From Ensifer sp. Root278 (GTDB lineage Bacteria > Pseudomonadota > Alphaproteobacteria > Rhizobiales > Rhizobiaceae): a stretch of 64,000 bases of DNA. Made by a program: the position numbers and the translations under genes. Below are positions 1 to 64,000 of the stretch, in pieces (within the stretch, counting starts at the first letter, position 1; each line of letters starts with the position of its first letter). The notes under the pieces were generated by a model. The model ran no database searches. It was given only the letters and a program-made list of their open reading frames with translations, and was not told the DNA's origin. Location of the stretch: positions 372,530-436,529 of the forward strand of contig NZ_LMJJ01000012.1 in the NCBI RefSeq assembly GCF_001429285.1, in the 5' to 3' direction.

Positions 1-67
1 CGTCAGACGCATCATTCACTCCGGCATTCGAGAGGTTCACGAGTTCATCATATAGGACGGATCGTAG

Positions 68-84
68 TTTGGAACAATTCCAAA
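68..84. promoter_or_regulatory. Irr/ICE-box-like palindrome upstream of fbpA
   Basis: A perfect inverted repeat of two 7-base arms, TTTGGAA and TTCCAAA, separated by CAA. The known rhizobial iron control element bound by Irr has the form TTTAGAA-N3-TTCTAAA, so each arm differs at one symmetric position. It lies about 120 bases before the fbpA start. The inferred role is iron- or heme-dependent control of fbpA; Irr binding is not shown here. Confidence 0.55.
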
Positions 85-206
85 AAGCTCGAAAATTCAC
101 TTCTTGTTGAGTGTTAACCGTTTCCCGATTGACTGTTCTGGGCGCTGAGGTCAAGAAAGATGAGCATTTTTGTTAACTTAGCTCAAACAAGAAAATGGAG
201 GAAGCG

Positions 207-1247
207 ATGTCCGTTTCAAGAGCAGCGATGGGCGTTTTGTCCCTGACGGCAACCCTGCTTACAACGAGCGCCGCCTGGGCCGACGGTGAGGTCAATATCT
301 ATTCCTACCGGCAGCCCGATCTGATCAAGCCGCTGCTCGACGCCTTCACCAAGGAAACCGGCATCACCACCAACGTGCTCTTCCTCGACAAGGGCCTCGT
401 CGAGCGCATCCAGGCCGAAGGCGCCAACTCGCCGGCCGACGTGATCCTGACGGTCGACATCAGCCGCCTGACCGAAGCCAAGGACGCAGGCGTCACCCAG
501 CCGGTCGTCAACGAGACGATCAGCAAGGACATCCCGGCACATTTCCGCGATCCTGACGGCAACTGGTTCGGCCTCACCACGCGCGGCCGCGTCGTCTACG
601 CTTCCAAGGACCGCGTCGCCCAGGACGACATCACCTATGAAGAACTTGCCGATCCGAAGTGGAAGGGCAAGATCTGCACCCGCGACGGCCAGCACTCCTA
701 CAACATCGGCCTGTTCGCCTCGATGATCGCCCACCATGGCGAAGCCGAAACCGAGAAGTGGCTGACGGGCCTCAAGAACAATCTCGCCAAAAAGCCCGAC
801 GGCGGCGACCGCGACCAGGCCAAAGCGATTCTCGCCGGCGAATGCGACCTCGCACTCGGCAACACCTACTATGTCGGTCTGATGCTGACCAACGAGAAGG
901 AGCCGGAACAGAAGGATTGGGCTGCCGCCATCAAGGTGCTCTTCCCGAACGCCAAGGACCGCGGCACGCACGTCAACATCTCGGGCATGGCACTCGCCAA
1001 GAACGCCCCGAACAAGGACAACGCGCTGAAGCTGATGGAATTCCTGTCGGAAGGCGAAGCCCAGAAGATCTACGCCGAGCAGGTCTACGAATATCCGGTT
1101 CTTCCGGGCGCCGAGCCGTCAGACGTCGTGAAGTCCTTCGGCACGATCAAGCCGGACGAATTGCCTCTCGCCGACATCGCCGCCAACCGCAAGAAGGCAT
1201 CGGAACTGGTCGACAAGGTCGGCTACAACGACGGCCCGCAGGACTGA
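207..1247 (+). CDS. fbpA: Fe(3+) ABC transporter periplasmic binding protein (FbpA/AfuA family)
   Basis: Binds ferric iron in the periplasm and hands it to an FbpB-type inner-membrane permease. The protein of about 346 aa starts with a classical signal peptide (hydrophobic run, then AWA before DGEVNIYSYR, which begins the mature protein). The YSYRQPDLIKPLLDAF start, the GNWFGLTTRGRV segment and paired tyrosines near NTYYVGLML are typical of family 1 ferric-binding proteins. An upstream in-frame ATG at 195 exists, but GGAGGA at 197-202 is correctly spaced for the ATG at 207, so I chose that start. A rho-independent terminator follows directly, so fbpA appears monocistronic. Its likely permease partner is encoded 19 kb away at 20050-21732, and no cognate ATPase gene is visible in the window. 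Confidence 0.9.
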   Translation: MSVSRAAMGVLSLTATLLTTSAAWADGEVNIYSYRQPDLIKPLLDAFTKETGITTNVLFLDKGLVERIQAEGANSPADVILTVDISRLTEAKDAGVTQPVVNETISKDIPAHFRDPDGNWFGLTTRGRVVYASKDRVAQDDITYEELADPKWKGKICTRDGQHSYNIGLFASMIAHHGEAETEKWLTGLKNNLAKKPDGGDRDQAKAILAGECDLALGNTYYVGLMLTNEKEPEQKDWAAAIKVLFPNAKDRGTHVNISGMALAKNAPNKDNALKLMEFLSEGEAQKIYAEQVYEYPVLPGAEPSDVVKSFGTIKPDELPLADIAANRKKASELVDKVGYNDGPQD

Positions 1248-1272
1248 TCGCGAACCGAACTCGCGTTACGGA

Positions 1273-1300
1273 CAGCGGGCCTCGGCCCGCTGTTTTCGTT
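1273..1300 (+). terminator. Rho-independent terminator of fbpA
   Basis: An 8-bp GC-rich stem (CAGCGGGC with GCCCGCTG) closes a CTCG loop and is followed by TTTTCGTTT. It sits 25 bases after the fbpA stop codon, between two convergent genes. Confidence 0.8.
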
Positions 1301-1330
1301 TCAGGTCGCTGGACGGCAAGAACCGCAGGC

Positions 1331-2386
1331 TCATTGGGCCCCGGCACGCAACTGGGCAGCATAGTCGAGGATTGCCTTGCGACGCTCGGGCGTGCCGGGA
1401 TGGGTCGACAGGATGCTGGTGTCGCCGTGGTCATCGAGCTTGTCTTCGAGCAGATCAAAGAAGCGGGCGATCGCCGTCGAATCCCTGCCGGCCTTCTGCA
1501 TCAACTCGACCGAGTGCCTGTCCGCAGCACTTTCCGCGCCGCGTGAGTAGGACAACGTCAAAAGACCGGCGCCCTGTACCAGAATGTCTTCAGCACCGGA
1601 CCCGATGTCGCCGCCGATCATCATGATCAGCCCGGCGACGCCGGCGGCACGGTAGATCTGCCGCAGGCTATGCTCGAGCTCGACGTGACCGATCTCGTGC
1701 GCCAGCACACCGATGATCATTTCGGTATCGTCGCCGGCAAGCTCGATCAGCTCATCGGTGACAATCAGCGTGCCGTCGGGTAGCGCGAAGGCATTCGGGC
1801 CGATGGTGCCACCCTTGCGGAAGTTGAGCCTATATCCGCCCTCGCCGCGATCGGACTGGCGCGCGATCGCGTTGAACCCGTCACGGATCTTGTTCTGCCG
1901 CTCAGCTGAAAGCGCCGACGTGTCGAGCAGCGTTCGATCCATTGTTTCCAAGGTGCTTGCCGACATGATCTTCGGCACGATCGGCGGCGTCACCAGCACG
2001 GCGACTTCGACGAGCGCCGGCACGGCATAACGATAGATGGCCACGCCGCAGAGCACGGTCGCCAAAACGACCGCGATCAGGCGCGGGTGGAAACGCTCCC
2101 ACTCGTGGACGAGACTGGTTTTTCCCTTCCGTTTGAGGAAGCGATCCATGGCGTCGTTGTCGGTCGTCTCGAACAGCGAACCGTCGGGAAACTCGACACG
2201 ACGCGGAATGGCGCCGACACGCGCGGAAATGTCGACGGCGGCAAGCACGCCGCCTGCAAGTTCGACACCGTCCTCACCCAAGGCTTTGACGCCGCCGCCA
2301 TCTTCGATCAGCCGCGAGGGCACCGACCGGCTGGAACCGGCGGGATGCCACTCGCCAACAGCAATCTCTGTGACGCTAGAAGCCAA
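1331..2386 (-). CDS. M48-family zinc metalloprotease, membrane anchored
   Basis: A zinc endopeptidase of the M48 (HtpX/Ste24-like) family. The motif HEIGH lies at about residues 230-234 and the third zinc ligand is probably the Glu in RGAESAADRH near residue 285. One membrane segment (RLIAVVLATVLCGVAIYRYA) precedes the protease domain, and the N-terminal 90 residues form a small domain often seen in rhizobial homologues. The longest open frame begins at 2503, deep inside the upstream gene. I prefer a TTG at 2386-2384, because GAAGG lies 8 bases before it and it overlaps the end of the DUF898 gene by a few codons. The gene probably forms a translationally coupled pair with that gene. Substrate unknown; the start is uncertain. 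Confidence 0.8.
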   Translation of the reverse strand: MASSVTEIAVGEWHPAGSSRSVPSRLIEDGGGVKALGEDGVELAGGVLAAVDISARVGAIPRRVEFPDGSLFETTDNDAMDRFLKRKGKTSLVHEWERFHPRLIAVVLATVLCGVAIYRYAVPALVEVAVLVTPPIVPKIMSASTLETMDRTLLDTSALSAERQNKIRDGFNAIARQSDRGEGGYRLNFRKGGTIGPNAFALPDGTLIVTDELIELAGDDTEMIIGVLAHEIGHVELEHSLRQIYRAAGVAGLIMMIGGDIGSGAEDILVQGAGLLTLSYSRGAESAADRHSVELMQKAGRDSTAIARFFDLLEDKLDDHGDTSILSTHPGTPERRKAILDYAAQLRAGAQ

Positions 2387-3482
2387 AGTCGAAGCCTTCG
2401 AAATCCATGAACTCCGAACCAACGGCCGAACCTTCCTGGGCGATCTTGTCGAACATCTCGCCGACATTACCTTCGAAATGTACACCCGTATGTTCATTGA
2501 CATAGCGCGTCATGCGCACCGCAGCCCAGGGACGCATCAGGCCCAGTGTGAGGAGGGTGACGATCACGTTGGTGATCGTGATCCAGGCGTAACGGCCCCG
2601 CGACAGATCGCTCGTCAGCTGATGCTTGCCGTCGAAGGTCGTTGCCGACCAGGCGACGTTGCGAACGCCAGCACGATAGAACAGCGTCGCGACCCCGAAG
2701 ATCGAGAAGAACGCGAGGTAGCCGATGACGAACAACGCAATCATCGAAACCTGCAATTCCGGGGTGGCCACATAGGAACCGTCGAACAGCGTCATGATCA
2801 CGGCCAGGTTGAGGAAACCGATAAAGGCGATGATCAGCAGGCCGGCAACGATGATGGCCGCCGACAGGAACCAGGACTTGTAGATCGCACCGACCGAAGG
2901 ATCGGTCGTAAATGCCCTTTGTCCGTAACGCAGGTTGCTGCCGATGTAGCGGTAGGACCAGCGGCTGGCGAGCGGCACCAGGATTCCGAGCGTCAGAACC
3001 GAGATGACCGGACCGACAATAAAGGCGAGGAACGCACCGCCGACGCCGCCGACGAAATCGAACCGCACATTGCGATAGCTGGTGACGCGGGCGCTGAAAC
3101 GCAGGCCCCTGACGACCAGCCACGGCACGAAGACCACCAGCAGCAGCGCAAGGATGATGCCGGCGATCGGCACGAAGGTCAGCATGACGTTGTAGAAAAT
3201 CAGGTAGGCGAACACGATCACCCGGCCGATCAGGATCTGCTTGCCCTTCGCATGATATTCGAAGGCGCGCCCGAGCAGCACAGTATTGCCATAGAAATAG
3301 CGGTTGCGGCGGACTTTTGCCCAGGCGGAATAGATGCCGAGCGTGATGATCGTCAGCAGCACGTTGACGATCCAGATGCCAAAATACTCTTTTCCGCTAC
3401 CGCTGAACGACAGGCGGTGGAAATTGTCCGGTACCCTCTGCGTCGACGTCCCTTGCATCGACGCCGTTTCGGCCACGACCAT
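2376..3482 (-). CDS. DUF898 (YjgN-family) polytopic membrane protein
   Basis: A 368-aa inner-membrane protein matching the YjgN/DUF898 family, whose function is not established. It shows repeated blocks of the type FHRLSFSGSGKEYFGIWIVNVLLTIITLGIYSAWAKVRRNRYFYGNT, a hallmark of the family, and a second related block near the C-terminus (HGKHQLTSDLSRGRYAWITITNVIVTLLTLGLMRPW). About eight hydrophobic segments are visible. The ATG at 3482 is preceded by GAGAGAGG at good spacing. The gene ends inside the start of the M48 protease gene, a pairing often seen in proteobacteria. That suggests, without proving, that the protease and membrane protein work together on envelope quality control. Confidence 0.85.
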   Translation of the reverse strand: MVVAETASMQGTSTQRVPDNFHRLSFSGSGKEYFGIWIVNVLLTIITLGIYSAWAKVRRNRYFYGNTVLLGRAFEYHAKGKQILIGRVIVFAYLIFYNVMLTFVPIAGIILALLLVVFVPWLVVRGLRFSARVTSYRNVRFDFVGGVGGAFLAFIVGPVISVLTLGILVPLASRWSYRYIGSNLRYGQRAFTTDPSVGAIYKSWFLSAAIIVAGLLIIAFIGFLNLAVIMTLFDGSYVATPELQVSMIALFVIGYLAFFSIFGVATLFYRAGVRNVAWSATTFDGKHQLTSDLSRGRYAWITITNVIVTLLTLGLMRPWAAVRMTRYVNEHTGVHFEGNVGEMFDKIAQEGSAVGSEFMDFEGFDFGF

Positions 3483-3804
3483 GATAAAACCTCTCTCAAT
3501 GAAAATCAGCTTGCGGCGGCCCGCTAACAGACAGGCGCCGCGTTGCGACAGGATGACGTCATTTGTGAACCCAGCGAACCGTGGCTATCCCCCCGGATGA
3601 GCCTTCCATGCAAAAGAACGATCGAAATGCCTGCAATATTCGACCGAGGCGCGAATCAATTTTCAGCGCCTCGGGGATATCAAATTAGTTGCAGCGCAGC
3701 ATGGCATGCAACAGGAAAGGAGCTCCCGAGGGAGGTCCCCGGCGCGCAACAAAAAAGGGCCTCCCGAAGGAGGCCCTGGAGGCGGGAGGATCTTTGTCCC
3801 GTCG
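3483..3804. other. Intergenic region between the DUF898 gene and mmsA
   Basis: The 322 bases hold the presumed promoter of the DUF898 gene on the right-to-left strand and the mmsA terminator near 3750-3777. No open frame with a credible ribosome binding site was seen. Confidence 0.6.
3750..3777 (-). terminator. Rho-independent terminator of mmsA
   Basis: A perfect 8-bp stem (GGGCCTCC with GGAGGCCC) with a CGAA loop. On the minus strand it is followed by six T, the right orientation for mmsA, which ends 28 bases away. Confidence 0.85.
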
Positions 3805-5301
<1,497 letters not shown>

Positions 5302-5428
5302 GGTTGGTTCCTCCAGACCTTGATTGTGGCGGCATGATCGCACTACGATTTCAACAAAGCAATTTCCGATATTCAGCAACCGTTGTGCAAAAACTAAAGT
5401 CCATGGTGTTGAGACGAGGTATCTGCCT

Positions 5429-6310
5429 ATGAATTGGGACGATGTGAGAATGTTTCTAGCCGTGGCGCGCACCGGGCAGATCCTGGCGGCATCGAAGCGG
5501 CTGGGCGTCAACCATGCCACGCTCAGCCGCCGGGTGACGGCGCTTGAGGAAACCTTGAAGACCCGGCTGCTGGTGCGCCGGCCGAATGGCTGCGAGCTGA
5601 CCGCCGAAGGGGAAATCTTCCTGACGGCAGCCGAGCGGATGGAGACGGAGATGCTGGCGGCGCAATCGCAGATCGGCCGGATCGACACGGCAATCGCCGG
5701 CACGGTGCGCATCGGCGCGCCCGACGGCTTCGGCGTCTCGTTCCTGGCGCCGCGCCTCGGGCGCCTGACGGCCCGCTATCCGGAGCTGAAGCTGCAACTG
5801 GTGCCGGTGCCGCGTTCCTTTTCGCTGTCGCAGCGCGAGGCCGATATCGCAATCACCATCGAGCGACCGGAACAGGGCCGCCTCGTCTCCTCGAAGCTTA
5901 CGGATTACACGCTCGGTCTTTACGCCTCATCGGACTACCTGGAAAAACACGGGACGCCGCAGACGATCGACGATCTGAGGGAACATCGCCGCATCGGCTA
6001 TGTCGAGGACCTGATCTTCACGCCATCTCTGAATTTCTCCGCCGAGATCATGCGAAGCTGGGACGCCTCGTTCGAGATCTCCAGCGCCACCGGCCAGACG
6101 GAAGCCGTGCGCTCCAGCGCCGGCATCGGCATCCTGCACAACTATATCGCCCGCCACACGCCGGAGCTCAAACGCATCCTGCCGGAAACGACGATCCGCC
6201 GCGCCTATTGGACCACCTATCACGAAAGCGCCCGGGACCTCGTGCGCGTGCGCACGGTGGTGGCCTTCCTGCAGGAACTGGTGACAGCGGAACATCAGAT
6301 CTTCGTCTGA
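5429..6310 (+). CDS. LysR-family transcriptional regulator
   Basis: A 293-aa LysR-type regulator. The N-terminal winged helix-turn-helix runs from MNWDDVRMFLAVARTGQILAAS through NHATLSRRVTALEE, followed by the LysR effector-binding fold (GTVRIGAPDGFGVSFLAPRLG onward). I chose the ATG at 5429 over the longer open frame starting at 5324 because the domain begins there and GAGG precedes it. It is divergent from mmsA and may control it. The last 93 bases are repeated at about 93% identity at 11949-12041, which marks this gene's 3' end as a recombination boundary of the accessory segment. Confidence 0.9.
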   Translation: MNWDDVRMFLAVARTGQILAASKRLGVNHATLSRRVTALEETLKTRLLVRRPNGCELTAEGEIFLTAAERMETEMLAAQSQIGRIDTAIAGTVRIGAPDGFGVSFLAPRLGRLTARYPELKLQLVPVPRSFSLSQREADIAITIERPEQGRLVSSKLTDYTLGLYASSDYLEKHGTPQTIDDLREHRRIGYVEDLIFTPSLNFSAEIMRSWDASFEISSATGQTEAVRSSAGIGILHNYIARHTPELKRILPETTIRRAYWTTYHESARDLVRVRTVVAFLQELVTAEHQIFV

Positions 6311-6390
6311 GACCGGACCGGGCCAGGATGCACGAGAGACGGCGCGTCCGCGGGGCGCACGAGCACGATCAACGGGAGCGGCGCACCGAG

Positions 6391-6436
6391 GCGCTTCAAA
6401 CGAGAAAGAGAAGAAATAAGGAGAATGGTACGGTTG
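6391..6436 (+). repeat. Imperfect copy of the tRNA-His 3' flank (possible attachment site)
   Basis: AATGGTACGGTTG at 6424-6436 is identical to 15431-15443, which covers the encoded CCA and 3' acceptor strand of tRNA-His. Upstream of it, GCGCTTCAA at 6391-6399 matches 15402-15410, and the purine-rich spacer between (ATAAG-type) is similar in both copies. The two copies are in direct orientation about 9 kb apart. This is the arrangement expected of an element inserted at a tRNA 3' end, though the identical core is short. Confidence 0.5.
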
Positions 6437-6548
6437 CCAGAAGCCGTTTTTTTGTCCCACATTTTTCGAAGTGCCTGAGTTTGCTTGCTTTTCAGAATTC
6501 CTGCGGGCCCACCATGCGTCACATCGCATCGTAAACTCTGAAGTCTGA

Positions 6549-6589
6549 AACTGCGGGCTCTGGGACGCAAATCCCCAAAGCCCGCAAAT
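6549..6589 (-). terminator. Probable terminator of the arylsulfatase gene
   Basis: An 8-bp stem (TGCGGGCT with AGCCCGCA) has an inner GGGA/TCCC pairing. It lies 10 bases beyond the arylsulfatase stop. The following T tract on the minus strand is weak (GTTTCAG), so efficiency is uncertain. Confidence 0.5.
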
Positions 6590-6595
6590 TAAGGT

Positions 6596-8986
6596 TTACG
6601 GCTGCAGATTGACGGTAAGCTTTGCGATTTCACCGTTAAAGGCGAACGGGACCTGATAATCAGTTTCATCTACACCTGTGCGAGTATCGACGCCCACATC
6701 GAAAGTCTCATCCCAAGGCATGAGCGCCGGGATCGTGTGTGGTATTTTCGCGTTCGCGACCTCCTTGCCGTCCACCTTCAGGACGCCAGTGCCGCCCTTG
6801 CCCATGCCGGGTCCGTCAGATTTGAAATCGAACACCAGCGTGTGCTTGCCGGATGAAAGGGTGTCCTGCCCCTCCCAACGGAAGCGCTCCATATTGACGA
6901 AGTTGTACAGAAATACGGGTTTGCCCTTGAGGAGATAGAACCCGTATCCACCGAAGCGCCCCCCTGTGGTGACGAGCATACCCTCGCCGCCGTTTTCAGG
7001 AACGGTTACCTCTGCGGTGATCGTGTAGGATTTGTTGATGACGCTGGGTGCATTGCTTGTCGGAAGACCTGACACTACGCCGGCGTAGCTAAACTCCTTC
7101 CGTCCGGCGGTGGTGCTCGGCCGTGGCGTCTCAAGGCGTTCCAGGATCGAGTTGTCCAATGGGAAGACGTCGTACTTCGCCGCTTCCATCAGAAACAGTT
7201 CCTGCATCTGGTGCAATTTTTCCGGCATTTTTGCAGCAAGGTCGTTGTTCTGGGAATAGTCCTCAGTGAGGTTGTACAGTTCCCATTTATAGCCATCGAC
7301 GACGTCCGGCATCGCCGTCGTGCCCATCAACCACGGCGCTGCTGGTGGTGTCGTGCAGGCATACCAGCCATCGCTGTAGATGCCGCGATTGCCGAACATT
7401 TCAAAGTATTGCGTTTTGCGGGCAGATGAGGCTTGGGCATTGTCCCATGTATAGGCCATGCTCACGCCTTCGATCGGTTTCTGCGCAACGCCATCGACCA
7501 TAACCGGGGCGGTTATGCCTGTTGCTTCGAGGATCGTAGGAACGATATCGATCATGTGGTGGAACTGAGTGCGAACTCCACCGGCTTCCTTGATCCGTGC
7601 GGGCCAGGACATCGCCATGCCCTGACGCGTGCCGCCGAAGTGCGAAGCAACCTGCTTCGTCCATTTGAACGGCGTGTCAAACGCCCATGACCAGGCAACC
7701 GACATATGCGGATAGGTTTGGTTGGAGCCCCATTTATCATAGAACGCCATCTGCTCTGCGACCGGCATCTGCATGCCTTCGATCGTGATCAGTTCGTTCG
7801 GGGTTCCGAGCACGCTTCCTTCGGCGCTGGTGCCGTTGTCACCTTCAATGTAGATGACGAGGGTGTTGTCGAGCTTACCCAGATCATCGACGGCCTGGAT
7901 AACCCGCCCGATCTCATGGTCCGAGTAGGCCACGTAGGCAGCAAACACCTCAGCCTGGTGCGCGAACAGCTTCTTGCTCTCTTCGTCGAGAGAATCCCAT
8001 TTCGGGAGGCTCTCTGGCCATTCGGTTAGCTGCGTGTTGGCGGGAATGACGCCGAGCTTTTTCTGATTGGCGAAAATCTGCTCGCGCAACTCGTTCCACC
8101 CCATGTCAAACTTGCCCTTGAACTTGTCGATCCATTCCTTGGTTGGATGGTGGGGGGCATGAGTGGCACCGGGCACGTAGTAAACGAGGAACGGCTTGTC
8201 GGGTGCTGCCGCATTTAGCTGCTTTATATGATCAATGGCGTTGTCGGCCGTGTCCGTTATGAGGTTGTAGTCGGGCTTACCGGTCCAGGGGAAAATCTGG
8301 GTGGTGTTCTGGAACAGGTACGGCTCCCATTGATTGGTGTCGCCACCCATGAACCCATAGAAGTAGTCGAAGCCCATACCCGTCGGCCATTGATCGAACG
8401 GACCAGCGGCGCTGTACTGAAAAGCGGGCGTGTTGTGGTTCTTTCCGAACCAGGACGTGGCGTAGCCGTTCTGCTTCAGGATCTCGCCGATCGTAGCGTT
8501 CTCTATGCCGATGATCGAGTCATAGCCGGGATAGCCGGTTGCCTGCTCGGAGATGACGCCGAAACCCGCTGAATGGTGATTGCGGCCGGTGATAAGCGCG
8601 GCGCGCGACGGCGAGCAGAGCGCGGTGGAATGGAACTGCGTAAAGCGCAACCCCGCGTTTGCGACACGGTCGAGTGCCGGCGTGGGGATCACGCCTCCGA
8701 AAGTGCCCGCAACGCCGTATCCAGCGTCATCGGTCATGATCAGAAGGATGTTCGGGGCGCCCTTTCGGGGGACGATCTGCGGTGGCCAATAGGGTTTTGA
8801 GGCTTTCGCGTCGAGGCCGATTTCTCCACCGAACGCCGCCGGCGGGTTCGGTAGATATCGACCGTCGATCGTCGTTGTTGCGCTGGGCGAACCCAATTCA
8901 CCCGTGGTTTCCTGCGCATTGGCATTGAAATTCGAAGCTGCCGTCAAACTCAAGGTGGCAAGAAAGAGCGTACCTAGTCTTAGCAT
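6596..8986 (-). CDS. Secreted arylsulfatase (formylglycine-dependent sulfatase)
   Basis: Hydrolyses sulfate esters; probably periplasmic. The 796-aa protein has a signal peptide (MLRLGTLFLATLSLTAASNFNANA then QE). The metal-binding aspartates lie in IMTDDAGYG near residues 84-91. The sulfatase signature C-S-P-S-R has its cysteine at about residue 124, the residue oxidised to formylglycine. The order of motifs and the length fit the large family I arylsulfatases found in soil proteobacteria. The start is fixed by GGAGGAGAAGCGAC before the ATG at 8986. No maturation enzyme gene is nearby, so it would rely on one elsewhere. Third codon positions look less GC-biased than in neighbouring core genes, consistent with acquisition. 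The natural substrate cannot be told from sequence. Confidence 0.9.
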   Translation of the reverse strand: MLRLGTLFLATLSLTAASNFNANAQETTGELGSPSATTTIDGRYLPNPPAAFGGEIGLDAKASKPYWPPQIVPRKGAPNILLIMTDDAGYGVAGTFGGVIPTPALDRVANAGLRFTQFHSTALCSPSRAALITGRNHHSAGFGVISEQATGYPGYDSIIGIENATIGEILKQNGYATSWFGKNHNTPAFQYSAAGPFDQWPTGMGFDYFYGFMGGDTNQWEPYLFQNTTQIFPWTGKPDYNLITDTADNAIDHIKQLNAAAPDKPFLVYYVPGATHAPHHPTKEWIDKFKGKFDMGWNELREQIFANQKKLGVIPANTQLTEWPESLPKWDSLDEESKKLFAHQAEVFAAYVAYSDHEIGRVIQAVDDLGKLDNTLVIYIEGDNGTSAEGSVLGTPNELITIEGMQMPVAEQMAFYDKWGSNQTYPHMSVAWSWAFDTPFKWTKQVASHFGGTRQGMAMSWPARIKEAGGVRTQFHHMIDIVPTILEATGITAPVMVDGVAQKPIEGVSMAYTWDNAQASSARKTQYFEMFGNRGIYSDGWYACTTPPAAPWLMGTTAMPDVVDGYKWELYNLTEDYSQNNDLAAKMPEKLHQMQELFLMEAAKYDVFPLDNSILERLETPRPSTTAGRKEFSYAGVVSGLPTSNAPSVINKSYTITAEVTVPENGGEGMLVTTGGRFGGYGFYLLKGKPVFLYNFVNMERFRWEGQDTLSSGKHTLVFDFKSDGPGMGKGGTGVLKVDGKEVANAKIPHTIPALMPWDETFDVGVDTRTGVDETDYQVPFAFNGEIAKLTVNLQP

Positions 8987-9465
8987 GTCGCTTCTCCTCC
9001 GGTGAAAAAAAGAGAATTACAGAATGCTAAAATTAGGCAAGGTTGTAACAGTTACGAAGCCGGTTCGCATGCCCTGCGGACTGGGTGTCAGCGTGGGACA
9101 ATCTGAGGGAAACGCATAACGTTGCGTGGGGACGACACTGCGATAGGTTCTTTAGATTTCAAACGCTTATCAGCTGCATCGGCATCATCTGCGGCGCAAA
9201 CTACTATGCAAAATCTCACCCCCTCCGCCCGCCGATGAGAACACTCCAAGGCGATGCTGACGCGATCATTCGCACGCTGCTCGCCGACCGCACGCACCTG
9301 CGCTGACAGCTAGCGCTCGCCGAGACCTCGGCGCGCACCAGCTTAGCTCGAGGATGGCGTCCTCGCGGCGACAGGCAAACCGTACGTAGCACATGAGCGA
9401 CGAGACGACCAGAAGTGCCAGTCGGGGCTCCATACGGAACCAAGGCCCATGTGCCATCCACACGA
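8987..9465. other. Region without a convincing gene
   Basis: About 480 bases beyond the arylsulfatase start, including its presumed promoter near 8987-9060. Several overlapping open frames of 60-95 codons exist on both strands (9085-9306 plus; 9266-9463 minus), but none has a good ribosome binding site together with a protein-like composition. The minus frame begins directly after the 40-aa gene and has a short hydrophobic stretch; I could not decide whether it is translated. Confidence 0.4.
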
Positions 9466-9588
9466 CTAAAAGATGCTTCCAAACAGCGCGGAATAGACAA
9501 TCACGGCTATCGCGAGCGTAAACCCAAGCGCGACGAACAGTCGGGTGAAATCGTACGTATAGAATCGAGCGAGAGTAAAGTTCCTCAC
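9466..9588 (-). CDS. 40-aa single-pass membrane protein of unknown function
   Basis: A short gene starting with GTG at 9588, preceded by a strong AGGAGG at a spacing of 6 and ending with TAG. The product begins MRNFTLARFYTYDFTRLFVAL and continues with one hydrophobic helix (LGFTLAIAVIVYSALFGSIF), so it should be a small inner-membrane peptide with a basic/aromatic N-terminus. A second 40-aa protein of the same layout is encoded at 11753-11875; aligned without gaps the two share M1, R2, Y10, F14, V29, I30, Y32 and G37. It lies 57 bases downstream of the 113-aa gene on the same strand, so the two may form an operon. No known family is recognised. Confidence 0.65.
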   Translation of the reverse strand: MRNFTLARFYTYDFTRLFVALGFTLAIAVIVYSALFGSIF

Positions 9589-9645
9589 GGCGACCTCCTA
9601 ATTTTCATTTTGGTTGCGATGCCAGTGCACGGCGTCCACAGCAAC

Positions 9646-9987
9646 TCAGGACAATGAGCGACTGCAATTCGTACCGACCTTGCCTACGAGACCTGCCGGA
9701 ACTTGGATATCGGTCATGATTGCGGCTACGAATTCATCGCGTTTCGCACGATTGTCGAAGCCTTTGATTGCAGCGAGGTCCGTGCTTCTGGCAGTAGCCA
9801 TTCGTCCTGCTGCGCTTGAACAGATGCCCGCAAATGCATCCACCTGAGCGGTTTCCGCCGCCCGCGTGCTGGCAGTCGTGGTCGTAAGCCATCCAGCATT
9901 GAAACCGACAATCGGCGCCGCGAAAAGCCCAATGCCTAAACCAATGGCGTAGGGTCTTGTCCATTCAAAAATTCGATCGAGTGTCAT
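9646..9987 (-). CDS. Small membrane-anchored hypothetical protein (113 aa)
   Basis: The reading frame is open from 10104, but the ATG at 9987 is preceded by GAGGGAGC at the right distance and begins a typical N-terminus, MTLDRIFEWTRPYAIGLGIG. One hydrophobic segment (residues about 13-35) anchors the protein. The rest has a conserved-looking stretch with two cysteines (AGICSSAAGRM and GTNCSRSLS) and probably lies in the periplasm. Short proteins with this layout occur widely in Rhizobiaceae, to my recollection, but have no assigned function. It is upstream of the 40-aa membrane protein gene. Confidence 0.65.
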   Translation of the reverse strand: MTLDRIFEWTRPYAIGLGIGLFAAPIVGFNAGWLTTTTASTRAAETAQVDAFAGICSSAAGRMATARSTDLAAIKGFDNRAKRDEFVAAIMTDIQVPAGLVGKVGTNCSRSLS

Positions 9988-10463
9988 GACTTTGCTCCCT
10001 CTAATCAGGTGATTATCGGGATCGTTACAGGCCCGCGCTCGGACCATGAGCCAATGGCAATCCAGATTTTCCAGTTTGCGCTTTAAAAACGTCAATGTAA
10101 ACAATCAAGAATCGATGTTAATGTGAAATATTCGATATTTAATTATTGATACTAATATTTATAGAAATACATAATTCTTGATCTTTCTCTGGATTTATAT
10201 ATATCAACTGACGTCGAATTCTCCAGAATTTTTTCATGAGTCCGTCTAATACTCCCAAAATATCTTGGTAAAGCCTCAATCATCGGATACAGATTAAACG
10301 TCGTTCTTAGGCCAGCTTGGCTTTTTGCTTCGTCAGAGGCTCCAGACCGCCAAACTCACCAATCATCGATCCTTGACGGCAGTTGTTCGCGCTGCATTGG
10401 CGCCAGACCAGCCCGATTTGGCTGAACCTTGCGAACGGCGTTCGCCATAAGAAAGGGGGCAGT
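9988..10463. other. AT-rich intergenic region
   Basis: About 475 bases between divergent small genes. The part from 10105 to 10270 is strikingly AT-rich (runs such as ATTTAATTATTGATACTAAT), quite unlike the surrounding DNA. It probably holds promoters for both flanking genes. No gene was recognised in it. Confidence 0.5.
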
Positions 10464-10751
10464 ATGTTTACCCGTACGAAATACCGAACCGTCCATTTCG
10501 ATGAACCGTTCTGGATGCCAGGCCTCTGCGAGATGGTGGCCCCGGGCGACTACGAAGTTGATGAGGACGAGGAGTCGATTGAAGGCATCTCCTGGCTGGC
10601 TTATCGCCGCGTGGCGACCTTCATCAAGCTGCCGGCGACGCTCGAGAACAAATACCAAATGCGACTTGTTGCCATCGAGCCTGAGGAGCTTGAAGGCCTC
10701 ATCGCAGTGGATCGCGACAGGCACGCAATCTCCCTCTCGGCCAAATCGTAG
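10464..10751 (+). CDS. Hypothetical protein (95 aa), acidic
   Basis: Starts at the ATG at 10464, behind AAGGGGGC, rather than at the first in-frame ATG at 10383. The product MFTRTKYRTVHFDEPFWMPG is soluble-looking, with an acidic stretch DYEVDEDEESIEGISWLAYRRVATFI in the middle. I recall similar small proteins, with the FW and IEGISWLAYRRVATF motifs, as uncharacterised conserved proteins in Rhizobiales. No function can be assigned. It heads a run of short genes on the plus strand in the accessory segment. Confidence 0.6.
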   Translation: MFTRTKYRTVHFDEPFWMPGLCEMVAPGDYEVDEDEESIEGISWLAYRRVATFIKLPATLENKYQMRLVAIEPEELEGLIAVDRDRHAISLSAKS

Positions 10752-10839
10752 AGACAGCAATTCGATGGGTAACGGCGTTTGCCGCTTGGCTTGTCAGTTA
10801 GCCCCAAAAGTCGAACGAAGATGTCGGCCTATGCGGCCG

Positions 10840-10869
10840 AAACCTATCGCCCTCAAACCTATCGCCCTC
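10840..10869 (+). repeat. Two tandem 15-base repeats
   Basis: AAACCTATCGCCCTC occurs twice head-to-tail in an intergenic region between the 95-aa and 77-aa genes. It may be a slippage product or a pair of binding sites; nothing further can be said. Confidence 0.6.
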
Positions 10870-10987
10870 ATCACTGAAGTAAGGATGCATCGGTGCTGTT
10901 CAGACGATTTTCTTCAGGAAGCCATCCAGAGAGACAGACGGCTTTGAACATTGGAACACACACCGAAACCGAGGTTAGGGACGCGAT

Positions 10988-11221
10988 ATGAAAAATAGCG
11001 ACGAAGAACACGCACTCGCCATTAGTGTCTGGGAATCGGAAGGCGGGGCGCCCAACAGATCCATGAGGCTCTATCAATACGGACGCCGCGTCGAATGCGA
11101 CAGGTCGTACACGATCTACCATGTGTTCACGGGCGTGCCGGCAAAGATCGGTTCATGGACGATGACGGGGCTCAGCCAAAAGAATGCGGCGCGGGCTCTG
11201 CGTACTCTCAACACGCCCTAA
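10988..11221 (+). CDS. Hypothetical protein (77 aa)
   Basis: Starts with ATG behind AGGGACGCGAT. The product (MKNSDEEHALAISVWESEGG at the N-terminus) has no signal peptide or membrane segment. A pattern of conserved-looking residues (YGRRVECDRSYTIYHVFTGVPA) resembles, to my recollection, a family of small uncharacterised rhizobial proteins. It ends three codons after a short Ala/Arg-rich helix (QKNAARALRTLN). It shares direction with the 95-aa, 80-aa and 40-aa genes around it, but the gaps of 150-240 bases leave operon structure open. Confidence 0.55.
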   Translation: MKNSDEEHALAISVWESEGGAPNRSMRLYQYGRRVECDRSYTIYHVFTGVPAKIGSWTMTGLSQKNAARALRTLNTP

Positions 11222-11222
11222 A

Positions 11223-11277
11223 GCTTGTCGCGCAAAAAGTGCGCAGCGGTTTGGCGATAGCGACACGCGTGAAATCA
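11223..11277. repeat. Copy of a rhizobial intergenic palindromic repeat
   Basis: The sequence contains TTGTCGCGCAAAAAGTGCGC followed by AGCGGTTTGGCGATAGCGAC, with GCGCA/TGCGC forming a short hairpin. I recognise this as a member of a dispersed intergenic element common in Rhizobiaceae (typically GTCGCGCAAAAGTGCGCAGCGGTTTTGCGATAACGACA). It follows directly after the stop codon of the 77-aa gene. The family assignment is from memory. Confidence 0.5.
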
Positions 11278-11364
11278 AACTGTCGAAGCGCGTTGCACGA
11301 GGCCGTTTAAACGCGGCGCGCCCCGGGGCACCCGCAGATGTTCAACAATTGAAAGAGAGGCTCT

Positions 11365-11607
11365 ATGCACGGGTACTCCGATGATATCGTCCCGGCATTG
11401 AGTGAGACCGAAATTGGCGTGCTCCGGCGCGTATTTGACGCGGCTTGTGCTGAGTGCGGAATATCGCGGCAGGGCCAACAAATTCAGCGGCTGGCGCAAT
11501 TTCTCATGACCGAGTTCCGCCTCTACCCACTGGACGAAGAGGCGCTGCTGACAGCCGCACGGGCATTCTATTGCAAACAGAAACGTAAGCCCGGCAGCTC
11601 GGAATAA
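11365..11607 (+). CDS. Hypothetical protein (80 aa), helical
   Basis: An 80-residue protein beginning MHGYSDDIVPALSETEIGVL, preceded by GAAAGAGAGG at a spacing of 5. It is predicted to be mostly alpha-helical and soluble, with a single CAECG pair of cysteines and the segment FRLYPLDEEALLTAARAFY. I do not recognise a family with a known function. It lies about 145 bases before the second 40-aa membrane protein gene on the same strand. Confidence 0.55.
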   Translation: MHGYSDDIVPALSETEIGVLRRVFDAACAECGISRQGQQIQRLAQFLMTEFRLYPLDEEALLTAARAFYCKQKRKPGSSE

Positions 11608-11752
11608 TGTCGCCTATTTCGCGGGAAGGCGCTTGTTTCCAATTAATCAAATAACACCTTGGGCCCACCCTCGGAGGAGAAGTACAAACTGCCGAACATG
11701 GCCAGAGCACGGCTATAGTCGATCACAAACAAAATAAGAAAGGAAGAAAACC

Positions 11753-11875
11753 ATGAGATCGTACATTGGAAGCTTCGGATATCAATTCAGATTCGTTGAC
11801 TTCATGATCCGGTCATCGCTTGCGATTTCCCTTGGGGTCATAATCTACATCACATTCTATGGAATTTTCTGGTGA
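11753..11875 (+). CDS. 40-aa single-pass membrane protein, relative of the one at 9466-9588
   Basis: A short gene with AGGAAG at a spacing of 7 before its ATG and a TGA stop. The product begins MRSYIGSFGYQFRFVDFMIR and continues with one hydrophobic helix (SSLAISLGVIIYITFYGIFW). It has exactly the same length as the product of 9466-9588 and aligns with it without gaps (M1, R2, Y10, F14, V29, I30, Y32 and G37 shared, and many hydrophobic matches), so the two probably derive from one ancestor. The orientation is opposite to the first copy. Function unknown; a role as a small membrane regulator is only a guess. Confidence 0.6.
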   Translation: MRSYIGSFGYQFRFVDFMIRSSLAISLGVIIYITFYGIFW

Positions 11876-11925
11876 AAGCTCGTCACAAAAGGTCCACCGC
11901 TCATCGCGCCGCTTGGCTGACGCCC

Positions 11926-12041
11926 ATCCGCCGCGCCTACTGACCTCCTATCACGAAAGCGCCCGCGAGCTCGTGCGCGTGCGCACAGTCGTGGCTTTCC
12001 TGCAGGAACTGGTGACGGCGGAACATCAGATCTTCGTCTGA
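11926..12041 (+). pseudogene. Relic of the 3' end of a LysR gene
   Basis: The stretch repeats the 3' end of the intact LysR gene at 5429-6310. From TATCACGAAAGC to the TGA stop, 93 bases differ at only six positions, and the encoded peptide differs at one of 30 residues (D to E). Similarity starts at ATCCGCCGCGCCTA (11926), but a one-base deletion near 11942 breaks the frame. Everything before 11926 is unrelated, so no functional regulator is made here. The divergence is too high for a very recent duplication. It fits a displaced native or foreign gene end left by recombination. Confidence 0.75.
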
Positions 12042-12115
12042 CACGCCTGAATCGGAGAAATCCGCCACAATCGCGCGTCGGCAACCCGGCGGCCTCGTCG
12101 AGCGAATTTTCGCTA

Positions 12116-12796
12116 TCAATGTGCGACTTGTGAAGCGGCCGCCATCAGTTCCTTGGGATTGAGCGCCTGGCACATATTTTGACCTTGGTCCTCAACTTCT
12201 GTAAAGCTCCAGCGCACCACACCTTCTCGATCGAGCAGAAAATGGCCGACAAGCTGCATATGACCGGGTGTCCTCACCTGCTGATCGGCGTCTGTGATTT
12301 CGTACCCATCCTTTTCGCTCAGAAGGTCACCGGCGGCCGCCGGGTCCATCGGTTCAGGCAATTCCCCCGGCCGATCGACCCGCATCGTCTTGACCAGGTC
12401 CATTCCGACCTTGTGTGGCCAGTCGGTTTCTTCCTCCGTGAACTCGAGGAGGGGTAAGCCGAAGGCGCGGTGTGACGCCCGCTCCGGGTCGGATGCAGCA
12501 AGAAGGCCGGGTATCGGATGATAGCGGAAATAGAGCCGCGCGCGTTCGACCGGGGTGTTCACCACCGCCAGAGAGTCCACGCCTTTTTCGCGCAGGGCCG
12601 GGTTTAACTGTGCCATTGCCGCAACATGGCGACGGCAGAAGGGACATAGCAGGCCCCGATACAACCCGACCAACAATGGGCGACGGCCGCGAAAATCATC
12701 AAGGGCGATCTTGCCCTCGCGTGAGATCGCATCCAGCACAAAGTTCGGAGCCTGGTCGCCCAGTCGTAACGGATGGTCCTGATATTGTGGAGACAT
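12116..12796 (-). CDS. AhpC/TSA-like thioredoxin-fold protein (peroxiredoxin-like)
   Basis: A 226-aa cytosolic protein of the AhpC/TSA superfamily: RLGDQAPNFVLDAISREGKI starts the fold, followed by LYRGLLCPFCRRHVAAM with a CxxC pair at residues 51 and 54. A CPFC pair is closer to thiol-disulfide reductases than to classical peroxiredoxins, so the activity (peroxide reduction or disulfide exchange) is uncertain. The first ATG of the frame is at 12850, but the ATG at 12796 follows GAGGAGG and is the better start. It sits directly beside the LysR relic in the accessory segment and is convergent with nothing; its promoter must lie in 12797-13066. Confidence 0.8.
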   Translation of the reverse strand: MSPQYQDHPLRLGDQAPNFVLDAISREGKIALDDFRGRRPLLVGLYRGLLCPFCRRHVAAMAQLNPALREKGVDSLAVVNTPVERARLYFRYHPIPGLLAASDPERASHRAFGLPLLEFTEEETDWPHKVGMDLVKTMRVDRPGELPEPMDPAAAGDLLSEKDGYEITDADQQVRTPGHMQLVGHFLLDREGVVRWSFTEVEDQGQNMCQALNPKELMAAASQVAH

Positions 12797-13066
12797 GGTC
12801 AACCTCCTCGTCCGAAGGACCAATAAAGAAGAGGCCGCACAGCATCGCACGGCCTGACCTCTCGTCTTAGCGTATAGCCAGGATCAACCTGAGAATGGTC
12901 CCACATTGGCTCGCGAGCAAGCAGTAAACGGTGAATCGTGCCACGGGACGCTACCCCGGCAAGGCCGCATGGACTTCCTGACACGCGCCCCTCCCCTCGT
13001 TAATGAGCGATGGTCCAGAAGCGATGGATCAGAGCGTCTCAGAACGCATGCTGTCCGGTGTCGCAT

Positions 13067-14830
13067 CTAAAGGGAAATGCCGGCTTCCCGTAGTCCATCC
13101 ACCAGGCGGCCGAGCACGGCAGGGTCCCGATAGGGCAAGGCCCGTTTGAGGTGGTCGATGGAGAAATTCGGGTTGACCTCGAACACCTCGTGCCAATAGC
13201 GCCGAGCCTCCTCGTGACGCCCGGTGCGACCGTAGAGGCAGGCGAGATAGAAGCGCGTCATGTCGGATCGCGGCGCCAGCGCCAGCCGGCGCATGAAGGC
13301 GATCTCGGCCTCGTCGAAACGGCCGAGGTTCAGCAAGGTCCGCCCAAGGAAATGCAGCGACAGGTCGAACTGCGGATCGAGCCGATGCGCCCGCGTATAG
13401 AACGGCAGCGCGTCTTCGAACTGGCTCTGAAAATCCCGGATCGTGCCGAGGGCGGTATGGCCACCGGCGGAATTGGGATCGAGCTTGATCATCCGTTGGG
13501 CGGCGCTTTCGGCCTCATCGAAACGCCGCATCCAGCAGAGCGCGATTGAAAGCGCGTGATAGCCATGCGGCTCGTTGTCGTCGGTATCAACAGCCTTCTG
13601 CGCCAGTTCCAAGGCACGCTCCAGATTGTCCACCGTCCCGCCGTTCCATCGGTTGATGAAATCGGTCAAGGCGATGATCGAGAGGGACGCGTAGGCGGCT
13701 GCCAAACCCGGATCGATGGCGATAGCGCGCTCGAGCATGCTGCGCGCCTCCGCTGACGACACGGCATCGAACCGCAGAATGGCCTGACGGGACCGGACGA
13801 GCAGATCATAGGATTCCGGATCGACCTTACCGCGGCTTTCGCGTCGCTCTTCCTCGCCGGCCGTCAGCTTCACCTTGAGCGCCGTGACGATGGTGCGGGT
13901 CACTTCGTCCTGAACCTCGAAAATGTCTTCGATGCCGCGGTCGTAGCGCTCGGCCCAGAGATGACCGCCCGTCGTGCCGTCGATCATCTGGGCGTTGATG
14001 CGGATGCGGTTGGCGGCGCGGCGCACGCTGCCTTCAAGAACATAGCGCACACCAAGTTCCTGGCTCACCTTGCGGATATCCGGCGACTTGCCCTTGTAGG
14101 CAAAGGAGGAATTGCGGGCGATGACGAAGAGGCCGGAAACCTTCGAGAGATCGGTGATGATGTCCTCGGTGATGCCGTCGGCGAAATAACCCTGCTCCGG
14201 ATCGCCGGACATGTTGTCGAACGGCAGCACGGCGATCGAGGGCCGAGCCGGTAGCTGCGGCGGAGTTTCGGCGACGACCTCGACAGAAGCGCCCGCGTAC
14301 TCGTCCGGCGACCAGCTCCAGATGTGCACCGGGCGTTCGATGTTCTTGACCTCGTGGTGACCGCTGTCGGTGAAGTGGAGGTCGATGCGGCCGTGCATAT
14401 ATTCATGAACACCATCCGAGATGGCGACGCCGCCGGGTCTGGCGAGCGCCTCGATCCGGGCCGCGACATTCACGCCATCACCATAGAGATCGCTGTCGGC
14501 GACCATGATATCGCCCATATTGACGCCGACGCGAAGCACGATCGCCTGATCCGCCGGGACATCCCTGTTTGCGGCCATCATTTCCCGCTGAAGTGCTGCG
14601 GCGCATTCGACGGCATTGACGGCGCTGGAGAATTCGACGAGCACGCCGTCCCCTGTCGTCTTGAAGACCCGGCCCTGGTGGGTGGCGACGAGCGGCTCCA
14701 GCACCTCTTTCCACCGCGCCATGAGCCGCGTGTAGGTGCTCGTCTCGTCACGCTCCATCAGCCGGCTGTAGCCGACGACGTCAGCAGCCAGGATGGCGGC
14801 GAGTCTGCGCTTGATGGATTCGTTGGCCAT
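13067..14830 (-). CDS. Class III adenylate cyclase with TolB-like and TPR regions
   Basis: Makes cAMP from ATP. In the 587-aa protein, the catalytic domain occupies about residues 8-175: the metal-binding aspartates are D17 (AADVVGYS) and D61 (KTTGDGVLVEF), and the transition-state pair is N121 and R125 (VNVAAR). A TolB/FlgO-like segment follows (RPSIAVLPFDNMSGDPEQGY through ADGITEDIITDLSKV), then tetratricopeptide repeats to the C-terminus (AAYASLSIIAL, EPHGYHALSIALCW, AGGHTALGTIRDF). It has no membrane segment. Rhizobia carry many such cyclases, and this one cannot be tied to a specific signal. The frame opens at 14887, but MANESIKRRLAAILAADVVG at 14830 is the usual family N-terminus. Confidence 0.9.
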   Translation of the reverse strand: MANESIKRRLAAILAADVVGYSRLMERDETSTYTRLMARWKEVLEPLVATHQGRVFKTTGDGVLVEFSSAVNAVECAAALQREMMAANRDVPADQAIVLRVGVNMGDIMVADSDLYGDGVNVAARIEALARPGGVAISDGVHEYMHGRIDLHFTDSGHHEVKNIERPVHIWSWSPDEYAGASVEVVAETPPQLPARPSIAVLPFDNMSGDPEQGYFADGITEDIITDLSKVSGLFVIARNSSFAYKGKSPDIRKVSQELGVRYVLEGSVRRAANRIRINAQMIDGTTGGHLWAERYDRGIEDIFEVQDEVTRTIVTALKVKLTAGEEERRESRGKVDPESYDLLVRSRQAILRFDAVSSAEARSMLERAIAIDPGLAAAYASLSIIALTDFINRWNGGTVDNLERALELAQKAVDTDDNEPHGYHALSIALCWMRRFDEAESAAQRMIKLDPNSAGGHTALGTIRDFQSQFEDALPFYTRAHRLDPQFDLSLHFLGRTLLNLGRFDEAEIAFMRRLALAPRSDMTRFYLACLYGRTGRHEEARRYWHEVFEVNPNFSIDHLKRALPYRDPAVLGRLVDGLREAGISL

Positions 14831-15166
14831 GGATTGCGGCGCCTTCCGAGAATCCTTTCTCAAAATTTTACCGGCGGATGGCCCCAATGTCTATTCAGTC
14901 TGCGGTCGGTCTGCGGCTTGCCTGTTCACGCCTGAGACCCGCCATAGGCAGTTGGCCCAACTGGACCGTCTCTCATCCACCTCGGGCGGCAGCCATGCAG
15001 CCGATTAGCCCGATTTGGGTAGCGCAGCGGCAGGAACAGAGAGTTGTCTTCCTGCGTTTCTGCTCCATCGGAAAAACCCTGTGCGATGGCTCAGGGCGAC
15101 CGCGATGAACAGGCGGCCCGCCCCAGAAGCGGTTCGCATACGGATTTGAGGAAGGAGGATGGAACG
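14831..15166. other. Intergenic region between the cyclase and the 66-aa gene
   Basis: About 335 bases between divergent genes that must contain both promoters. Short overlapping frames exist but none has a persuasive start. Nothing else was recognised. Confidence 0.4.
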
Positions 15167-15367
15167 ATGCTTGTCGCTGTTACGGGCCGGCCAATCCTGC
15201 CGGGTGAATTCATCAAGATCGAAGACGTCTTCAGGGATGCGATTAGAGAGAGAAATCTTCCGCGCCGCTCATCGGAGGCCAAGGAGCTGGCAGTCCGGCT
15301 GTTCGAGCTTTACCAGAATGGCGTCGATGACGTGGTGGCGCTGAGAGCGATGGCCAAGCTGTTCTGA
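15167..15367 (+). CDS. Hypothetical protein (66 aa)
   Basis: The frame is open from 15044, but the ATG at 15167 follows GAAGGAGG at a spacing of 8 and begins a compact protein, MLVAVTGRPILPGEFIKIED. The sequence continues with a helical C-terminus (SSEAKELAVRLFELYQNGVD then DVVALRAMAKLF). It looks soluble, and small proteins of this kind are, to my recollection, common but uncharacterised in Rhizobiales. It is the last gene before tRNA-His and lies just inside the presumed right end of the accessory segment. Confidence 0.6.
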   Translation: MLVAVTGRPILPGEFIKIEDVFRDAIRERNLPRRSSEAKELAVRLFELYQNGVDDVVALRAMAKLF

Positions 15368-15432
15368 GCGCGCGATGTTTGCGGCGATGGCTGCTACGCA
15401 AGCGCTTCAATATCAATGAGATAAGAAGGAAA

Positions 15433-15509
15433 TGGTACGGTTGGTGGGAATCGAACCTACGACCTCAGGTGCCACAAACCTGCGCTCTAACCAACTGAGC
15501 TACAACCGC
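15433..15509 (-). tRNA. tRNA-His (anticodon GTG)
   Basis: A 77-base tRNA on the minus strand with encoded CCA. The anticodon GTG is at 15473-15475 in the loop TTTGTGG; the T-arm GGTTCGATTCC and D-arm AGCTCAGTTGGTTAGAGC are normal. The acceptor stem is GCGGTTG with CAACCGT, giving G1:U72, and position 73 is A; the base before G1 is T rather than G. This is the unusual form known from a large clade of alphaproteobacteria, which lacks the G-1 and C73 identity pair used elsewhere. The 3' end faces the LysR/accessory side. Confidence 0.95.
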
Positions 15510-15593
15510 ACTGCTCGCGACATGTGTGTCGCTTGGCGGCTCACATACGGAGACTTCCGTCGCTTTGCAAGCCTTAACTTGAGATTATCCTGC

Positions 15594-15627
15594 AAAAAGA
15601 CCGGATGGCAACCCATCCGGTCTTTTT
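15594..15627. terminator. Strong bidirectional terminator between tRNA-His and the phasin gene
   Basis: A perfect 15-bp stem (AAAAAGACCGGATGG with its complement) closes a CAAC loop, with five A on the left and five T on the right. In the minus direction it ends the phasin transcript, about 75 bases after its stop codon. It separates that transcript from tRNA-His. Confidence 0.9.
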
Positions 15628-15702
15628 GGATTTTGGCGCGCCCGGCAGATCCGGTGGCGACAAGGGTCTGTCGCTCCCCGCCAGGCAGCACAGTCGGTCG
15701 GC

Positions 15703-16152
15703 TTAGACCTTCTTGAAGGAGGACATTGCCTTTTCGGCAGCTTCCTTGCCCGGCTTTGCGACGTTCTCGGCAACCTTCTTGGTCGCTTCCTGCATCGACT
15801 TGGCCTGCTCGACGGCAAGCTCGGCCTGCTTGCGGACAAAGCTCGTCTGCAGTTCGACAAACTCGGAGAGCGACTTCACGCCGAGCAGCGCTTCCATGTG
15901 CGAGAGCGAGTTTTCCGCATTGGTGCGCAGCGCGTCGATCGCCTTGAGGCCGATTTCGACGGTGCCGGTCTGAGCGCTTTCAAGCGTGGCTTCGACGGTC
16001 TTCGTCGCCTCTTCGGCGGCGGTCTTCATCTTGGCATAGGCTTCCTTCGACTGGGCGGCACCCTTTTCCGCGAAATCGCGGAAGCTGTCGGTGATCTTCG
16101 CCGGGTCGAACGAGGAAAGGGAAAATACGTCGTCGGTCTTCTTGGTAGCCAT
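15703..16152 (-). CDS. phaP: Phasin family protein
   Basis: Phasins coat polyhydroxybutyrate granules and control their size. The 149-aa protein is almost entirely amphipathic helix, rich in Ala, Lys and Glu (FRDFAEKGAAQSKEAYAKMK through AAEEATKTVEATLESAQT, then FVELQTSFVRKQAELAVEQA), which is the phasin_2 pattern. It starts at ATG 16152 behind AAGGAGCGCTTTC. The short helix-rich C-terminus EAAEKAMSSFKKV is typical. It is divergent from the PdhS-like kinase. Acetoacetyl-CoA synthetase, which recovers acetoacetate from the polymer, is 6 kb away. Which of the two or more rhizobial phasins this is cannot be told. Confidence 0.9.
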   Translation of the reverse strand: MATKKTDDVFSLSSFDPAKITDSFRDFAEKGAAQSKEAYAKMKTAAEEATKTVEATLESAQTGTVEIGLKAIDALRTNAENSLSHMEALLGVKSLSEFVELQTSFVRKQAELAVEQAKSMQEATKKVAENVAKPGKEAAEKAMSSFKKV

Positions 16153-16381
16153 GAAAGCGCTCCTTGGTGTCAGGCCCTCTTCTGAGGCGCCGTTGCTTGA
16201 TGCGCACTATATAGTCGATCTCCTTGTGCATTGCAATAAAATTGTGCAGCGCACAAAAACCCGGGCATTAACCTTTCGCGGTGAAAGCCGGGACGAAGCT
16301 TCGGGCCTCGCTGGACCCCCGCGGATCCGCCGGGTATTAATAGAGTGTTAACCCGTAAGCGATCCGTCAATAGGCCCGTTC

Positions 16382-19300
16382 ATGCCCGCGAGACAGTATC
16401 CTTTCATCGACATCGCCGTGCATGCGCGGGTGCGAGAGCATTTCGCCCGTGGCGATGCGGCGATCCTGTTTTCGCGGGACTTCGCACGCATCCTCTGGGC
16501 AAACGATCAGGGCGCCGCGTTCTTCGGTGCCGGATCGATCTATGACTTCATCGATGCAGGACCGGAACAGAACGATCTTTCGCTGCGCCAGTTGCGCGCC
16601 GCAGCCGCGCAACTCGTGCGCGTCGGCGATCGCCGCCAGCTTTCGATCCGCAAGTACTCAGGCTTTCGCGGCACGCCGCTCAATGTCGCCGTCGAAATGA
16701 TCCGCGTTCGGCCGGACGAGGATGCCGTGCTCTTCACCGCGCCGCATGCAGGCGCACCGCTTTCGATCGAAGATCGGGCCGCACGCATGATCGCCGGCCT
16801 GGACGGCCCCGACACCCACATGGCCGTGCTCGACAGCGAGGGCGCCGTTGTCGCGCATTCCTCGGGTTTTCCCGACCTCGGCATGTCGGACGAGACGCGC
16901 AAGCAACTCGTCGTCGCGGTCTCGCGCGACCACGACTGGCTGATCAAACGGCCGGTCGCCACCCGCAAGGGCCATCTGCCGGCAGCCGTCGGCAAGATCG
17001 CCGACGATCCGTCGCTGCACCTGCTCGTTGCCGTCGAGACCATTCTCGGCACTCTCGACCCCGAGGAACACTCTCCTGCAGCCGAGCAAGCGCCGGTGTT
17101 GCCGCCCGTCCAGGATCAGGGTCCGGACGAAAGCGAGATTGCGACCGACGCAACCGACGAAATGGGCGACGAACCGGCCGCAAGCCTGGCGCCGCTCGAG
17201 CCGTTGGAAACGGCTGACGAACCCGACGCATCGGACGTCGAACAGCAGATCGACAACGGTGTCGAGGTCACGGATGAAGTGGGCGTCCTGGCGGACGCTG
17301 TCATCGAGCCGGAGCCGTCCAGTACCGCCGACGAGACGACAATTGCACCGTCCGCGGACGAACCCGACGCAGAGGACCTGAGCGTCGAGACCACTGAAAT
17401 CGCTGCCGAAGCGGCTGTCGTCGAGGCAACCGAAGACGAAACGGCCGAAATCACCGAAGTGGACAAGGCTGCCGGGGAGCCGGCGGAGTTCGTCTTCACG
17501 CCCGGCGGTCGTGCGGTGCGTTTCGTCTGGAAAATCGATGCCGAGGGCCGCTTCAGCGAAATCTCCGAGGAATTCGCAACCGCGGTCGGCCCGCGCGCGG
17601 CCGACGTGATTGGCGCAAGCTTCACCGAAGTCGCGGTACGCTACGACCTCGACCGCGACCACAAGATCGGCACGCTGCTGCAGCGACGCGACACCTGGTC
17701 CGGCAAGACGATTTTCTGGCCCATTCAAGGCACGAGCCTCAAGGTTCCGGTCGATCTTGCGGCTTTACCCACCTATTCCCGCTCGCGCGAATTCGACGGC
17801 TTCCGCGGTTTCGGCATCGTGCGCCTGGCCGATGCCGTCGAGGACGAGAACGCCAACGGCCTGGCGCTCGGCCTCACCGAGGCGGAGACGGACGAGCCCC
17901 TGCCAGAACGGGCCGAGAGCGAAAGTCCAGCCGGCGAGGCTGAGGCCGAAGGCCGGGTTGCGGCCGAACCGCAGGCCGAAGACCTGCCGCTTTTCTCGGT
18001 CGTGCCGGAAGCAACGGAACTTCCACCTGAAGAGGAAAGCCTTGTCGAAGAGCCTATGCCCCCCTCGAATCCCTTCCAGGGGGAGCGCCCGGTGCTGCGC
18101 GTCGTCGAGACACCAGCCCCGCGAACCTCCGACAAGGTCGTCGAGCTTGAGCAGCACCGCGCGGCGAACGGGCTGACACGCGGCGAACAGGCGGCCTTTC
18201 GCGAGATCGCCCGGCAACTGGGCGAGAATTTCGGCAAGCCGCCGGAAGAGGAAGAAGCCGCGTCGGAAAGCGGCGAAACAGTCAGCGCGACAACAGGCGA
18301 GCCCCTCCCCCCGAGCGAGAACGACGACACCGCGTCGCTGCAGCCCCCGTTGGACGAGCCGGAAATTGAGGACGCAGCGCCTGTCGAGGCAAGCGGAAGC
18401 GAAACCGAGCTTGACGCGGAGACACGCGACGCCGCCAGCGAGACCGACGTCCAGCAGCAAACGGCCGACATCGGTCTTAGCGGCGAGATCCTCGACAGCC
18501 TGCCGATCGGCATGCTCGTCCATCGCGGCGAGCAATTGCTGCATGCCAATCCGGAGTTCCTGCGGCTCACGGCCTATAGCGATCTCGACGCGTTCGCACA
18601 GGAAGGCGGCATAGACGCGCTGTTTGCCAACGGCGAAGAGGCGATCGACGGCGAACCGGACGGCACGATGACGCTGATCCGCAAGGACGGCCAATTGCGG
18701 CCGGTCATCGCGCGCCTGCACTCGATCCGCTGGGGCGGCAACAGCGCGCTGATGCTGGCACTGACGCCGGCAAGCGCGCCAAGCGTCCAGCCGGCCAAGA
18801 GTGACGAGGCGGTGGCAGGCGGCGAACAGGTCGATCGCCTGAAGACGGAAATCGACGAGCTCAAATCCATTCTGGAAACGGCCACCGATGGCGTGGTCGT
18901 TCTCGGCCATGACGGCGATATCCGCTCGGTGAACCGCTCGGCGAGCGCGCTCTTCAACTATGACGAGGCCGAGATCCGCGGCAAACCCTTCGCGGCGCTC
19001 TTTGCCCATGAAAGCCAGAAGGCCGTGATCGACTACCTGCACGGCCTTTCCGGCCACGGCGTCGCAAGCGTGCTGAACGACGGCCGCGAGGTGATCGGGC
19101 GGGAGGCCAATGGCGGCTTCATCCCTCTGTTCATGACCATCGGAAGGCTTTCGGCATCGAACGGCTTCTGCGCCGTGATCCGCGACATCACCCAGTGGAA
19201 GCGGACGGAGGAAGAGCTCCGGAACGCCAAGCGCGCGGCAGAAACGGCAAATGCCCACAAGACCGAGTTCCTAGCCCGCGTCAGCCACGAGATCCGCACG

Positions 19301-19957
19301 CCGCTCAACGCGATCATCGGCTTCTCCGACATGATGGCGAGCGAACATTTCGGCCCGGTCGGCCACCCGCGCTATATCGAATATGCCGGCGATATCGGCC
19401 GCTCCGGCCGCCATGTGCTCGATATCGTCAACGATCTCCTGGATATCTCGAAGATCGAAGCCGGAGAGATGGACCTCGACTTCGGCGCCGTCGAGATCAA
19501 CGAGGCGGTTTCCGAGGCCGTGTCTCTCGTCCAGCCCCAGGCCAACAGCCAGCGCGTCATCATCCGCACCTCGCTTTCGGCAGCCGTGCCGAACGTCGTC
19601 GCCGATGGCCGCTCGATCAAGCAGATCGCGCTCAACATCCTGGCCAATGCCATCCGCTTCACGCCCTCAGGCGGTCAGATCGTCGTGTCGACCTCCTACG
19701 AGGCGAACGGCAGCGTTATCCTGCGGATCCGCGACACCGGCGTCGGCATGACGCGCAACGAGCTGGACCAGGCGATGAAGCCATTCCGGCAGGTGACGAC
19801 GGGCGCACGCAAGCGCGGCGACGGCACCGGGCTCGGCCTGCCGCTGACGAAGGCCATGGCCGAAGCGAACCGGGCGCACTTCTCGATCACCTCCGCGCCG
19901 AACGAAGGCACGCTGGTGGAAATCTCCTTCCCGTCACAACGCGTCTTGGCGAACTGA
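16382..19957 (+). CDS. pdhS: PdhS/PleC/DivJ-type sensor histidine kinase (1191 aa)
   Basis: A large histidine kinase of the family that controls DivK and hence the CtrA cell-cycle pathway in alphaproteobacteria. Domains in order: an N-terminal sensory part (about 1-225); a long acidic linker (about 225-365, rich in E, D and A); a PAS-like domain (about 370-470); another acidic low-complexity stretch (about 480-695); PAS domains at about 699-800 and 827-945; HisKA with the phosphorylated His969 in SHEIRTPLNAIIGFSDMM; and HATPase_c with N-box NILANAIRF (near 1085), DTGVGM (near 1118) and GDGTGLGLPL. It has no membrane segment. The DivK-docking-type HisKA (EHFGPVGHPRYIEYAGDI) is typical of PleC/DivJ/PdhS. 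The exact orthologue among the several rhizobial members is not certain. Confidence 0.85.
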   Translation: MPARQYPFIDIAVHARVREHFARGDAAILFSRDFARILWANDQGAAFFGAGSIYDFIDAGPEQNDLSLRQLRAAAAQLVRVGDRRQLSIRKYSGFRGTPLNVAVEMIRVRPDEDAVLFTAPHAGAPLSIEDRAARMIAGLDGPDTHMAVLDSEGAVVAHSSGFPDLGMSDETRKQLVVAVSRDHDWLIKRPVATRKGHLPAAVGKIADDPSLHLLVAVETILGTLDPEEHSPAAEQAPVLPPVQDQGPDESEIATDATDEMGDEPAASLAPLEPLETADEPDASDVEQQIDNGVEVTDEVGVLADAVIEPEPSSTADETTIAPSADEPDAEDLSVETTEIAAEAAVVEATEDETAEITEVDKAAGEPAEFVFTPGGRAVRFVWKIDAEGRFSEISEEFATAVGPRAADVIGASFTEVAVRYDLDRDHKIGTLLQRRDTWSGKTIFWPIQGTSLKVPVDLAALPTYSRSREFDGFRGFGIVRLADAVEDENANGLALGLTEAETDEPLPERAESESPAGEAEAEGRVAAEPQAEDLPLFSVVPEATELPPEEESLVEEPMPPSNPFQGERPVLRVVETPAPRTSDKVVELEQHRAANGLTRGEQAAFREIARQLGENFGKPPEEEEAASESGETVSATTGEPLPPSENDDTASLQPPLDEPEIEDAAPVEASGSETELDAETRDAASETDVQQQTADIGLSGEILDSLPIGMLVHRGEQLLHANPEFLRLTAYSDLDAFAQEGGIDALFANGEEAIDGEPDGTMTLIRKDGQLRPVIARLHSIRWGGNSALMLALTPASAPSVQPAKSDEAVAGGEQVDRLKTEIDELKSILETATDGVVVLGHDGDIRSVNRSASALFNYDEAEIRGKPFAALFAHESQKAVIDYLHGLSGHGVASVLNDGREVIGREANGGFIPLFMTIGRLSASNGFCAVIRDITQWKRTEEELRNAKRAAETANAHKTEFLARVSHEIRTPLNAIIGFSDMMASEHFGPVGHPRYIEYAGDIGRSGRHVLDIVNDLLDISKIEAGEMDLDFGAVEINEAVSEAVSLVQPQANSQRVIIRTSLSAAVPNVVADGRSIKQIALNILANAIRFTPSGGQIVVSTSYEANGSVILRIRDTGVGMTRNELDQAMKPFRQVTTGARKRGDGTGLGLPLTKAMAEANRAHFSITSAPNEGTLVEISFPSQRVLAN

Positions 19958-20049
19958 GACCGGATGTTATAAGGAAATGTTGACTCACGGTGGCCAGTTT
20001 GCTGGCCGCCGGTTAGCTATTCCTGCCGTCACGCTTCGGAATCGATCGA

Positions 20050-21732
20050 TTGCAGTCCATCACTCAGAGAACAAAGCGGCGTCTTGCACGTGCAGGAACC
20101 GGTCTTTCCCATCCTCTCCTGGCGACCTGGGCCGGCCTGACGTCGGTGATCGTGCTGATGCCGATCATCGCGATCGCGTGGCTCGCTGTTTCGGACGGGG
20201 GCGGCAACTGGCCGCATCTCATGGAAAACGTCATTCCGCGCGCAACCGGGCGAACGCTGCTCCTCGTTTCGCTGACCGGTGCCACCACGGCAATCATCGG
20301 CATCCTGACCGCCTGGCTGGTGGCAAGCTGCGAGTTTCCGCTTCGCCGATTTCTTTCCGCCGCCCTGGTGCTGCCGCTCGCCATCCCCGCCTATCTTGCG
20401 GCCTATGCCTTCGGTGAGCTCTTCACCTTCACCGGGCCGGTGCAGAGCCTGATCCGCTTGATCTTCGGCTTCAAGACGAGCCGCGACTATTGGTTTCCGG
20501 ATATCCGCTCGCTCGGCGGCGCGGTGCTGGTGCTGAGCTCGGTGCTCTATCCCTACATCTACCTCGCCTGCCGCTCGATGTTCCTGATGCAGGGACGGGC
20601 GGCTGCGGACGTCGCGCGCACGCTCGGCGCCGGTCCGCTGAAAGTGTTCTTCCGCATCCAGATCCCGATGGCGCGCCCGGCGATCATGATCGGCCTGACG
20701 CTGGTTGCGATGGAGACCTTGAACGATATCGGTGCCGTCGAATTCCTCGGCGTGCAGACGCTGACCTTCTCGATCTTCGATACCTGGCTGAACCGCGGCA
20801 GTCTTGCGGGCGCCGCGCAGATCGCCTGCATCATGCTGGTCTTCGTCATCGGCCTGATGATGATCGAACGGGCCGCACGCCGTCGCCAGCGTTTTTCCAG
20901 CCAGAAGACGACCTCAGCCGTCCACGACGCCGTCCGGCTGTCGCTGACCGGCTGGAAGAAATGGGCGGCAATGTTCGCCTGCCTGCTGCCCGTCCTCTCC
21001 GGTTTCGCCGTGCCGTTCTTCATCCTCGGCAATTTTGCCCTGAAGCGGATCGACCAGTTCGTGGAGCCTCGCCTTCTGAACGCGCTCTTCCACAGCATCC
21101 TGGTTTCGGGCGCGACGGCGATGGCCACGGTATTGCTCGGCTTCGTGCTGGCCTATGCGGCGCGCACCGGGCACTCCCGCGTCTCCGACACGGCCGGGCG
21201 GCTCGCCTCCTTCGGCTACGGTGTGCCCGGCACGGTGCTGGCGATCGGCGTGCTCTTTCCGCTCGCTGCTCTCGACAATGCGATCGACGCCGGCATGCGG
21301 GAAACCTTCGGCATCTCCACCGGCCTGATGATGACCGGCACCGGCTTTGCCATCATTTATGCCTGCAGCGTGCGCTTTCTGACAATGGCGGAAGGCACGC
21401 TCGAAGCCGGCTTCCAGAAGCTCTCTCCGCATCTCGACATGGCCGCGCGCGCGCTCGGGCGCACGGGCGGACAGACCCTGCGCACCGTGTTGCTGCCGAT
21501 GATGCGCCCAGCCGTTCTGACTGCAGCCCTGCTCGTCTTCATCGAAACGATGAAAGAGCTTTCCGCCACGATCATGCTGAGACCCTTCAACTTCAACACG
21601 CTCGCGACCCTCGTCTACGAGGACGCATCGCGGGCGAAGGTGGAGGATGCTTCGGTCGCCGCCATGATCATCGTCATCGCCGGCATGATCCCGGTCATTG
21701 CCGTGTCGCGGTCTCTCGAAGGCCGATCCTGA
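20050..21732 (+). CDS. fbpB: Ferric iron ABC transporter permease (FbpB/SfuB type)
   Basis: A 560-aa inner-membrane permease made of two fused permease units, giving about 12 hydrophobic segments. Each half has an ATPase-contact loop (AADVARTLGAGPLKVFFRIQ and DMAARALGRTGGQTLRTVLL), the pattern of FbpB-type iron permeases. No ATG fits the N-terminus: the frame is closed by a stop 36 bases upstream, and TTG at 20050 gives MQSITQRTKRRLARAG. The natural partner FbpA is encoded at 207-1247, with the accessory segment and several core genes between them, and no ATPase gene is nearby. It is 92 bases after the kinase gene on the same strand, so readthrough is possible. Confidence 0.85.
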   Translation: MQSITQRTKRRLARAGTGLSHPLLATWAGLTSVIVLMPIIAIAWLAVSDGGGNWPHLMENVIPRATGRTLLLVSLTGATTAIIGILTAWLVASCEFPLRRFLSAALVLPLAIPAYLAAYAFGELFTFTGPVQSLIRLIFGFKTSRDYWFPDIRSLGGAVLVLSSVLYPYIYLACRSMFLMQGRAAADVARTLGAGPLKVFFRIQIPMARPAIMIGLTLVAMETLNDIGAVEFLGVQTLTFSIFDTWLNRGSLAGAAQIACIMLVFVIGLMMIERAARRRQRFSSQKTTSAVHDAVRLSLTGWKKWAAMFACLLPVLSGFAVPFFILGNFALKRIDQFVEPRLLNALFHSILVSGATAMATVLLGFVLAYAARTGHSRVSDTAGRLASFGYGVPGTVLAIGVLFPLAALDNAIDAGMRETFGISTGLMMTGTGFAIIYACSVRFLTMAEGTLEAGFQKLSPHLDMAARALGRTGGQTLRTVLLPMMRPAVLTAALLVFIETMKELSATIMLRPFNFNTLATLVYEDASRAKVEDASVAAMIIVIAGMIPVIAVSRSLEGRS

Positions 21733-22031
21733 TAGGTATCGGGAAGCCCGCCTGCGCGTTTCTGACGGCAGCAACGGCATAAAAAAAAGGTGGCTGGGAG
21801 GCCACCTCGATAATCGAATGCTAAACCAACAAGTGCTCGAGAAGGGATGACATCATGTCTGCGGCGGCATCGCTGCCGAGCGCCGACTTACATCGACCGG
21901 CCTCAAGTTGACATGACCATGCGCCCCCAATTGTTAACAAGACCTTACCAGGCGGCTCCGTAATTTTAGTGATTTTTCAGCAAGTCTGAAGGCTTGGTTA
22001 ATTCGGGGAGCGCCAACAAGTTAACGCGCCC
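21733..22031. other. Gene-free region between fbpB and acetoacetyl-CoA synthetase
   Basis: About 300 bases between converging genes. It contains a strong minus-strand terminator at 21781-21807. No protein-coding frame with a ribosome binding site was found. The minus-strand interval from 22031 down to the terminator is either a long 3' untranslated region or a small RNA. Confidence 0.5.
21781..21807 (-). terminator. Rho-independent terminator, minus strand
   Basis: A 7-bp stem (AGGTGGC with GCCACCT) is followed on the minus strand by eight T. The loop reads CTCCCA on that strand, giving an exposed CCUCCC that could pair with a ribosome binding site. It ends either the acetoacetyl-CoA synthetase mRNA, 225 bases from its stop, or a small RNA. 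Confidence 0.8.
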
Positions 22032-23984
<1,953 letters not shown>

Positions 23985-24136
23985 GCTTTCCTCCACTCCT
24001 ACTCCATGCTCTCTATACCATGCTGCATCGCAAAATAAACAGTACCTGCAGTCGTCTCGGCATCGCGCCGGCGACATTTACCTGTCTGTTTCCTGTCCGT
24101 CGCATTTGATTTCTGAAGACCGAAGGCCTATCCAAC

Positions 24137-25993
24137 ATGCGAGATCCAAGCGATGGCGACCGGGCAGACATGACACGGAATTTCCTGCATAAGATGCGCG
24201 ACGCACGCCTGCGGTCGCGGCTCAGCCGTCGCCACTTCCTGTGGGCCGCAGCGATCGGAGTGGGGCTTGCTGTCGCCTACAATGCCGCACTGCCTCTGCT
24301 GATTTCGACCGCCGACGTGCGCCCGACGGTGGAGCACATGCTCGACGCCTGGTCAGGTGGGAAAAGCCGGATAACAGGCAATCCCGAGATCCGCTTCTGG
24401 CCGGAACCGACCCTCACGCTGCGCTCCGCGACGATCGAGACGGCAGATGGCACATCGCGCAAGCTCGTGCATATCGGCAGCATAACCGCGTCCTTCAGCC
24501 TGCTTTCAGCCATCGATGGCGACCCGGACCTCGAGGACATCCGCTTGATCGAGCCGGTCGTCACGCTGGAAAGGCGGACGGATGGCACGCTCAACTGGCA
24601 ACGTCCACACTGGTTGACTGTGCCGGAGCGATCGACCTCCGGCGACGATACGCCCTTCGGTGACGTCACGGTCGAAAACGGACGCCTGCAGGTCATCGAT
24701 CTCATTACCAATCAGACCCGTGAATTTTCCGGCATCTCCGGAACGGTCAAGTGGCCGTCCTTCTCCGAGCCTCTGGGCGCCCAGTTCTCGGGCAGCATTG
24801 GTGGACAGCTGGTAACCTGGACGCTCGACTGCAACGAACCGCTGGCGCTTCTTGCCGGCCGCGATACGACGCTCAGGACATCGCTGACCTCAACGCCATT
24901 GAACCTCTCTTTCGAAGGCGTCGGCAGTCTCTCACAAACACCGATCAGTTCGGGCCGGCTCCAGCTTTCGACCGCATCCCTGCAAACGCTGGCGGCCTGG
25001 TTCGAGGGCAAAGCCGAGCGTGCCCTGCCCGACAGCAGTTTCAACCTCAGCGCCAATGTCACGACAGGTGATAGCTCCCTGAAGCTCGACGATCTGCAGC
25101 TTGCTCTGGGCGGCGCCAACGCGACCGGTGTTCTCGACGTCTCCACGCCAGCCAACGATACGCCCCGTATTGAGGGCACGCTCGCCTTCGACCGCATCGG
25201 CCTCAACGGTTTGCAACCCCTCATCGATCAATTGCCGGTGGAGCCTGACGACATCGCCAAGCAGCTCGGTGACGCTTTCGCGCGGACCTGGCGTGCCGAT
25301 GTCCGCCTGTCGGCGCAGGAGGCATTGGTCGGCCCGCTGCGGCTCGTGGATGTGGCGGCCGGCATCATCATCGACCATGGGCGCGCTTCCATCGACATCG
25401 CCGACAGCACCTATGCCAATGGCCGGCTCAGTGGCCGGATCGCCGTCTCGGAAGCGGGGTTGGCAAAGGGCGGCAAACTCGAACTTGTCCTGAAAAATGC
25501 CGACCTCGCCGCAGCGCTCGCGGACTTCGGGTTTACCGGCCCGATCCCGTCCGGCCGCGGCAACGTCAACTTCGACCTGGTGACCGAGCATCCGTTCTGG
25601 ACTGAGCAGGCGGCCGAGGCTTCGGGCCGCATCAGGCTCTCGCTCGCCAACGGCACCCTCTCCAGTTTCGACGCAAACGCCTTCGCGGACCTGGTCAGGG
25701 CGGGAGAGTTCTTCTCGCTGGCTCAGGCGAGCGATGGCAGCTTCGCTTTCCAGACGGCCGACATCGAAGCCAGTTTCGGCCAGGGGTCGGCGCGGCTGAA
25801 CCAGGCGCTTTTCACCGGCAAAACCGGCAGCCTCTCGGTCAATGGCGTCATTCCCTATCGCACCGGCAGCCTGGCACTCGCCGGCACGTTCATCGACACA
25901 CTCAATGCCGGACAAAGGCTGCGCTTCTTCGTCGGCGGGTCCTGGCCGAATGCGGTGATCTCGCCCCTGTCGGTCCTCGGCGAACCCAACTGA
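24137..25993 (+). CDS. AsmA-family protein
   Basis: An AsmA-like protein of 618 aa, a family implicated in outer-membrane assembly and lipid transport between membranes. A single membrane anchor lies near residues 33-53 (FLWAAAIGVGLAVAYNAALP); the remainder is predicted periplasmic beta structure with the AsmA N-terminal segment (GNPEIRFWPEPTLTLRSATI) and a C-terminal repeat-like part (GRGNVNFDLVTEHPFWTEQA). The start at 24137 has GAAGG at a distance of 9; a second ATG at 24170 (MTRNFLHKMRD) is possible. It is divergent from acetoacetyl-CoA synthetase and convergent with potI. Substrate and role unknown. Confidence 0.8.
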   Translation: MRDPSDGDRADMTRNFLHKMRDARLRSRLSRRHFLWAAAIGVGLAVAYNAALPLLISTADVRPTVEHMLDAWSGGKSRITGNPEIRFWPEPTLTLRSATIETADGTSRKLVHIGSITASFSLLSAIDGDPDLEDIRLIEPVVTLERRTDGTLNWQRPHWLTVPERSTSGDDTPFGDVTVENGRLQVIDLITNQTREFSGISGTVKWPSFSEPLGAQFSGSIGGQLVTWTLDCNEPLALLAGRDTTLRTSLTSTPLNLSFEGVGSLSQTPISSGRLQLSTASLQTLAAWFEGKAERALPDSSFNLSANVTTGDSSLKLDDLQLALGGANATGVLDVSTPANDTPRIEGTLAFDRIGLNGLQPLIDQLPVEPDDIAKQLGDAFARTWRADVRLSAQEALVGPLRLVDVAAGIIIDHGRASIDIADSTYANGRLSGRIAVSEAGLAKGGKLELVLKNADLAAALADFGFTGPIPSGRGNVNFDLVTEHPFWTEQAAEASGRIRLSLANGTLSSFDANAFADLVRAGEFFSLAQASDGSFAFQTADIEASFGQGSARLNQALFTGKTGSLSVNGVIPYRTGSLALAGTFIDTLNAGQRLRFFVGGSWPNAVISPLSVLGEPN

Positions 25994-25996
25994 AAA

Positions 25997-26020
25997 CGGC
26001 CGGCGTCGAGACGCCGGCCG
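25997..26020 (-). terminator. Hairpin terminator after potI
   Basis: A 10-bp stem (CGGCCGGCGT with ACGCCGGCCG) with a 4-base loop is followed on the minus strand by TTTTCAGTT. It lies between converging asmA-like and potI genes and would end the potFGHI transcript. Confidence 0.65.
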
Positions 26021-26079
26021 CCGGTTGCCGTTCACAAAGGACAAAGCCGGTTCACGCCCAAGCGCGGAGCAGCTCCCGC

Positions 26080-26898
26080 TCAGGATTGCGCAAAGGCGGC
26101 CCGCTCGTCGCGCTCGCGCTGTGCCTCACGCTGCTTGGTGACGATGGAGGCAACGACGACCCCGATTGCGACAATGCCGATGAGAATGGTGCAGATCGCA
26201 TTGATTTCCGGCGTCACCCCGAGCCGCACCTGGCTGTAGATCTTCATCGGCAGCGTCGTGGCGCCCGGTCCCGTCGTGAAGCTCGAAATCACCAGATCAT
26301 CCAGCGACAGCGTGAAGGCCAGCACCCAGCCGGAAAACACTGCCGGCGCAATAACCGGCAGCGTGATCGCAAAGAAGGTGCGGACCGGCGTGGCGCCGAG
26401 ATCGAGCGCTGCCTCTTCGATCGACTGGTCGAAGCTTAAGAGCCGCGACTGCACGACCACGGCGACGAAGCACATGGTGAAGGTGATATGCGCCAGCGTG
26501 ATCGTCCAGAAGCCGCGGTCAAGGCCGATGGCGACGAAGAGCAGCAGGAGCGACAGACCGGTGATCACCTCGGGCATGACGAGCGGCGCATAGACCATGC
26601 CGGAAAACAGCATGCGGCCGCGAAAACGCGTGTAGCGAACGAGCGCCAGCGCCGCCAGCGTCCCGAGCACCGTTGCACAGGTCGCCGAGATCAGCGCGAC
26701 GCGGATCGTCACCCAGGCGGCATCGAGCAGCGCCTGATTGTGCCAGAGCTGCGTGTACCATTTGGTCGAAAAGCCCGCCCAGACCGTGACGAGCTTCGAC
26801 TCGTTGAACGAGAAGATCACCAGAAGCACGATCGGCAGGTAGAGGAAGCCGAAGCCGAGCACGATCGAGGCGATGTTGAAGCGAGACCAGGTGCCCAT
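26080..26898 (-). CDS. potI: Putrescine ABC transporter permease PotI
   Basis: The second inner-membrane permease subunit of a putrescine (polyamine) importer. The 272-aa protein has six hydrophobic segments and the ATPase-contact motif EEAALDLGATPVRTFFAITL. The starting segment SIVLGFGFLYLPIVLLVIFS and LSLDDLVISSFTTGPGATTL are characteristic of PotC/PotI. It starts 4 bases after the potH stop codon, with AGTAGGAG overlapping that stop, so the two are translationally coupled. It is the last gene of potF-potG-potH-potI. Confidence 0.9.
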   Translation of the reverse strand: MGTWSRFNIASIVLGFGFLYLPIVLLVIFSFNESKLVTVWAGFSTKWYTQLWHNQALLDAAWVTIRVALISATCATVLGTLAALALVRYTRFRGRMLFSGMVYAPLVMPEVITGLSLLLLFVAIGLDRGFWTITLAHITFTMCFVAVVVQSRLLSFDQSIEEAALDLGATPVRTFFAITLPVIAPAVFSGWVLAFTLSLDDLVISSFTTGPGATTLPMKIYSQVRLGVTPEINAICTILIGIVAIGVVVASIVTKQREAQRERDERAAFAQS

Positions 26899-26901
26899 CT
26901 C

Positions 26902-27813
26902 CTACTTCCCCTCGCTGTCGGCTTTGGCCTGCGCGTTCTGGAAATAGACGATCGGCAGCACCAGGATCAGAAGCAGAATCGTCGCCACTGCCGAGGATAC
27001 CGGCCAGTCGCGGTTGGCGTTGAACTCGTTCCAGAGGGTCTTGCCGATCATCAGCGTTTCCGAGCCGCCGAGCAGGTCGGGGATAACGAATTCGCCGACG
27101 GCCGGGATGAAGACGAGCAGGCAGCCGGCGACGACGCCCGCGAGCGAGAGCGGGAAGGTCACGCGCCAGAAGGCCGTAAACGGCGTGCAGCCGAGGTCGA
27201 GTGCCGCTTCGGTCAGCGTGTGGTCCATCTTCTCGAGCGACGAATAGATCGGCAGCACCATGAAGGGCAGATAGGAATAGACGATGCCGATATAGATCGC
27301 CCAGTTGGTGTTGAGGATGATCAACGGCTGGTCGATGACGTTGATGCTCATCAGGAACTGATTGAGGAGACCCTCGGGCTTCAGGATCGCGATCCAGGCG
27401 TAGACGCGGATCAGGAAGCTCGTCCAGAACGGCAGGATCACCAGCATCAAGAGCGTCGGCCGAATGGTCTTCGGTGCCTTCGCCATGCCGTAGGCGACCG
27501 GATAGGCGATTAGCAGCGTCAGGACAGTCGAAACCGCCGCGATGATGACGCTCGATACATAGGCGTTGAAGTAGAGGACGTCTTCCGTCAGCCAGACATA
27601 GTTGTCGAACGAGAACTCCCGCGCCTTTTCAAGGATTCCGGACAGGCCGCCAAAGAGATCGAAGACCGGCGTATAGGGCGGCATCGCCACTGCCGTCTGC
27701 GACAGCGAGATGCGGAAGACGATGAAGAAGGGGATGAGGAAGAAAAACAGCAGCCAGGCATAGGGGATGATGATGACGAGGCGGCTGAAGAGAGCGGATG
27801 CGACGCGTGTCAT
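26902..27813 (-). CDS. potH: Putrescine ABC transporter permease PotH
   Basis: The first permease subunit of the putrescine importer. The 303-aa protein has six membrane segments, the PotB/PotH signature (VILPFWTSFLIRVYAWIAIL) and the ATPase-contact loop EAALDLGCTPFTAFWRVTFP. A longer periplasmic loop between the first two segments (about residues 35-75) is normal for the family. It begins 4 bases after potG and ends 3 bases before potI, so it belongs to one operon. Together with PotI it forms the channel opened by PotG. Confidence 0.9.
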   Translation of the reverse strand: MTRVASALFSRLVIIIPYAWLLFFFLIPFFIVFRISLSQTAVAMPPYTPVFDLFGGLSGILEKAREFSFDNYVWLTEDVLYFNAYVSSVIIAAVSTVLTLLIAYPVAYGMAKAPKTIRPTLLMLVILPFWTSFLIRVYAWIAILKPEGLLNQFLMSINVIDQPLIILNTNWAIYIGIVYSYLPFMVLPIYSSLEKMDHTLTEAALDLGCTPFTAFWRVTFPLSLAGVVAGCLLVFIPAVGEFVIPDLLGGSETLMIGKTLWNEFNANRDWPVSSAVATILLLILVLPIVYFQNAQAKADSEGK

Positions 27814-27817
27814 GGTC

Positions 27818-28963
27818 TCAATCCTTCAGAACGACGCCGGCGTCTTCGCCGAAGGAAATCCAGACCTCCTGGTCGTAGCCGAGCGGATCCTCAACCGCGC
27901 GCACCGCATTCAGCGACGACGCCTTGATCACGCGTCCGTCCTTCAGGCGCACGTGGAAGACGGTCATGTCGCCGAGATAACCGATATCCCAGATCTCCCC
28001 CTGGACGGCGTTGACGGGCGCGTGTGCCGGCGGCTGGCGGCTGACACGAATCTTTTCCGGGCGGACGGCGACGGCGGACTTGCCGCCTGTAGCCGGTCTT
28101 TCGGGCGACGCCATGCGGATCGGGAAGCCGTTGGTGCCTTCAAGGCGCACGTAGCCGCCGTCAGCCCCGCCGACCGCTCCTTCGAAAATGTTGACGTCGC
28201 CGATGAAGTCCGCGACGAAACGGGAATTCGGCGCCTCATAGATCTCGGCCGGGGTCGCGACCTGGATGACCTTGCCGTGGCTCATCACCGCAATGCGGTC
28301 GGCCATGGTCATCGCCTCCTCCTGGTCGTGCGTCACGACGACGAAGGTGAGGCCGAGTTCCTGCTGCAGGTCCATCAGTTCGAACTGGGTTTCCTCGCGC
28401 AGCTTCTTGTCGAGCGCGCCGAGCGGCTCGTCGAGGAGCAGCACCTTCGGCCGCTTGGCAAGCGAGCGGGCGAGCGCGACGCGCTGACGCTGGCCGCCGG
28501 AAAGCTGGTGCGGCTTGCGCTGGGAAAACTTTTCGAGCTTCACCAGCTTCAGCATCTGCGCGACGCGCGCAGCGATATCCGCTTTCGGCATGCCGTCCTG
28601 CTTGAGGCCGAAGGCGATGTTGTTCTCGACCGTCATGTGCGGAAAGAGCGCGTAGGACTGGAACATCATGTTGACCGGCCGCCGGTAGGGCGGGATGCCG
28701 GCGAGGCTCTGCCCGTCGAGAATGATCTCACCCGACGTCGGCTGCTCGAAGCCGGCAAGCATGCGCAGGAGCGTCGACTTCCCGCAGCCCGACGCGCCGA
28801 GGAGCGCAAAGAACTCGCGTGTGTAGATATCAAGCGAAAGGTCGTCGACGGCGGTGAAATCGCCGAACCGCTTTGTCACGTTCTTGACGGAAATGAATGG
28901 CTTGGAAGCGGGATCCGCCCAGGGGGCAAAGGACCGCCGAATACTGCCGAGAGACTTCATCAT
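27818..28963 (-). CDS. potG: Putrescine ABC transporter ATPase PotG
   Basis: The ATP-binding subunit that energises putrescine import. In the 381-aa protein the Walker A motif is GASGCGKSTLLRMLAG, the ABC signature is QLSGGQRQRVALARSLAKRP, and Walker B is KVLLLDEPLGALD, with a switch His in FVVVTHDQEEAMT. A C-terminal TOBE-like domain follows (VRPEKIRVSRQPPA onward). The start at 28963 has a GGGGAT upstream. A stable hairpin at 29023-29052 lies between it and potF, so potG-potH-potI may be made in smaller amounts than PotF. Confidence 0.92.
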   Translation of the reverse strand: MMKSLGSIRRSFAPWADPASKPFISVKNVTKRFGDFTAVDDLSLDIYTREFFALLGASGCGKSTLLRMLAGFEQPTSGEIILDGQSLAGIPPYRRPVNMMFQSYALFPHMTVENNIAFGLKQDGMPKADIAARVAQMLKLVKLEKFSQRKPHQLSGGQRQRVALARSLAKRPKVLLLDEPLGALDKKLREETQFELMDLQQELGLTFVVVTHDQEEAMTMADRIAVMSHGKVIQVATPAEIYEAPNSRFVADFIGDVNIFEGAVGGADGGYVRLEGTNGFPIRMASPERPATGGKSAVAVRPEKIRVSRQPPAHAPVNAVQGEIWDIGYLGDMTVFHVRLKDGRVIKASSLNAVRAVEDPLGYDQEVWISFGEDAGVVLKD

Positions 28964-29022
28964 CTATCCCCGAATGATACAGCCGATTGGGCGCTCTTGT
29001 TTTCCCCGGCGCCCATTAAGAA

Positions 29023-29052
29023 AATTGCCCGGATTTTGAGGTCCGGGCAATT
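29023..29052 (-). promoter_or_regulatory. Intercistronic hairpin between potF and potG
   Basis: An 11-bp perfect stem (AATTGCCCGGA with TCCGGGCAATT) with an 8-base loop lies 12 bases after the potF stop. On the minus strand the 3' arm is followed by TTCTT, so it could act as a partial terminator or as an mRNA-stabilising element that keeps PotF more abundant than the membrane subunits. Such hairpins are common after binding-protein genes. Confidence 0.75.
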
Positions 29053-29064
29053 CGTTTTCCGCTC

Positions 29065-30159
29065 TTACTGGCCGGTTACGACCTTTGTCCAGAGTCGGGT
29101 CAATACCCTCTGTTCCTTCGCCTCGAAGGGCGTCACCGTGAACAGTTTCTGCATCACCTCTTCCGACGGATAGATGGCGGTATCTTCCAGAACGGCCTTG
29201 TCGAGGAACTGCTGCGAGGCCTTGTTGCCGTTGGCGTAGAAGACGTAGTTCGATGCCTTGGCGACGACTTCCGGCTTCATCATGTAGTTGAGGAAGGCAT
29301 GGGCTTCCTCGACGTGCTGCGCATCGGCAGGGATCGCGAACATGTCGAACCACATCTGCGCACCCTGCGACGGGATCGCATAGTCGACGGTCACGCCGGC
29401 CTTCGCTTCGGCCGCGCGGTCACGGGCCTGGAAGACGTCGCCGGAGAAACCGACCGCAAGGCAGATGTCGCCGTTGGCGAGCGCGTTGATGTATTCCGAG
29501 GAATGGAACTTGCGCACGTTGGGACGGATGCTTGCCAGGAGTTCGGCCGCCTTTTCCAGATCGGCAGCATCGTGGCTATCCGGATTGAGGCCGAGATAGG
29601 CAAGCGCCGACGGCATGACGTCGGTCGGGGAATCGAGGATGTGGATGCCGCAATCCTTGAACTTCGCCGCCAGTTCCGGCTTGAAGATCACGTCCCAGTT
29701 GGGCTTCTCGTCCGTGCCCAGGATCGCCTTCATCTTGTCGACATTGTAGCCGATGCCGGTGGTGCCCCACATGTAGTCGACGGCGTATTCGTTGCCCGGA
29801 TCGTACTTCGCCGTACGCTCCATGATCACGTCCCACATATTGGAAAGGTTCGGCAGCTTCGACTTGTCGAGCTTCTGGAACACGCCGGCGGCGATCTGCC
29901 GCTGCAGGAAGGTTGCCGTCGGCACGACCACGTCGTAACCCGAACCGCCCGCGAGCAGCTTCGTCTCCAGGATCTCGTTGGAATCGAAGACGTCATAGAC
30001 GACCTTGATACCGGTCTCCTTGGTGAAGTCTTCCAGAATGCTGCTGTCGATGTAATCCGACCAGTTGTAGACGTTGACCACGCGCTCCTGCGCCGAGGCC
30101 AGCATGGTCGAACCGGCCAGTACGGCTGCCGCCAGGGTTGTGACGATGAGCTTGGACAT
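29065..30159 (-). CDS. potF: Putrescine-binding periplasmic protein PotF
   Basis: The periplasmic receptor of the putrescine importer. The 364-aa protein has a signal peptide (MSKLIVTTLAAAVLAGSTMLA then SAQ) and starts its mature part with RVVNVYNWSDYIDSSILEDF, the standard PotD/PotF opening. Further family markers are DVVVPTATFLQRQIAAGVFQ, YAVDYMWGTTGIGYN and PSQGAQMWFDMFAIPADAQH. The frame is open to 30207, but GGGGAG at a spacing of 4 places the start at ATG 30159. It heads the operon with potG, potH and potI. Ligand specificity (putrescine rather than spermidine) is inferred from similarity only. Confidence 0.92.
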   Translation of the reverse strand: MSKLIVTTLAAAVLAGSTMLASAQERVVNVYNWSDYIDSSILEDFTKETGIKVVYDVFDSNEILETKLLAGGSGYDVVVPTATFLQRQIAAGVFQKLDKSKLPNLSNMWDVIMERTAKYDPGNEYAVDYMWGTTGIGYNVDKMKAILGTDEKPNWDVIFKPELAAKFKDCGIHILDSPTDVMPSALAYLGLNPDSHDAADLEKAAELLASIRPNVRKFHSSEYINALANGDICLAVGFSGDVFQARDRAAEAKAGVTVDYAIPSQGAQMWFDMFAIPADAQHVEEAHAFLNYMMKPEVVAKASNYVFYANGNKASQQFLDKAVLEDTAIYPSEEVMQKLFTVTPFEAKEQRVLTRLWTKVVTGQ

Positions 30160-30493
30160 ACAACTCCCCTTTTGATTTTTCGTATCGGGCCCGGCATGCC
30201 GGGACACCGTCCAATCCGCTTCGCTCAGGCCGGAGGTTAGGCATGTTTCTCGATAACCTCAAGCGCTTTCGTGCCAACAAAAAGGCGCCGCCGTATCGGT
30301 CGGTGTTTTTCACAAGCCAAGGAAAAACGGGCACTTATGGCAAGCCGCCGGGCGGCTGCTTAAACCGGGCGTCACCGCTCGCCGCAGTTAACCATGTCGA
30401 TGCTCGACATGTACGGACCGACGTTTACAATTGATTAACCATGATCACCGTGCGATTTTCTCGCCGGTTGTGTATCAAGGCTTGGGTATTGCG
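30160..30493. other. Divergent promoter region of potF and the desaturase gene
   Basis: About 330 bases. It must contain the potF promoter (minus) and the desaturase promoter (plus). A 63-codon plus frame at 30243-30434 has a GGAGG at a reasonable distance before its ATG. Its composition and lack of any recognisable feature make it doubtful, so I do not call it as a gene. No riboswitch-like fold was recognised. Confidence 0.4.
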
Positions 30494-31477
30494 ATGGGCG
30501 AGAAGATCGTTGGCGAGAAGGCCACAGGCGGGCGGAACCGCAGGATCGACCCCAAGGAATTGAAACGCCTTTCGGTGCTCGAGCCGCACAAGGCGCTGGG
30601 CGCAATCGCTTTCGATTGGGCGATGATCGCAGCGGCGATCGCCGTCAGCGAATATGCCGGCAGTCCGCTGGTCTATCTGCTCGCCGTTGTGCTGATCGCC
30701 GGACGCATGCATGCGCTCGGCTGCATGATCCACGAGGCGGCGCATTACCGCATCATCCGCAACAGAAAACTCAGCGACTGGATGAGCGATCTCGTGCTCG
30801 CCTGGCCGGTGCTTGCCACCGTCGACGGCTATCGCCAGAACCATCTCGCGCACCACCAGCATGCCAATACCGACGAGGATCCGGACTGGACGGCGAAGCT
30901 CGGCATGCCGCAATTCACCTTCCCGCAGAAGCTTGCTCGCGGCATAACACAGGTGCTTGGCTACCTCGTTGCGGTCAATTCGCTGCGCGACATGCTGCAC
31001 ATGGCCAAACGCATGGGAAACAACGACCGCTCGACGCTTCAATACAAGCTGCTGCGCATCGGCTTCTATGTGGCCGCCGCGGCGATCTTCACGCTGCTCG
31101 GCATCTGGCGGGAAGTGGCGCTCTACTGGGTGGTGCCGTTCCTCACTTTCTTCTGCCTGTTCCTTTATATACGCAGCGTCGCCGAGCACTTTGGCAGCAT
31201 GGACTATAGCGACGAACTCACGAGTTCACGCACGGTCTATCCGCATGCCTGGGAGAAGCTGTTCTTCGCCCCCCACAACATCAACTATCACCTCGAGCAC
31301 CACCTCTATCCGGGCGTGCCGTTCTACAACCTGCCGGAGTTGCACGCGATCCTGATGCGCAACAAGGCCTATGCGGACAAGGCGCATATCACCCGCGGCT
31401 ATACGACGGGCCTTCCGGCGGAATGCTTCGCGCCGGATGCACCGCTGCTGCCGAACCAGCATCCCGTCAGCTATTGA
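30494..31477 (+). CDS. Fatty acid desaturase (membrane di-iron)
   Basis: An integral membrane desaturase or hydroxylase of about 327 aa. Three histidine boxes that bind the di-iron centre are visible: HEAAH (near residues 80-84), HLAHHQH (near 117-123) and HLEHH near the C-terminus (NINYHLEHHLYPGVPFYNLP). Four hydrophobic segments surround them. It would act on membrane lipid acyl chains or a related lipid; the substrate is unknown. The start is uncertain: the frame begins with TTG at 30431, but ATG at 30494 (MGEKIVGEKA) is more natural. Its last 7 bases overlap the end of the convergent regulator gene at 31471. Confidence 0.85.
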   Translation: MGEKIVGEKATGGRNRRIDPKELKRLSVLEPHKALGAIAFDWAMIAAAIAVSEYAGSPLVYLLAVVLIAGRMHALGCMIHEAAHYRIIRNRKLSDWMSDLVLAWPVLATVDGYRQNHLAHHQHANTDEDPDWTAKLGMPQFTFPQKLARGITQVLGYLVAVNSLRDMLHMAKRMGNNDRSTLQYKLLRIGFYVAAAAIFTLLGIWREVALYWVVPFLTFFCLFLYIRSVAEHFGSMDYSDELTSSRTVYPHAWEKLFFAPHNINYHLEHHLYPGVPFYNLPELHAILMRNKAYADKAHITRGYTTGLPAECFAPDAPLLPNQHPVSY

Positions 31478-32880
31478 AAATCGAAAACGCTGAGCCCGGT
31501 CGCCATCTCATCGAGCCCCAGCGGCCGCGTGACCGGCGGCTCGGCGCGTGCCAGACAGCCCTGCCGTTCACAGAGCCGGCAGGCGGCACCAATCGCGACC
31601 GCCGGCGGCATCCCCGCACCGTAGACCACCTCATCAGCGAAGGACGCTTCGCAACCGAGGAGTAAGGCCGTGCGCCGAACCCGCTCCTGAAACGCCGCCT
31701 GCGGGCCATCCAGCGTGCGCGCCACTGTCAGAAATGCAGCGCCATCGGGCATTTCGACACGATCGACCAGAACCTGGCCCGGCACCGAGAAGGCGGCGTG
31801 GATATTGAGCTTCGGACAGCCGCCGCCGAATTTCGCCTGCGGGAAGCCTGAAGCGCCGGCCCGCCGCAAGCGGTGGCCGGCATTGTCGATCTCCATCAGA
31901 AAGAAGGGCACGCCTTGTGCGCCCGGCCGCTGCAGCATGGTCAGCCGATTGGCGGCCTGCTCGAAGGAGACCTGAAAGCGCGCACGCAGAACGTCGACAT
32001 CATACTTCGCGCGCTGCGCGGCGGCGAGGAAGGCGGCATAGGGCATCATCAGCGCATGCGCGCCATAGCGCGCAAGCTCGAAACGGGCGATGCGTCGCGC
32101 CTCCGCCGTCGAGAAACGCAAAGGCTCGAGTTCGGCGATGATCGCCTCATGGCAGGCGATCGATACGGCCTCCATGGCGATCTCGCGGAGCTGGTCATAC
32201 GGCGATAGCCGCTCGGAGATGAAGAGGCGCATGGAATGCCGGTCGAAACGGCGGCGCAGATTGGGCATGGCATGCACCGGCAGGCTGCGCACCACCAGGC
32301 CGTGCTCCTTTTTCAGCCAATTCTTGAGTGCACCCACGAGATCATCGCCCGGCGACAGTGCCTCATGAAAGGCTTCCGCCGCTGCCTCGATTGCAGCAAA
32401 ATGATTGGGCCGCGCCTCGAAGGTTTCGCGCACCTCGTCCATCGGCAGCCGCGTGCCCGAAAGCGCCTCCATATGCCCCTGCCCCGCCAGCAGGTCGGCG
32501 AGGTCCTTCAGGCGCGCCGCCTGCTCGCGATAGGCGCGATAGAGCTTGACGACACCGCCGGCGGCATTGGGGGCGGCTTCCGCCACCTCGATCAGCTCCT
32601 GCTCTCCGGGCAGTTCGGCTGACAACAGCGGATCGGCAAAAACCTCGCGCAATTGCGTGAGGCTGCCACCGGTTTCTCCCTGCAGCTCGTCGAGATCGAC
32701 CTTGTAGACCGACGCGAGTTTCAAAAGCAGCTGAACCGTCAACGGCCGCTGATTGCGCTCGATCAGATTAAGGTAGGACGGCGAGATACCGAGGGCCTCG
32801 GCCATGGCCGTCTGCGTCAGCGAGAGACCGTTGCGAATACGCCTGACCCGCGGACCGGCGAAGATCTTGTTCTCGGCCAT
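31471..32880 (-). CDS. Short-chain fatty acyl-responsive regulator, ScfR/RamB type
   Basis: A 469-aa transcription factor. An XRE helix-turn-helix at residues about 8-65 (VRRIRNGLSLTQTAMAEALG then ISPSYLNLIERNQRPL) is followed by an ImmA/IrrE-like (M78) region and a C-terminal DUF2083 domain with several conserved cysteines (ACRLCERQGCLARAEPP). This architecture is that of RamB in actinobacteria and ScfR regulators in rhizobia, which control glyoxylate and propionate genes. It is divergent from aceA across a 228-base region rich in TTTACAA motifs, so it most likely controls aceA and itself. The effector is unproven. Confidence 0.88.
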   Translation of the reverse strand: MAENKIFAGPRVRRIRNGLSLTQTAMAEALGISPSYLNLIERNQRPLTVQLLLKLASVYKVDLDELQGETGGSLTQLREVFADPLLSAELPGEQELIEVAEAAPNAAGGVVKLYRAYREQAARLKDLADLLAGQGHMEALSGTRLPMDEVRETFEARPNHFAAIEAAAEAFHEALSPGDDLVGALKNWLKKEHGLVVRSLPVHAMPNLRRRFDRHSMRLFISERLSPYDQLREIAMEAVSIACHEAIIAELEPLRFSTAEARRIARFELARYGAHALMMPYAAFLAAAQRAKYDVDVLRARFQVSFEQAANRLTMLQRPGAQGVPFFLMEIDNAGHRLRRAGASGFPQAKFGGGCPKLNIHAAFSVPGQVLVDRVEMPDGAAFLTVARTLDGPQAAFQERVRRTALLLGCEASFADEVVYGAGMPPAVAIGAACRLCERQGCLARAEPPVTRPLGLDEMATGLSVFDFQ

Positions 32881-32933
32881 TTGTAACTACCTTTACAATC
32901 TGCAACGAGCGCGACACTTTACACTTTTTACAA
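32880..32933. promoter_or_regulatory. Cluster of TTTACAA-type motifs between the ScfR-type gene and aceA
   Basis: TTTGTAA at 32880-32886 (beginning at the last base of the ATG) and TTTACAA at 32892-32898 form an inverted pair, and a further TTTACAA lies at 32927-32933. The spacing and symmetry suggest operator half-sites for the adjacent XRE regulator, overlapping its own ribosome binding site region. This is inferred from position and repetition only. Confidence 0.4.
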
Positions 32934-33108
32934 ATTTACTTCGCGCTTCTGTCAAAGGCAAGACAAGATAACCCTTTTGACCGCGCCATTTCATTGTTTC
33001 CAATGGCCGAATATCGCAGCGCAATGTAAAACCTGTCACATGAACTCGAAACACAAAGCGCCGTGCGACGAAAGTCGAATGGATGTCTGATTTTGACAGG
33101 AGGATGCA

Positions 33109-34398
<1,290 letters not shown>

Positions 34399-34532
34399 AA
34401 GCCCGGCGGGAGCGCGGCAATCCCTGCCCGCTGCGCTCCTGCCGATCCTCATAAATCAGAGCGGGACACGGACGGAAACCGCAGACACGCCTCCGCATCC
34501 CACTCTAGCCTCGAACCTCAAGGAGAAGTCCA

Positions 34533-34772
34533 ATGACAGTCCAGACACGCGTCAAGGAACGGGCCGAGGAACAGTCTTCGGCGATGACCCCGGACCAGCA
34601 GGCAGCGATCCGCATGGTCGCCAACGACCTGCACCGCCTCAACCAGTCCGTTATGAAGGCCGTGGATGCCGGCGTTTCGGTCGAGCTCGTTCGCTCGGCC
34701 CGCCACCACGGCGGTGAAGGCAACTGGGGCGACCTCCTGATCCCGGTCATCGTGACCCAGGGCAGGCCATGA
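34533..34772 (+). CDS. Small hypothetical protein (79 aa)
   Basis: A soluble 79-aa protein starting at ATG 34533 with AAGGAGAAGTCC in front. Features seen: an N-terminal helix (TVQTRVKERAEEQSSAMTPD) and a helix with DLHRLNQSVMKAVDAGVSVE, then VRSARHHGGEGNWGDLLIPV. I do not recognise a family with known function. It follows aceA by 134 bases on the same strand and is followed by a clear terminator, so it may be transcribed together with aceA. Confidence 0.65.
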   Translation: MTVQTRVKERAEEQSSAMTPDQQAAIRMVANDLHRLNQSVMKAVDAGVSVELVRSARHHGGEGNWGDLLIPVIVTQGRP

Positions 34773-34911
34773 CACTCGCGGCGATGACGCTTGCGATGGC
34801 TTTGCTTTCATCCGTCTCGCTTCGTCCGCTCGCCGCATCTTTCGTCCGAAGCGCAATTTATCGTTGAACAACATTGAAACTGTAGCGCGAGATCTCGGCG
34901 CACAAGATCAG

Positions 34912-34937
34912 AAAGGCCGGCAGCGATGCCGGCCTTT
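34912..34937 (+). terminator. Hairpin terminator after the aceA region
   Basis: An 11-bp perfect stem (AAAGGCCGGCA with TGCCGGCCTTT) has a GCGA loop. Symmetric A/T ends mean it could work in both directions. It lies 140 bases after the 79-aa gene and before the LuxR gene. Confidence 0.75.
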
Positions 34938-35053
34938 CCGTGCTCGCGGTGATCGTTCACGACGCAACGATCACCGGCAACCCACTATTTCAGGTTGATC
35001 GAACCTCCCGCTCCTGCCTATATTAGCCAAACCTACCTTAGGCAGAGGTGCGC

Positions 35054-36163
35054 ATGCATCGATCGACGAGAGCTGCCGATACGGCCGAACTGACGGAGTT
35101 GATCTACGGCGCCGCATTTGGTGACTGCAGCTGGCAGGACTTTCTTGATCGACTGACCACGACGATGCCCGGCGGGCGCTCGGCGCTCCATTACCACGAT
35201 CTCACATCGCCGGCGTCATGCGTGCCCTATGTCTCCGGCTTTACGCCGGAAGCCATCGACCAGTTCAACAGCCACTTCGCGGCGATCAATCCCTGGATAC
35301 CGAAGTCGGTCCTCGTGCCCGTCGGCCGCGGTCTCGCCGGCGAGCATATCGTCTCGCGCGCGGATTTGCTGAAATCGGAATTCTACAACGACTGGCTGAA
35401 GGGCCAGACCGGCTGCGAGACCACGGTGGGCGTCACCATCGTGCGCAGCGCGACGCGCACATTGCTCGTATCGACCTGTACATCGTCCACGGACGAGGAA
35501 CTCAACCGGCAGGCGGCCGATCAATATACCCTTCTTGCCCCTCATCTGAAACGCGCCTTCGATTTCCTGCGCCGACGGGACCTGATGATGGCCGAGCAGC
35601 ATGAGGGCCAGACGCTTCTCGATACGATCGGCGTCGGCGTCATTTATGTCGGCGACAATCTTCGCATCCGCTCGATGAACGTCAACGCCGAACGCATGGC
35701 GGCGAAGGGTTCTCCGTTTCGCGTCACGATCGGCGGACGCTTGTTCATGGACGAACCGGAAGCCAACGCGGCACTGGAGCTTCTGGCCTCACCGGTCGGC
35801 ACTCCCGCACAGCCGCAGGTTCGCATCGTCAGGACCGCGGAGAATGGCGCCTTTCGGATCACGCTCGTCCGGCGAAGCGCCAGTATCTTCACCGAACTCC
35901 TCGATGGCCCCACCGTCGCGGTGCTGGTCGAGCCGGCGTCCTCGCTGGTTTTTGACCAACGCCTCACCCACCTGAAAGACAGCTACGGCCTCACGCCGGC
36001 CGAAATCCGCATCGCGTCAGGCGTCGTTGCCGGCCTGACGCTGAAGGAAATGTCGCATGCCAACGGCGTCAGCTACGAGACGACCCGTACGCAGCTTAAA
36101 AGCATCTATTCCAAGACCCGGGTCAATTCTCAGGCCGCCCTGGTCAAGCTCCTGATGCGCTGA
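35054..36163 (+). CDS. LuxR-family transcriptional regulator
   Basis: A 369-aa regulator with a C-terminal LuxR/GerE helix-turn-helix (about residues 305-365: YGLTPAEIRIASGVVAGLTL then KEMSHANGVSYETTRTQLKS). The N-terminal 300 residues do not match a known autoinducer-binding domain; a PAS-like segment lies near 185-290 (LDTIGVGVIYVGDNLRIRSM). Its signal is therefore unknown. The frame starts with GTG at 35048, but ATG at 35054 with GAGG five bases upstream is the likely start. It is monocistronic and convergent with the LysR gene at 36222. Confidence 0.85.
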   Translation: MHRSTRAADTAELTELIYGAAFGDCSWQDFLDRLTTTMPGGRSALHYHDLTSPASCVPYVSGFTPEAIDQFNSHFAAINPWIPKSVLVPVGRGLAGEHIVSRADLLKSEFYNDWLKGQTGCETTVGVTIVRSATRTLLVSTCTSSTDEELNRQAADQYTLLAPHLKRAFDFLRRRDLMMAEQHEGQTLLDTIGVGVIYVGDNLRIRSMNVNAERMAAKGSPFRVTIGGRLFMDEPEANAALELLASPVGTPAQPQVRIVRTAENGAFRITLVRRSASIFTELLDGPTVAVLVEPASSLVFDQRLTHLKDSYGLTPAEIRIASGVVAGLTLKEMSHANGVSYETTRTQLKSIYSKTRVNSQAALVKLLMR

Positions 36164-36221
36164 CCGAAGGCGCCAGAACCCACGACCCGTCGTTCTGGAT
36201 GCGGGCCGGTCGCGCGCATGC

Positions 36222-37091
36222 TCAGCCGCGACGCGGCCGTTTTCCGGCAAAGACGTCAGCATGGCTACGCAACAGCTTCGTCATGCGATCGACCACCGTG
36301 CGGATTTCCTTTCGGTGCCGATCCTCGTTGTTCATCACGATCCATTGCCGATGCCTGAGCGCCGGGATTTCGTCACCCGCCCGCTCCAGCATCGGATCGA
36401 GATCGCCGACGAAACAGGGAAGCACGGCGCACCCGGCGCCGGCACGGGCGAGATCCAGGAGCGAACGCGGCCGTGTGATCGTCGCGACGATCCTGCCCTC
36501 TGCCTGCTGGTGAGGCCAGCGAAGATAGGCCGAGATCGCCTCCTCTTCGCCCACGGCCACCCACCGACTGTTGGCAGCTGACGCTGCGTTCTTCTGGCGA
36601 TAGGCGGCGTAGGCGACGTCACCGATCAGGCTCGCCGCCAGATAGCTTTCCTCGGGCTCGAAAGCACGGATGCCGATATCGGTCTCACGATAGGCGAGGC
36701 TTGCGCGTGTCTCGCCAACCGTTATCGCCAGGCTGAAACCATCCCTCTCGCTGCAAAGTGCCGGGAAATTCTCGGCAAGAAGCCAGGCATTCCAGGTGCC
36801 GACGGTGATGCGGACTGTCGCGCCTTCACCCTCGCGCCGCCAGCTTTCGACCAGGCGCGCCGCCGTCTCCATCTCCTGAAGCTGCTCGAAAAGAAGCTCA
36901 CCGTCGCCAGTGAGCTGATAGCCGGTCTGGCTGCGCAGGAATAGGGCGCGGCCCGTCCGCTCCTCGAGCTCCAGCATCCGCCGCCCGACCGTGGCCGGGC
37001 TCGAACCGAGCGCCTGTGCCGCGCCGGTCAGGCCCCCGGTGCGCGCCACGCTCATGAAACAGCGGTAGATATCCCAATCCAGGTTTTTCAT
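36222..37091 (-). CDS. LysR-family transcriptional regulator
   Basis: A 289-aa LysR-type regulator. The N-terminal helix-turn-helix is MKNLDWDIYRCFMSVARTGG then LTGAAQALGSSPATVGRRML, followed by the effector domain (VRITVGTWNAWLLAENFPAL onward). The start at ATG 37091 has no strong ribosome binding site. It is divergent from a 67-aa gene (37181), a natural target candidate; nothing in the sequence indicates the effector. Confidence 0.88.
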   Translation of the reverse strand: MKNLDWDIYRCFMSVARTGGLTGAAQALGSSPATVGRRMLELEERTGRALFLRSQTGYQLTGDGELLFEQLQEMETAARLVESWRREGEGATVRITVGTWNAWLLAENFPALCSERDGFSLAITVGETRASLAYRETDIGIRAFEPEESYLAASLIGDVAYAAYRQKNAASAANSRWVAVGEEEAISAYLRWPHQQAEGRIVATITRPRSLLDLARAGAGCAVLPCFVGDLDPMLERAGDEIPALRHRQWIVMNNEDRHRKEIRTVVDRMTKLLRSHADVFAGKRPRRG

Positions 37092-37180
37092 TACTGAAAA
37101 ATATAGCGCGATATCCGGTGTATGTAAAACTGCTTTGGATGCATAAAAGACGTGATGCCCACCAAGTGAGGAGCATCACC

Positions 37181-37384
37181 ATGGAAATGATGGCAATGGT
37201 CTATATCGCCGACATGGCCTTGAAGAACCGGCGTTGGGACGAAGACTTCGATCCGAAGCCGCCGGGATATCTTCGGCGCCTCTTTAACGCCCTGTCCGTC
37301 AGGATTGCCCAGCGGCGCATGAGGCGCCTTGACGCTGAAGAAAAGAGCACCGCGGAGCCCTGCGGCCACGCGGTGCAATGTTAG
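37181..37384 (+). CDS. Small hypothetical protein (67 aa), basic
   Basis: Starts at ATG 37181 preceded by GAGGAGC at a spacing of 6; the frame itself opens further upstream at 37118. The product begins MEMMAMVYIADMALKNRRWD and has a basic helical middle (YLRRLFNALSVRIAQRRMRR) and a C-terminal CGHAVQC. It has no clear membrane segment. Divergent from the LysR gene, and possibly its target. No function recognised. Confidence 0.55.
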   Translation: MEMMAMVYIADMALKNRRWDEDFDPKPPGYLRRLFNALSVRIAQRRMRRLDAEEKSTAEPCGHAVQC

Positions 37385-37480
37385 CCCCTGCCCTTGTTAT
37401 GTCGCACGGCGATACCGGTTTGCCGTGCCTTCGCCTGAAGGCGGAACGTCCGCCGTCAGCGAATTCGATTGCCGGCCGCC

Positions 37481-40003
37481 TCAGGCGGCCCGGTAATTGT
37501 AGTCGTCTGCCTGCGGCTCCAGCCGGAACTGCTCGACAAGCATCATCAACGTGTCGGCCTGGTGCGCGAGCGACCGGCTCGTCGCCGTGGCTTCCTCGAC
37601 CATGGAAGCGTTCTGCTGTGTCATCTGGTCCATCTGGTTGACCGAGCCGTTGACCTCGTTGAGCGCAACGGCCTGATCGCGGCTAGCGGTCGCGATCATC
37701 TCCACATGCTGGCTGACGGTGACGATCTGCGCGCTGATCGATGCCAGCACTTCGCCCGTTTCCTTGACCAGGTGCGAACCGGCATTGACCTCGTTCGTCG
37801 ACTTGTTGATGAGCCCCTTGATCTCGCGCGCGGCCTCTGCCGAACGCTGCGCCAGTTCACGCACTTCCTGGGCGACAACGGCAAAGCCCTTGCCTGCTTC
37901 ACCCGCACGCGCCGCCTCGATGCCGGCGTTCAGCGCCAACAGGTTCGTCTGGAAGGCGATGTCGTCGATCACCTCGATGATCTGCTCGATCTGGCGCGAG
38001 GCCTCCTCGATGCGTCCCATGGCGGCGATCGCGTTGGTGACGACGGTCGCTGAGCTGTCGGCGCTGCGCTTCGTCTGGATCACGGCATGGTTGGCTTCGC
38101 CGGCACGCTCGGCCGAAGAGCGAACGGTCACGGTGATCTGGTCGACCGCAGCGGCGGTTTCTTCAAGCGATGCCGCCTGGGCTTCCGTTCGCTTCGACAG
38201 CGAGTCGGCGGCATGATGCATGCTTGAACCGCTTTCCTGGATCGCCTGCGCATTGGCACGGATCTGGGAGAGCGTGTCCTGCAGCCGGATCAGCGAGCCG
38301 TTGAAGTCCTCGCGCAACTGTTCGAGACGACCGTGGAACGGAACCTCGATCTGGCGCGAGAGGTCGCCCTGCGCGAGACGGCCGAGACCGGCTGCAAGCT
38401 CGCTGACGGCCAGATCGATCTGACGATCGAGCTCCCGCTTTTCCCGATCGTTGCGGCTGCGCTCCATCTCGGCGCGAGTACGCTGCTCTTCGCTCTCGGC
38501 CTCGATGCGCACCTTGGAAAGCGCGTTCTCCTTGAAGACGCCGAGCGCGCGCGCCATGTCGCCGATTTCGTCACGACGGGCGTCGCCGTCGATCGCCGTG
38601 TCGAGGCGGCCATCGGCGAGGCGCCGCATGGCAGCGGTGATCTGACCGATCGGCTTCTTCAGCGTCAGCGTCAACGCAATGCCGGCAAGCAGCGCGATGA
38701 CGACGCCGCCGACGGTTGCGGCCACCGAGATCTGGTTTGCTTCCTGGCGTTCTGTTCCGGCGGCCACCTTCTGCTGCTCGGCAAAGCCGGTGAGATCGCC
38801 CCAGATCTGGTCGATCGATTGGCCGGCAGCGTCGAAGTCGGCGGTCCGCTTGACGGTGATTTCGACGAGCGCTGCGGCATCCTTCTTCATCGCCGTCAGG
38901 ATCGGCATCAGCGTATCGGCGATCTTGTCGAAGGAAGCGCCGTCACTGGCAACACCACGCAGCGTCGCCATGTTCTGTTGAACGGCAAGCGACTTGTCGA
39001 GCAGCTTCTGGCGGTTCTCTTCGTTCGTCTGCCCCATGAAAGTCGCAGCGGAAATCTGAATGTCCGTGATCGACGCGGCGAGCCGGCGGGTTGCGGTCAG
39101 TACCGATTCCGTCGTGACGATCTGCTCGTCGAGTTCGGCGAAGATCCGCGTCGCGTCACGCATCTTGCCGACCGATGCCGCCTCCAGGCGGAAGCTCGCA
39201 GTGCGGAAACGGTCGACATATTTGGAGATGCCGGCAAGCGTCTCCGGGCCGGCCGGCGCCTTCAGCAGCGAACCGATCTCGCTCGAAGCCGACGTGATCG
39301 TTTCGGCAAGCGATTTCTCGTCCTTCGGCAGCAGACGGAAGATGTCGCGCTCGGTGCGGCCGATCATCGGGAAGCGTTCCTTGACGGCCTTGAGCTTGTC
39401 GTCGACGGTGATCGCCTTGCTGACCTCGGTGCCGAATTCGTTGAAGAAGCGGCTGGCGCGCATCAGCTTTTCGGCTTCGCGCAACATGGTCTTGGCAGCG
39501 TTTTCGTTCTTCCGCACGGCGTATTGCAGCCGGTTCGATTCCTCGTTGATCTTGGAGCGCTCGATCAGCAGCGCGTCGAGGTTTGCCGCCATCGCTGCGC
39601 GCAGCTCCTGCTCGCCGACATGCAGCTTCCAGAGGCCATCAATGCGTGCCTCGATGTCGTTTGTCGCGGCGATTGCGGCCGTCAACTCGTCCTGACCGCT
39701 CTGGCCGGCGACCTGCGCGGCCGTCGCCGCAAGCACGTCCTTCTGAGCCGAAATCTTCGACTGGACGGCTTGCCTGGTTTCCTCGGTCGTCGAATGCAGG
39801 AAGGCGTTCATGCCCGCATAGACATCCTTGAAGCCGCTCAATGTCTGCAGCACGCTGTTGGAAATCTCCATGCGGCCCTGAAGCAGGCCGGATGCATAGA
39901 GACCGGTGATACCGACGGCACAGATGCTGACGACGAAGGGCAGGATGAAAAAGAGCACCTTCGTCTGGATCTTGAAACGGGCAAGAATTCTATCAATGAA
40001 CAT
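37481..40003 (-). CDS. Methyl-accepting chemotaxis protein with a long helical sensor domain
   Basis: A chemoreceptor of 840 aa. Membrane segment 1 is near residues 17-38 ([20 protein letters not shown]), followed by a roughly 380-residue periplasmic domain that is almost all helix, then membrane segment 2 ([20 protein letters not shown]), a HAMP domain ([20 protein letters not shown]) and the signalling tip ([20 protein letters not shown] then [20 protein letters not shown]). The sensor domain resembles helical bimodular type domains rather than Cache domains, so the ligand is unknown. The frame runs to 40171, but ATG 40003 has AAGGTG at a good distance. No C-terminal CheR-docking pentapeptide was recognised. 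Confidence 0.9.
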
Positions 40004-40356
40004 TGAAAACACCTTGGCTCGCAGCTCGCATTCGCCTCCCCCGGCAGCTCGAGACGTCTCCGCCTTCAACGACAGGGCGTGAAGGTGCGAGCGATCGAGA
40101 GCCACCCGATGCGCAAACAGGCTGATGTTTTTCGGAAAATCATACGGCGCACGCCGCAAGTCCGTCGGCAATCATTGCGGATCCGCGTCACCACTCCTAG
40201 GCAACGTGGACCTGACGAACTCACATCGTCGCACTATCCAATTTGAACGATTAAAATTTATATAAGCGCGTTTCACCTGCGGCAGAAAATCCGAAGGTGC
40301 GCGGGGCGCTTCAACGGCGCCCGAGGAACCGGCCGTCTAGGGCCGGTTGCCTGAGA
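40004..40356. other. Upstream region of the chemoreceptor gene
   Basis: About 350 bases holding the chemoreceptor promoter. AACCGGCC at 40327-40334 and GGCCGGTT at 40341-40348 form an 8-bp hairpin just downstream of the 48-aa gene on the minus strand, without a T run. No other gene was seen. Confidence 0.5.
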
Positions 40357-40503
40357 TCAGAACCAAAGGGCCGGAAGGGCTGCAAGCGCGGCTACGGCGA
40401 AGAAAGCGATGAGGGCGAGGCGCGTGATCGCGGCCTTCTGCTGACGGCTTTCATCGGTGCGGGCGACCGCGATGGCGCGGGGACGGCGGCGTGGTTGGTT
40501 CAT
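40357..40503 (-). CDS. 48-aa single-pass membrane protein of unknown function
   Basis: A short gene with ATG at 40503 behind AGGACAGGATGCC and a TGA stop. The product starts with a strongly basic segment MNQPRRRPRAIAVARTDESR and ends in one hydrophobic helix (RLALIAFFAVAALAALPALW), so it should insert into the inner membrane with the N-terminus inside. It differs from the two 40-aa proteins in the accessory segment. It lies upstream of the chemoreceptor gene on the same strand, but the gap of about 350 bases suggests separate transcription. Confidence 0.6.
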   Translation of the reverse strand: MNQPRRRPRAIAVARTDESRQQKAAITRLALIAFFAVAALAALPALWF

Positions 40504-40738
40504 GGCATCCTGTCCTTGTCACATTCACCGGCAACCATCGGCCCGGATGAACCGGCTTGCCAGTCACACATATATTGCAGCCATGCCGTGGCGGAGGAAA
40601 GTCAAAAAATAGGAAACAGTGTTATTTCCGTTTACGCGACAATCCGATCACACCAACCGCCGGCTGTGCCGACGAGAATAAAGGTTCGATCAGAGCCGTT
40701 AACAATCGCTGAAGCACGACCCACCAAAAGCGGGGAGA

Positions 40739-41923
40739 TCAGGCGTCCTGCCCGGCAGCAAAGCCCGATGCCCAGGCCCATTGGAAATTGTAGCCGCCGA
40801 GCCAGCCGGTCACATCGACGCATTCGCCGATGAAGTAGAGCCCCGGTACCGCCTTCGCCTGCATCGTCTTGGAATCGAGCCCTTTGGTATCGACGCCGCC
40901 GAGCGTGACCTCGGCCGTGCGATAGCCTTCCGATCCGGCGGGCTTGATCGTCCAGGCCTGGATCGAAGACGAAAGCTGGTTGATCGTCTTGTCCGAGAGG
41001 TCGGCAAGCTGACGGCCGGTCAGCTTCGCGCCGTCGGCGAAAAACTGTGCGAGCCGGCGCGGCAGGATATCGCCAAGCGCCGTCTGCACCGCCTGCTTAC
41101 CGTGGGTACGGCGGATCTCCTTGAGGATCGCGGAGATGTCGATATCGGGCATCAGCCGCAACTCGATCTCCTGTCCCTCGCGCCAATAGGAAGAGATCTG
41201 CAGGATCGCCGGGCCGCTCAGGCCACGATGGGTGATCAGCACCGCCTCGCGAAAAGCCGTCTTGCCGAACCGGGCTTCGGCGTCGGCTGCGACGCCCGCC
41301 AGTTCGCCGATCGTTTCGAGTTGCGCCGGATCGAGGGTCAGCGGCACGAGGCCCGGCCGCGTTTCGACGATGCCAAGGCCGAACTGCTCGGCGATCCGGT
41401 AGGCGAGCCCGGTCGCACCCATCTTCGGAATCGACTTGCCGCCGCTGGCTATGACGAGCGATTGGGCATCGATAGGCCCCTCATCCGTCATGACGCGGAA
41501 GCCCGCCCCGTGGCGTTCGACGCTTTCGATCGTTGTCTCCAGCCGCAACTCGGCGTGCACATCACGCATTTCCGCGAGCAGCATCCTGATGATGTCCTTG
41601 GCCGAGTGGTTGCAGAAGAGCTGGCCGAGGGTCTTTTCGTGCCAGGCGATGCCGTGCTTTTCGACCAAGGCCAGGAAATCGCGCGGCGTATAACGCGCCA
41701 GTGCCGACTTGCAGAAATGCGGGTTGGCCGAAAGGAAATTCTTCGGCCCCGCATGGATATTGGTGAAGTTGCAGCGACCACCGCCGGAGATGCGGATCTT
41801 CTCGCCGGGTGCCTTGGCATGGTCGAGCACAGCCGCGCGGCGGCCGCGCTTGCCCGCTTCGATGGCGCACATCATGCCCGCAGCACCGGCGCCGATGATG
41901 ACCACATCCTTCTTCTCAGCCAC
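40739..41923 (-). CDS. NAD(P)/FAD-dependent oxidoreductase of the HI0933/YhiN family
   Basis: A flavoprotein of about 394 aa with an unestablished physiological role. A dinucleotide-binding Rossmann motif starts the protein (VVIIGAGAAGMMCAIEAGKR), followed by the family marker GEKIRISGGGRCNFTN and, near the C-terminus, GLYFIGECVDVTGWLGGYNF, which closes the FAD site. I chose GTG at 41923 as start (GGGGTG at spacing 4) because the longer frame from ATG 41989 adds a segment without similarity to the Rossmann fold. It is divergent from the puuA-like gene. Confidence 0.85.
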   Translation of the reverse strand: MAEKKDVVIIGAGAAGMMCAIEAGKRGRRAAVLDHAKAPGEKIRISGGGRCNFTNIHAGPKNFLSANPHFCKSALARYTPRDFLALVEKHGIAWHEKTLGQLFCNHSAKDIIRMLLAEMRDVHAELRLETTIESVERHGAGFRVMTDEGPIDAQSLVIASGGKSIPKMGATGLAYRIAEQFGLGIVETRPGLVPLTLDPAQLETIGELAGVAADAEARFGKTAFREAVLITHRGLSGPAILQISSYWREGQEIELRLMPDIDISAILKEIRRTHGKQAVQTALGDILPRRLAQFFADGAKLTGRQLADLSDKTINQLSSSIQAWTIKPAGSEGYRTAEVTLGGVDTKGLDSKTMQAKAVPGLYFIGECVDVTGWLGGYNFQWAWASGFAAGQDA

Positions 41924-42047
41924 GAAACACCCCAGCTCTTTTGTCTTTCCTTCCCGGTGGCAAAGAAGAAAGTCAATGACCAAGCCCATCTAGCCAATTG
42001 CCAATCTGTGGTTATGATGCGTCATCCGAAGCCAAAACCGGTGATTT

Positions 42048-43484
42048 ATGCCCTCCAAGAGAAGTGCTGCCCAACAAACAACGAAAATCAGCAAAACTTC
42101 GAAAATACCCCCCGCCTTGCACTCCCTCCGCGGTGTGAAGACCTGGAAGGAAGCCACGGACTGGCTCAAGATCCGCGGTATCGAAGACGTCGAATGCATC
42201 ACGCCCGACCTTGCCGGCGTGCCTCGCGGCAAGATGATGCCGACCTCGAAATTCACGTCCAACACCTCGCTGGCGCTCCCCTCGGCCGTCTACCGGCACA
42301 CGATCTCGGGCGAATATCCTGACGAAACCGGGCAGTTCCGCTACGATTCGCGCGACAGCGATATCAAGCTCGTGCCTGATCTCTCCACCCTTTCGGTCGT
42401 GCCCTGGGAGACCGACCCGACGGCGCAGGTGATCTGCGACATCGTCGGTTCGCAGGGTGAGCAGATCAGCTACACGCCGCGCAACGTCCTGAAGCGCGTG
42501 GTCGACCTTTACAAGAAGAAGGGCTGGAAACCGGTCGTCGCACCGGAAATCGAATTCTACCTCGTCGCCACCAATGACGACCCTGACTATCCCCTGCATC
42601 CACCGAAAGGTCGCTCCGGTCGCTCGATCCTTGGCGGTCAGGGCTATTCGATTGCCGGCATCAACGAGTTCGACGAGCTGATCGACGACATCTACCACTT
42701 CTCCGAGAAGCAGGGTCTCGAGATCGACACGCTGATCCATGAAGAGGGACCGGCGCAGCTCGAGATCAACCTTCGCCACGGCGACCCGATCGAGCTGGCC
42801 GACCAGGTCTTCCTGTTCAAGCGCACGATCCGCGAGGCGGCGCTGAAACACGGCATCTATGCCACCTTTATGGCCAAGCCGATGCAGGGCCAGCCGGGTT
42901 CGGCGATGCACATCCACCAGTCGGTGGTCGAAATCAACACCGGCCGGAACCTGTTTTCGAACCCGGATGGATCGGCATCGAAGGAATTCTTCCACTTCAT
43001 CGGCGGCATGCAGCACTACGTGCCGCGCACGCTGGTCATGATGGCGCCCTATGTGAACTCCTTCCGCCGGCTGACGCCCGACATGTCGGCGCCGGTTAAT
43101 ACCGCCTGGGGCTACGACAACCGCACGACCGCCTTCCGCATCCCGGTGTCGGAACCGGTCGCCCGGCGCATCGAGAACCGGCTGCCGAGCTCGGATGCCA
43201 ACCCCTACCTGGCGCTCGCGGCCTCGCTTGCCTGCGGCTATCTCGGCATCGTCGAACAGCGGGAGCCGACGGCACCGACCGAGGACACGGCCAACGAGGG
43301 CGAGATCGACCTGCCGCGCGGCCTGCTCGAAGCTGTCGCTCTGCTCGAATCGGCACCATCGCTTGCGGAGGTGCTGAGCCCTGAGTTCATCGCCATCTAT
43401 GCCGGCGTCAAACGTGGCGAGTTCGAAACCTTCATGCAGGTCATCAGTCCCTGGGAACGCGAATTCCTGCTTCTCAACGTCTGA
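42048..43484 (+). CDS. puuA: Glutamine synthetase family protein, gamma-glutamylputrescine synthetase-like
   Basis: Glutamine synthetase superfamily ligase of 478 aa. Conserved motifs include EIEFYL near residue 165, the nucleotide/glutamate site GSAMHIHQSVVEINTGRN and the arginine-rich NRTTAFRIP followed by RRIENRLPSSDANPYLALAA. The sequence departs from GlnA in the parts that select ammonia and fits the PuuA class, which joins glutamate to putrescine. It is followed 16 bases later by a PuuB-like oxidase gene and shares the window with potFGHI, which supports putrescine breakdown. Substrate preference is an inference; other amines are possible. Confidence 0.8.
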   Translation: MPSKRSAAQQTTKISKTSKIPPALHSLRGVKTWKEATDWLKIRGIEDVECITPDLAGVPRGKMMPTSKFTSNTSLALPSAVYRHTISGEYPDETGQFRYDSRDSDIKLVPDLSTLSVVPWETDPTAQVICDIVGSQGEQISYTPRNVLKRVVDLYKKKGWKPVVAPEIEFYLVATNDDPDYPLHPPKGRSGRSILGGQGYSIAGINEFDELIDDIYHFSEKQGLEIDTLIHEEGPAQLEINLRHGDPIELADQVFLFKRTIREAALKHGIYATFMAKPMQGQPGSAMHIHQSVVEINTGRNLFSNPDGSASKEFFHFIGGMQHYVPRTLVMMAPYVNSFRRLTPDMSAPVNTAWGYDNRTTAFRIPVSEPVARRIENRLPSSDANPYLALAASLACGYLGIVEQREPTAPTEDTANEGEIDLPRGLLEAVALLESAPSLAEVLSPEFIAIYAGVKRGEFETFMQVISPWEREFLLLNV

Positions 43485-43499
43485 CCTCAGAGGTTCTCC

Positions 43500-44786
43500 A
43501 TGCCCTGGCAAAGCCCGATCTCGCCCGGTTACTCCTGGTATGAGGCGACCGTTCCGGATCGACCGGAGTATCCCGCCATGCCCGGATCGCGGAAAGCCAA
43601 CGTCGCGATCGTCGGCGGTGGCTATACCGGGCTGCAGGCCGCCTGGAACCTGGCGCGGCAGGGCGTCGACGTCACCGTGATCGACGCCTGCCGCTTCGGC
43701 GACGGTGCCTCTGGCCGCAATGGCGGCCAGTTCGGCACCGGGCAGCGCGCCTGGGCGGACGAGACCGAGACAAGCCTTGGTCATGAGCGGGCACAGGCGC
43801 TCTTCGACATGGCGGAGAATGCCAAGCGCTATGTGCTCGACTTCGCAAGCGCCCACGAAATCGACATCGAGTTCGTGCCCGGCCAGCTCTCGGTCGGCCA
43901 CAAGAAGAGCTTCGAAAAAGACTATCGCGACCATGCGGAAGCGATGGCAACACGCTTCGGCTATCCGCATCTCTCCTTCATGGATCGGGAGGAAACCGCA
44001 AGCCGGCTCGGATCGAGCCACTACCACTTCGGCATCCGCGATGCCGGCACCGGCCATATCCACCCGATGAAGCTGCTGGTCGGCCTTGCGAAACAGGCCG
44101 CCCTTGCCGGTGCCAATCTCTTCGAGCAGACGAAGGCAACCAAGATCGAGCGCCAAAGCGGCACGATCGTCATCACCACCGACCGCGGCACGATCACCGC
44201 CGACCGCGCGCTCGTCGCCTGCAACGCCTATATCGGCAATCTCGAGCCGGTGAGCGCCAGCCACGTCATGCCGATCCGCTCCTTCATCGGCGCAACGACG
44301 GTGCTTTCCGACCACCCAAAGGTCATTCCCGGCGGCGAATCGGTCGATGATTCGCGCTTCGTCGTGCGCTATTTCCGCAAGTCGCGGGACGGGCGGCTGC
44401 TCTTCGGCGGCCGCGAGGCCTATACCGCTGACAATCCGCTCGATATCTCGACCCACATCCGCCGGCAGATCAGCGAGATCTATCCGGAACTTGCCAATAT
44501 CGAGATCACCCATGCCTGGGGCGGCTCGGTCGGCATCACCATGCCGCGCACGCCCTTCTGTCGCGAAGTGATGCCCGGCGTCACCTCGATCGGCGGCTAT
44601 TCCGGCCACGGCGTGATGCTCTCCAACTATTGCGGCAAGCTCTATGCCGACCTGGCGCTCGGAAAGGATACCGAGCTCGATCTGCTGAAAGCCCTGAAAA
44701 TCCCGGCTTTTCCCGGTGGTACGCGGTTCCGCTCCGCCCTTCTCTTCCTCGCGTTAAGCTGGTACGCATTACGTGACAGGTTCTGA
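43500..44786 (+). CDS. puuB: FAD-dependent oxidase, gamma-glutamylputrescine oxidase-like
   Basis: A 428-aa DadA/PuuB-type flavoenzyme. The FAD-binding motif is VAIVGGGYTGLQAAWNLARQ near residue 36, followed by GASGRNGGQFGTGQRAWADE and, near the C-terminus, the flavin contact segment TSIGGYSGHGVMLSNYCGKL. PuuB oxidises the gamma-glutamyl derivative of putrescine to an aldehyde with hydrogen peroxide as by-product. The 16-base gap from the puuA-like gene with AGAGG in front of its ATG argues for one operon. The next enzymes of the route (PuuC, PuuD) are not in this window. Confidence 0.82.
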   Translation: MPWQSPISPGYSWYEATVPDRPEYPAMPGSRKANVAIVGGGYTGLQAAWNLARQGVDVTVIDACRFGDGASGRNGGQFGTGQRAWADETETSLGHERAQALFDMAENAKRYVLDFASAHEIDIEFVPGQLSVGHKKSFEKDYRDHAEAMATRFGYPHLSFMDREETASRLGSSHYHFGIRDAGTGHIHPMKLLVGLAKQAALAGANLFEQTKATKIERQSGTIVITTDRGTITADRALVACNAYIGNLEPVSASHVMPIRSFIGATTVLSDHPKVIPGGESVDDSRFVVRYFRKSRDGRLLFGGREAYTADNPLDISTHIRRQISEIYPELANIEITHAWGGSVGITMPRTPFCREVMPGVTSIGGYSGHGVMLSNYCGKLYADLALGKDTELDLLKALKIPAFPGGTRFRSALLFLALSWYALRDRF

Positions 44787-44882
44787 GAAGCCCTCGCGGC
44801 GGCATTTTATTGCGCCGCACCCTAGCGCATTTAAATCGATTAGATTATATGTGTCCGTGACCTGAACAGATCGAGATATCCC

Positions 44883-46358
44883 ATGAGCAGCCAGATCATT
44901 CCCGTCGAACCATTTGACTATGTGGTGTTCGGGGGCACCGGCGATCTTGCGGAGCGCAAGCTGTTGCCGGCGCTCTATCACCGGCAACTGGAAGGCCAGA
45001 TCACCGAGCCGACCCGCATCATCGGGGCGTCGCGCGCAGCACTGAGCCATGAGGACTATCGCAAATTCGCCGTCGATGCGCTGAAGGAACATCTGAAGGC
45101 GGACGAGTACAAGGAAGAGGAAGTCGCCAAGTTCGCCGCGCGCCTGTTCTATGTTTCCGTCGACGCCAAGTCGGACCAGGGCTGGGACGCACTGAAGAAG
45201 ATCCTCGAAGAGGGCAAGGAGCGTATCCGCGCCTTCTATCTCGCTGTCGGCCCGGCGATCTTCGGCGACATTTCCGAACGCATCCGCGATCACAAGCTGA
45301 TCACCAAGAATACCCGCATCGTCGTCGAAAAGCCGATCGGCCGCGACCTCGCATCGGCGACCGAGCTCAACGACACGATCGGCAAGGTCTTCCGCGAAGA
45401 GCAGATCTTCCGTATCGACCACTATCTCGGCAAGGAGACGGTGCAGAACCTGATGGCGCTGCGCTTCGCCAATGCGCTCTACGAGCCGCTGTGGAACTCC
45501 GCCCATATCGACCACGTGCAGATCACCGTGGCGGAAGCCGTCGGCCTCGAAAACCGCGCCGGCTATTACGACAAGGCCGGTGCACTTCGCGACATGGTGC
45601 AGAACCACATCCTCCAGCTCGTCTGCTTCGTCGCCATGGAAGCGCCGACCTCGATGGACGCGGAAGCGGTCCGCGACGAAAAGCTCAAGGTTCTGCGCGC
45701 GCTGAAGCCGATCACCTCGTCCAACGTCGAACAGGTGACGGTGCGCGGCCAGTACCGCGCCGGCGCCTCTGCCGGCGGTCCGGTCAAGGGCTATCTCGAA
45801 GAGCTCGAAGGCGGCGTTTCGAACACCGAGACCTTCGTGGCGATCAAGGCCGAGGTCAGCAACTGGCGCTGGGCCGGCGTGCCCTTCTACATCCGTACAG
45901 GCAAGCGCCTTGCCGGCCGCATGTCGGAAATCGTCATCACCTTCAAGCAGATTCCGCACTCGATCTTCGACAACAACGCCGGCCGTATCTCCGCCAACCA
46001 GCTGGTCATTCGCCTGCAGCCGAACGAAGGCGTGAAGCAGTCGCTGATGATCAAGGATCCTGGCCCGGGCGGCATGCGCCTGCGTAACGTTTCGCTCGAT
46101 ATGAGCTTTGCCGAGGCATTTGCCGTGCGCAATGCCGACGCCTATGAGCGGCTGCTCTTCGACGTCGTCCGCAACAACCAGACGCTGTTCGTACGCCGCG
46201 ACGAGGTCGAGGCCGCATGGAAGTGGGTCGACCCGATCCTGAAGGCCTGGGAGGAAACCGGGCAGCAGGTTCAGGGCTATACCGCCGGCACCTGGGGTCC
46301 GAGCCAGTCGATCGCGCTGATCGAGCGCGACGGCCGCACTTGGAACGATGCGATATAG
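44883..46358 (+). CDS. zwf: Glucose-6-phosphate 1-dehydrogenase
   Basis: Oxidises glucose-6-phosphate to 6-phosphogluconolactone with NADP+ (or NAD+). The 491-aa protein has the coenzyme motif VVFGGTGDLAERKLLPALYH near residue 15 and the active-site signature FRIDHYLGKETVQN with the catalytic lysine in the second part. It is the first gene of zwf-pgl-edd; the pgl start lies 8 bases after the zwf stop. AGATTATAT at 44840-44850, some 35 bases upstream, could be part of its promoter. The cluster feeds the Entner-Doudoroff pathway, the main glucose route in rhizobia. Confidence 0.95.
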   Translation: MSSQIIPVEPFDYVVFGGTGDLAERKLLPALYHRQLEGQITEPTRIIGASRAALSHEDYRKFAVDALKEHLKADEYKEEEVAKFAARLFYVSVDAKSDQGWDALKKILEEGKERIRAFYLAVGPAIFGDISERIRDHKLITKNTRIVVEKPIGRDLASATELNDTIGKVFREEQIFRIDHYLGKETVQNLMALRFANALYEPLWNSAHIDHVQITVAEAVGLENRAGYYDKAGALRDMVQNHILQLVCFVAMEAPTSMDAEAVRDEKLKVLRALKPITSSNVEQVTVRGQYRAGASAGGPVKGYLEELEGGVSNTETFVAIKAEVSNWRWAGVPFYIRTGKRLAGRMSEIVITFKQIPHSIFDNNAGRISANQLVIRLQPNEGVKQSLMIKDPGPGGMRLRNVSLDMSFAEAFAVRNADAYERLLFDVVRNNQTLFVRRDEVEAAWKWVDPILKAWEETGQQVQGYTAGTWGPSQSIALIERDGRTWNDAI

Positions 46359-46366
46359 GTGCGACC

Positions 46367-47065
46367 ATGACGACAGAGCTTCATACATTTGAAAACGGTG
46401 CGGCACTCGCAGAGGGCTTGGCTGACGCCGTAAGCAGCGCACTTTCTGCCGGCATTGCAGCACGCGGTTCGGCGAGCATCGCAGTCTCCGGCGGCTCGAC
46501 CCCCAAGGCTTTCTTCAAGGCGCTGTCCAAAAAGGACATCGCCTGGGACAAGGTAACCGTGACGCTCGTTGACGAACGTTTCGTGCCGCCGGAAAGTGAT
46601 CGCTCCAACCATGGCCTGGTTGCCAGCAACCTGCTTCAGGACAAGGCGGCCGCGGCCAAGTTCCTGCCGCTCTACCATGCGGCCCCGACCGCCGAGGCGG
46701 CCGCTGAAATCGCAAGCCGGGAAACGGCAGCAATCGGCGCGCCGTTCGACGTCGCCATTCTCGGCATGGGAACGGACGGGCACACCGCGTCGTTCTTCCC
46801 GGGCGGATCGCAACTCGCGCGTGCCATCGATCCGGCGACGCCGCGCGGCGTGATCACCATGGAGGCGGAAGGTGCCGGCGAAACCCGCCTGACGCTGACC
46901 TTCGCCAGCCTTCAGGATGCGCGGCTTCTGGTGCTGCACATCGAAGGCGAAGGCAAGAAGACCGTTCTCGCCAAGGCTGAAGAGGCCGGCGACGAGAAGG
47001 ACATGCCGATCCGCGCGATGCTGCGCCGTGCCGCATCGCCGGTGCAGATTTATTGGGCGCCGTAG
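46367..47065 (+). CDS. pgl: 6-phosphogluconolactonase
   Basis: Hydrolyses 6-phosphogluconolactone to 6-phosphogluconate. The 232-aa protein shows the family motifs IAVSGGSTPKAFFKALSKKD, VTLVDERFVPPESDRSNHGL and GMGTDGHTASFFPGG. The ATG at 46367 is 8 bases after the zwf stop, with TAGGTGCG in front, so it is translated from the zwf mRNA. The open frame beginning earlier at 46217 lies inside zwf and is not used. It is followed by a gap of 195 bases before edd. Confidence 0.95.
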   Translation: MTTELHTFENGAALAEGLADAVSSALSAGIAARGSASIAVSGGSTPKAFFKALSKKDIAWDKVTVTLVDERFVPPESDRSNHGLVASNLLQDKAAAAKFLPLYHAAPTAEAAAEIASRETAAIGAPFDVAILGMGTDGHTASFFPGGSQLARAIDPATPRGVITMEAEGAGETRLTLTFASLQDARLLVLHIEGEGKKTVLAKAEEAGDEKDMPIRAMLRRAASPVQIYWAP

Positions 47066-47260
47066 ATCGACTGCTGTTGGGTTGAATTGGCCCAATATCA
47101 AAGTGGAGACACGTTCAGCCGGTGGCGCGCTCCCGCCTGAACGGGAAAGTGTTTCTGAGAACATGCCGGGACGCGACGTGCGCTCTCCCAAGCTCGCCGC
47201 GCTCCGGACCGATGACTGGATGAAGATGAGGAGCTTCAAGGCTCCGGAACAGGATTTGCC
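47066..47260. other. Gap between pgl and edd
   Basis: 195 bases with no open frame of note. Length leaves room for a separate edd promoter or a regulatory leader. No terminator-like hairpin was seen, so readthrough from pgl is likely. Confidence 0.4.
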
Positions 47261-49081
47261 ATGTCCGCCGATTCCCGCATTGCCGCGATCACCGCTCGCA
47301 TCGTCGAGCGCTCGAAACCGCACCGCGAACCCTATCTCGACCGCGTCCGCCGGGCGGCGTCGAGCGGCCCGCACCGCAGCGTGCTCGGCTGCGGCAACCT
47401 AGCGCACGGGTTTGCCGTCTGTTCCCCCCCCGAGAAGGTGGCGCTTGCGGGCGACCGCGTGGCCAATCTCGGCATCATCACCTCCTATAATGACATGCTC
47501 TCGGCGCACCAGCCGTTCGAGACCTATCCGGCGCTCATCCGCGATGCGGCGCGCGAAGCGGGCGGCGTCGCACAGGTTGCCGGCGGTGTGCCGGCCATGT
47601 GCGATGGCGTCACCCAGGGGCAGCCGGGCATGGAGCTCTCGCTCTTCTCGCGCGACCTGATCGCCATGGCTGCCGGCGTCGGCCTGTCGCACAACATGTT
47701 CGATTCCACCGTCTATCTCGGCGTCTGCGACAAGATCGTACCGGGTCTCGTCATTGCGGCGCTGACCTTCGGCCATCTGCCCGCCATCTTCGTGCCCGCG
47801 GGTCCGATGACCTCGGGCCTCCCGAACGACGAGAAGGCGCGGGTGCGCCAGCTCTTCGCCGAAGGCAAGGTCGGCCGCGACGAGCTTCTCGAAGCAGAGT
47901 CCAAGTCCTACCACGGGCCGGGCACCTGCACCTTCTATGGCACGGCCAACTCCAACCAGATGCTGATGGAGATCATGGGCTTCCACCTGCCCGGCGCCTC
48001 CTTCATCAATCCCGGCACGCCGCTGCGCGACGCGCTGACGAAGGAGGCCGCCAAGCGGGCGCTGGCGATCACCGCCATGGGCAACGAGTTCACGCCCGCC
48101 GGCGAGATGATCGACGAGCGCTCGATCGTCAACGGCGTCGTCGGCCTGCATGCGACCGGCGGCTCGACCAACCACACGATGCACCTGGTTGCCATGGCGC
48201 GCGCCGCCGGCATCGTCTTGACCTGGCAGGACATTTCCGAGCTTTCGGATATCGTGCCGCTCTTGGCCCGCGTCTATCCGAACGGCCTTGCCGATGTGAA
48301 CCACTTCCATGCCGCCGGCGGCATGGGCTTCCTGATCAGCCAGTTGCTGCGGGGCGGGCTGCTGCACGATGACGTCCGCACCGTCGTCGGCCAGGGTCTC
48401 GACGCCTACAAGATCGACGTTCGGCTTGGAGCCGACGGCGGCGTCGAGCGCGTGCCGACACCGAAGGAAAGTGCTGACCCGAAGGTGCTTGCGACCATCG
48501 ACCAACCGTTCCAGCATACCGGCGGCCTGAAGATGCTGACCGGCAATCTCGGCAAGGCGGTCATCAAGATTTCCGCCGTGAAACCGGATCGCCACGTCAT
48601 CGAGGCCCCGGCGAAGATCTTCCACGACCAGGCCGAGCTCAATGCCGCCTTCAAGGCCGGCAAGCTCGAGGGCGATTTCGTCGCCGTCGTGCGCTTCCAG
48701 GGCCCGAAGGCGAACGGCATGCCGGAGTTGCACAAGCTGACGACCGTGCTCGGCATCCTGCAGGATCGCGGCCAGCGCGTCGCCATCCTTACCGACGGGC
48801 GCATGTCCGGCGCCTCCGGCAAGGTACCGGCGGCGATCCACGTGACACCGGAAGCCAAGGACGGCGGCCCGATCGCCCGGATCCAGGAAGGCGATATCGT
48901 GCGTATCGACGCGGTCGCCGGGACGATCGAAGTGCTGGTCGAGGACATCGCGCTGAAGACGCGGGTACCTGCGCATGCCGACCTCTCGGACAACGATTTC
49001 GGCATGGGCCGTGAGCTTTTCGCGCCGTTCCGGGCGATTGCAGGCGCTGCCGACCATGGAGCGAGCGTTCTCTTCCACTAG
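47261..49081 (+). CDS. edd: 6-phosphogluconate dehydratase
   Basis: Dehydrates 6-phosphogluconate to 2-keto-3-deoxy-6-phosphogluconate, the committed step of the Entner-Doudoroff pathway. The 606-aa protein belongs to the IlvD/Edd family; the cysteines that would hold the iron-sulfur cluster are in [28 protein letters not shown] and [20 protein letters not shown]. The start at ATG 47261 has AGGAT in front. A good terminator follows. KDPG aldolase (eda) is not in the window. Confidence 0.95.
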
Positions 49082-49091
49082 GACGCAAATA

Positions 49092-49127
49092 GCGCCGCCT
49101 CCTGAGCCAGGGCGGCGCTCTTTTCTA
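49092..49127 (+). terminator. Rho-independent terminator of zwf-pgl-edd
   Basis: A 9-bp stem (AGCGCCGCC with GGCGGCGCT) with an 11-base loop is followed by CTTTTCT. It begins 10 bases after the edd stop codon. Confidence 0.8.
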
Positions 49128-49176
49128 GCGAACTTTTCTTCGAGGCAGCGGCGAGCTGGGCGCCCACACCATCCGC

Positions 49177-49542
49177 TTACGGCAGCGGGCCGGGAAACAT
49201 GTCATTGCGCCCATCGTAGCGCTCGATCTCCAGCGTAAATACATCGACGCCTTCGATGCAGCGGGCATTGATGGAGATCTTGTTGTCCGGATAGCCGCTG
49301 CGCATGATCGGCGTCGAGCAGGTCGGGCAGAAGTGATGGCCCTCATTGAGGCCGCGCCAGATATAGCTCGACAGGCGGCGTTTCTCAGTGAGCAGCTTCA
49401 CCTTGGCCGCGTCCACTTTCCAATGCAGGAAGCCGGAGCGCCGGCAGGTCGAACAGTTGCATTCGACGAGGCCGGTAAGCTCCTCGTTAACCTCGACTGC
49501 GATGTCGCCGCAATGGCAGGAAAGCCGATAGGGTCGCTGCAT
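49177..49542 (-). CDS. GFA-family (glutathione-dependent formaldehyde-activating-like) zinc protein
   Basis: A 121-aa protein of the GFA family, which shares a zinc-binding fold but in most members has no proven formaldehyde activity. Zinc ligands are visible as CHCG near residue 9, CNCSTC near 28-33 and CPTC near 72-75. The frame begins at 49575, but ATG 49542 gives the usual N-terminus MQRPYRLSCHCGDIAVEVNE. It is convergent with edd and separate from the PilZ-like gene. The true substrate is unknown. Confidence 0.85.
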   Translation of the reverse strand: MQRPYRLSCHCGDIAVEVNEELTGLVECNCSTCRRSGFLHWKVDAAKVKLLTEKRRLSSYIWRGLNEGHHFCPTCSTPIMRSGYPDNKISINARCIEGVDVFTLEIERYDGRNDMFPGPLP

Positions 49543-49630
49543 GGTTCCGGTCCCACCTGTTGAAGAAGACCGCAACCATTCATTGCGCCGACAGGACGGT
49601 CAAGCCCCACACCTCAAGCCGCGTTCGGCC

Positions 49631-50041
49631 TCAGCGATAGATATCGAGCGTTCGGTTGCGATGGTTCGGATGGGTGCTGTAAACGAAGATGCGATTGAGA
49701 TCGCGGTCGGTCAGCAGGCGGAGGAATCGCGCTTCGATGACGTTGTTGGCATGCACGCGCTTCAGCAGGCAGCCGACCATCTGGATGCGGGCACTCGGGA
49801 TATCGAGATAGAAGTTCTGCGGAAGCTGATACTGCGTCAGGATACTGATGACGGCGCCGCTTTTGGAGAGCTTGATGATCTCGCAGCGGCGGGAACTCAG
49901 CTGCGTCATGCCCTTCTCGGTATATTCGATGCGCGCCTCGTTCCGTGTGTCCTCCATCGGAAAGTTCGCTTCCCGATCGTACATGAAGGACTCTTCCTTG
50001 TTCAGGAAGTGCTGCTGCATTGCGGGCGCCGCGCCTCTCAT
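49631..50041 (-). CDS. PilZ-like domain protein, probably not binding c-di-GMP
   Basis: A single-domain 136-aa protein with a beta-barrel pattern like PilZ. Canonical PilZ proteins bind c-di-GMP through RxxxR and (D/N)xSxxG. Here the second motif appears as KLSKSGA with Lys in the first position, and there is no clear RxxxR before it (RRCEIIKLSKSGAVISI), so binding is doubtful. The start at ATG 50041 has AAGG at a distance of 7; in-frame ATGs at 50020 and 49984 are alternatives. It lies between the GFA gene and the agl operon, all on the minus strand, behind the agl terminator. Confidence 0.7.
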   Translation of the reverse strand: MRGAAPAMQQHFLNKEESFMYDREANFPMEDTRNEARIEYTEKGMTQLSSRRCEIIKLSKSGAVISILTQYQLPQNFYLDIPSARIQMVGCLLKRVHANNVIEARFLRLLTDRDLNRIFVYSTHPNHRNRTLDIYR

Positions 50042-50120
50042 CGATATGCCTTTCCTATCCCCTTTTGAAACAGATTAGCGGCAGAGATTTAACAGAGGGT
50101 TTGATCCGTAGGTTGCATTG

Positions 50121-50149
50121 AAAAAACCCGCCCGATTTTACGGGCGGGT
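50121..50149 (-). terminator. Rho-independent terminator of the agl operon
   Basis: A 9-bp stem (ACCCGCCCG with CGGGCGGGT) and an ATTTTA loop; six T follow on the minus strand. It is 120 bases after the aglK stop. Confidence 0.88.
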
Positions 50150-50177
50150 CGAGATGACCATCTGTTCGTTAGACAAA

Positions 50178-50270
50178 TCCGGACGGAGGGCCGCTACGCA
50201 CCTCTCCTGGAACTGATCTTCCAAGCCGCAAGTCCGGACGGAAAACCGCTACGCACTTTTCCTGGAATTG
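50178..50270. repeat. Two direct copies of a dispersed rhizobial repeat at the 3' end of aglK
   Basis: Copy 1 (50178-50215) and copy 2 (50233-50270) are 38 bases each and share TCCGGACGG, CCGCTACGCAC and TCCTGGAA; the second has GGAAAA and TTTTCC arms that form a hairpin. I recognise this as a widespread intergenic repeat of Rhizobiaceae. A degenerate third copy is at 55361-55390, between aglF and aglE. Copy 2 ends two bases before the aglK stop codon. Confidence 0.6.
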
Positions 50271-50271
50271 C

Positions 50272-51360
50272 TTAGGCGCGATAGCTGCGACCGTCAGCAT
50301 CGAACAGGTGCAGCTTGGCCTTGTCGGCGGTGAAGCGCACCTTGTCGCCGCGATGAACCGGCAGGATGCCGGGGATCTTGGCGATGATCGGCTCCTTGTC
50401 GACCAGACCTTCGATATAGAGCAGCGTCACTTCGCCGAGTGCCTCGACGATGGCGACCGTGCCCTCGAACAGGAAGTCCTCGCCAGCGGAGACCTGCAGG
50501 TCTTCCGGCCGCACGCCGAAGCTCGCCGTCTTGCCGTTCTGCGATGCGTCCGTGGCTATATCGAGCGTGACGCTCTTGCCGCCGGTCAGCTTCACCGTGG
50601 TCTGCGCGCCGGTGGCCGTAATCGCCGAGGGGATGATGTTCATCGCCGGCGAGCCGATGAAGCGCGCGACGAAGAGATTGGCCGGCCGCTCGTAAAGTTC
50701 CAGCGGCGCACCCACCTGCTCGATATGGCCTTGCGACAGCACGACGATACGATCGGCAAGCGTCATTGCCTCCACCTGGTCGTGGGTGACATAGATCATC
50801 GTGGTATCAGCCATCTGCTCGTTGAGCTTGGCGATCTCGATGCGGGTCGCAACGCGCAAGGCCGCGTCGAGGTTCGACAGCGGCTCGTCGAACAGGAAGA
50901 CCTTGGGGTCGCGGCAGATCGCCCGGCCGATCGCAACGCGCTGGCGTTGACCGCCCGAAAGCGCTTTCGGCAGACGATCGAGATACTTGGTGAGCTGCAG
51001 GATATCGGCGGCCGCGCGCACGCGGCGATCGATCTCCTCCTTCGACTCCTTGGCGATCCGCATGCCGAAGGCCATGTTGTCGTACACGGTCATATGCGGA
51101 TAGAGCGCGTAGGACTGGAATACCATGGCGATGCCGCGCTTCGACGGCGGCACGGTGTTGACGCGCTCGCCGTCGATGAACATGTCGCCGCCGGTGATCT
51201 CCTCGAGACCGGCGATCATGCGCAGCAGCGTCGACTTTCCGCAGCCGGACGGGCCGACGAAGACGATGAACTCGCCCTGCTTGATGTCGAGATTGATGCC
51301 ATGAATGACATCGACCGCGCCGTAGGACTTGCGGATATCTTTAAGCAGCAGACCCGTCAT
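50272..51360 (-). CDS. aglK: Alpha-glucoside ABC transporter ATPase (UgpC/MalK type)
   Basis: Energises import of alpha-glucosides such as sucrose, maltose and trehalose through AglFG. The 362-aa protein carries Walker A GPSGCGKSTLLRMIAG, signature LSGGQRQRVAIGRAICRDPK, Walker B KVFLFDEPLSNLDA and a His switch in YVTHDQVEAMT, then a MalK-type C-terminal regulatory domain (FGVRPEDLQVSAGEDFLFEG). It is the last gene of aglE-aglF-aglG-aglA-aglK and starts 60 bases after aglA. The transported range comes from knowledge of the Sinorhizobium system. Confidence 0.92.
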   Translation of the reverse strand: MTGLLLKDIRKSYGAVDVIHGINLDIKQGEFIVFVGPSGCGKSTLLRMIAGLEEITGGDMFIDGERVNTVPPSKRGIAMVFQSYALYPHMTVYDNMAFGMRIAKESKEEIDRRVRAAADILQLTKYLDRLPKALSGGQRQRVAIGRAICRDPKVFLFDEPLSNLDAALRVATRIEIAKLNEQMADTTMIYVTHDQVEAMTLADRIVVLSQGHIEQVGAPLELYERPANLFVARFIGSPAMNIIPSAITATGAQTTVKLTGGKSVTLDIATDASQNGKTASFGVRPEDLQVSAGEDFLFEGTVAIVEALGEVTLLYIEGLVDKEPIIAKIPGILPVHRGDKVRFTADKAKLHLFDADGRSYRA

Positions 51361-51419
51361 GGCACCCTCCCCTTCGGTTCTTCCCGTCTTTCCTTGCTCT
51401 CATCATTGTTGGCCAGCCG

Positions 51420-53078
51420 TCACACCAACCGAGCGAAGTACGCGCCCCAGGCCGGCAGGTTGACCATTCTATCTTTCACTTCGGCTGCAAAGCCGTGCCC
51501 TTCAAGAGCGGCGACCGGTTCGTTCGGCAGCGTGGCCGCAGCCGGCGTACCGCTCATGTTGAACAGGCAGAAAAGCTTCTCGTTGCCATAGCTGCGCACG
51601 AAGGCGAGCACCTGTCCATCCGTGTTCAGGAACTCGATCTCGCCCTTGGCGAAAGCCGGATGCGCCTTGCGGAAATGCAGGAAGCGGCGGTAGTGCTCGA
51701 GGACGGATGCGTCATCACCCTGCTGCGCCGATACGGCACGCTCCAGGTGCTCTGCCGGCACGGGAAGCCAGGGCTTCGCGCTGCCGAAGCCGCCATTGAC
51801 CGCGGCACCATCCCAGACCATCGGCGTGCGGCAACCGTCACGGCCCTTGAAGTCGGGCCAGAACTGGATGCCGTAGGGATCCTTCAGGTCCTCATAGGCG
51901 AGTTCGGCTTCGCTCAGCGCCAGCTCCTCGCCCTGATAGATGCAGACCGAGCCGCGCAGCGACATCAAGAGGCTCGCAAGCAGCTTCGCATGCGCGTCGC
52001 GATCGGCAACGCCAGCGCCCCAACGGCTGACATGGCGCACGACGTCGTGGTTGGAAAAGGCCCAGCAGGCCCAGCCCTCGGGCGCTGCCTTCTGGAAATT
52101 GCGGAGAACCTCGGCGACGGTCGCCGATGTCAGCGGATCGGGCGCCAGGAACTCGAAGGCATAGCACATCTGCATCTTGTCGCCGCCGGAGGTGTATTCG
52201 CCGGCGATCTCCAGGCCGCGCTGGCTGTCGCCGACCTCGCCGACGGCGGCGATCGCCGGAAACTCGTCCATGACCGCGCGGAACCGCTTCAGGAATGCCA
52301 GGTTCTCCGGCTGGTTCTTGTCGTAGAGATGTTCCTGATAGTTGTAGGGGTTCACCGCCGGCGCAGTCTGCGCGTTGCGGCGTTCCGGCGCCAGCGCCGG
52401 ATTGTCGCGCAGCTGCTTGTCGTGGAAGTAGAAGTTGATGGTATCGAGGCGGAAGCCGTCGACGCCGCGCTCCAGCCAGAAGCGCTCGACACCGAGCAAC
52501 GCATCCTGCACTTCCGGATTGTGCAGGTTGAGATCCGGCTGCGAGGTCAGGAAGTTGTGCAGGTAATATTGCAGGCGCGTCGGATCCCAGGCCCAGGCCG
52601 AGCCGCCGAAGATCGACAGCCAGTTGTTGGGCGGGGTGCCATCCGGCTTGGAGTCGGCCCAGACGTACCAGTCGGCCTTGGCGTTGGTCCGGCTTGCGCG
52701 GCTTTCGACGAACCAGGGATGCTGATCCGAGGTATGCGAGAGAACGAGGTCGATCATCACCCGGATGCCGAGGCGGTGCGCTTCCGCGATCACGGCGTCG
52801 AAATCGGCAAGGCTGCCGAAGATCTGGTCGACATCGGTGTAGTTGGAGACGTCGTAACCGAAATCCTTCATCGGCGAGGTGAAGAACGGCGAAATCCAGA
52901 TCGCATCGGCACCGAGGGCGGCGATATGCGGCAGCCGGGCGACGATGCCCTTGAGGTCGCCGATGCCGTCGCCGTTGGAGTCCTGGTAGGAGCGCGGGTA
53001 GATCTGGTAGATCACCGCGCCGCGCCACCAGTCCCTATCCGGTTGCAAAGTGGAAGTGCTCATTTCGGTCATGCTCAT
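51420..53078 (-). CDS. aglA: Alpha-glucosidase (GH13)
   Basis: Splits imported alpha-glucosides in the cytoplasm. In the 552-aa GH13 enzyme the nucleophile is D212 (GVDGFRLDTINFYFHD), the acid/base E281 (AIAAVGEVGDSQRG) and the third carboxylate D345 (AFSNHDVVRHVS). YQIYPRSYQDSNGDGIGDLK at the N-terminus and no signal peptide confirm a cytosolic oligosaccharide-type glucosidase. It starts 23 bases after aglG, and the ATG at 53078 is followed closely by further ATGs at 53072 and 53063. Glucose produced would enter zwf-pgl-edd encoded nearby. Confidence 0.93.
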   Translation of the reverse strand: MSMTEMSTSTLQPDRDWWRGAVIYQIYPRSYQDSNGDGIGDLKGIVARLPHIAALGADAIWISPFFTSPMKDFGYDVSNYTDVDQIFGSLADFDAVIAEAHRLGIRVMIDLVLSHTSDQHPWFVESRASRTNAKADWYVWADSKPDGTPPNNWLSIFGGSAWAWDPTRLQYYLHNFLTSQPDLNLHNPEVQDALLGVERFWLERGVDGFRLDTINFYFHDKQLRDNPALAPERRNAQTAPAVNPYNYQEHLYDKNQPENLAFLKRFRAVMDEFPAIAAVGEVGDSQRGLEIAGEYTSGGDKMQMCYAFEFLAPDPLTSATVAEVLRNFQKAAPEGWACWAFSNHDVVRHVSRWGAGVADRDAHAKLLASLLMSLRGSVCIYQGEELALSEAELAYEDLKDPYGIQFWPDFKGRDGCRTPMVWDGAAVNGGFGSAKPWLPVPAEHLERAVSAQQGDDASVLEHYRRFLHFRKAHPAFAKGEIEFLNTDGQVLAFVRSYGNEKLFCLFNMSGTPAAATLPNEPVAALEGHGFAAEVKDRMVNLPAWGAYFARLV

Positions 53079-53100
53079 TTTCTCTGGAGGTCCTTGATAG

Positions 53101-54246
53101 TCAGCCGCCCTTGACCGAGCCCGCCAGCAGACCGCGCACGAGATAGCGCTGCAAGCTGAAGAAGACGATCAGCGGAACGATGATGGTAATGAAGGCGGAA
53201 GCCGTCAGGATTTCCCAGTTGCCGCCGCGCGAGCCCAGCAGGTTGACGAGCCGGCCGGTCAGAACCAGTTCATCGGGGCCTGCGCCCAGGAACACGATCG
53301 CCACCAGCAGGTCGTTCCAGGTCCACAGGAACTGGAAGATCGCGAAGGAGGCGAGCGCCGGGAAGGACAGCGGCAGGATGATCTTGACGAAGATATCGAA
53401 ATCGCTGGCACCGTCGACGCGGGCGGATTCCATGATTTCGCGCGGCAGGCCGGCCATGTAGTTGCGAAGCAGATAGATCGCCAGCGGCAGGCCGAACCCG
53501 GTATGGGCCAGCCAGATGCCGACATAGGTCTTGGCCGGCACGCCCAGGATCGTGCCAACGCCGTTGTAGAGCTTCAGCAGCGGGATCAGCGACATCTGCA
53601 GCGGCACGACGAGAAGACCGACGACCACGGCGATCAGGATCGCCCGGCCGGGGAACGGCATCCAGGCAAGCGCATAGGCGGCGAAGGCCGCGATCATGAT
53701 CGGGATGATCGTCGCGGGTACGGCAACCGTCAGCGAATTGATGAAGGAGCGGCCGATGTTTTCGGCACCCAGCACCTCGGCATAATTGTCGAAGGTGAAA
53801 CGCGGCGGCGACGACGCCGTCACGAAGACGCGCTGGCCGCGGCTTCCTTCCATCTTCTTGTCGGAAACGATCTCGAAGTTGCCGTCGGCCTGAACGGTCA
53901 GCTTTTCGCCGTCGTTGAGTTCGGCGGTTTCGCCGGCCTTGAACGCAGTCGGCTCGCGGCTGTTAAAGCCGAAGGCGGAGATTTGGCCCGGCTGACCTTC
54001 GAGCAGGTTGCCGGAGATCACGAACTTGCCTTCGCGCTCGACCTGGCTTTCTGGGCCTGGCGCCCGGACGACGGTGTTTTGCGACGAGGTCGAAAGTGCG
54101 GTCCACCAGCCGGAAACGGCGAGCTGATCCTTGTCGCGCAGAGACGAGATCAACAGGCCGGCGGTCGGCAACGTCCAGAGCGCGACGATCAAAAGGACCG
54201 AGAGGTGGACGACCCACATGAGGGGTGAGCGTGTCGCTGGATTCAT
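53101..54246 (-). CDS. aglG: Alpha-glucoside ABC transporter permease AglG
   Basis: The second permease subunit of the alpha-glucoside importer. The 381-aa protein has the MalG-like core (six membrane segments, contact loop EIMESARVDGASDFDIFVKI). A periplasmic insert of about 110 residues after the first segment (roughly 40-150: WWTALSTSSQNTVVRAPGPE onward) is longer than in E. coli MalG. It starts 1 base after the aglF stop, a translationally coupled position. Together with AglF it forms the channel. Confidence 0.92.
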   Translation of the reverse strand: MNPATRSPLMWVVHLSVLLIVALWTLPTAGLLISSLRDKDQLAVSGWWTALSTSSQNTVVRAPGPESQVEREGKFVISGNLLEGQPGQISAFGFNSREPTAFKAGETAELNDGEKLTVQADGNFEIVSDKKMEGSRGQRVFVTASSPPRFTFDNYAEVLGAENIGRSFINSLTVAVPATIIPIMIAAFAAYALAWMPFPGRAILIAVVVGLLVVPLQMSLIPLLKLYNGVGTILGVPAKTYVGIWLAHTGFGLPLAIYLLRNYMAGLPREIMESARVDGASDFDIFVKIILPLSFPALASFAIFQFLWTWNDLLVAIVFLGAGPDELVLTGRLVNLLGSRGGNWEILTASAFITIIVPLIVFFSLQRYLVRGLLAGSVKGG

Positions 54247-54247
54247 C

Positions 54248-55261
54248 TCAGTGCCCCTTCATTTCCTTGGCCGCATTGCGGATGTTCCAGACCATGATCG
54301 GAATGACGAGGATCATGATGACGACGGCGATCGCCGCACCGCGGCCAAAGTCGCCGCCCCCGCGGAACATCCAGTCGAACATCAGGTTGGCGAGCACCTG
54401 GCTCTGCCATTGGCCGTTGGTCATCGCCAGCACGATGTCGAAGACCTTCAGCACGAGAATGGTGATGGTCGTCCAGACGACGGCGATCGTGCCCCAGATC
54501 TGCGGCACCATGATCTTGAAGAAGATCTGCCAGCCATTGGCGCCGTCGATGACAGCGGCTTCGATCGTTTCCTCAGGGATGCCGCGAAGGGCAGCGGACA
54601 GGATGACCATCGCAAAGCCCGTCTGGATCCAGACGAGGATCGCCATCAGGAAGAAATTGTTCCAGAACGGCAGCGTGATCCAGGCCTGCGGCGCGCCGCC
54701 GAAGGCGACGACGATGGCGTTCAGGAGGCCGATCTGCTCTGCGCCTTCGGGACGGAAATCGTAGATGAACTTCCAGATGACCGCGGCACCGACGAACGAG
54801 ATCGCCATCGGCATGAAGATCAGCGTCTTGGCGATGTTGCCCCACCAGATGCGGTCGGTGAGTGCTGCGATGACCAGGCCGAAGAAGGTCGCGAGCGCCG
54901 GAACGACCAGCAGCCAGAGGAAATTATTGTAGATCGACTGGCGGAACTCACCGTCGTTGACCATCCAGGCATAGTTGCTGACGCCGACGAAGTTCTGTCC
55001 GGCGCGATCATGGACGCTGTACCAGAGCGACATGAAGACGGGATAGATAAGATACACTGTCAGCGCAAGGAGCGCCGGTCCCAGAAACAACCACGGACGG
55101 ATGGCGTTGGTGATGCGCAGGTTTCTTGAGGCGACGGCACCGGATTTTCCCTTCGACGGGAACATCAGGTCGAGAATGAAACTGGTTCCCCAGAAATAGG
55201 CGGCGCAGCCGATGACCCCGCCCAACATGAACCCTGCAGCCTTCACAAGCTGAAACAACAT
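54248..55261 (-). CDS. aglF: Alpha-glucoside ABC transporter permease AglF
   Basis: The first permease subunit of the importer. The 337-aa protein has several membrane segments and the contact loop ETIEAAVIDGANGWQIFFKI. It starts with MLFQLVKAAGFMLGGVIGCA, an additional N-terminal membrane segment. It follows aglE after a gap of 192 bases that holds a repeat; this gap probably lowers expression relative to AglE. aglG begins directly after its stop. Confidence 0.92.
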   Translation of the reverse strand: MLFQLVKAAGFMLGGVIGCAAYFWGTSFILDLMFPSKGKSGAVASRNLRITNAIRPWLFLGPALLALTVYLIYPVFMSLWYSVHDRAGQNFVGVSNYAWMVNDGEFRQSIYNNFLWLLVVPALATFFGLVIAALTDRIWWGNIAKTLIFMPMAISFVGAAVIWKFIYDFRPEGAEQIGLLNAIVVAFGGAPQAWITLPFWNNFFLMAILVWIQTGFAMVILSAALRGIPEETIEAAVIDGANGWQIFFKIMVPQIWGTIAVVWTTITILVLKVFDIVLAMTNGQWQSQVLANLMFDWMFRGGGDFGRGAAIAVVIMILVIPIMVWNIRNAAKEMKGH

Positions 55262-55360
55262 GACATGTCCCTCCCCCTCGGTGCACGGTCGCGTGCAGGG
55301 CTGGCGATTGTCGCCGTTCTCATTGGGGTGCGCTGCTTCTCATAGACGAAGGCGGGAAGC

Positions 55361-55390
55361 GAACGGAAAACCGCATACACTTTTCCTCTG
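55361..55390. repeat. Degenerate copy of the aglK-adjacent repeat, between aglE and aglF
   Basis: GAACGGAAAACCGCATACAC followed by TTTTCCTCTG matches the core of the repeat at 50233-50270, including the GGAAAA and TTTTCC arms that pair as a hairpin. It lies in the aglE-aglF gap and may stabilise the aglE mRNA. Confidence 0.5.
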
Positions 55391-55453
55391 CCCGCCTCTG
55401 CAGCGAACCCGGATCGGCAACGGGCGGCATCGCCGCCGCCCGTCATCCGGTTC

Positions 55454-56812
55454 TTACTTGATGGCGTCCCACGCCTTTTGCACGCCATCGGCGACATCTG
55501 CCGACGACTTGCCGCCGACGAAATCGACCATGCCGGTCCAGAACGCGCCCGCGCCGATCTTGCCGGGCATCAGGTCGGAACCGTCGAAGCGGAAGGTGGT
55601 GGCGTTGAGCAGGATCTCGCCCTGCTTCTTCAGCGGCGGATTGCCGTAGGTATCGACGTTGACGCTCTTGTACGGCGTGAGGAAGCTCGTCTGCGCCATC
55701 CAGACTTCATGGGCGATCGGCGTCTTCAGGAATTCGATGAAGGCGCGCGCGGCCGGCGTGTCCTTGGTGATCATCGCCAGCGTACCGGCGCCGAGCACCG
55801 GATTGCCGAGCTCCTTCTTGCTCTCGTAGGGCGGCATGTAGAAGAAGTCGGCGTCCTCGCCGATCTTGGTGCCCTCAGGGAAGAAGGACGGAATGAACGA
55901 CGCCTGGTGGTGCAGGTAGCACTTCGGCGGCGAGGCAAAGAGGCCCTTCGGGCTGTCACGGAAGTCGGTGGAGGCAACGGCTGCAGCGCCGCCATCGACG
56001 AACTTGTCGTTCTTGGCAAACCAGCCGAACTCATCGATCGCACCGACGACAGCCGGATCGGTGAAGGGAATCTCGTTCTTGACCCACTTGTCGTAGACAT
56101 CGGCCGGCTGGGTGCGCAGCATCATGTCTTCCACCCAGTCGGTCGCCGGCCAACCGGTCGCGCCGCCCGAGCCGAGGCCGATGCACCATGGCTTGCCGCC
56201 GTCAGCGGCGATCTTCTCGGTCAGCGCCTTCAGCTCTTCCATGGTCTTCGGCACTTCGTAGCCGGCATCCTCGAAGTTTTCGGGCGAGTACCAGACGAGC
56301 GACTTCACGTCGATCTTGTAGGGAAATGCATAGAGCGCGGCATTGCCGTCCTTGCCCTTGTAGGTCGAAAGATCGACCCAGGACTGGCCGGCGGCGTAGT
56401 TGTCGAGCAGCCACTTCTGGGTGTCGTCGCCGAGCGGCGTCAGGTAACCCTTGGAGGCGAGATCGCCGATCAGACCCGGCTGCGGGAGGACCGAGATTTC
56501 GGCCGGGCTGCCGGCCTGGGTGTCGATGACGATCTGCTGCTCATAGTTTTCCGAGGACGAATATTTGATCTCGGCGCCCGTCGCTTCGGTGAAGTAGGCA
56601 TAGACGCTCTTGAACAGCGCCTCGTCCTCACCGCGCCAGGGGCCGAAGATCGTCAGCGTCTGGCCCTTGAGGTCATGACCCTTCTTGAACTCCTCGAAGC
56701 TCGCCCAGTTGAACTTCGAATCCTCGCCCGGCTTGAACTTGAGGTCAGCGGCGCCGGCAGCACCTGCCAACAGGGCAAACGCCGCCACGCCCAACAGCAA
56801 TGATCTCTTCAC
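55454..56812 (-). CDS. aglE: Alpha-glucoside-binding periplasmic protein AglE
   Basis: The periplasmic receptor of the alpha-glucoside importer. The 452-aa protein has a signal peptide (MKRSLLLGVAAFALLAGAAGA then ADLKF) and the solute-binding fold (GQTLTIFGPWRGEDEALFKS and YAFPYKIDVKSLVWYSPENF). As first gene of the operon it lies behind a 14-base palindromic operator at 56873-56886, identical in core to one in front of aglR. A 192-base gap with a hairpin repeat follows before aglF. Confidence 0.93.
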   Translation of the reverse strand: MKRSLLLGVAAFALLAGAAGAADLKFKPGEDSKFNWASFEEFKKGHDLKGQTLTIFGPWRGEDEALFKSVYAYFTEATGAEIKYSSSENYEQQIVIDTQAGSPAEISVLPQPGLIGDLASKGYLTPLGDDTQKWLLDNYAAGQSWVDLSTYKGKDGNAALYAFPYKIDVKSLVWYSPENFEDAGYEVPKTMEELKALTEKIAADGGKPWCIGLGSGGATGWPATDWVEDMMLRTQPADVYDKWVKNEIPFTDPAVVGAIDEFGWFAKNDKFVDGGAAAVASTDFRDSPKGLFASPPKCYLHHQASFIPSFFPEGTKIGEDADFFYMPPYESKKELGNPVLGAGTLAMITKDTPAARAFIEFLKTPIAHEVWMAQTSFLTPYKSVNVDTYGNPPLKKQGEILLNATTFRFDGSDLMPGKIGAGAFWTGMVDFVGGKSSADVADGVQKAWDAIK

Positions 56813-56872
56813 GTTCTTCTCCTCCCAAAGATGAACCCGGATCCCACCGGGCAGACGATGATGCGCGAAAAT

Positions 56873-56886
56873 TCAAAGCGCTTTGA
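56873..56886. promoter_or_regulatory. AglR-type operator upstream of aglE
   Basis: TCAAAGCGCTTTGA, a perfect 14-base palindrome with the central CG typical of LacI/GalR operators. It lies 61 bases before the aglE start, probably over or near its promoter. A second copy of the 12-base core is at 57078-57089. Confidence 0.8.
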
Positions 56887-57076
56887 GTTCGCTAACAAAC
56901 CATTGCGACACGCGAGGAGTCAAGAGATTTCCCATCCCTGTCCTCAATGCGACGAATTTGTGCTTTGCGGTAACGTTTTGCACCGCGCAATGGTTGAATT
57001 CCGCTTTGTTGCTCGAAAAACGGATGCTACACCAACCCGAGGCGCTGGGACCAAACACCAAAAATCATACGGATAT

Positions 57077-57090
57077 CCAAAGCGCTTTGG
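57077..57090. promoter_or_regulatory. AglR-type operator directly upstream of aglR
   Basis: CCAAAGCGCTTTGG, a perfect 14-base palindrome sharing the core CAAAGCGCTTTG with the site near aglE. It ends at the aglR ribosome binding site (GGGAGG, starting at 57089), so binding would block aglR expression. The centres of the two sites are about 204 bases apart. Confidence 0.8.
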
Positions 57091-57104
57091 GAGGAATCCT
57101 GACC

Positions 57105-58136
57105 ATGGCGGTCAATCTCAAGCAACTTGCGGAACTGCTCGGCCTGTCCCAGACGACGGTCAGCCGCGCATTGAACGGCTATCCGGAAGTGAATGCCGAG
57201 ACCCGTCAGCGCGTGCTGCAGGCCGTGCGCGAGACCGGCTACAGGCCGAACCGCGCCGCCCAGCGACTGGCCACCGGCAGAGCCTTCTCCATCGGCATGG
57301 TCATGCCGATCGCGCCCGGTATCGATTCCGACGTGCACTTCGGCGAGTTCCTGGCGGGGCTTGCGGAAGAAGCGGTCAAGCACGACTTCCATTTCGTGCT
57401 CAATCCGAGTGCGCCGGAGGACGAGGAAGTGACGTTCCGGCGGCTGGCAGCCAGCGGCAATGTCGATGCGCTGTTCCTTGCCTATATGCGCGCCAACGAC
57501 CCGCGCATCGCCATGCTGAAGTCGCTGTCGATCCCGTTTCTCGTCCACGGGCGCTCGATCGGCGAAAGCCGCGACTACCCCTTCCTCGACATCGACAACA
57601 CCAGTGCCTTCTACGATGCGGCGCGACTTCTCATTCAACTCGGGCATCAACGGATCGCGCTGATCAATGGCCCGGAGTATCTGACTTTTTCCATCCGCCG
57701 CCAGAAGGGAATGCTCAGGGCGCTTACCGAACACGGCCTCACGCTCGACGAGGCGCTGGTCGAACATTCGCTGATGACCGACGAGCACGGCTACCGCAGC
57801 ATGCAGCGCTTCCTACAGCATGCGCAGCCGCCGACCGCGGTGCTCTGCTCCAGTACGGTGCTGGCGCTCGGCGCGGTCCGGGCGATCAATCAGGCGGGCT
57901 TGAAAATCGGCGAGGACATCTCGCTGATCGCCCATGACGACGTGCTGCCGATGCTGAAGCCCGAGAATTTCAGCGTTCCGCTGACGACGACGCGCTCGTC
58001 GCTCAGGGCGGCCGGAGCCCGGATTGCCACACGGCTGATCGGCGGCATCCTGAAACGGGGCGACTATCCGGAACAGGAACTCTGGCGCGCGGAACTGATC
58101 GTGCGCGCCTCGACCGGGCCCGCTCCGCAAAAATGA
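57105..58136 (+). CDS. aglR: LacI-family regulator of alpha-glucoside use
   Basis: A 343-aa LacI/GalR repressor. The helix-turn-helix is at residues 4-25 (LKQLAELLGLSQTTVSRALN) with hinge helix NRAAQRLATGRA, then a periplasmic-binding-like effector domain (FSIGMVMPIAPGIDSDVHFG onward). The longer frame from 56883 would run through the operators; ATG 57105, behind GGGAGG, is right. It is divergent from aglE and has one palindrome at its own start and one at aglE, so it should repress both until an alpha-glucoside or its product is present. Confidence 0.92.
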   Translation: MAVNLKQLAELLGLSQTTVSRALNGYPEVNAETRQRVLQAVRETGYRPNRAAQRLATGRAFSIGMVMPIAPGIDSDVHFGEFLAGLAEEAVKHDFHFVLNPSAPEDEEVTFRRLAASGNVDALFLAYMRANDPRIAMLKSLSIPFLVHGRSIGESRDYPFLDIDNTSAFYDAARLLIQLGHQRIALINGPEYLTFSIRRQKGMLRALTEHGLTLDEALVEHSLMTDEHGYRSMQRFLQHAQPPTAVLCSSTVLALGAVRAINQAGLKIGEDISLIAHDDVLPMLKPENFSVPLTTTRSSLRAAGARIATRLIGGILKRGDYPEQELWRAELIVRASTGPAPQK

Positions 58137-58184
58137 AAACGCGCCGCAATCGCGACGCGTCTCGTCATTCGATGTGAGCAGGAA

Positions 58185-59084
58185 TTAGAAGCGCGGCGGC
58201 CTGCGGCCCGCTTTGCGGTGAGCGGCAATCACGGTGTTGGCCATCAACATGGCGATGGTCATCGGGCCGACGCCGCCCGGCACTGGGGTAATCACGCTTG
58301 CGACCTCGGCGGCCTCGGCAAAGGCGACGTCGCCAACCAGCTTGGATTTCCCCTCGCCCTTTTCCGGCGCCGGCACGCGGTTGATGCCAACGTCGATCAC
58401 CGTCGCGCCGGGCTTGACCCAGTCAGCCTTCACCATCTCTGGGCGGCCAACGGCGGCAACGAGGATATCCGCATTGCGGCAGACGGCGGCCAGGTCCTTG
58501 GTGCGCGAATGCGCCGTCGTCACGGTCGCATTGGCGGCGAGCAACAGCGCCGACATCGGCTTGCCGAAGAGGTTCGAACGGCCGATGACGACAGCGTTCA
58601 GCCCCGAGAGGTCATCGCCGTGTGTCTGGCGCACGAACACCATGGCGCCGGCCGGCGTGCAGGAGACGAGACCGCCTTCGAGATCGCCCGTCGCGAGCTT
58701 GCCGGCATTGACGATATGCAGGCCGTCGACGTCCTTTTCCGGAAGGATCGACTGGATGATCGGCTCGGAGTTCAGGTGCTTCGGCAACGGCAGCTGCACG
58801 AGGATGCCGTGAATGGAGGGATCCGCATTGAGCTCCGCAACCAGCGCGGCGAGTTCTTCCTGCGTGGTTGCCTCCGACAGGGTGTGCTGGATCGACAGGA
58901 AGCCGCACTCCTTGGCCATCTTGCTCTTCGAGGAAACATAGGCGTGGCTTGCCGGATCGTCGCCGACGATCACGACGGCAAGGCCTGCGCGAACACCGGC
59001 ATCCGTCTCGAGCGCCTTGGTCGCGGCCTTCACAGTCTCGATGACCGAAGCGGCGACTTTCTTGCCATCAATCACAGTCGTCAC
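58185..59084 (-). CDS. folD: Bifunctional methylenetetrahydrofolate dehydrogenase / methenyltetrahydrofolate cyclohydrolase
   Basis: Interconverts 5,10-methylene-, methenyl- and 10-formyl-tetrahydrofolate with NADP+. The 299-aa protein contains the catalytic [13 protein letters not shown] with the active lysine, the QLPLPKHLN segment and the NADP-binding [16 protein letters not shown], then [19 protein letters not shown]. The start is GTG at 59084: AGGAGG sits 8 bases upstream, while an ATG at 59089 runs into a stop after one codon. It is convergent with aglR and has its own promoter. Confidence 0.95.
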
Positions 59085-59336
59085 GGCATGTTCCTCCTGG
59101 CTTCCTGTTCACGCGGCACACTCTAGTTCGCCCGGGAAAAGGCGATGGCCTCAAAGCGCCCTATGCTGTTCCAAACGCATAAATGCAAGAGGCGGCGGCG
59201 AGGTTGGCGGATGTTTCGTTCCACCGCGCGGCATTTCCTTTCACGGGTGAGAGGAGAGACGGCTTCGCTCAAAATCATGAGAGAGCGATCGCAACGTCGC
59301 ACAGTCGGGGAATAGAGCCCACCCGTCGGCGATGGC

Positions 59337-61346
59337 TTAACCGCGTGCCAGCTTTTGAAGGGAGTAGTGTTCGACGCGGGTTCTCAGCGCTCGAAGATCT
59401 TCCTGGACCTTGGCGATTTCGGTATCGTTCTCCGCTTCCGCGTATGGTGGCGTGCGCCGGACCATAGCCCCTTCAGCTTCGCCACGACGCGCAGCGGCGT
59501 AGGCGGCTGTCAGCGATTGAGCATGATGCGCCGCTGGGCTGAACGGCGGCGGTAGATCGGACTTGGCAGGAGTGGGATCGGCCTGCGGCTGCTTGCGCGG
59601 CGAAGGTTCGGGATCGCCCTCCGGCTCTGGCGGCTCCGGATCCTGATCGCGCCGCGGCTCTGCACCAGGGCCGGCAAACAAACCGCGCATGCTGCGGTAG
59701 ATGCCGAGCAAAACGCCGAGGCCGAAGCCGGCGAAGAAGCCGGCCATGGTGGCGGCAATCACGATGATCTTGCGCGAAGGACCCTTCGCCTGCAGCGCAG
59801 GCTCGGCCTTCGAGATCACCCGGATGTTCTTCGCCGTCAGCTTTTCCTCTTCGCGCGTTTCGCCGGCGCGCTTCAGGAAGGATTCGTAAATTGCGCGGGT
59901 GGCCGCGGCTTTCCGCTGCAGCTCACGCAGTTCGACGAATTCGGCGGAAGAATCGATCTGCCGCGCCTTCTGCACCGCAAGCTGCTGCAGCAGGTCCTGC
60001 TCGGTGCGCTGGGCGCGATCAAGCTCGGTTCCGGCCGCGGCGGCAATGCGGCGCAGTTCGTTGCCGATTTCGGAGCGCGAGGCCTCCAGCGCCTGCTGGG
60101 TGGCGATCCGTTGCGGGTGGCGTGGTCCGAGGCTCGCGTCAAGCGCACTCAATTGCGCCCTGGTCGCGGCAAATTGCTTGCGCAGTTCGGACAGCGCCAG
60201 CGAGCTGATTTCCTCCGGATAGGCCCCGGTCAAAACGTCGTTCAGCTGCACCTTGCCGGAGGCTTCCGCTTTCGCTTTTGCTTCGGCGATGCGGTTGCGG
60301 GCGGCGGCCACCTGGTCGCTGAGGCTCAGGAGCTGCTTGTCAGCGATCAGCTCGCCGCCGGCGCCGACGATGTCGTAGCTCGCCTTATAGTCCTCGACCG
60401 CCTTCTCGGCCGCATCGAGCTCGGCCTTCAATTCCTTGATGCGGACGTCGAGCGCCACCGTTGTTTTCTGGAAGAAGCCGGATTGCGCTGCGGTTTCTTC
60501 ACCGAGAAAAGTTTCGACCAGCCGGTTGGTGATGAGCGCCGATTTCTCCGGGTTGCGCGTCTGCGCCTCGACCGTGACGATGAAGGTCTTCGGGTCGCGC
60601 CAAACCTGGATGGCCTCGCTCAGCTTCTTCAGCATACGGGCGGACGCGTCGCCGCCGGCCTTTCCTGCGAATTCCGGATCCTTCTCGAGGTCGAGGCCGG
60701 TTGCAACCTTCTCCATGACGGTGCGCGAGCGCAGCACTTCAAGCTGGCTGTCGACGAGCGCGAGAATGCCTTCGGTCGCCAGCGATTGTTTTGACAGATC
60801 GGAATCCGTCAGCCGCACCTCGCGCGGATCGATGTAGAGCTTGCTTTCGGAGACGTAGACGCTGGGTGTGGAAAGTGCGAGCAGTATGCCGCCCACAGCA
60901 CCGAGCGCAGTCGTCGCAATAATGATCTTGCGCAGTTGCCAGACGGAGCGCAGGACGGTCTTGATGTCGACGAGAGGACGGTCACCGGGTGCGTCAGTGG
61001 CGGGCGCGGCTGTCGCCTGGGCATCGTCCCGGCTATCGGTCAACCATTGTACCAGCCTGTCGCCCATGCCGCTCAGGGCGCGACGATGCTTGGCCGTTCC
61101 ACTCGTTCCCTTCGAGGCATTCTTGCCTATTGTCGGTTGCGCCGCCGAACGGGTCGCCTCGCGAGCGCCGGACTGGCCCGTCGGGCCTTCGGCTGCGGAC
61201 AGGCGATTGAGCAGAGGAGAATTGGCCGCGGAAGCGCCGGCCACACGGGGCTTTTGCGCGCGCGCGGAACCGCGCGTGTCCTCGGCTACGAAATCGAGCA
61301 ACGATGCACGCGGAACCGGGCGTTTCTCGTCGTCGATGTTGAACAT
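59337..61346 (-). CDS. GumC/Wzz-type polysaccharide chain-length protein without kinase domain
   Basis: An inner-membrane co-polymerase-like protein of 669 aa. After a disordered N-terminal part of about 140 residues come membrane segment 1 (IIIATTALGAVGGILLALST), a long periplasmic domain with coiled coil (about 165-500: AELDAAEKAVEDYKASYDIV), and membrane segment 2 (IIVIAATMAGFFAGFGLGVL). A Pro/Asp/Glu-rich cytosolic tail with no Walker motifs follows, so unlike ExoP it lacks the tyrosine kinase part. Such proteins set the length of exported polysaccharides. Divergent from the flippase gene. Confidence 0.85.
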   Translation of the reverse strand: MFNIDDEKRPVPRASLLDFVAEDTRGSARAQKPRVAGASAANSPLLNRLSAAEGPTGQSGAREATRSAAQPTIGKNASKGTSGTAKHRRALSGMGDRLVQWLTDSRDDAQATAAPATDAPGDRPLVDIKTVLRSVWQLRKIIIATTALGAVGGILLALSTPSVYVSESKLYIDPREVRLTDSDLSKQSLATEGILALVDSQLEVLRSRTVMEKVATGLDLEKDPEFAGKAGGDASARMLKKLSEAIQVWRDPKTFIVTVEAQTRNPEKSALITNRLVETFLGEETAAQSGFFQKTTVALDVRIKELKAELDAAEKAVEDYKASYDIVGAGGELIADKQLLSLSDQVAAARNRIAEAKAKAEASGKVQLNDVLTGAYPEEISSLALSELRKQFAATRAQLSALDASLGPRHPQRIATQQALEASRSEIGNELRRIAAAAGTELDRAQRTEQDLLQQLAVQKARQIDSSAEFVELRELQRKAAATRAIYESFLKRAGETREEEKLTAKNIRVISKAEPALQAKGPSRKIIVIAATMAGFFAGFGLGVLLGIYRSMRGLFAGPGAEPRRDQDPEPPEPEGDPEPSPRKQPQADPTPAKSDLPPPFSPAAHHAQSLTAAYAAARRGEAEGAMVRRTPPYAEAENDTEIAKVQEDLRALRTRVEHYSLQKLARG

Positions 61347-61612
61347 GACTGATCCCGCGGCTGCCGAGACGGCGAATTCCGAATAGTGAAGCCAACCTAA
61401 GGAAACATGGAAAACAAATGGTTAATTTCTGTGGATCGACGCACGCAAACGGGTCAATCTCACGCCTTATTAAGCTTTCCCGCCTATGACGGAAGGCAGC
61501 AAAGCAGTTCCAGCAAATGCGACACGCGCCTTGCGCTCGGAACTCAGCATAAACAAAGAGATAGAGCGCTTCCAACGGCCGTGCCGGGAGACGCGCTGTT
61601 GGAACGTCGGCC

Positions 61613-62878
61613 GTGCCTCATCGCGTCAAAGCGCTTTATCTCCGCCACCAGGCGCTGATCCACGCCTATCTCTCCATGACCGGAGGCTCGGCCGGGCGGC
61701 TCGTGCTGTCGCTCGTCTACTTCATCGCCGTCGCGAACACGCTTGTCATCGCCGATTTTGGTCTCTTTGCCACAGCGTCAGCAGCCGGCATCATGATCTC
61801 GCGCGTGCTTGCCTTCGGCTTCATGTCGCCGCTCTATCGGGTCGCCACCGTAAAGCCCCTGCTGGTCGGGACCTACAGCGCCGGCTTCCTGGTGGGTGCG
61901 GTGCTCTCGCTGCCGCTGATCGCGATCATCTGCGCCATCATCTTCCTCGCCCTTTTTTCCCGGGACATGACGGCGAGCGCCTTTTCTGCGTTCATGCTGG
62001 CGGAAATCATCTGCTGGCGCGGACTGGAAACCGCGGTCATCGTGCTGAATGGCCTTGGCCGTTTCGGACGCGGGGCGCTGCTCGTGGTGATCGGTACGGC
62101 GATCCGCACCGGCGCTGCCTTGCTCTTTACTCTCCTATCCTGGAAGACGCTTGAGGCCTGGTCCTATTTCTACCTGGCTGCGAATGCGCTTGGCCTCGTC
62201 GTGGCGCTTTTGTGGTTCTACCCTCGCGTCCGGCTGCGCTGGAAGCCCAGGCTCTATTTCCGGCGCTGGTCCGATTCCGTCTCCGTCGCCGGTGCCGAGG
62301 TGCTGTTCTACATTCAGTCGGAATTCGACAAGATCGCCGTGCTTGCCATCGGCGGTCCGGCGGTTTCCGGCCTTTATGCCATCCTGATGCGGCTTGCGGA
62401 CCTGACGGCGCTTCCGGTGCGGTCGTTCAACACCCTGCTCGTCCAGCGCATCATGCGTACGCCCGAGGCGATCGCGCGCTGGCGGATCAGGTTGTCGATC
62501 GAACTCCTGGTGGCGCTGGCTTCGCTTGCAGCCATGGCGGCCATGGCTCTCTATCTCTGGATCTTCCCGAACGGCCTCGGCCGCAACGTATCGGCCGCTG
62601 CTCCGATCATCGCGATGATCCTTCTCGTTCCCTCGTTCCGCAACCTGATCGAGTATCACTCCGAACTGCTCTATGCGACGGGCCGGACGGTGCGGCGCAT
62701 GCTCAACCTGCTGATCGCCGGCGTGGTCAAGGTGGCTCTGCTGGTGCTGTTGCTGCGGACAACGACAGATGTTACCGCCTGGGCGCCGTCGCTCAACGCG
62801 ATCTTCTTCGCGCTCTACGCCCTCTCCTTCGTCCTGACTTACACGGCGCTCCGGAAGCCGGCTGAACGCGTCATCTGA
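61613..62878 (+). CDS. Wzx-like oligosaccharide flippase (MOP superfamily)
   Basis: A polytopic membrane protein of 421 aa with about ten hydrophobic segments, resembling MOP-superfamily flippases that move lipid-linked sugar units across the inner membrane. Recognisable features are GRLVLSLVYFIAVANTLVIA at the start and DKIAVLAIGGPAVSGLYAIL in the middle. The start is a GTG at 61613; no better in-frame ATG precedes the first membrane segment. It is divergent from the GumC-like gene and convergent with the glycosyltransferase gene. The polysaccharide served is unknown. Confidence 0.8.
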   Translation: MPHRVKALYLRHQALIHAYLSMTGGSAGRLVLSLVYFIAVANTLVIADFGLFATASAAGIMISRVLAFGFMSPLYRVATVKPLLVGTYSAGFLVGAVLSLPLIAIICAIIFLALFSRDMTASAFSAFMLAEIICWRGLETAVIVLNGLGRFGRGALLVVIGTAIRTGAALLFTLLSWKTLEAWSYFYLAANALGLVVALLWFYPRVRLRWKPRLYFRRWSDSVSVAGAEVLFYIQSEFDKIAVLAIGGPAVSGLYAILMRLADLTALPVRSFNTLLVQRIMRTPEAIARWRIRLSIELLVALASLAAMAAMALYLWIFPNGLGRNVSAAAPIIAMILLVPSFRNLIEYHSELLYATGRTVRRMLNLLIAGVVKVALLVLLLRTTTDVTAWAPSLNAIFFALYALSFVLTYTALRKPAERVI

Positions 62879-62892
62879 CGCCGGTCGAACCC

Positions 62893-63786
62893 TCAGGCGG
62901 CGAGTTCGACCACCGCCCTGCGGATGTCATCGAGGTCGTGCCCGACGAAGGATTGAACGCCGATGCCGATCTGGTGCGGCTCCATATCCTTCAGGAAGTC
63001 CCTGAGGCCGGAGAGGTCCTGCCGGTAGCTGTCCTCGAACCAGAGCACGTGACAGAGCGCGGCATCGGAGGGCACATGCCCCTCCCCGCCGAGTACCTCG
63101 TCGACGAAGCGGCCATAGATCGTGCATTCGGAGAAGGCGCGGGTCCGCGTGATCGCCCGAACCCAATTGCGGCCGTGCTGCGCCTCGATGTGGTCGAGCA
63201 GCTTCCGGCACGTGTCCGTGCGCCAGGCGATCAGCGTGTTGATGTAGTCATTGGCCGGCAGGTTACAGGGGCCGATGCCGAGAAGGCGATCGGAATGGGC
63301 GAGCCATTCGAGATGGTTGGAGCGCATATGCGCGTCGATCGCGCCATCCTTGCGGTAGAGCGTCAGCCGGTCCGCCTGCCAGAGGCTGGCGGGATCGAAG
63401 GCACGCAGGAACACGACGTCGGAGTCGACCGCAAACATCGCCGCCTCGTCGATATGCCGCGCGAGCGCCAGGCGACGAAGCTGCTGCGCATGCCAGCCAC
63501 GCAACGGCAAACCGAAGGGACTGAGCCATACCTTCCTGCGACCGGCGGATAGTGGATCCGTAACCGGATGCAGCCACCAGGGCAAAAGATCGCCCTCGCT
63601 GACGACCACCCGCCGCGCGCCTTCGAGTTGCCGAAAGAGCGTCACGTCAAAATCGGCGACCAGCAGATAGTGCTTCCAATCGCCCTGAAGCTTGCGGTCC
63701 ATGCTTTCGCACATGAGCCGGCAACGCTCGAAATCGTTCGCATAGGACGCTGTGACAACCGCAGTGCGCATGGTCGGACCGTTCAC
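62893..63786 (-). CDS. Glycosyltransferase-like protein (DUF6492-type)
   Basis: A 297-aa soluble protein resembling GT-A-type sugar transferases of the DUF6492 kind: MRTAVVTASYANDFERCRLM is followed by HYLLVADFDVTLFRQLEGAR and a DxD-like MFAVDSDVVFLRAFDP motif near residue 130 (VDSDVVF). The likely start is GTG at 63786, which overlaps the stop codon of the upstream gene as GTGA and has GGGGAC in front; ATG 63771 is the alternative. The longer frame from 63936 lies inside the upstream gene. The coupling puts it in one operon with the WecG/TagA-type transferase. Sugar substrate unknown. Confidence 0.75.
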   Translation of the reverse strand: MNGPTMRTAVVTASYANDFERCRLMCESMDRKLQGDWKHYLLVADFDVTLFRQLEGARRVVVSEGDLLPWWLHPVTDPLSAGRRKVWLSPFGLPLRGWHAQQLRRLALARHIDEAAMFAVDSDVVFLRAFDPASLWQADRLTLYRKDGAIDAHMRSNHLEWLAHSDRLLGIGPCNLPANDYINTLIAWRTDTCRKLLDHIEAQHGRNWVRAITRTRAFSECTIYGRFVDEVLGGEGHVPSDAALCHVLWFEDSYRQDLSGLRDFLKDMEPHQIGIGVQSFVGHDLDDIRRAVVELAA

Positions 63787-64000
63787 GATGTCCCCGTTCG
63801 AAGGTTGGTGTCGGCGATCGTTTCGCGCGAGCGTCCAGACAGTTTGTGCCAGAGGACATGGCACAGGAAAAGCGGGTTTCCGAGAACGTAGCGGCGCCAC
63901 ATGCGCCGCGGTTCCATCGCCAGACGGAAGAACCACTCCAGCCGCAGCCGGCGCAGGAATTTTGGCGCCCGCGGAAACTCCTCCGCGACGAAGTCGAAGA
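63783..64000 (-). CDS. WecG/TagA/CpsF-family glycosyltransferase, 3' part (cut by window end)
   Basis: Only the last 71 codons lie in the window; the gene continues beyond position 64000. They read FDFVAEEFPRAPKFLRRLRL then EWFFRLAMEPRRMWRRYVLG NPLFL, which is the characteristic C-terminus of the WecG/TagA/CpsF family, transferases that add N-acetylmannosamine(-uronic acid)-type sugars to lipid-linked precursors. Its TGA stop overlaps the GTG start of the next gene. Together with the GumC-like protein and flippase it points to a surface polysaccharide locus running out of the window. Confidence 0.8.
   Translation of the reverse strand, partial: FDFVAEEFPRAPKFLRRLRLEWFFRLAMEPRRMWRRYVLGNPLFLCHVLWHKLSGRSRETIADTNLRTGTS

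Follow-up and report, generated by a model that had tools for sequence, protein, structure and literature searches.

A Displaced LysR Gene End in Ensifer sp. Root278: A Likely Scar of Accessory DNA Entry Beside a Variable tRNA-His Locus

Introduction

Elements of the icd type integrate into the 3′ ends of protein-coding genes and bring a replacement end with them. Homology-facilitated illegitimate recombination (HFIR) is proposed, in the relevant passages of one report, for the effector arrays of V. cholerae, where the 3′ part of the resident gene is displaced (PMC5361080), and in passages of another for variable segments of E. coli (PMC2884548); a third paper (PMC3240628) also relates to the process. 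In rhizobia, tRNA-targeted island hot spots are described in sections of a study of S. meliloti, with repeats of 27–49 bp for two of them and with tRNA-His appearing in a table (PMC11476347), and excerpts of other papers place elements beside tRNA-His in Bradyrhizobium (PMC9239051) and Mesorhizobium (PMC8627217). The interval between LysR and tRNA-His is not named in the parts of the literature found to bear on it, which is not to claim that the interval is unpublished.

The locus of Ensifer sp. Root278 described here can be set beside each of these systems. It resembles the icd type in having an intact gene and, across an insert, a displaced gene end, and differs in that a recombinase was not found on the contig, the LysR end does not recur as a target in the loci examined and the footprint is that of a tRNA. 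Like HFIR in the passages cited, it would have a homology anchor on one side and a join without long homology on the other, leaving the resident 3′ part as a downstream orphan; a conserved regulator would serve as the anchor here, and the cargo consists of a sulfatase and small genes rather than the effector-immunity modules of those passages, and the event is read from sequence alone. As in the rhizobial tRNA islands, accessory DNA lies by a tRNA gene whose 3′ end is repeated at the far side, but this repeat is 13 nt long, shorter than those given in the S. meliloti sections, and no integrase was found.

Sequences Compared

The whole stretch of DNA analysed, here called the window, comprises 64,000 nt of Ensifer sp. 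Root278, a member of the Ensifer adhaerens group (NZ_LMJJ01000012.1, positions 372,530–436,529, forward strand). The same-genus set consists of 15 other genomes (labelled G001 onwards, G000 being the window's own genome), in which the best match per genome to the LysR gene has 86–91% identity. The sequence following LysR was compared at 33 loci, namely these 15 and 18 named Sinorhizobium/Ensifer loci (L102–L119). Thirty of the 33 extend to tRNA-His or its 3′ end; L109, L112 and L118 provide 226, 1504 and 9997 nt after LysR, respectively, and none of these three reaches tRNA-His. Second copies of the LysR tail were surveyed in 95 loci, some of which are the same genome under two identifiers, and two short inverted matches within the tail itself were set aside. 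The tail tree holds 35 tails. Among the best 80 of 536 confirmed loci, the close LysR relatives include Ensifer sesbaniae CCBAU 65729 and strains of E. adhaerens and E. oleiphilus, and the LysR body is most closely related to that of G012 (E. sesbaniae). Feature coordinates are collected in Table 1.

Table 1. Features of the LysR/tRNA-His region, in window coordinates
Feature	Position	Strand	Family or remark
LysR-family regulator gene, intact, 293 aa	5429..6310	+	PF00126 and PF03466
Copy A, LysR gene end (last ~123 nt)	6188..6310	+	in frame with the intact gene
Insert, 5.6 kb, mosaic accessory DNA between copies A and B	6311..11919		pieces match scattered places
Spacer of 113 nt after copy A	6311..6423		no relative found as a whole
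Exact match of 13 nt to the 3′ end of tRNA-His	6424..6436	+	
Sulfatase module	6433..9125		circularly permuted relative to G001
Degenerate copy of a tRNA 3′ end (anticodon CAT)	6491..6514	+	
Arylsulfatase-like gene, 796 aa	6596..8986	-	PF00884, E 1.5e-58
Accessory segment, small genes	9459..11225		no family match
Copy B, LysR gene end, truncated, frameshifted and displaced	11920..12041	+	joined to inherited downstream sequence
Peroxiredoxin-like gene (AhpC/TSA)	12116..12850	-	PF00578
Adenylate cyclase with TPR repeats	13067..14887	-	PF00211
tRNA-His (GTG), intact, inherited right-hand landmark	15433..15509	-	

The Two Copies of the LysR Gene End

The LysR regulator is intact as read from its sequence, and its length is the same in all 33 relatives examined. 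That the end of this gene is repeated further along the window had been reported in a sequence-only reading, and the repeat is real. Repeat detection pairs 6211–6313 with 11942–12044 (103 nt, 92%) and 6188–6210 with 11920–11942, and BLAST of the window against itself aligns 6188–6313 with 11920–12044 in 126 columns that include one gap, at 90.5% identity (E 1.6e-42), which is the strongest self-match among those listed for the 64 kb. The second strongest listed joins 28422–28818 and 50879–51275 at 69% over 405 bases. As stated before, the last 93 bases (6218–6310 and 11949–12041) differ by six mismatches, at 6235, 6238, 6256, 6259, 6265 and 6286, and by one residue, D to E. The one-base deletion upstream was also described correctly; it belongs to copy B, at the position equal to 6210, and just downstream of it copy B carries an A-to-T change at 6215 (Thr to Ser). 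A search of the genome itself at E ≤ 0.001 gave the tail at these two places and nowhere else.

Seven of the eight substituted sites between the copies are at third codon positions (binomial P 0.0026), which fits alleles that diverged as coding sequence. Their identity, 92.9% over 99 nt, is at or above that of 94% of the 105 pairs formed by the tails of 15 relatives, the mean of which is 86.1%. No other tail is closer to A than B is, or to B than A is (tree path 0.091), and the tail tree places both among the ten rows of a clade that represents the window's species group (support 95/91) and has no firm branching order inside it. The deletion and the T at 6215 are each seen in copy B and in 0/33 relatives, which is what relaxed selection would be expected to leave; the Glu of copy B at the D-to-E site is no sign of decay, because 10 of the 33 relatives have it as well. 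Copy A has rare states of its own, G at 6235 (0/33) and A at 6286 (1/33), and not one state is common to A and B yet absent from all 15 relatives. Over 99 nt, G012 is 90.9% identical to A and 87.9% to B, and at the sites where the copies differ it agrees with A five times and with B twice.

As to the suggestion that LysR homologs be used to tell which copy is native, both copies lie in the species-group clade, A being nearer to G012 and B standing at the inherited junction, and the tail, at 99–123 nt, is too short for its sequence to tell the native copy, or allele exchange from local duplication. Old paralogy is a different matter. An ancient pair shared with distant species, the outcome that the earlier reading had set against itself, did not appear; all 15 other same-genus genomes have a single LysR tail where this genome has two, a second direct tail was seen in 0/95 loci, and the two copies share the species-group clade, so that old paralogy is ruled out. 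On these comparisons A and B are two allelic versions of the LysR tail.

The Inherited Neighbourhood

A homolog of the peroxiredoxin starts 100–200 nt past the LysR stop in four of the 15 same-genus genomes (G011, G012, G013 and G014), and in 11 of them a cyclase homolog separates LysR from tRNA-His. Genomes in which the sequence found here after 12041 is joined to LysR, which the earlier reading had proposed to look for, do exist: the gene is intact and joined to it in G012, G011 and G013, and in G014 similarity to the window resumes after LysR at 12107. All eight relatives of the same tail clade have the cyclase, with or without the peroxiredoxin, in the interval from LysR to tRNA-His. This order of LysR, peroxiredoxin/cyclase and tRNA-His in the relatives places copy B at the inherited junction and makes 6311–11919 the insert. 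None of the 33 loci compared yielded insert DNA downstream of LysR (plus strand, E ≤ 1e-4).

The interval between LysR and tRNA-His varies in size and content across the group, and in most relatives the similarity between species stops at about the LysR stop codon. The boundary at 6311, directly after the stop codon, had been offered as evidence of a breakpoint; similarity ending near that point is thus also what most interspecies comparisons give, and the boundary is no evidence of one.

Composition of the Insert

The GC content of the insert ranges from 43 to 60% in 500-nt steps, as compared with 59–63% for 12000–14999. The sulfatase module is 94% identical to its closest relative, in G001 (L174, G001:C1:1953000-1970000). 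In the window 6433–6502 is followed by 6526–9125, while in G001 the part equivalent to 6526–9125 is followed by that equivalent to 6433–6502, and GTTGC is common at the join. The tRNA-CAT end within the module gives a local alignment score of 15, which is reached by 0/1000 shuffles and 4/3000 random stretches. The module end 6433–6515 recurs in four other same-genus genomes besides G001, and in G011, G007 and G002 an intact tRNA-CAT gene of like orientation precedes this unit by 0.8–2.3 kb, the unit ending in a degenerate 3′ end of that tRNA. G001 as the integrated form is not established, its left flank comparing with the tRNA-CAT end at 55/2000 shuffles and 23/3000 random stretches and its right flank no better than chance (265/3000).

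A dispersed unit is present in several copies (L208, L209, L210 and L211), with inverted arms like GTGGGACA/TGTCCCAC and an end resembling the tRNA-CAT 3′ end; the window carries its two halves, 9090–9125 and 6433–6515, one at either end of the sulfatase module. A RIT (recombinase-in-trio) element was considered as the origin of the unit with inverted repeats around 6433–6502/9090–9125 and rejected, since the trio L218 (S. americanum CFNEI 156; one trio compared) is bounded by different inverted repeats and does not contain the unit.

The segment 9459–11225 has an 80% relative in the window's own genome (G000:C2:197000-198900), relatives of about 72–79% in G013, G012, G007 and G009, and others on Sinorhizobium plasmids. 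At 11217–11280 there is a dispersed intergenic repeat, with matches of about 75–95% in at least 13 of 16 genus genomes, which we take to be RIME-like. The remaining DNA of the insert has few or short matches. When plasmids were searched with the whole insert, 283 records were obtained and none has a single place covering 80% of the query; among the best 20 of the 283, 17 match the sulfatase part (64–78% identity) and three match 9459–11225. On the window's contig, searches for the tyrosine recombinase (PF00589) and resolvase (PF00239) families gave no match at E ≤ 0.001, and no family match among the insert ORFs tested suggests an integrase.

The tRNA-His Footprint After Copy A

The 13-nt tRNA-His end that follows copy A has two matches in the window, the second being the real tRNA-His on the minus strand, and none in 100 shuffles; as direct and exact repeats the two flank 6437–15430. 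A profile made of the tRNA-His flanks of 15 relatives scores 15397–15443 (E 4e-10) and 6418–6436 (E 0.004), with nothing else below E 1 in the 64 kb. The tRNA-His 3′ end lies 16–114 nt past the LysR stop in nine of the 18 named loci (the tRNA is broken in L107), and in the window, counted in the same way, the copy starts at 114 nt. The sequence after copy A resembles the LysR-tRNA-His junction of another chromosome, as judged from this spacing and the footprint.

The spacer itself has only short matches in the 15 same-genus genomes (E 0.015 or worse) and likewise only short matches, at scattered places, in 297 genomes of the family, where two candidates were scored in each genome and the best match spans 25 nt (E 1.2e-4); 6311–6600 has no match among plasmids; a donor carrying it was not found in these same-genus, family genome and plasmid searches. 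Kinship of 6311–6424 with the window's own pre-tRNA flank was set aside as weak (19/300 shuffles); only the last 19 nt score with the flank profile. At the other end of the module, the stretch to the right of 9125 compares with a tRNA-His T-arm remnant at 46/300 shuffles when unanchored and at 16/3000 shuffles and 27/5000 random positions when anchored, which is no more than suggestive of a continuation of the 13-nt copy there.

The tRNA-His gene varies among close relatives. Its 5′ half is constant in the window and in 28 other loci with an intact gene, while the 3′ half occurs in several versions (GTGGGAATCGAAC, GGGGGTCTCGAAC, GGTGGTCTCGAAC, AGTGGGGTCGAAC and others), as if replaced repeatedly. 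In S. fredii USDA 205 (L107 10900-12690) the match to tRNA-His beside LysR extends over just 53 bp, without a tRNA call; just beyond it lies an integrase-like gene (phrog_1, E 3e-12) that has no NCBIfam match and a Pfam Phage_integrase score below the cut-off. Inspected visually, L114 has a degraded stretch resembling tRNA-His downstream of LysR, and in L118 tRNA-His is absent within 10 kb of LysR.

Origin of the Displaced End

We prefer the explanation that copy B is the displaced remnant of the resident LysR end, left by the entry of accessory DNA that was linked to another Ensifer LysR allele, and give it a probability of roughly 55%. Starting from what is observed directly, namely the location of the copies, their allelic nature, the absence of the insert from the loci compared and the footprints, the incoming DNA would have carried the LysR gene or its end and, some 113 nt further on, a tRNA-His into whose end the sulfatase module had been inserted. 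On the left it would have paired by homology with the resident LysR gene; on the right it would have been joined illegitimately, without long homology, inside the resident LysR at about codon 254. The intact gene would thereby have taken the incoming end, and the resident end would have stayed as a truncated fragment minus one base. Such a process would work like HFIR. Homology at one end is seen in the LysR body continuous with tail A and allelic to B, where anchoring would have occurred, and displacement of resident sequence rather than its deletion is seen in copy B joined to the inherited genes. To the left of 11920, in the joined sequence, similarity to LysR is no better than in shuffles (76/300).

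This explanation is preferred because the relatives have one tail each where the window has two, because their LysR gene runs into the sequence that follows copy B here (in G014 with a gap), because both copies belong to one well-supported clade, because the contig holds no integrase or resolvase match and because the GC content of the insert departs from that downstream. Allele exchange in particular is favoured because of what follows copy A, a tRNA-His end after 113 nt where nine of 18 named loci have a spacing of 114 nt or less. The tRNA-His footprint, at 13 nt, is short for this explanation, and the searches gave no donor with the spacer. The greater closeness of G012 to copy A counts against the preferred polarity, and later decay of copy B could give the same result.

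That closeness also speaks for two other explanations. The resident LysR end may have been duplicated in place when the insert entered, for instance by single crossover of a circle bearing a LysR fragment or by a tandem duplication that was split later, with copy B decaying afterwards. The copies being each other's closest sequence, and the frameshift and Thr-to-Ser change confined to B, are consistent with such an origin, but copy A carries rare states too, so both have moved; A and B have no state in common that all 15 relatives lack, and a tRNA-His end 113 nt after copy A is not predicted. We regard duplication in place as unlikely. Alternatively the polarity may be the reverse, with copy A and the LysR-tRNA-His spacing resident, copy B, peroxiredoxin and cyclase captured, and 6437–15430 forming one island between tRNA-His ends. 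The exact direct repeats flanking that stretch, the short LysR-tRNA-His spacing of half the named loci and, in S. fredii USDA 205, the broken tRNA-His with an integrase-like gene beyond it all point this way; the cyclase, however, lies between LysR and tRNA-His in all eight tail-clade relatives, which by parsimony makes the B side inherited, and a reversed polarity is held to be distinctly improbable.

Site-specific integration of the icd type at the LysR 3′ end, with an attachment site that carries a replacement end so that copy A restores the gene and copy B is displaced, is the target-site reading proposed earlier, and it accounts well for the geometry: an intact gene with A, an insert not found here in the compared loci, and B on inherited DNA, so that the gene end stands at both borders of the insert. 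The element could also have lost its integrase. Against it are the missing recombinase and integrase matches on the contig and among the insert ORFs tested, and the failure of any of the 95 loci to repeat the LysR end directly; moreover, the attachment-type footprint after copy A is that of tRNA-His, which a model with LysR as the attachment site does not predict. Integration of this kind is accordingly given little credence. As for the island type, the window has the distal copy of the tRNA-His 3′ end, exact but short at 13 nt, and no integrase gene was found.

The history of the sulfatase module can be sketched only tentatively. It may have been an integrase-free circle, bearing the joined attachment region (6433–6526) of a tRNA-CAT island, that opened at the shared GTTGC into a second, LysR-linked tRNA-His, destroying it, after which the block would have entered in tandem with the resident LysR-tRNA-His block. 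We consider this doubtful; if true, a single locus would record a circle intermediate, retargeting from tRNA to tRNA and the displacement of a gene end.

Conclusions

The finding is real, was read well in its outline and is ordinary in kind. Of the two origins put forward by the sequence-only reading, the insertion that brings its own gene end holds in part, in that there is an accessory insert at 6311–11919 with replacement-end geometry, while integration targeted to the LysR 3′ end is unsupported; exchange of a homologous tail between strains is the better fit of the two. The locus is best explained as a scar of ordinary gene exchange and not as a new system. Copy B is most likely without function, and in annotation it should be labelled a remnant rather than a gene. 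The case also advises caution, as the duplication of a gene end next to an insert need not make that gene end an attachment site. For the rhizobia, the locus would stand as a legible scar of accessory DNA that came into the chromosome next to a variable tRNA-His locus and brought no recombinase with it.
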